From a virus: DNA of 20,290 nt. This document shows positions 1 through 20,290 of the stretch, piece after piece (position 1 is the first letter of the stretch; every line of letters starts with the position of its first letter). The stretch is taken from positions 1 through 20,290 of the IMG/VR virus record IMGVR_UViG_3300042540_000099, one strand, 5' to 3'. Both the position numbers and the translations under genes were made by a program. The notes below the pieces were generated by a model. It saw only the letters and a list, made by a program, of their open reading frames with translations, ran no database searches and had not been told where the DNA came from.

Positions 1-347
1 CTCCAGCCGACGTACGAGCCAAAGTAAAGCGTGATGTCGTTCCCACACACGTTGTCCGCCCAGTCCTCTTGGAACATGTCGCGGATTTCTTGGTCGGTCA
101 GCTCGGGAAAGTCCGGCCTATACTCTGCCACCTTGGCGTCGAAACACGCCTCTTGTGACTCGTAGGGCCGAGTGATACAGCCCGGCAGCAGGTCAAGCAG
201 GTCCGTGTACAGGCTTTGGTAGTACGACGACGTGCCGGGGATCTCATGCAGCTCAAAGGTCCAGTCCCACGGAGCGCACGAACAGCAAGCGTCGCACGTC
301 GGGCAGGTACAGGGCGTGCCGCAGCAGGCGCTACATGGTAGGAGCAT
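1..347 (-). CDS. Cysteine-rich tail-region protein (partial, runs off left edge)
   Basis: Reading the minus strand from the ATG at 347 gives an open frame of 115 codons to the window edge with no stop, so the C-terminus is missing. Its first 24 residues hold nine cysteines (positions 5, 8, 9, 13, 15, 18, 21, 22, 24), followed by an acidic, aromatic-rich stretch with further cysteines. The ATG overlaps the previous gene's TAA by one base (TAATG), and a GGAG lies about 8 bases upstream, which supports this start. It is the fourth gene after the tape measure, where tail-tip and adsorption proteins usually sit. I do not recognise the family. The cysteine cluster suggests metal or Fe-S binding, as known for some tail-tip proteins, but that is inference. 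Confidence 0.75.
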   Translation of the reverse strand, partial: MLLPCSACCGTPCTCPTCDACCSCAPWDWTFELHEIPGTSSYYQSLYTDLLDLLPGCITRPYESQEACFDAKVAEYRPDFPELTDQEIRDMFQEDWADNVCGNDITLYFGSYVGW

Positions 348-703
348 TAGTCACACTCCGCGGCGATCAGGAACCAGGCCGTGCCTTCGGCGTGTACTGC
401 ACAGTGAGCCGTTGTTGCGGGCGCAGTAATGTTTGCAAACAGATTCAGGGCCGTGGCCGTGGCCGTCGTGCCGTACTTGAACGTAACTGTCTTGCTGGAG
501 TTCTTGGACCAGGCACCGGTGAATGTTGCGATACGGAAGTGACGACCAACTAGAGCACCGCCGAGCCGACGAAACGTCAGCGACTGCGAGCCTCTGTCGC
601 CCTGCTCCACCGCGCGTACTGCCTTGGCAATTCGCTCCGCGGCAGGACGGGTAAACGTCACCTTCTCAACGCCGGCCGGCTTGCCGTCTGGTCGGTTGGG
701 CAT
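347..703 (-). CDS. Unrecognised tail-region protein, 118 aa
   Basis: A 118-residue frame starting with ATG at 703, one base after the TGA of the preceding gene, and ending in a TAA that overlaps the next ATG. The N-terminal half is basic and helix-prone (about residues 10-35, with PAAERIAKAVRAVEQGDRG). The rest is rich in Thr, Ala and aromatic residues, as in beta-structured virion proteins. No signal peptide or membrane segment is visible. Position after the tape measure implies a tail-tip or accessory role, but no family is recognised. The tight coupling to both neighbours is the main evidence that it is a real gene. Confidence 0.75.
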   Translation of the reverse strand: MPNRPDGKPAGVEKVTFTRPAAERIAKAVRAVEQGDRGSQSLTFRRLGGALVGRHFRIATFTGAWSKNSSKTVTFKYGTTATATALNLFANITAPATTAHCAVHAEGTAWFLIAAECD

Positions 704-704
704 G

Positions 705-1073
705 TCAGTCCTCGTAGACCGTCAGCACAAGCCGAGTACCAGACACGGCCGCACTGGCTGCATAGTCTCCGCTCGCCAGCCTCAACACAGCCGCCTCCCC
801 TGCCTTGAGTCGCACCGTCTCGTACAGCGTGCCGCCGCTAAATCGGCCAAACGAAACCGTGTGCGTGCCAGCGGTTGCCAGCGACCGGACGAACGCCAGC
901 CCGAGCGAGCCCAGCGTTGCCGTCGAAACCTGCGTGGCGCTTGTGCCCAGATTGAGAGTCACGGACAGCATGCCCGCAGTGCTCATGTCCGCAGTGATTC
1001 CAGAAGCGGAAAAGGATTGCGAAAGCGATCCTTTGGCAACGCGGCCCGTGATCGAATAACTCACGTCTGGCAT
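705..1073 (-). CDS. Beta-rich tail-region protein, 122 aa, unknown family
   Basis: A 122-residue frame from the ATG at 1073, 11 bases after the previous stop. The sequence is dominated by Ser, Thr, Ala, Gly and Val in alternating patterns (for example LSVTLNLGTSATQVST and TVSFGRFSGGTLYETVRL), as expected for a beta-sandwich virion protein. It has a short acidic C-terminus (VYED) and no cysteine, signal peptide or membrane segment. Its position among genes downstream of the tape measure suggests a tail-tip or fibre-associated component. I cannot assign a family. A capsid or tail decoration protein is an alternative. Confidence 0.78.
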   Translation of the reverse strand: MPDVSYSITGRVAKGSLSQSFSASGITADMSTAGMLSVTLNLGTSATQVSTATLGSLGLAFVRSLATAGTHTVSFGRFSGGTLYETVRLKAGEAAVLRLASGDYAASAAVSGTRLVLTVYED

Positions 1074-1084
1074 GGATCAACTCC

Positions 1085-1966
1085 CTAGAAAGGTGGCGTC
1101 CCGAAATACGGCTGAAACTCCACGGCCGGAAACACTCGCAGCCCAGATCCGCCGCCGAGGATGTCGGGAGCCTGGCCGTCAGCTTTCATCGCGCCATTGG
1201 CCTCCAATGCCCGAGGCGCGCCGCTGGCGATCTTCAGGTTGGGATCGTCAGGGTCTTTGACCCACGCCCGCTTGAGGACGCCAGCCTCAAGGAAGTTCCA
1301 GCCGACGTTAGGTACGAGCAGGTTCCACGTTGAGCGGCGGTAGATCAGCTCTACCGTGATCTTCCAGTAGCGGACTTCCTCGCCATCGACTACCTCTGTT
1401 TCCTGCGATCCGCTAATGCCACCGCACTGCCAGGTATAGGCGGCACCGCCCAAGTACGGCGAACTGTTGACGCAATTCGTCACGGCGGCAGCAGTGGCCA
1501 GAGGGAACTGCTCACGGTTTCCTGCGATTGTCGCGCGGACCTCGGCCTCAAGCGTCGTCAGCCCCTCGATGTACTCGCCAGCCGTATTCTGCAGCGGGCG
1601 AATATCTGCGTTGCCCGCCCCGTGGTAGTAGGTCAGTGCCGGCACCTGAGCCCCGCCGGTTGAGAAACTCCACACGTCGGGCCTGGCCAACGGATTCGGT
1701 TCTGCGTCTTCCTGCTTGGAGACTGAGAACCTGTAGCTGATCTCGACGTGGTGCCGGTCGGTCTCGGTGACCGTCGCATCCAGCATTCGCAGGTAATCGA
1801 ACTCTGGGTGCGCCGCGCCGTGCGCAATGCCGACGGCTCCGATGCAGTCCTGCGTGGGCGTTGGGGCGTCCACCGTCAGTACGTACTTTATTTCGGCGGA
1901 CGGTGCCTCGCCGAACTTGTGCGAAACCGTCCGCGGCAAAACTTCGCGCAGGCTGAGTACCGCCAT
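1085..1966 (-). CDS. Putative distal tail protein, 293 aa
   Basis: The first gene after the tape measure, beginning with ATG at 1966 that overlaps the tape-measure TAA by one base (TAATG). In many siphophages this slot holds the distal tail (Dit) or a tail-tip protein. The protein is soluble-looking, beta-strand-rich and tryptophan/tyrosine-rich, with four cysteines (two in the stretch around residues 163-182) and a Gly-rich C-terminus (ILGGGSGLRVFP). I see no recognisable Dit, Tal or receptor-binding motif, so the role is inferred from position only. Length, frame integrity and coupling make it a secure gene. Confidence 0.82.
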   Translation of the reverse strand: MAVLSLREVLPRTVSHKFGEAPSAEIKYVLTVDAPTPTQDCIGAVGIAHGAAHPEFDYLRMLDATVTETDRHHVEISYRFSVSKQEDAEPNPLARPDVWSFSTGGAQVPALTYYHGAGNADIRPLQNTAGEYIEGLTTLEAEVRATIAGNREQFPLATAAAVTNCVNSSPYLGGAAYTWQCGGISGSQETEVVDGEEVRYWKITVELIYRRSTWNLLVPNVGWNFLEAGVLKRAWVKDPDDPNLKIASGAPRALEANGAMKADGQAPDILGGGSGLRVFPAVEFQPYFGTPPF

Positions 1967-4164
1967 TACCCGGCCCCCAAAATGTCTACAGGCTCGGCGC
2001 CAATCGCCACCAGGGCCTTGCGGATTTCTTCGAGCTTCGCCAACTGCTGCCGGCGATTCTCAATGGCAGGATCTTCTCGGCCAGTAGCCAGCGACAGAAG
2101 CTGGCCAATGCCCTCCTGCGTGCGAATGTCGGCGATCTGCAATGCCTGCTGGGCGGGCCGGGAAAGTTCGGCCGCGATCTCTTGGCGAATCTGTATGCCC
2201 TCTGCAGCAAGGTTGCGGAGAGCCTGAGCCGCCTCGCCGCCGTTGATGAGCTTTTGGTCGTAAGCCTTGCGCACTGCGTTGAACTGATCCGCCAGGCGTG
2301 CAGTCGGCTTGAGGAGTTTGTCGTCGATCCCGAGGGCGTCAATTTGCCGCTGGCGGTCTTGTTTCTTAGCCTCGGCCGTCGCTGCCTGAGTGAGCCGCAG
2401 TCGTTCCTCGGCAGCGGAAATCGCTGCTGCATCGCCCTGCCTCAAGGCTGCGTTGTACGCCTCCTGAGCGGCCCGCTGCTCGTTCGCGATGTCGAGCAAA
2501 TCACGGTTCAGTTGGACACGGGAAGACTCGGCCGCGGTCAGCCCCTGCGTCGAAAGCTCAGTGACTCGCTTGCGAGACTCTTCTGCGGCCTTGCGCGCTG
2601 AGTCGGCAGACGACTTGGTTGCGTCGGCCCTCGCCTTCTCTGCCTCTGTCAACTGCTTCACTGTGGCAATCAACGCCCGCGAGTCCTGATCGACAAACCG
2701 CAACGCCCCCTTTTGGTCGAGCACATCATCAGTGATCGCGCCGGCGTACTGGCGAATGCCCTCAAACTGCTTGAGCACGGTGGCGGGCACCTTATCAAGC
2801 CCGCCCAACTCCTTGGCCAGAGCGACGATTGCCCCCCTGGCTTCCTCAAGTGAGCCTTGGGCGAACTCGTTGATACTGACTTGCTCAGGCACCTTGAGTG
2901 CCTTCTTCACGTCCTCCCCAAGATTGAAGGCCGCGACGCCAGCCAAGTCGGTTTCTTGGCGAAACCGCTTCATTGCAGACTCAGCGTCAGCAATCGCAAC
3001 CTCGGTGCTCGTTCCGGCGTCCTTGCCTGCAAGCGACCATTCAAGCAATGCGCCTCCAGCGAGGCCCAAGCCGACGACCAGCAGCCCAATGCCCGTGGAC
3101 GCAAGAAGGCCGCGGATCGCCACGCCGAGCCCGACGGTCGCCACCGCCGCCGCCCCGGTGGCCACGCTGTAGCCCAGCGCCGCGCGAGCCGATGCCGAGA
3201 ACGCTACCGCAAGCCCAGTGATTGCACCGCCGATTGCCTGCCGGTTGATGAAGGCTAGATAGCCCCCAATGGCAGGCAGCAGGTTCTGGGCCAGCGGAAC
3301 AGCCACGCGACCGACGAACGCCAAGGCGTTGCCAACGTCCTCGAGCAGCACGGCAAGGGTCCGCGCCGCCTCTGGCACGTTGATGCTCTGTACGAACTTG
3401 ATGAAGTTGTCAGCGCCTTGCGTCAGCGCGGGCTGCAACTGCGTCAAGATGCGGCCCGCAAGCTCCTGCATCGCCTGGCCAGCCAAGCCAAACGAGTCTC
3501 CGATTGCGTCGATCTTCTCAGGGTCGAGCCCTGCGACACCATCGCGGAAGCCGCCAAGGAACGTCTGTGCCGTCTTCAGATTCTCAGGCAACTCACGGAA
3601 CGTTGGCAGCAACTGCGCGCCGGCCTTGCCGAAAACGGCCACCGCTGTCGCCGCCCGTTGAGCCGGGTTCTCGATGGAGTTAATCGCCGAAGCGATCGTC
3701 TGAAACTGCTGCGTGCTGGTCTGCGTTGCCAATCCATCAGCCGACAGGCCGAGAGTGGAAAGAGCCTTGGCGGCTTCCTTGCTGCCACCGGCAGCGTTCG
3801 TGATCGTCACCTGCGCCCTGGTGAACGCCTTGGCCAACTCCTCCGTGGACGCACCAGACAAATCGGCCGCCACCTGCAACGTCCGCAGTTCTTGGTACGA
3901 CACCCCGAGGCTGGCAGCCAGCTGCCGCGTGTTGTCGATGGCGTTTAGTGCCCCGCTCGTGAACGCTTGAAACGTGTTGGCAATCGACGATATGCCGCTG
4001 ATGAACGCTTTGGAAATCTCCAGCGTCTTGAGTGTGGAGACATCGCGGGCCGTTTGCTTTGCGGCGTAGCCCAGCTTCTGCAATTCCACGACGCCGGCGT
4101 TGATACCCTGGGCCATGCCCACGGCAGATGCCGATAACTGAAATCCAATGCCAAGCGTTGCCAT
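1966..4164 (-). CDS. Tail tape measure protein
   Basis: At 732 residues this is the longest gene here, and it follows the tail chaperone pair directly, the standard position for the tape measure that sets tail length and is ejected with the DNA. The N-terminus (about 1-240) carries Ala/Leu-rich helices and the FGKAGAQLLP motif (178-187) typical of these proteins. Residues about 280-375 form a long hydrophobic block of several membrane-length segments. Residues about 480-720 are charged, Gln/Ala/Arg-rich and coiled-coil-like. By the usual rule of about 0.15 nm per residue, the tail would be near 110 nm. The start ATG lies 3 bases after the previous stop. No lysozyme or peptidase motif is apparent within it. 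Confidence 0.93.
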   Translation of the reverse strand: MATLGIGFQLSASAVGMAQGINAGVVELQKLGYAAKQTARDVSTLKTLEISKAFISGISSIANTFQAFTSGALNAIDNTRQLAASLGVSYQELRTLQVAADLSGASTEELAKAFTRAQVTITNAAGGSKEAAKALSTLGLSADGLATQTSTQQFQTIASAINSIENPAQRAATAVAVFGKAGAQLLPTFRELPENLKTAQTFLGGFRDGVAGLDPEKIDAIGDSFGLAGQAMQELAGRILTQLQPALTQGADNFIKFVQSINVPEAARTLAVLLEDVGNALAFVGRVAVPLAQNLLPAIGGYLAFINRQAIGGAITGLAVAFSASARAALGYSVATGAAAVATVGLGVAIRGLLASTGIGLLVVGLGLAGGALLEWSLAGKDAGTSTEVAIADAESAMKRFRQETDLAGVAAFNLGEDVKKALKVPEQVSINEFAQGSLEEARGAIVALAKELGGLDKVPATVLKQFEGIRQYAGAITDDVLDQKGALRFVDQDSRALIATVKQLTEAEKARADATKSSADSARKAAEESRKRVTELSTQGLTAAESSRVQLNRDLLDIANEQRAAQEAYNAALRQGDAAAISAAEERLRLTQAATAEAKKQDRQRQIDALGIDDKLLKPTARLADQFNAVRKAYDQKLINGGEAAQALRNLAAEGIQIRQEIAAELSRPAQQALQIADIRTQEGIGQLLSLATGREDPAIENRRQQLAKLEEIRKALVAIGAEPVDILGAG

Positions 4165-4167
4165 ACT

Positions 4168-4476
4168 TCACTTCTGGCCAAGGTCGGCCGCTAACTGCCT
4201 GAGCGTTTCTGCAATCTGCGTTGGGTGCTGCGGTGCCTTGCGTTCCACCGGCACGAAGTCTTGAGCCTCGGGGACTTTGTTTTTGCAGTACGGGGCCAGC
4301 ACCGAACTTGCCAGCATTCCGGTCTGCAGCCAAGGATTGTCGAGCGGACGAAACCAGCGGCTGTAGGCGATCCACTGCGAGAACTCTCGCGAGTCCATCG
4401 CGTCGATCTCTGCCACCGTTTTCTTGAGGTGCGAAGCCAGGTCGAGCTTGAAACGCAAACTCGGCCTGGCGTTCAT
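4168..4476 (-). CDS. Tail assembly chaperone, T-like (GpT/GT type)
   Basis: A 102-residue frame beginning with ATG at 4476, which overlaps the TGA of the upstream chaperone gene (ATGA). The motif DSREFSQWIAYSRWFRPLDN (about residues 27-46) matches the pattern of phage tail assembly T proteins, in which a short helix with EF.EW.AY is conserved. These proteins recruit the tape measure during tail assembly. The same frame stays open upstream to 4539, and it lies in the -1 frame relative to the upstream gene, as in lambda G/T. The protein may therefore be made by frameshifting, by the ATG, or both. A G-rich run (GGCGGGGGA) just before the ATG could serve as a ribosome-binding site. Confidence 0.82.
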   Translation of the reverse strand: MNARPSLRFKLDLASHLKKTVAEIDAMDSREFSQWIAYSRWFRPLDNPWLQTGMLASSVLAPYCKNKVPEAQDFVPVERKAPQHPTQIAETLRQLAADLGQK

Positions 4477-4826
4477 TCCCCCGCCAGTTTTTGGATTTCC
4501 TCCTCTGTCAGCGCGTTGTGCTTCAGGGCCGCCTTCCACAGTCCATGGATCTGGTCAACGCTCTTGCGCTTCAAAGCCGCCACGCCTTCGTCACCAGGAA
4601 ACAGCAGCGTGCCCTTGTCATCACACAGGCAGCGAGCGAGCAACTCAGAACGAAAGTCTGGAATGACCGGCACGGACTTCGACTGGGCCTCGAGCAGCTT
4701 GACCTCGTAACTGTCTCGGTCGCCGACGGTCATCAGCCGAACGCACACCTCACCGCCCCAGGCAGGCACTCTGATGATCTTGGCGTCGCTGGCTTGCTCA
4801 ATCTGATCTCGCGTTAGCGCTGGCAT
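4473..4826 (-). CDS. Tail assembly chaperone, G-like
   Basis: A 117-residue soluble, acidic-to-neutral protein placed between the tail-tube genes and the T-like gene plus tape measure, which is the position of the gpG chaperone in lambda-like siphophages. It contains a small beta-like domain (IIRVPAWGGEVCVRLMTVGD, about residues 17-36) and a C-terminal helical part (HGLWKAALKHNALTEEEIQKL). I chose the ATG at 4826, preceded by GGGTGAAACC and 4 bases after the previous stop. A TTG further upstream at 4841 would overlap the previous gene. The functional call rests on gene order, size and the T-like partner. Confidence 0.8.
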   Translation of the reverse strand: MPALTRDQIEQASDAKIIRVPAWGGEVCVRLMTVGDRDSYEVKLLEAQSKSVPVIPDFRSELLARCLCDDKGTLLFPGDEGVAALKRKSVDQIHGLWKAALKHNALTEEEIQKLAGE

Positions 4827-4830
4827 GGTT

Positions 4831-5151
4831 TCACCCGTCAAGAAATCTGAACGTCACGGTGTAACGGGTCACGCCGTTCAACTCGGGCGCGACGGTCAGT
4901 CCTTCATAGACTGCCTGAGTCGTCAAGGTGGCGCCGCCGCCGGCAACCGTGAGCGTGCCGAGGACGCCGTAGTTACCAGTAGCAACGCCTGCGATGCCGA
5001 GGCAGGTCAGCGAAAGGCTTCCAACTTCGTCTGTCCATGCGGACGCACGACCTTTGGCCGGGCCGCCTCCATACTGCCACGACAGGCCCGTGACCTCGGC
5101 AAACGTCGTACTGGCAAAGGTCGCCGTGATGCCTGTGCTGTAACTCGCCAC
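4831..5151 (-). CDS. Tail-tube-like protein, second copy
   Basis: A 106-residue beta-rich protein that starts with GTG at 5151, preceded by GGAGG (5157-5161) 5 bases upstream. It resembles the gene just upstream. Both share a pattern GTTF.F..T.F..VT.I.Y..G.GGG near the N-terminus and a Gly-rich middle (here LTVAGGGATLTTQAV), ending in strands before the stop. That layout suits a tail-tube protein of the major-tail-protein fold. It may be a second tube subunit, a minor tube-end protein or a tube-derived decoration. The similarity was judged by eye and is weak at sequence level. Confidence 0.72.
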   Translation of the reverse strand: MASYSTGITATFASTTFAEVTGLSWQYGGGPAKGRASAWTDEVGSLSLTCLGIAGVATGNYGVLGTLTVAGGGATLTTQAVYEGLTVAPELNGVTRYTVTFRFLDG

Positions 5152-5166
5152 GGACGCCTCCGTAGC

Positions 5167-5544
5167 TCAAGCCAGCTGGAACTCGGCCGAGCCCCGAATG
5201 GCGTCGTTGACGGTCAGCGTCACCGCAGACGAATTGCACGTTGCCGTAGCAGAGACGGAGATCCCGCCGGTAATCGCCAGCGTGCCGGTCGTGTTCTGTG
5301 CGATGACATTGGTGCCGATGTACTCGATCGATACGCTCTTGCCGGTGTCCCCGCCCTGCGTGCCGACAAGCGGCCGGGCGATCGAGAGAACGCTGGCCCC
5401 GGTGGTCAGGCCGAGGTGCGAGATGTCAATGTTGTCGGCGCCGCCACCAGTTGACCCGATGGTGTAGGTGATGCTGGTGACCGTGAAAACAGTGCCACCG
5501 AAAGAGAACGTCGTGCCAAGGCCAGAATGCGGGGTCGCTGCCAT
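5167..5544 (-). CDS. Major tail tube protein (probable)
   Basis: A 125-residue, Thr/Ser/Gly/Val-rich beta protein directly after the tail terminator gene and before the chaperones, the canonical place for the major tail protein that stacks into the tube. Visible features are TTFSFGGTVFTVTSITYTIG (about 11-30), a Gly-rich loop with a DNIDIS segment, and TGTLAITGGISVSATATC. It starts with ATG at 5544, 3 bases after the upstream TGA. It is shorter than many tube proteins, though small ones exist. A paralogue-like gene follows, so which of the two forms the tube is not decided by sequence alone. Confidence 0.78.
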   Translation of the reverse strand: MAATPHSGLGTTFSFGGTVFTVTSITYTIGSTGGGADNIDISHLGLTTGASVLSIARPLVGTQGGDTGKSVSIEYIGTNVIAQNTTGTLAITGGISVSATATCNSSAVTLTVNDAIRGSAEFQLA

Positions 5545-5547
5545 GCG

Positions 5548-5958
5548 TCAACTCTCCTGCCAGCGGATGTCGTAGCTTTGCGTGACCTGATACGCCGGCG
5601 GCATTTCTGCACCGCCGAGTGAAACGAAGTCGTCGCTCTCGTTTTCGAGCGATACCTGATCCACAACCGTATTATCAGCCTGCCCCCCGTACCCATCCAG
5701 AACGCGACGCAAGGCATCGGCCACCTCCCGCGTCTGGTCGTACGTGACGCCGTACGCCTGAAATTCGACGGTCACGCGGGGCATCCCCATCGGGTTCCCA
5801 AGGGTCTGCTCCCGTTGAATCCCCGTGCGCCTCCACGTCACGAAAGGCAGGGTGGCCGACGCCGGGGCAAGCACGGGGTAGATGCGCAGCCCAACTAGCG
5901 TAGTGACAGACGTGCTGCCAACGAGGGCGGCTCGAAGGACGGCCTCTGGGGATTTCAT
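5548..5958 (-). CDS. Tail terminator / DUF3168-like tail completion protein
   Basis: A 136-residue protein with the signature of the DUF3168-like tail terminators: an N-terminal helix (MKSPEAVLRAALVG), then YPVLAPASATLPFVTWRRTG (about 27-46), a central strand pair (PRVTVEFQAYG) and a helix (TREVADALRRVLDGY). These proteins cap the tail tube at its head-proximal end and stop tube growth. The start ATG at 5958 overlaps the stop of the gp10-like gene (ATGA). Position between the gp10-like gene and the tube gene agrees exactly with HK97-type gene order. Confidence 0.88.
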   Translation of the reverse strand: MKSPEAVLRAALVGSTSVTTLVGLRIYPVLAPASATLPFVTWRRTGIQREQTLGNPMGMPRVTVEFQAYGVTYDQTREVADALRRVLDGYGGQADNTVVDQVSLENESDDFVSLGGAEMPPAYQVTQSYDIRWQES

Positions 5959-6737
5959 AGGCCGAAGTCTCCGTATTTCTTCTGGGTCGCGCGGATCGCC
6001 GCCGACAGCGACTTCCGCATCTCAACGTCCAAGATGCTTTGCATCTGGCCCCGCGTTGACTGGAAAGCCCGTGTCAGCGGCTTGCGAGCCGGGCTGCCGC
6101 GCACCTGGCCGGTGGCGATGAAGTCCACTGGGTAGCGGCGGACGCCGGGCCGGAAGAACGGGCCGCGGCTGTTGAACGACGACAGGATCCCCCGCCCAGA
6201 CGCCGGCTCCTTCCTGCGTTCAGTGAGCGTGCGAATGCGACCGCCCAGGACTACCCTGCGGCGGCTGACACGCTTCGACTTTCCTGCCGTTCGCGGGGCA
6301 GTGCCATACTCGACCAGATGCGAGTGGTATGCCCTATTCGGCCCCTTTAGCACGCTGCCGCCGATGAAGGCTGGCGTAGCGCCCTTCTGGCTCTTGCTGT
6401 TCACCGGACGCCGGAACCCGACAACCACTACGGCGACCGGCAGCTTGGCCTTGTTGTTTGTGTATTTCCGCTCGACCTTGCTGACGCTCGCCAGCAGATT
6501 CCCCGTGATCTCGCCAAGGGCCGCCACGTTTTTTTGCAGGGCTTCCTGTCCTGGCTTGGCGGCCTTGCGAAGCGCCCGCAGTTGGTACTTCGTGCTGATG
6601 TCGCGGGGCAGCTTCTTGAGCTCAGCCACGATGTCAGCGAGCGGCTCCAGTGCAAACAGGGCTTTCGCCTTCTTGCCTCGCCCTAGTGCCAACTTCATAA
6701 GCGGCGACTGATTGCCGCCGGCAAATACGCTCGCCAT
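5955..6737 (-). CDS. HK97 gp10-like neck/tail-joining protein (extended)
   Basis: A 260-residue basic protein between the head-tail adaptor and the tail terminator, the position of the HK97 gp10 family. It shows the family's helical N-terminal part (ALRKAAKPGQEALQKNVAAL, about 54-73), a strand with VGFRRPV, and the HSHLVEYGTAPR segment (about 137-148), which is the characteristic H...E.GT..R motif. The C-terminal part carries AFQSTRGQ and an amphipathic helix. It is longer than the usual 110-170 residues, with an Arg/Ser-rich insertion around 150-200. The ATG overlaps the upstream TAA by one base. Confidence 0.87.
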   Translation of the reverse strand: MASVFAGGNQSPLMKLALGRGKKAKALFALEPLADIVAELKKLPRDISTKYQLRALRKAAKPGQEALQKNVAALGEITGNLLASVSKVERKYTNNKAKLPVAVVVVGFRRPVNSKSQKGATPAFIGGSVLKGPNRAYHSHLVEYGTAPRTAGKSKRVSRRRVVLGGRIRTLTERRKEPASGRGILSSFNSRGPFFRPGVRRYPVDFIATGQVRGSPARKPLTRAFQSTRGQMQSILDVEMRKSLSAAIRATQKKYGDFGL

Positions 6738-7057
6738 TAGGGGATCGTCTCCTGGCAGATGATCTCGTGCTCGCTGCGGTTGCCACGCTCGAGCAGGCTG
6801 ACGATCTCAAGCGTGCGGTTCCGCCAGGAGAACCGCATATTCTGCGTCAGCCCCGGCAGATATCGCATCTTCACACGATGCGTTACGGAAATCTCTTGCT
6901 GCCCGAGCCCGAGCGACTCTCGCGCCGTGACGCCCTCCACGCTTGCCCAGACGGCAGAGGAGTCGCTCCATGACAGCACCGTCTCGCCGAGCGTGTTGGT
7001 GGCACCACTGGCGACCTGCACCGTAATCCGATCGCGGAGTCTGCCGGCGTCGATCAT
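6737..7057 (-). CDS. Phage head-tail adaptor (SPP1 gp16-like)
   Basis: A 106-residue protein with the head-tail joining family pattern: an N-terminal DAGRLRDRITVQ (about 3-14), LGETVLSWSDSSAVWASVEG (about 23-42), then the ISVTHRVKMRYLPGLTQNMR region and the terminal LEIVSLLERGNR segment. Such stopper proteins sit between the connector and the tail. I chose the ATG at 7057 because it overlaps the connector's TGA (ATGA). An upstream in-frame GTG at 7072 is possible but lies well inside the previous gene. Gene order supports the call strongly. Confidence 0.9.
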   Translation of the reverse strand: MIDAGRLRDRITVQVASGATNTLGETVLSWSDSSAVWASVEGVTARESLGLGQQEISVTHRVKMRYLPGLTQNMRFSWRNRTLEIVSLLERGNRSEHEIICQETIP

Positions 7058-7656
7058 CGGTAGGAACCCCACCGCTGCGAGTCAAGAAGCGACTTCACGC
7101 CGAACTCGATTTCCTTGGAGATGCTGCCCGTCAGCACGCCGCTGCGGGAACCGTCGTACCAGTGCCCGACGAGCATCAGCATGGCGTGCCGGATGGCCGC
7201 CGGGACGCTGGCCCCGCTGGTGCCGTAGCCTGCCCACCACGTCACCGTCACGGCGTTCTGGTCGTCTAGGTTCGCCGGCCACGTCCCGGCACGCAGCTGC
7301 CGCACAACGCCCGGCGTTGCGCTCCTGTCCACTCGGTACTGCGATGCCGACAGGGTGGCCGTAGAATCGTCCCCCAGCGTGTAGGTGACCGCGACCGTCG
7401 TGGCCGTGCCGCTGGCCACCATCGGCGGCCTAGGCAGCTCGAACTCATAGGGAAACGAGTCGAGCCGCATGACGTACTGCTGGTGGATCAGGGCACGGTC
7501 AAGGTACTGCTCCACCCACTCCCGAGCCGCCGTGATGAGCGTGCCGATGTAGGTGTCGTCGGTGTCGGCATCGACACGCAGATGGGCCTTGGCTTCGGCG
7601 AGCGTGACGGGCTCAACCGCCGGGGCTGTCTGGCGAGTCAGGCTGCGGTACTGCAC
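7054..7656 (-). CDS. Head-tail connector (gp6/gp8-like)
   Basis: The protein carries the family's N-terminal EPVTLAEAKAHLRVDADTDD and a following helix YIGTLITAAREWVEQYLDRAL. Its C-terminus has PAAIRHAMLMLVGHWYDGSR, the conserved helix with HWYD found in HK97-type connectors that attach under the portal. I chose a GTG at 7656 because GAGG lies 8 bases upstream (7665-7668). An ATG at 7686 also exists but has no clear ribosome-binding site and would deepen the overlap with the upstream small gene. Even with the GTG, 44 bases are shared with that gene in another frame. The product is about 200 residues. Confidence 0.9.
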   Translation of the reverse strand: MQYRSLTRQTAPAVEPVTLAEAKAHLRVDADTDDTYIGTLITAAREWVEQYLDRALIHQQYVMRLDSFPYEFELPRPPMVASGTATTVAVTYTLGDDSTATLSASQYRVDRSATPGVVRQLRAGTWPANLDDQNAVTVTWWAGYGTSGASVPAAIRHAMLMLVGHWYDGSRSGVLTGSISKEIEFGVKSLLDSQRWGSYR

Positions 7657-7852
7657 GGGGGCGTCCTCGTTTGCGGGGCGTGGCATCAGCGGTTTCGGCC
7701 TGGTGTTCCACGGCCGCCGTCTCGATCAGCGTCTGCGTGTCCTCGACGGCGATGCCTCGCCGTATCCAATCGTTCGCCATTCCATCCGGCACGTCTGGCA
7801 GAACCTGCCCACGGCGGTAGACGCGATAACTCTGCACCATTCGTATTTTCAT
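7613..7852 (-). CDS. Small head-region protein with AT-hook-like basic tail
   Basis: A 79-residue protein whose ATG at 7852 overlaps the TGA of the glycosyltransferase-like gene (ATGA). The N-terminal part (SYRVYRRGQVLPDVPDGMAN, about 8-27, then IRRGIA) resembles small head-region proteins often found between capsid and connector genes. The C-terminus holds PRKRGRPRA (about 59-67), which matches the AT-hook core (RGRP) that binds the DNA minor groove, and ends in a Pro/Ser/Gly-rich tail. Whether it binds DNA is inference. Upstream frame extension is open but lies inside the previous gene. Confidence 0.72.
   Translation of the reverse strand: MKIRMVQSYRVYRRGQVLPDVPDGMANDWIRRGIAVEDTQTLIETAAVEHQAETADATPRKRGRPRAVPQPDSPDSPGG
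7665..7668 (-). promoter_or_regulatory. Shine-Dalgarno GAGG deciding the connector start
   Basis: The minus strand reads GAGG followed by 8 bases and then GTG at 7656. The competing ATG at 7686 has only a distant AGG. This site lies inside the coding sequence of the AT-hook-like gene. Confidence 0.45.
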
Positions 7853-8586
7853 GACTGGGGCACACTCCATGCAGTTCCGGGTCGCTTCATGGTGTTCGTG
7901 AAGTCGGTGGCCCACTGAAACACCGGCTGTGCCAGATCTCGGCCAGGCCACGTCACCATGTATTCGCCGTGGCCCAGAACGACCCGCGGCGAGACAAACA
8001 CACGGTTTCCGCTTTCTCGCCAGTTCTTCCACCACCAGATATCCGGGTCCAGCCTGCCCTCATTCCATGACTTGTCTGGACCCGGCTGGCTCCAGAACCA
8101 CGGCTTGTTGTTTCGCTTCAACGCCGCCGTGCTTATGACCGTCAGCCCGAAGTGCGCCGAGTCCACTTCCTGCACGGGTTCGGCAAACCACGACATCGGC
8201 AGCGTGGACTTCTCGCCGTCCATCACTTTGCCCAGCGTTCCCTTGAGCGTGAGCATGGGCCGCCCGTCTTCCCGCTTGGTCTGGAGCCCGGTGATGGCAT
8301 CGCACTGGAAAGCCATCGCCAGCGAAAGCAGGTGCTCCACGTCCGCCTGGGTGAAAAACGTGTCGTAGTCGATGGTGAGCAGGTACTCGCACTTGTCGAT
8401 GAATTGCTCCATGATCCGGGTGTGGACCTGATCCCAGAAACAGCCGGTGCCCATTGTCGGCCGAATGCCGAGCGGCATGAGCGCCTGAGCCCATGCAAAA
8501 TGGTTACTCGTAAAACTCAACCGAGGCATCGAGAGGATCGCCTCAACTCGGATGTCTACCGACGTGTCGCCAACCTTGACCAGCAT
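7849..8586 (-). CDS. Glycosyltransferase-like protein (GT-A fold) in the head operon
   Basis: A 245-residue protein with features of GT-A glycosyltransferases: a hydrophobic strand ending in a DxD-type motif (YLLTIDYDTFF, Asp73 and Asp75), a following helix (ADVEHLLSLAMAF), AITGLQ, a later HFGLTVISTAALKR segment, and DPDIWWWKNWRESGNRVFV with a trailing LGHGEY. In this family the DxD aspartates bind a metal and the nucleotide sugar. I chose the ATG at 8586 because GAGG lies 6 bases upstream and a hairpin lies further upstream. In-frame GTG 8643 and ATG 8598 are alternatives. It lies between capsid and connector genes, so a virion protein substrate is plausible but unproven. No signal peptide or membrane segment is seen. 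Confidence 0.78.
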   Translation of the reverse strand: MLVKVGDTSVDIRVEAILSMPRLSFTSNHFAWAQALMPLGIRPTMGTGCFWDQVHTRIMEQFIDKCEYLLTIDYDTFFTQADVEHLLSLAMAFQCDAITGLQTKREDGRPMLTLKGTLGKVMDGEKSTLPMSWFAEPVQEVDSAHFGLTVISTAALKRNNKPWFWSQPGPDKSWNEGRLDPDIWWWKNWRESGNRVFVSPRVVLGHGEYMVTWPGRDLAQPVFQWATDFTNTMKRPGTAWSVPQS

Positions 8587-8592
8587 GGGCAG

Positions 8593-8596
8593 CCTC
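8593..8596 (-). promoter_or_regulatory. Shine-Dalgarno GAGG deciding the head-operon GT start
   Basis: The minus strand reads GAGG, six bases, then ATG at 8586. The upstream starts at 8598 and 8643 lack a comparable site, and the 8643 start would place the hairpin inside the coding sequence. Confidence 0.5.
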
Positions 8597-8604
8597 ATAA
8601 ATGG

Positions 8605-8641
8605 GAACGGCAGGCAGAGCGTGGTGCCCTGCCTGCCGTTC
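8605..8641 (-). terminator. Perfect 13-bp hairpin between head and glycosyltransferase genes
   Basis: GAACGGCAGGCAG at 8605-8617 is exactly inverted as CTGCCTGCCGTTC at 8629-8641, with an 11-base loop. On the transcribed strand the stem is followed by CCATTTATG, a weak T-rich tail. It lies 22 bases after the stop of the capsid accessory gene. A partial terminator, an attenuator limiting readthrough from the highly expressed capsid genes, or an RNA-stability element are all possible. Confidence 0.6.
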
Positions 8642-8663
8642 ACTGTGCCGGTCGTGTCAAGCG

Positions 8664-9104
8664 TCAGCCGGCGACGTTGACGGAAACGCCCTTGGTCGTG
8701 GCGTCGTATGGGCCTTCTTCTGCACGCGAGAGCCGAGCCGCCACCACGATCACCGTGTCGGTGTTCGGGCTGGCGTTCACGGCCAGGTACCGCTTCTTGC
8801 CACGGCAGTCCACCTCAAGCCTGCAGACCGTCATAGTGCTGGAGACCGTCTGGCCCGCGTAGGCGGCCGGAACGAGCGAGGAAGTGAACCCCGACACCGT
8901 CTCGGTCACGGCGGTTGCGGCGTCGCCCTGACGCAGCGTGAGCGTCTGCGCCACGCTGGAGGTGCTGACGGCCGGTCCGAAGATCACGTCAATGCTGGCG
9001 TGATCGAAACCGAGCGTGTCGAGCGTCAGCGTGTTCGTCTGCGAGCTCGTGTAGACCGACGCCTTGCCAGCCACCGCACTCTTGGTCATCGCTGCATGGA
9101 TCAT
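8664..9104 (-). CDS. Probable capsid accessory/decoration protein, 146 aa
   Basis: A 146-residue beta-rich protein directly after the major capsid gene, where decoration or head-stabilising proteins are common. It shows alternating Thr/Val/Ser strands (TNTLTLDTLGFDHASIDVIFG, about 24-44; a stretch of the same kind at 60-100) and RYLAVNASPNTDTVIVVAARL near the C-terminus. It starts with ATG at 9104, with AGGAG about 10 bases upstream. No family is recognised, so the role is inferred from position and fold-like composition. Confidence 0.78.
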   Translation of the reverse strand: MIHAAMTKSAVAGKASVYTSSQTNTLTLDTLGFDHASIDVIFGPAVSTSSVAQTLTLRQGDAATAVTETVSGFTSSLVPAAYAGQTVSSTMTVCRLEVDCRGKKRYLAVNASPNTDTVIVVAARLSRAEEGPYDATTKGVSVNVAG

Positions 9105-9136
9105 CTGTCAGGTTCTCCTAGAGAGTGAAGTCCGGG

Positions 9137-10453
9137 TCAGTTCGCGGCGGTACGAAGGGCAATCACAGGGCCAGCCTCGCTGGTCGATCCCAGGCTGTGG
9201 AAGTTCGCGGTGGCCCGCACGACGCCCGAGACGAGCGTCTGGTCGAGTTCCACGAACCGCTCCTGGCTGACCCGCAACTGGTACGCCTGGCGGATGCCGA
9301 GAGCACCGGCCATGGCCAGATCGCCGAACAGCACCTTGACCTTCGACGTGTCGCTGCCAAGCGTGCTGTTCATCGGGAACACAAGCGTGACCGGGTAACC
9401 GAGGAACGTCAGTCCGAAGCCGTTGGACACGCTGGCATTGCCGCCCTGGGCAAGATCCAGCCGCTGCATCGCAGCGTGGTAGCCAGCCGGCGAGATGTAC
9501 CAGCGGGCACCGGGCAGGGCGTACCGAGGGCACTTCGCCAGCACCGACAGGAAGTCTTCCTTGTCGAGCGTCTCAAACGACACGTTGCCAGTCAGCGCCG
9601 TCACCATCGAGGCAGTGAAAGACGCCGTGGCGATCTTCACGGCGATGCCGTGATGGCCACCGTAGCTCGAGGTGCCGTCGCCGATGAAGACCGCTTCATC
9701 CAAGGCGCGGGCCACGGCGAGGCTGTGCTCAGTGGCGATCAGGTCGGCGACGCCCACGCCATCGGCGAAGAGCTCGTTGGAAACCTTCGTTGCCACCCCG
9801 AACTTCTGAGCGACGAGTTGCACCTGCGTGCCACTCATGTCGCTGTAGGAAAACTCGCTGTTCTCGCCAAGCCAAGCACCCGTGACGCCGCTGATCCGCT
9901 TCGGGATTGACAGCACGTCGCTCGACATGGCGAAGTTCTGCAGGGCCGTCGGGGCCACGCCATACGTTTCCACGTTGCGGATGATTGTGGAGGACAGCTC
10001 CTCTGGGACGGCGAACCCGCCAGCCGAGTTGACCCCGCCCACCATCGTGCGGGCCTCAACGCCGTGGTCGTTGCACCACCGCTTGGCCTCGGCATCGCCG
10101 GCGTAGGTTGCCTGGAGCCAACGGCCGACGCGGTACGCATCCTCGTGCGAGCGGAACGCCTTCAGCGTCCGCCCGTCGCGGACCGGCTCAATGCGAGCCT
10201 TCTGCTCCTCGGCGCGAACTTCGGGCGCCGGGGCACAACGCTCGGACACCTTCCGCAGATTGGCGGCCGAATCGGTCACCTTCTGCTCAAAGTCGATCTG
10301 CCCAGTCAGAGCCTTGGCCTTCTCGGTCAGACCTGCAAGCTCAAGGTTGCGGGCTTCGAGGTCGGACTTGTTGTCGGAGTCGAGCGCGGTCAGAGCGTCG
10401 ATCCGCTCGGCAACGTCGTTGGCTTCGGCGCGGAGGGCAGTGAGGCGGTCCAT
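9137..10453 (-). CDS. Major capsid protein, HK97 fold
   Basis: A 438-residue protein with the HK97 capsid architecture. Residues about 1-60 are a charged coiled coil that acts as the built-in scaffold (delta domain). Next comes a linker that the prohead protease would remove, then the GGFAVPEEL motif (145-153) at which the mature shell domain begins to align with other capsids. Further typical segments are FIGDGTSSYGGHHGI, a P-domain-like helix and the C-terminal strand region. The precise cleavage site cannot be placed. It starts with ATG at 10453, with GGAG 10 bases upstream. Confidence 0.94.
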   Translation of the reverse strand: MDRLTALRAEANDVAERIDALTALDSDNKSDLEARNLELAGLTEKAKALTGQIDFEQKVTDSAANLRKVSERCAPAPEVRAEEQKARIEPVRDGRTLKAFRSHEDAYRVGRWLQATYAGDAEAKRWCNDHGVEARTMVGGVNSAGGFAVPEELSSTIIRNVETYGVAPTALQNFAMSSDVLSIPKRISGVTGAWLGENSEFSYSDMSGTQVQLVAQKFGVATKVSNELFADGVGVADLIATEHSLAVARALDEAVFIGDGTSSYGGHHGIAVKIATASFTASMVTALTGNVSFETLDKEDFLSVLAKCPRYALPGARWYISPAGYHAAMQRLDLAQGGNASVSNGFGLTFLGYPVTLVFPMNSTLGSDTSKVKVLFGDLAMAGALGIRQAYQLRVSQERFVELDQTLVSGVVRATANFHSLGSTSEAGPVIALRTAAN

Positions 10454-10500
10454 GTCGTGATGTCTCCAGCGGCGTGATTGCCGATGGGTTCACGATGCAC

Positions 10501-10674
10501 CTACCTACCCGCCCCCTTGCAGAACCGCACTTCGGAAACTGTTGTTTTGACAAACACCACGCCACGCGCGCCGCACCGTGGGCATCGCACGTAACGCTGC
10601 CGCTCATCGCCGCAGGCGCGGCTGGAGCGTGTCCGCAGTTTTTCGCCGCACTTGCAGCGAGGACCGTCAGACAT
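10501..10674 (-). CDS. Small Com-like zinc-ribbon protein, 57 aa
   Basis: I translated this short frame directly. The ATG at 10674 overlaps the protease stop by 8 bases, has GAGG 7 bases upstream (10682-10685), and ends in TAG at 10501. The protein is basic, with cysteines at 7, 9, 21, 31, 34 and 52. The pattern RCKCGEKL...RCPRCGARG resembles the Mu Com zinc-ribbon family (C..C...L, then RCPRC), although the first pair is spaced CxC rather than CxxC. Com of phage Mu binds mRNA to activate translation of mom. No mom-like gene is visible here, so an RNA- or DNA-binding role is inference. Its place between protease and capsid genes is unusual. Confidence 0.78.
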   Translation of the reverse strand: MSDGPRCKCGEKLRTRSSRACGDERQRYVRCPRCGARGVVFVKTTVSEVRFCKGAGR

Positions 10675-11323
10675 TGCGAAGCCTCAGAATGGCAGCCCAG
10701 GCGGCGGCGACGCCCCGCAGGGTCGAACGCACAGAATCCGCCTGGGCCGCCGGTTCTGAGGATTGCAAATGCAGCCACGCCTCGTACGACCGCATGGCCA
10801 CGGCAATGCTGGTGCTGCTATACGCCGGCGTCACCACTGGACCCATCTCGAACAGCCCAGACGCCTCGACCACCTCGCGGATTGCCTTGCCGGTTTCGTC
10901 CGTAGTGAACCGTTCACCGCCACGCTGGGCAACCGTAAAGGCGAACGAACTGCCACGCAGGTTGCGAGACCGTACCAGGGCCAGCACGTCTCGTCCTGCC
11001 TGCGTGTCTGGCGGCTCCACGATGTACGACACGCCACGCTCGTCCGACGTGATCTCAAGCGTGCCTGCCGCCTCGCGGCCGAGTAGCCAGTTGGAATCGT
11101 GGTTGAAGTAGCTCACGATCTCCTGCCGGCCACGCTGCCGGCTCAGGATCTTGTCAAACGCCCCCGGCAGGATTCGCTCGCGGAACCCACCGAGATCCAC
11201 GCTAAGCCGGTTGTACGGGATCGCCACTCCGCGGATCGCCTCGCGACCGTTGGACCGTGTCTCGACAACGAGCTCCACTTCCGGGGCATCCTCAACAAGC
11301 AGCGAGCGGCGTTCAATTTCCAT
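10667..11323 (-). CDS. Prohead protease, HK97 type (peptidase U35/S78)
   Basis: A 218-residue protease of the HK97 prohead family. It shows the family N-terminal block GVAIPYN (about 32-38), then FRERILPGAFD (about 47-57), a catalytic His in the SYFNHDSNWLLG segment (His75), and a catalytic Ser in LRGSSFAF (Ser125 or 126). It removes the capsid scaffold domain during head maturation. I chose ATG 11323, which overlaps the portal's stop by 11 bases and has GGAG about 10 bases upstream. Its C-terminal extension (about 180-218) is Ala/Arg-rich. Confidence 0.92.
   Translation of the reverse strand: MEIERRSLLVEDAPEVELVVETRSNGREAIRGVAIPYNRLSVDLGGFRERILPGAFDKILSRQRGRQEIVSYFNHDSNWLLGREAAGTLEITSDERGVSYIVEPPDTQAGRDVLALVRSRNLRGSSFAFTVAQRGGERFTTDETGKAIREVVEASGLFEMGPVVTPAYSSTSIAVAMRSYEAWLHLQSSEPAAQADSVRSTLRGVAAAWAAILRLRNV
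10682..10685 (-). promoter_or_regulatory. Shine-Dalgarno GAGG for the zinc-ribbon gene
   Basis: GAGG, seven bases, then ATG at 10674 on the minus strand, inside the 3' end of the protease gene. It is the main evidence that the short frame is translated. Confidence 0.55.
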
Positions 11324-12575
11324 CTGCGGCGTTCTCCGTGTCGTCTTCGGCGTCATCGGCTGGGGTGTCTTCCGCCTCTGCAACGGGCGGCTCCTGGCCG
11401 ATCTTGTCCAGCGTGGTCATGTTCAACTGCACGAAATGCTGGTCACCTGCCGCCCCGATCGGGTTGAGGTTTTCCGCCTCGCGGATTTCGTTGATCGTCA
11501 TCCATCCGTTCTGCAGGGCCGACACATAGAACGCCGCCCGGCTGGCGTGGTCACCACGCAGCAGGCCGTTGACGTTGTGCTCGGCGAAGTACGTCTCGTC
11601 GTCTTCGATCAGGTCGCGGCTGATTGCCGCCTCCCACCGCTTCAAATGCGGCAGCAGGCAATGCTGCACGAACTCCGTGCCTTGCACTTCGATGTTCGAG
11701 TAGGTGCTGCGGCTGAGATCCTGCACCATGTGCGGCGGCACCCGGAACACGCGGCAGATTTCCGTGACGGCAAACTGCCGGCTCTCCAACATCTGGGCCG
11801 CCTCGTTGCTCTGCGAGAGCTCGTGGGCCTTCACGCCGTTCGGCAGGACGGCCGTGCGGAACGCACGATCCGGGCCGCGGTGCATCCGCTCCCACTGCTC
11901 GCGGAGCCGCTCGGCTGCCTCCACCGGAATCGGGTTGTCCGACTCCAGAATCACGCCCGGCCGGGCACCATTGCCGAAGTAGGTGGCCGCGTGGGCCTCC
12001 AACGCCTGAGCGAGACCGAGCACGTTGCGGAACAGCCGGTAGGTCGGCATCGGCGTCACGCCGTCCTCGGTGTGATACCGAAGGGCGAAGATCTGCCCCT
12101 GCCGGTAGATCGTCTGCCGGCCGTTCGGCTCGCGGTACAGATACCGCAGGCTGCCGTCCTCAAGCCGCTCGACTTCCATCCGGCTCGGATGCAGTGGCCA
12201 AAGTTCCGACACCGGGCCGCGGGCGCCGGCACGGATCTCGGCGTAGCTGGCCCCGTAGTTCAGGTACAGCGCCGTCATCAAGTCGCGGAACTCTTGCGCC
12301 GTCTGCCAAGGGTTCGGCTGCTGGTGTAGCAGACGGTACAGCGGGTGATCCCACGCCTTTTCCTTGCCGCCGCTGGCGATCCGGCGGTACAGGTGCAGCG
12401 GCAGCGCCGACACCCCGTCAGAGATCACACGAATGCAGGCCGTGTAGGCCGCACACGCCAAAGCATTCTCTGGCGTGACCCGCACGCCAGAGGCTGTGCG
12501 GCCGCCGCCAACCTCGGCCCAGTCGATGCCACGCAGGTCGATCATCCTGTAGTCGTTGGTGGCCGTTTCGCTCAT
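11313..12575 (-). CDS. Portal protein, HK97 family
   Basis: A 420-residue portal of the HK97 family, forming the ring through which DNA is packaged and the tail attaches. It has the typical N-terminal PENALACAAYTACIRVISDG (about 34-53) and ALPLHLYRR, then HPLYRLLHQQPNPWQTAQEF, GNGARPGVIL and ICRVFRVPPHMVQD. Near the C-terminus are GWMTINEIREAENL and an acidic tail. The start ATG at 12575 overlaps the large terminase TGA (ATGA). An upstream in-frame ATG at 12629 lies in the terminase gene and is not preferred. Confidence 0.94.
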   Translation of the reverse strand: MSETATNDYRMIDLRGIDWAEVGGGRTASGVRVTPENALACAAYTACIRVISDGVSALPLHLYRRIASGGKEKAWDHPLYRLLHQQPNPWQTAQEFRDLMTALYLNYGASYAEIRAGARGPVSELWPLHPSRMEVERLEDGSLRYLYREPNGRQTIYRQGQIFALRYHTEDGVTPMPTYRLFRNVLGLAQALEAHAATYFGNGARPGVILESDNPIPVEAAERLREQWERMHRGPDRAFRTAVLPNGVKAHELSQSNEAAQMLESRQFAVTEICRVFRVPPHMVQDLSRSTYSNIEVQGTEFVQHCLLPHLKRWEAAISRDLIEDDETYFAEHNVNGLLRGDHASRAAFYVSALQNGWMTINEIREAENLNPIGAAGDQHFVQLNMTTLDKIGQEPPVAEAEDTPADDAEDDTENAADGN

Positions 12576-14137
12576 AGCGTCATCATGTCCCAGGATTGCT
12601 CTGGCGTGGCTGCGGTCGCTTTCTGCCACAGCCCGATAGCCATGACGAGCGACACGATGCCATCTATGCGTTCTGTGCTCTTGGCCTTGCTCGGCTTAAT
12701 GTTTCCGGCTGCGGAATCCTGCTGGATGGCCACGTTGGAAGCCTGCCACGACAGCACTGGGTGCCCACCATGCAGCACCTTTCCGCTCACAACAAGGTTC
12801 TCCAGCTGCTTGCTAGGTGCCGACAAAGAGCCGTAGCCCTGCCGAAAGTCTGACATGGGGAGTCCGTCACCTTGCAGTTGCTGGCCGAGCTGTGCGGAGT
12901 TCCACGGGTCTAGGCCGATGCCGCACACCTTGTATTTGCCGGCAATGGCGTTGATGTCCGAACGCACTTGGTCGAAGTCGGTCACGTTGCCATTTGTCAT
13001 GTGCAGGTGCCCCTGCCTGTGCCACGTCAGGTATGGCACTTTGTCGCGTCGCTCTCGCTGGTGAGCGTTGTCGCTCGGTATCCAGAAGTGTGGCTCAATC
13101 CAGAACGTGCCATCATCTAGCGGGAACAGCAGCACCAGGGCTGTGGTGTCGAACGTCGTGGCCAAGTCCAGCCCGGCCCAGCACTCGCGGCCCGCGAGAT
13201 CCACCGGGCACGGCTTACCGCCTTGAGCCCAGTGATCCATGCGCAGCCACCTGGTGCTCTGTTCTGTCCACTGGTTCAGATACAGCTGCCGGAAAGTGTT
13301 CTCGTACGTCGGCATCTCAACCGCTCGAGCACATTCACTCCGCAGGAAGTCAAGACGCACCGAGACGCCGAGATTCGGATTGGCAGCAGCCCACGTTCTC
13401 TCGTCCTTCCAATCGGCCGCAGGATCAGCACAGTAGATTGCCGGCAGGAACGTCTCGTCTTTCACGGTGCCGGCGGCCACCGCTTCGGCGTATTTCCAGA
13501 TTTCCCAGCAGACGCTTTTGCGGTCAAAGCCTGCCGTAGTGAGCGCCACCGTGAGCGGCTGACGCCGAGCACCTTGGCTGCTAAGCATCACTTCCCACAT
13601 TTCGCGGTTGCTTACATGTAGCTCATCGAAAATCACGCCGTGAGCCGAGAGCCCGTGCTGGATTCCAGCCTCGGCGGAAAGTGCCTTGTACGTTCCGTGC
13701 GTCGCCTCTCGCACGATGGCGTTGCGGTAGACCTTCAGATGCTGACGCAGCACCGGCGACTGCTCGACGTAGACTCGGGCCATGTCAAAGACGAGCCGGG
13801 CCTGATCGCGTGAGGCTGCACAGGAATACACTTCACAGCCGGGCTCGTTCTCCATCAGCAGCTTAAGGGCGATGCCAGCACACAGGCTGCTCTTTCCGTT
13901 CTTGCGCGGAATCGCCAGTAGGCTTGTGCGGACTTTTCGAACGTCGCCCTCTGTGGCAAAGAGCTTTCGCACGTAGTCCTGCTGCCACGGCTCAAGCGTG
14001 AACGGCTTGCCGCCGAGCTCGCCCTTGGCGTGCGTCAGGTGCTTGTGAAAGAAACGCACCGCCAGGCACGACGAGCACTTTTCGCACGGGTGCTCAAGCG
14101 AACATGCGGGCGTCTTCTTCGTCTGCTTGCGGGCCAT
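12572..14137 (-). CDS. Terminase large subunit
   Basis: A 521-residue packaging ATPase-nuclease. Walker A is PRKNGKSS (77-84) and Walker B VIFDEL (168-173), with the HGLSAHG segment before it. The C-terminal RNase H-like nuclease domain shows acidic residues in GLDLATTFD (Asp324), GIGLDPW (Asp410) and ERIDGIVSLVMA (Asp492). An N-terminal cluster of cysteines (12, 18, 21, 24) could bind zinc and is not usual in this family. The ATG at 14137 is preferred over a GTG at 14155. It overlaps the small subunit by 44 bases. Its product cuts and translocates DNA with the small subunit and HNH protein. Confidence 0.95.
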   Translation of the reverse strand: MARKQTKKTPACSLEHPCEKCSSCLAVRFFHKHLTHAKGELGGKPFTLEPWQQDYVRKLFATEGDVRKVRTSLLAIPRKNGKSSLCAGIALKLLMENEPGCEVYSCAASRDQARLVFDMARVYVEQSPVLRQHLKVYRNAIVREATHGTYKALSAEAGIQHGLSAHGVIFDELHVSNREMWEVMLSSQGARRQPLTVALTTAGFDRKSVCWEIWKYAEAVAAGTVKDETFLPAIYCADPAADWKDERTWAAANPNLGVSVRLDFLRSECARAVEMPTYENTFRQLYLNQWTEQSTRWLRMDHWAQGGKPCPVDLAGRECWAGLDLATTFDTTALVLLFPLDDGTFWIEPHFWIPSDNAHQRERRDKVPYLTWHRQGHLHMTNGNVTDFDQVRSDINAIAGKYKVCGIGLDPWNSAQLGQQLQGDGLPMSDFRQGYGSLSAPSKQLENLVVSGKVLHGGHPVLSWQASNVAIQQDSAAGNIKPSKAKSTERIDGIVSLVMAIGLWQKATAATPEQSWDMMTL

Positions 14138-14552
14138 TCTCAACCGCCGAGACACGGGCCAGCGCCGAGGCCGTTAGGCCGAACTCGGCCGCGAACTTCA
14201 GCATCTGGTTTCTCGCGTCGCGCTTGCGGGTCCACGCCGGGTGATTACTTACCCTACCCTTGTCGTCCATGAACGTGGCCCCGTTGGCCTTGAGCTCACG
14301 GTCTGCCTCAATCATGTCGGCGAGCGAGTCGCAGTAGGCGGCCAGCGTCTGTTGGTGCCTGGGGCTCATGACCTTCGACGCCTCGAGCATGGGCACGATC
14401 CGCACCCACTCCTCTCGGGCTAGATCCGAGAGCCAGTGAGGAGCGAGTGGCACGCCTGGCGGCGCGTCGATGCCCGACTTGTGCGGCCCCCTAACGCGAG
14501 CCCCGCGAATCTTAAGTAGCGGTTTAGGCGTCGGCTTCCGGCCCTTGCCCAT
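14094..14552 (-). CDS. Terminase small subunit, P27-like
   Basis: A 152-residue protein between HNH and large terminase genes. It shows the P27-like pattern: a basic N-terminus (MGKGRKPTPKPLLKIRGARV), then PLAPHWLSDLAREEWVRIVP, LEASKVMSPRHQQTLAAYC, a linker (GRVSNHPAWTRKRDARNQML) and the C-terminal FAAEFGLTASALARV. It recognises the packaging site and loads the large subunit. The ATG at 14552 has GGGAGG (14561-14566) 8 bases upstream, so I prefer it to a start at 14576. Confidence 0.92.
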   Translation of the reverse strand: MGKGRKPTPKPLLKIRGARVRGPHKSGIDAPPGVPLAPHWLSDLAREEWVRIVPMLEASKVMSPRHQQTLAAYCDSLADMIEADRELKANGATFMDDKGRVSNHPAWTRKRDARNQMLKFAAEFGLTASALARVSAVENGPQADEEDARMFA

Positions 14553-14560
14553 CGGGCAGC

Positions 14561-14566
14561 CCTCCC
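14561..14566 (-). promoter_or_regulatory. Shine-Dalgarno GGGAGG deciding the terminase small-subunit start
   Basis: Plus-strand CCTCCC gives GGGAGG on the coding strand, 8 bases before the ATG at 14552. It excludes the longer start at 14576, which would begin upstream of this site. Confidence 0.65.
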
Positions 14567-14576
14567 AAAGTTGCAA

Positions 14577-14672
14577 TTTCGGCCACGCGTGCGATCGAGG
14601 AAACCATGGGGTTTAGTATCCGGCACCACACTATGATTCGCACCGCCCCACCCCCTCGCGGGGGGGCTGACG
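14577..14672 (-). other. Intergenic region with GC tracts, candidate cos region
   Basis: This 96-base gap separates HNH from the small terminase. It contains a run of 7 G (14660-14666) next to CCCCC (14651-14655), which can pair as a short hairpin with a TCGC loop. An 8-C run (14676-14683) lies just beyond, in the HNH 3' end. In HK97-type phages with an HNH gene beside the terminase, the cos site often lies near here. No overhang can be identified from the sequence alone, so this is a low-confidence candidate. Confidence 0.3.
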
Positions 14673-14987
14673 CTACCCCCCCCGGCTCGGCCGCGTTTCA
14701 CGCAGCGTCTTGCGTGCATGGCACGCCGCGCAGCGGCACGCCCCGTTGGCTAAGTCATACCGCTCGCCACCTTGAGCGATTGGCACGACGTGATCAGCGT
14801 GGTTTGCTTGGTCGATCCTGCCACAGTCCACGCATGCGAATGCGTGCCGCGTCAGCACAGCCTGACGCCACTTCCTGTGCGCCACAGAGCAGTACCCACG
14901 GGCAGCCGCGTTCGGTCGGCCTGAGTCGTCACGCCTCGTGGCGCAACGTAGACGCGGCGGCCTGTGAGTGGGGATGCGAGTAGGCAT
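14673..14987 (-). CDS. HNH endonuclease (packaging-associated)
   Basis: A 104-residue HNH nuclease. It has RGYCSVAHRKWRQAVLTR (about 30-47), the zinc knuckle pair CVDC (52, 55), ADHVVPIAQGG with catalytic His66, an LANG asparagine (81), and CAACH (86, 89, 90). HNH proteins beside terminases, as in HK97 gp74, stimulate cos cleavage by the large subunit. The ATG at 14987 overlaps the previous TGA by one base (TGATG). An additional N-terminal basic extension (residues 1-28) is present. Confidence 0.93.
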   Translation of the reverse strand: MPTRIPTHRPPRLRCATRRDDSGRPNAAARGYCSVAHRKWRQAVLTRHAFACVDCGRIDQANHADHVVPIAQGGERYDLANGACRCAACHARKTLRETRPSRGG

Positions 14988-15343
14988 CAGGACTTGAACG
15001 ACACGATCCCGGTCGTGCCGGTGCTGTTAGTGGTGGACGACACGACCTTGAGGAACGACACGCCAAAGACCGCATCCGGCAGGGCATAGATACGCCCGGC
15101 CGTGCTCGAAGGGCTCAGGGTGATGTCGGCAACGGACCCGTCGCTGTTGTGCATACGGGAGAACGTGCCATCGGCCGACGTGCTGCCCCACATTTGCAGG
15201 CTCGTGGCATTAGTACTCATGGTGCCGAGATTCACGACTCCACCGGCCATATCGTCCAGCCGCAGGGTGGTGGCGAGAGCAGTGGCAGTATGCAGCGTGA
15301 TGGCAACGTCTCGTTCGTACCGCTTGATCTTGACGTGGGACAT
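14987..15343 (-). CDS. Beta-rich virion-like protein, 118 aa
   Basis: A 118-residue Ser/Thr-rich protein with many strand-like segments (for example AITLHTATALATTLRLDDMA and GRIYALPDAVFGVSFLKVVS). The ATG at 15343 has AGGAG (15351-15355) 7 bases upstream. It follows a 145-base intergenic region. No known domain is recognised. Its composition resembles the capsid accessory protein at 8664-9104, and both have an L.LD.(L/M).G-type stretch. It may be a virion or decoration protein encoded next to the packaging genes. Confidence 0.75.
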   Translation of the reverse strand: MSHVKIKRYERDVAITLHTATALATTLRLDDMAGGVVNLGTMSTNATSLQMWGSTSADGTFSRMHNSDGSVADITLSPSSTAGRIYALPDAVFGVSFLKVVSSTTNSTGTTGIVSFKS

Positions 15344-15488
15344 GGTCTATCTCCTGGCTCGGGTTGTGGCCCGCATCGTGGCCCGTGCGTTCACTGTATA
15401 GGGTGAGCGTCGGTTTCTTGCAGTTGTGGCCCGATGCACGGCCTTTCGCTTCAGCCTACCCTTCGCCAGCGACTCCGCCGGAGGTTGC
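15344..15488. promoter_or_regulatory. Intergenic region with direct repeats and a weak -10-like box
   Basis: The 11-base GTTGTGGCCCG occurs at 15363-15373 and 15423-15433, exactly 60 bases apart. The shorter GTGGCCCG also occurs at 15378-15385. The core starts are 15366, 15378 and 15426, spaced 12 and 48 bases. On the minus strand TATACA (15400-15395) could be a -10 box, with only a poor -35 (CTGCAA) 17 bases away. A regulator-binding or DNA-processing role is inference. Confidence 0.35.
15363..15433. repeat. Short direct repeats with 12-base phasing
   Basis: Three copies of the GTGGCCCG core (at 15366, 15378 and 15426). Two of them extend to the 11-base GTTGTGGCCCG. The spacing (12 and 48 bases) is a multiple of 12. 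GC-rich 8-mers can recur by chance, and other isolated copies exist in coding sequence, so the 11-base pair is the stronger evidence. Confidence 0.5.
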
Positions 15489-15830
15489 TCACCGCACACG
15501 GACCGGCCAACCAGGCACCACGTTGAAATCCGACGGCGCGGGTTGCGGGGACGGCGGCGCCTGCAATCCTGTCATGTACTCCGCCTCGGTGATCTCCTCA
15601 ACGGCGCCGCTGCCGAGGATCTGCGGCAGGATCGTAGCGGCTGGCTCCCACGTTGCGAACTCGTCATGCACCGCCAGTACGACCCGCCCTGATCCGTCCC
15701 TGGGCGATACGGCCACCGGGTCAAAGCATGTCAGCGTCCTGCCGTCTGCGGACGGATGCCCCCACGCAGCGTCCAATTGGAGCCGGATCGTTTCGTACAG
15801 CGACAGGTCTGCCGTGCGAAAAAACCTCAT
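15489..15830 (-). CDS. Unrecognised protein following the LamG gene, 113 aa
   Basis: A 113-residue protein whose ATG at 15830 overlaps the TGA of the LamG gene (ATGA), so the two are translationally coupled. Segments such as SLYETIRLQLDAAWGHPSAD and GRVVLAVHDEFATWEPA suggest a mixed alpha/beta soluble domain, and the C-terminus is Pro-rich (QAPPSPQPAPSDFNVVPGWP). I recognise no family. It may act with the lectin-like protein, for example as an assembly partner or accessory virion protein, but only the coupling supports that. Confidence 0.75.
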   Translation of the reverse strand: MRFFRTADLSLYETIRLQLDAAWGHPSADGRTLTCFDPVAVSPRDGSGRVVLAVHDEFATWEPAATILPQILGSGAVEEITEAEYMTGLQAPPSPQPAPSDFNVVPGWPVRVR

Positions 15831-16573
15831 GACAGCGACACTCCCCACTTTGTGGCGAGATACTTTTCGACCGATGACAGCTCTGAAGCCGTCAAGGTTC
15901 TGCTGTACAACAGGATTTCGGCTACCACGCCAGAAAAATATCTTAGAGTTGAGCCGTCTCTGCCAACTTGAAAGACTGCATCAGTCTCGTTTGAGCCGGA
16001 CGCAAAAGTCCCAGCCTGAGTCCCCTGGGTGCCGTTGACCCGCACCGTAAATGTGGTTGCGTCGATTGTGGCCAGGACGATCTGAGAACTATCGGCAACA
16101 ACACCACCGACGGTGCTGTTAAACAGCGCACTTCGGTACGATGCCGTCCATCGATTGGGAGTTGTTCCTGTATTGACATTGACGCCATTAGCAGATGAAC
16201 CGCGAGCAAACAGCAGTGCCTCAAAATTGGACTTTGTGTCAACCATTTCCGCATCAGGTATCACGGCGATTGCGTACGTTACATACCCAGACAGTGAATT
16301 TGCGTTGAAGGTAGTGTTGATCTGGTCATTAATGCCGTCAAAATACAACGCACCTTTCCCGTTCATTCCAGACGCTCTGTATTCAGGTCGATTGTTGGCG
16401 GTCGTCTGCGTGGCCGTAACCCCGCCTACCTTGCTATTCCATTGCGACACGGCGCCGCTGACTGTCGTGATCGTGGAGGCGTCAGCCCCGTCAAGCCATA
16501 GTTGCAGGCTGCCGATCGACGACGGGTTGAAGCCCGTGGCCCGTGGCCGCAACAGCCGTCCGCTCATGCCCAT
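15827..16573 (-). CDS. LamG / concanavalin A-like lectin domain protein
   Basis: A 248-residue protein with the LamG_3-like pattern. It starts with LQLWLDGADASTITTVSG (about 23-40) and SQWNSKVGG, continues with GALYFDGINDQINTTF (about 74-89), and ends with FSGVVAEILLYSRTLTASEL and VEKYLATKWG near the C-terminus. Such domains bind glycans or proteins and often occur in virion or adsorption proteins. The ATG at 16573 has GAGGA 9 bases upstream and follows the previous stop after 4 bases. Its GC content is visibly lower than its neighbours (28 of 60 bases at 16141-16200), which suggests recent acquisition. It is small for a tail fibre, so its virion location is not certain. Confidence 0.85.
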   Translation of the reverse strand: MGMSGRLLRPRATGFNPSSIGSLQLWLDGADASTITTVSGAVSQWNSKVGGVTATQTTANNRPEYRASGMNGKGALYFDGINDQINTTFNANSLSGYVTYAIAVIPDAEMVDTKSNFEALLFARGSSANGVNVNTGTTPNRWTASYRSALFNSTVGGVVADSSQIVLATIDATTFTVRVNGTQGTQAGTFASGSNETDAVFQVGRDGSTLRYFSGVVAEILLYSRTLTASELSSVEKYLATKWGVSLS

Positions 16574-16577
16574 GGCG

Positions 16578-16835
16578 TCAGTTCCTCGTTGCGTCAGGCT
16601 TGCCGTCGTTCACCAGCCGCGGCTGCAGTGCGTAGAGCAGTTTCGTCTGCTCGCTGATGGTCTGGCTAATCTCTTGCTGCGTCTCGCTTAGTTGCCGCAC
16701 GAACGACCGATGCTCCTCCACCAGAGGCAGTAGCACGTCGTTCCGCAGCACCCAGCCGGCAGCCAAGGCGACCAAAGTGGGAAATCCCCACCGTTCGATG
16801 ATGCTGAAGAGCGTTTCCTTCGTCGCGTCCGTCAT
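16578..16835 (-). CDS. Small membrane protein with coiled coil, holin-like candidate
   Basis: An 85-residue protein that starts at the ATG 16835, overlapping the previous TGA (ATGA), with GGAG 5 bases upstream. One hydrophobic segment (about residues 17-40, FPTLVALAAGWVLRNDVLLP) is followed by a charged, Gln/Glu-rich helix (RQLSETQQEISQTISEQTKL). This topology resembles small BhlA/UviB-like holins, although no conserved signature is certain. A longer frame begins at 16889 but lies inside the upstream gene. Neighbouring genes (a second membrane protein, a lipoprotein and a cysteine peptidase) make a lysis role plausible. Confidence 0.75.
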   Translation of the reverse strand: MTDATKETLFSIIERWGFPTLVALAAGWVLRNDVLLPLVEEHRSFVRQLSETQQEISQTISEQTKLLYALQPRLVNDGKPDATRN

Positions 16836-17164
16836 GGTGTCTCCTGCATTGCCTGCATCGCTGCCCGGTTCTCGCGGCTGTCGAGCCACCAGCGAATGAG
16901 GATCTTCACGATCTCGCTGATCAACGCCGACAGGACGAGCGTGAGGATGATCCCCATGCCGTACTGCTGCCGCCGCCTCTTGAGCGACTTGGCAAGGAAC
17001 GAGCCGACGACCTCAGCCTCACCAACGTCGCACTGCCGCAGGACCGGAGCGGGCCAGCGACGCACGGCGTCGTCAACGACGCGGGCGACGGTATCACGCC
17101 CCGCAATACGCAGCCGCAGGGGCAACCGTCCGTAGACGTAGGCAGTCAGGTCGTCGCGGTTCAC
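16832..17164 (-). CDS. Single-pass membrane protein, 110 aa
   Basis: A 110-residue protein starting with GTG at 17164, which overlaps the lipoprotein's TGA (GTGA). GGGAGG (17170-17175) lies 5 bases upstream. The soluble N-terminal part is basic (VYGRLPLRLRIAGRDTVARV) and precedes a Cys-containing acidic loop. A clear membrane segment near the C-terminus (about residues 70-95, IILTLVLSALISEIVKILI) follows a KRRRQQ stretch and is trailed by a short charged tail. It may be a holin, an antiholin or a spanin-like component. No family is recognised. Confidence 0.75.
   Translation of the reverse strand: MNRDDLTAYVYGRLPLRLRIAGRDTVARVVDDAVRRWPAPVLRQCDVGEAEVVGSFLAKSLKRRRQQYGMGIILTLVLSALISEIVKILIRWWLDSRENRAAMQAMQETP
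16841..16844 (-). promoter_or_regulatory. Shine-Dalgarno GGAG for the 85-aa membrane protein
   Basis: GGAG, five bases, then ATG at 16835 on the minus strand. Together with the ATGA overlap it decides the start over the longer frame at 16889. Confidence 0.5.
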
Positions 17165-17445
17165 TGGCACCTCCCGTCAGAGCATGCCTTTCCGGTGCCC
17201 TTGCACTCCGGGCAGGTGATGACGATGCGGCCGTCCGTGCTCATGCGTCCGGTGCCGAGGCACTTGGGGCACTTGCCGGCTGGCACCACGGGCTTCGGGG
17301 GGGCTGGCGTCGGGGCCGGCTCATGCCGCATCTGCACGACCATTCGTGCTGTCTCGGCGGCCAGGTCAGCGGAGACACCGTGGTCCGATGGCAGCGTAGC
17401 AACGCACCCGGCGAACACGACGAGCAAGGCGATAAGAAACCGCAT
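17161..17445 (-). CDS. Lipoprotein with DnaJ-like CxxCxGTG zinc ribbon
   Basis: A 94-residue protein with an N-terminal hydrophobic signal and a lipobox-like FAGC ending at Cys14, so it is probably exported and lipid-anchored. A Pro/Ala-rich linker (about 41-58) leads to two CxxCxGTG motifs (CPKCLGTG at 59-66 and CPECKGTG at 78-85), the zinc-binding repeat of DnaJ, and then two more cysteines (88, 93). The ATG at 17445 overlaps the peptidase TGA (TGATG), with GAGGA 8 bases upstream. A GTG at 17448 is also possible. Its location between a peptidase and small membrane proteins suggests an envelope or lysis role. A lipoprotein of this type in a phage is unusual. Confidence 0.85.
   Translation of the reverse strand: MRFLIALLVVFAGCVATLPSDHGVSADLAAETARMVVQMRHEPAPTPAPPKPVVPAGKCPKCLGTGRMSTDGRIVITCPECKGTGKACSDGRCQ
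17170..17175 (-). promoter_or_regulatory. Shine-Dalgarno GGGAGG for the 110-aa membrane protein
   Basis: GGGAGG, five bases, then GTG at 17164. It excludes an alternative GTG at 17170, which would lie in the site itself. Confidence 0.5.
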
Positions 17446-18368
17446 CACAGGATTCCTCGCAGCCAGTTGTCGGGCAGGGCGGTCGGTTGGAACCCGCTGT
17501 AGCCCGCGTAGACGTAGGAGTCACGGCCAGAGCACATGCGGTCGATCACTTCCGCGTCGGCCCAAAACGAGCAGTTACGGACGGCCTCGGGCATGTCGTG
17601 CGGGTAATGCTTGCCGACCGTGTTGGAGTCGCCCCAACTGTTGAAGATCAACACGCCGGGCCGCTTGCCGAAGCGGACGCCACCCCCGAAAAGGCAATGC
17701 CACCAAACCCCGCCAGCCTTGCAAAAGCCGTCGTCGTCACGGCTCATTGAAAAGCCTTGGCCGCTGCAGAAAACGATTCCGTAGCCATTGGACAAGGCTT
17801 TTGCACATTCCACGAACGACGTGACGAGCGTCGTCTCCGAGCACCGCCGCTCCTTGGCGAACGGCTCGAGCACGTCGGGCACACCGTTCCGGCCCCAGTC
17901 GCGATCACGGGCCTGCTTGCCTTCCTCGCGGATGATCGTCCCGGCGTAGTCCACGCCGTAGTGCAGGCAGCCGTAGTCGCGGACGCTCTTGGCAGCGTGA
18001 AACCCGGTGGACCCGTCGCCACCAGTGTTCGACCGCTGGCCCCTGGCCTCCACCCGAGAGAACCCGTACAGGCTCGACTCGATCACGCGGCCCTTCCACG
18101 TCTCCGGCTCTTTCCGCCAGTGGATGTCGCACGCGGCGAGCACGTCCACGGCGAGCGACGCGCCCCAGCCGACACAACTGCCAACGTTGCCCTGCGAGCC
18201 GCGACGCCATGACGGCGAGCACGCCAAGAGCGCCGGGTAGAGCATCACGTCTTCGCCGGCCGCCCGCAGGTCAGGCCCGGCTTGTGCCAGCGTCGGGTGC
18301 CGCAGCGTGGCTACGAACGACTCGGCACCTTCAGGATCGGGGACGTACCCCATGCCACGGTCGGCCAT
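17445..18368 (-). CDS. Papain-like cysteine peptidase (C1 family)
   Basis: A 307-residue protein with the papain active-site layout. Gln59 and Cys65 lie in SQGNVGSCVGWGASLA, with the same six-residue spacing as papain. His224 is in the GGVWWHCLFGGGVRFG segment, and Asn243 in FNSWGDS, the family's NSWG signature. Extra cysteines could form disulfides or other structure. No signal peptide is visible, as for holin-dependent phage lysins. A following lipoprotein and two small membrane proteins form a compact cluster. Its substrate is unknown; envelope-protein cleavage during lysis or DNA entry is the attractive inference, and virion protein processing is an alternative. The start ATG at 18368 follows the previous stop after 3 bases. 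Confidence 0.88.
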   Translation of the reverse strand: MADRGMGYVPDPEGAESFVATLRHPTLAQAGPDLRAAGEDVMLYPALLACSPSWRRGSQGNVGSCVGWGASLAVDVLAACDIHWRKEPETWKGRVIESSLYGFSRVEARGQRSNTGGDGSTGFHAAKSVRDYGCLHYGVDYAGTIIREEGKQARDRDWGRNGVPDVLEPFAKERRCSETTLVTSFVECAKALSNGYGIVFCSGQGFSMSRDDDGFCKAGGVWWHCLFGGGVRFGKRPGVLIFNSWGDSNTVGKHYPHDMPEAVRNCSFWADAEVIDRMCSGRDSYVYAGYSGFQPTALPDNWLRGIL

Positions 18369-18371
18369 GTC

Positions 18372-18965
18372 TCAGCCCCCCGCCCATGCCAGAGCCTTCG
18401 CCAGTTCGACGTAACGGCCGCGAGTGTCGGCAGTGACCGGCACGTCGTCAGATCCCAGCACGGCCTTGTACGAGGCTTCCACGGCCCCCCTGAGCGATTC
18501 GTGGCTGCCGGGAGCGTGACCGCCGATCCGCCGCCATGCGATATCGAGAGCAACGGCGGTGAAAGCCCGCAGCTCGCGGGTGTCGCGGAACGCCGGCTGG
18601 AGAGCCGTTGACTCGGCAGCCACAACGACGCCGGCCTTGCTCCACACCTCACGCCAGAGTGCCCGGTCGGACGCCGGGAGCGACCGTAGAGCGTCGGCGA
18701 CCGGCTGGACCGTCTGACGCATGGACTCGCTGGGCAGGTCCACCGTGACCGGCCGAGTCGGCAGGCTCGGGAGCGACGGCAGATTTCCCCACGCGGCCCA
18801 CAGGATCAGCCCTGCGGCGACTGCCCTGCCGGCCGTGCCGGCGTAGGGCTTGCCACGCTTCCAGGCTTCAATGAGCCACGGGGCGGCTTTGTGGAGATGT
18901 GGGCCAGCGACGAGAGCAACCGCCGCCACAACGGCCCCGGCGCGAAAGAAATCATCGGTGCTCAC
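18372..18965 (-). CDS. Two-pass membrane protein, 197 aa
   Basis: A 197-residue protein starting with GTG at 18965, which overlaps the previous TGA (GTGA) and has GGAGG 7 bases upstream. It has two hydrophobic helices (about 9-22, AGAVVAAVALVAG, and about 44-60, AGRAVAAGLILWAAWG), then a Pro-rich linker (LPSLPSLPTRP) and a soluble helical domain (WREVWSKAGVVVAAES). The topology suggests a membrane-anchored domain. It may be a holin or a membrane-bound part of the neighbouring peptidase module. No family is recognised. Confidence 0.8.
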   Translation of the reverse strand: MSTDDFFRAGAVVAAVALVAGPHLHKAAPWLIEAWKRGKPYAGTAGRAVAAGLILWAAWGNLPSLPSLPTRPVTVDLPSESMRQTVQPVADALRSLPASDRALWREVWSKAGVVVAAESTALQPAFRDTRELRAFTAVALDIAWRRIGGHAPGSHESLRGAVEASYKAVLGSDDVPVTADTRGRYVELAKALAWAGG

Positions 18966-19261
18966 CGTAGTGCCTCCGCTTGGACCACGATCCACCGGAC
19001 CAAGGCTTCGCCTTGCGGCGTCTTGAGCACGTCGGCCAGCCGCCTGGCCAGTTCGTCATCGACCGTCGCCTTGGTCTGGCTGGCGAGCCACTCGACCGCG
19101 TCAGCCACGACGATCGACCGCTTATACGGGTCGGCCTCGGCCATGAACGCCTGTCCGTACTTCAGCAACGGCGACCACTTCTGGAGCAGCATCAGCGACT
19201 GCCAGAGGTTCAGGTTGCCGTACTGCTGCAACTCGCTCGGCGTCGCGCCGTAGTTTGGCAT
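18962..19261 (-). CDS. Helical unknown protein, 99 aa
   Basis: A 99-residue, mostly helical protein with no membrane segment or cysteine. Examples are LWQSLMLLQKWSPLLKYGQA (about 19-38) and VDDELARRLADVLKTPQGEA (about 67-86). It starts with ATG at 19261, with AGGAGG about 8 bases upstream, and its TGA overlaps the next GTG. I recognise no family. It is translationally coupled to the two-pass membrane protein and may work with it. Confidence 0.75.
   Translation of the reverse strand: MPNYGATPSELQQYGNLNLWQSLMLLQKWSPLLKYGQAFMAEADPYKRSIVVADAVEWLASQTKATVDDELARRLADVLKTPQGEALVRWIVVQAEALR
18973..18977 (-). promoter_or_regulatory. Shine-Dalgarno GGAGG for the two-pass membrane protein
   Basis: GGAGG, seven bases, then GTG at 18965. 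It supports the GTG over a longer frame at 18995 and lies in the previous gene's 3' end. Confidence 0.55.
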
Positions 19262-19314
19262 GGTGTTGCCCTCCTGTCCTTTGATTGTGCGTCGTTTACC
19301 GGCGATCCTTGCAG

Positions 19315-19710
19315 TTAGTCATCCATCAGCCGCCGCACGGCGTCTTGAGCCTCGCGGCTCAGCGACAGCACACGAATGCCACCAAGCCCGTAGCTTTTGC
19401 GCACCCGGCGGGAGTGCCAATCGTCGTGCGTCCACGACGCTTGAATGGCCGTTACAGCAGCAGCGACGGCAGGGGCAAGCGACAGCCCTGCCCGAGACGC
19501 GGCAACCTCGGCGGCATCTGGAGGCGGCATTCGCTTGGGCTTGAATCGCAGCGAGCGGTCATTGCGGAGCGGAAGGCTCCACACGTCGCGCAGCCGGATC
19601 ACCTGATCTTTGCTGACTGTGTACCGGACGCACAGCTCCGAAATCGGAACGTGTGTCAGCCAGTCGGCCCGAAACGCCTGCACACTAATCGTCGCCGTGT
19701 TGCCTCGCAT
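19315..19710 (-). CDS. Small HTH-like DNA-binding protein, 131 aa
   Basis: A 131-residue protein that begins inside the end of the upstream glycosyltransferase-like gene. I chose ATG 19710; a GTG at 19683 just after that gene's TAG is an alternative, and neither has a strong ribosome-binding site. Residues about 10-45 (FRADWLTHVPISELCVRYTV and QVIRLRDVW) look like a helix-turn-helix with sensing of a sequence-specific site, followed by a basic linker (RFKPKRMPPP) and a second helical segment. It loosely resembles GcrA-like or terminase-small-like DNA-binding proteins. A regulatory role is inferred only from this pattern. Confidence 0.65.
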   Translation of the reverse strand: MRGNTATISVQAFRADWLTHVPISELCVRYTVSKDQVIRLRDVWSLPLRNDRSLRFKPKRMPPPDAAEVAASRAGLSLAPAVAAAVTAIQASWTHDDWHSRRVRKSYGLGGIRVLSLSREAQDAVRRLMDD

Positions 19711-20290
19711 GCTCCAGCCAATGCATGAGGGTCCGCTGACCAGGGTTGTGGAAGATCCGCCAACCAGCCTGCCGCATCGACCGGTGAAGCCCGACGTGCT
19801 CGATGTCGCCGTTGATGGATCGATACTCGTGCTCAAAGAACGGCTTTGCTCGGTACAAGGTGGCCGCGCCGAAACTTGAATACACCTCAACCGGGTGAGC
19901 ACCAGGCGGCGGCAACCAGAAATGAAACCACGGCTCAAAGCGTGGCTCCCAGCCGTAAGCCCGGAACGCCCATTGGTCATAGTGCGCCCACGCCGGCTTT
20001 TCGTTTACCAGCATCGTCGGATGCTGGAATAGCGACGTACTGGCCATGCACGCGGCGTCAGGAATCCTGCCGAGCCATCCAAGTCCGTTGATCAGGCCGT
20101 GCACGCTCCATCCGCCAATCGGGTCCAGATCGACCGCGAGAACGTAATCAGCGTCAGGGTGCAAGTCGGCAGCGATCTTGCGGTAATGGTTCCGATATTC
20201 GGCATACGCCTCTACACGGGCCGACTCAAACCCGCTGTAGTGCGGTCGGCCGAGATCCTGAATCACGGCCGTCACCTGCCCAGGGTGAGC
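19685..20290 (-). CDS. Glycosyltransferase-like protein (partial, runs off right edge)
   Basis: The frame is open from 20290 to TAG at 19685-19687 (201 visible residues) with no clear start, so the N-terminus is missing. A GTG at 20275 exists but has little support. The protein shows a GT-A-like DxD motif (VLAVDLDPIGGW, Asp54 and Asp56 in the visible numbering), an AACMAST segment and YDQWAFR. It then shows VYSSFGAATLYRAKPFF and IEHVGLHRSMRQAGWRIFHN. This order resembles the GT69/CAP59-like glycosyltransferases. The sugar and acceptor are not predictable. It differs from the second transferase-like gene at 7849-8586. Confidence 0.75.
   Translation of the reverse strand, partial: AHPGQVTAVIQDLGRPHYSGFESARVEAYAEYRNHYRKIAADLHPDADYVLAVDLDPIGGWSVHGLINGLGWLGRIPDAACMASTSLFQHPTMLVNEKPAWAHYDQWAFRAYGWEPRFEPWFHFWLPPPGAHPVEVYSSFGAATLYRAKPFFEHEYRSINGDIEHVGLHRSMRQAGWRIFHNPGQRTLMHWLEHARQHGDD

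Follow-up and report, generated by a model that had tools for sequence, protein, structure and literature searches.

What a papain-like cysteine peptidase does in a virus that encodes it among small membrane proteins is the question raised by a locus in IMG/VR virus record IMGVR_UViG_3300042540_000099, whose 20,290 bases are here called the window. The peptidase gene, hereafter C1, occupies positions 17445..18368 on the minus strand, which the genes of its module share, and encodes a protein of 307 aa. An earlier note, made from the sequence alone, had delimited the same open reading frame; the strand is a detail absent from it. The plus-strand frame of this stretch is interrupted by stops. 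All four residues expected of a papain-type active site are present as claimed, namely Gln59, Cys65, His224 and, within the NSWG stretch, Asn243, and the Gln59–Cys65 spacing of 6 residues indeed equals that of papain (Q19–C25). The wider family does not hold to this exact spacing, which is one residue shorter in many of its members.

Family libraries miss the protein. Searches of Pfam-A, PHROGs, and the PDB sequences with C1 as a single sequence gave no match, and shallow alignments of it retrieved nothing relevant from Pfam, PHROGs, or the PDB sequences. The Pfam Peptidase_C1 profile (PF00112) found no match in the window, and C1 does not fall within PF00112 as currently modelled. An hhalign comparison against papain alone gave E-values of 0.023 and 0.002, which carry little conviction by themselves. 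Structure prediction was more informative: an AlphaFold2 model based on a diverse alignment of 30 sequences (pLDDT 87.2, pTM 0.88) shows the two-domain papain fold, with Gln, Cys, His, and Asn in the expected order and Cys65 at the start of a long modelled helix (residues 65–83). An earlier model from 26 close relatives reached a pLDDT of 43 and was discarded, a deficiency remedied by the more diverse relatives. The top PDB match of the model in Foldseek was xylellain (3ois, E 1e-10), and the remaining matches listed were cathepsins, papain, and related C1 enzymes; VIA-align gave a Z-score of 21.4 against xylellain (239 residues, rmsd 2.9, 17% identity) and of 16.4 against papain (1ppn). Fold matches in BFVD included C1-annotated phage and giant-virus proteins, as well as phage proteins that carry the annotations Lysin A, endolysin, peptidoglycan-binding-like, and N-acetylmuramidase. 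Fold comparison, which the earlier note had proposed as a check, and residue conservation thus strongly support its papain-like reading, and on the basis of model and alignments the assignment of C1 as a predicted papain-fold (clan CA, xylellain-like) cysteine peptidase is well supported.

The active site is kept throughout the closer family. Among 149 non-identical, nearly full-length homologues with identities down to about 47–50%, Gln59, Cys65, and His224 are present in every protein and Asn243 in 148, and pairwise dN/dS values between C1 and its close relatives range from 0.10 to 0.29. Judged from these alignments, the conservation of the four residues is more than chance. The sole exception (L042:5561-6442) has lost the NSWG stretch, and with it the catalytic Asn, through an in-frame deletion of 12 residues. 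Another C1 copy (L206:8001-8899) contains stops in frame 1 and probably represents an assembly frameshift or a decaying gene.

Scans of IMG/VR with a progressively widened query yielded 57, then 182, and then 258 matching stretches, and the gene is found on about 260 contigs of this database, while relatives were absent from the INPHARED phages and the GTDB species genomes searched. Anchoring on the adjacent gene gC uncovered a second subfamily of C1, with proteins of about 332 aa, in which all four active-site residues are retained. Homology of the remote subfamily, which is recognizable only by profile, was supported by hhalign (99.4%, E 4e-21); its members bear the motif AQxRGDCV[AS]HSTR and take the place beside gC that C1 takes in the window (L332, L357, L379, L396, L407, and L409). 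No fusion of C1 to tail domains was found in the family.

C1 is the third gene of a tightly packed block of six, gB-gC-C1-lip-tm1-hol, all encoded on the minus strand. Overlaps of 4 nt link gB to gC and lip to tm1 (GTGA in both cases) and tm1 to hol (ATGA), C1 and lip share a TGATG stop-start overlap, and a gap of 3 nt separates gC from C1. The coupled operon is opened by gB (18962..19261, minus strand), a conserved protein of 99 aa without a membrane segment. It is followed by gC (18372..18965, minus strand), in which one or two N-terminal transmembrane segments and a Pro-rich linker precede a conserved C-terminal domain. Downstream of C1, lip (17161..17445, minus strand) encodes a small lipoprotein with the lipobox ..FAGC and a CxxC..CxxC ribbon, which is spanin-like by size and lipobox only; tm1 (16832..17164, minus strand) a protein of 110 aa with a single C-terminal transmembrane segment; and hol (16578..16835, minus strand) a holin candidate of 85 aa, whose one N-terminal transmembrane segment is followed by a charged helical tail. 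Of the six proteins in the window, gB and C1 have no hydrophobic segment above threshold; a single one occurs in each of lip, tm1, and hol. The earlier note was accordingly right that C1 lacks a signal peptide, there being no N-terminal hydrophobic segment, and that it lies beside small membrane proteins and a lipoprotein. Upstream of the operon, gA2 (19315..19710, minus strand) encodes a small protein that, by eye and on the family consensus, is helix-turn-helix-like, and a conserved, by eye glycosyltransferase-like protein at 19685-20290 is open at the window end. The lip ribbon is conserved as CxxCxGxG...CPxCxGTGK, which is odd for a phage lipoprotein, and the holin candidate exists in two forms, one of which has extra residues between the membrane segment and the helical tail (L238 vs. 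L239, L055, and L199).

Gene order around C1 is conserved across related loci. Among 118 C1 loci, gC was recorded as a neighbor in 116, gB in 96, tm1 in 85, hol in 82, and lip in 54, the tallies for tm1, hol, and lip being undercounts owing to the overlap rules. Viewed from the other side, C1 follows gC in 79 of 80 gC loci, the 80th contig stopping at gC, and in none of the 80 does a cassette with another enzyme replace C1. gC was moreover found only beside C1 and is an obligate partner of the peptidase. It has no family match; motifs of its C-terminal domain in the window and in L330-L409 are DRALW..VW.KA, DTRSLR, and IAWRR. In one locus (L239; L322:1347-2145), the N-terminal membrane part of gC is a separate gene.

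Downstream of the block lie fibre-like structural genes, among them one for a virion structural protein (15827-16573; phrog_10356, E 2e-24), and then the HNH, TerS (14094..14552, minus strand; phrog_83, E 2e-32), TerL, portal, S78-type protease, and capsid genes. TerL and portal have distant matches only, to many phages, and for a conserved protein at 7849-8586 no match was found in isolated phages or plasmids. Some C1-carrying phages also encode small secreted proteins with an H..G...EGIG motif (L314:9351-9644 and L321:18757-19068). In phage lambda, small membrane proteins, a signal-less enzyme, and a lipoprotein are likewise encoded as lysis genes just before the terminase genes. The C1 operon resembles such a cassette in this position and in these components, but differs in that the enzyme is a papain-fold peptidase, in the additional genes gB and gC, and in the missing match to any holin or spanin family.

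In 17 related virus contigs, at least one of them nearly complete, no match was obtained for seven families, namely Amidase_2, phage lysozyme, M15_4, M23, SLT, NlpC/P60, and CHAP. In contig G001 (38 kb), nearly complete as judged by its gene order relative to G003, scans of the 51 genes other than C1 against Pfam and PHROGs revealed replication, integrase, and structural genes; no lysin was among the matches listed (best 25 families, with 10 genes searched further). The missing peptidoglycan-hydrolase families, as judged by profile searches, support C1 as the lytic enzyme but do not prove it, and a lysin of a novel type could hide among the unannotated genes.

Because the usual wall-cutting enzyme was not found in the relatives, C1 probably opens the host cell. 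We consider it the somewhat better bet that C1 acts as lytic enzyme within a dedicated, unusual lysis operon and is released to the envelope by the neighboring membrane proteins. This reading builds on the fold, the invariant active site, the operon, and the place before HNH-TerS-TerL, and also on the lysin-named phage proteins among the BFVD fold matches. Made without a signal peptide, C1 would build up in the cytoplasm until, late in the infection cycle, hol, tm1, or gC lets it cross the inner membrane. It might then cut peptide bonds in the envelope, either in the stem or cross-link peptides of peptidoglycan or in a wall-attached protein. The product of gC, encoded just upstream, would probably serve as membrane anchor, chaperone, or timing partner of C1, and lip may perhaps act at the outer membrane in a spanin-like manner. 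Some observations count against a lytic function. Papain-family enzymes are known mainly for cleaving proteins between L-amino acids, not peptidoglycan, and C1 has no cell-wall-binding domain. The reading is further weakened because none of the neighbors of C1 matched a holin or spanin family in Pfam or PHROGs. Among the functions offered in the earlier note, an envelope lysin nevertheless fits best, agreeing with the operon, the pre-terminase position, and the lack of another recognizable peptidoglycan hydrolase in the relatives, although its lytic role and its substrate are inferred.

Two alternatives take C1 out of lysis while leaving it an active protease. The operon might be a membrane-associated module for host takeover or superinfection exclusion, in which gC, the lipoprotein, or a host membrane protein is the substrate of C1. 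The inseparability of gC and C1, the Cys-rich ribbon of lip, which is unlike typical spanins, and the integrase in relatives, which makes lysogen functions possible, are all compatible with this, but the place of the operon among the late genes, flanked by structural genes of its own strand, speaks against it, and it would leave these phages without a recognizable lytic enzyme; we regard it as possible, if rather unlikely. A virion role is conceivable because structural, tail-fibre-like genes follow the operon: C1 could be packaged or tail-bound and cut host surface or defence proteins as infection begins. Besides phrog_10356 downstream, the missing signal peptide and relative G014, where the C1 cassette adjoins fibre-like genes, are in line with such a protease, yet translational coupling to small membrane proteins and a lipoprotein, the constant pairing with the membrane protein gC, and the lack of tail-domain fusions in the family make it unlikely.

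The remaining alternatives carry far less weight with us. The earlier note had also considered an enzyme of virion maturation; phages do use proteases for maturation, and C1 lies in the late region. A separate S78-type prohead protease is however located between portal and capsid genes in the window (10667..11383, minus strand; phrog_80, E 4e-33) and in relatives, including G001 (Peptidase_S78, E 2e-37), and fills the head-maturation role. C1 differs from it in both fold and position, which makes a head or tail maturation protease very improbable. The least probable reading is that C1 has the papain fold but no activity and serves as a scaffold or for binding. The homologue lacking the NSWG stretch might speak for this; the near-invariance of the four residues, their retention in the remote subfamily, and the low dN/dS values all contradict it. 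The lytic enzyme remains our preferred reading.

Parts of this picture have precedents. Xylellain is a bacterial C1A cysteine peptidase by annotation, and xylellain-type C1A genes were reported in Siphoviridae and Myoviridae (PMC10380794). Xylellain is the best solved fold match of C1, its N-terminal segment included, but it is bacterial, has no link to a phage operon, and shares 17% identity with C1. The xylellain-type phage C1A proteins and the C1-annotated proteins of uncultured Caudovirales in BFVD are short and have the same fold as C1, but C1 shares 14–17% identity with the BFVD proteins in fold alignments and has no Pfam C1 match. The N5 domain of mycobacteriophage Lysin A is a papain-family cysteine peptidase domain in a phage lysin (PMC3314691); it is C39-like and is one of several domains in these lysins, next to an amidase or glycosidase and wall-binding domains, whereas C1 consists of one domain. 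CHAP and NlpC/P60 endolysins employ a fold of the papain-like superfamily for host lysis (PMC10318531), but are families distinct from C1, and neither was matched in the 17 relatives. The statement that papain-family peptidases are not standard in siphophages therefore holds, with the qualification that such precedents exist (PMC10380794; PMC3314691). Tailed phages with xylellain-type C1 genes, and phage lysins with domains of the papain family, had thus already been reported. No published description was found of the gB-gC-C1-lip-tm1-hol operon, nor of a profile-invisible family of stand-alone peptidases with a fixed six-gene operon and an obligate membrane partner.

About 260 uncultured virus contigs thus carry a widespread peptidase family, missed by family libraries, that combines an intact papain-type active site with a fixed operon. 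If C1 is the lytic enzyme, stand-alone endolysins would gain a new catalytic type, together with new accessory lysis proteins, and whether the host is opened by proteolysis, and of which target, would become a testable question. That a whole lineage of tailed phages relies for host lysis on a true protease and not on a peptidoglycan hydrolase, in a new lysis system with gC as obligate membrane partner, is a doubtful proposition; were it true, the envelope strength of these hosts would depend on protein.
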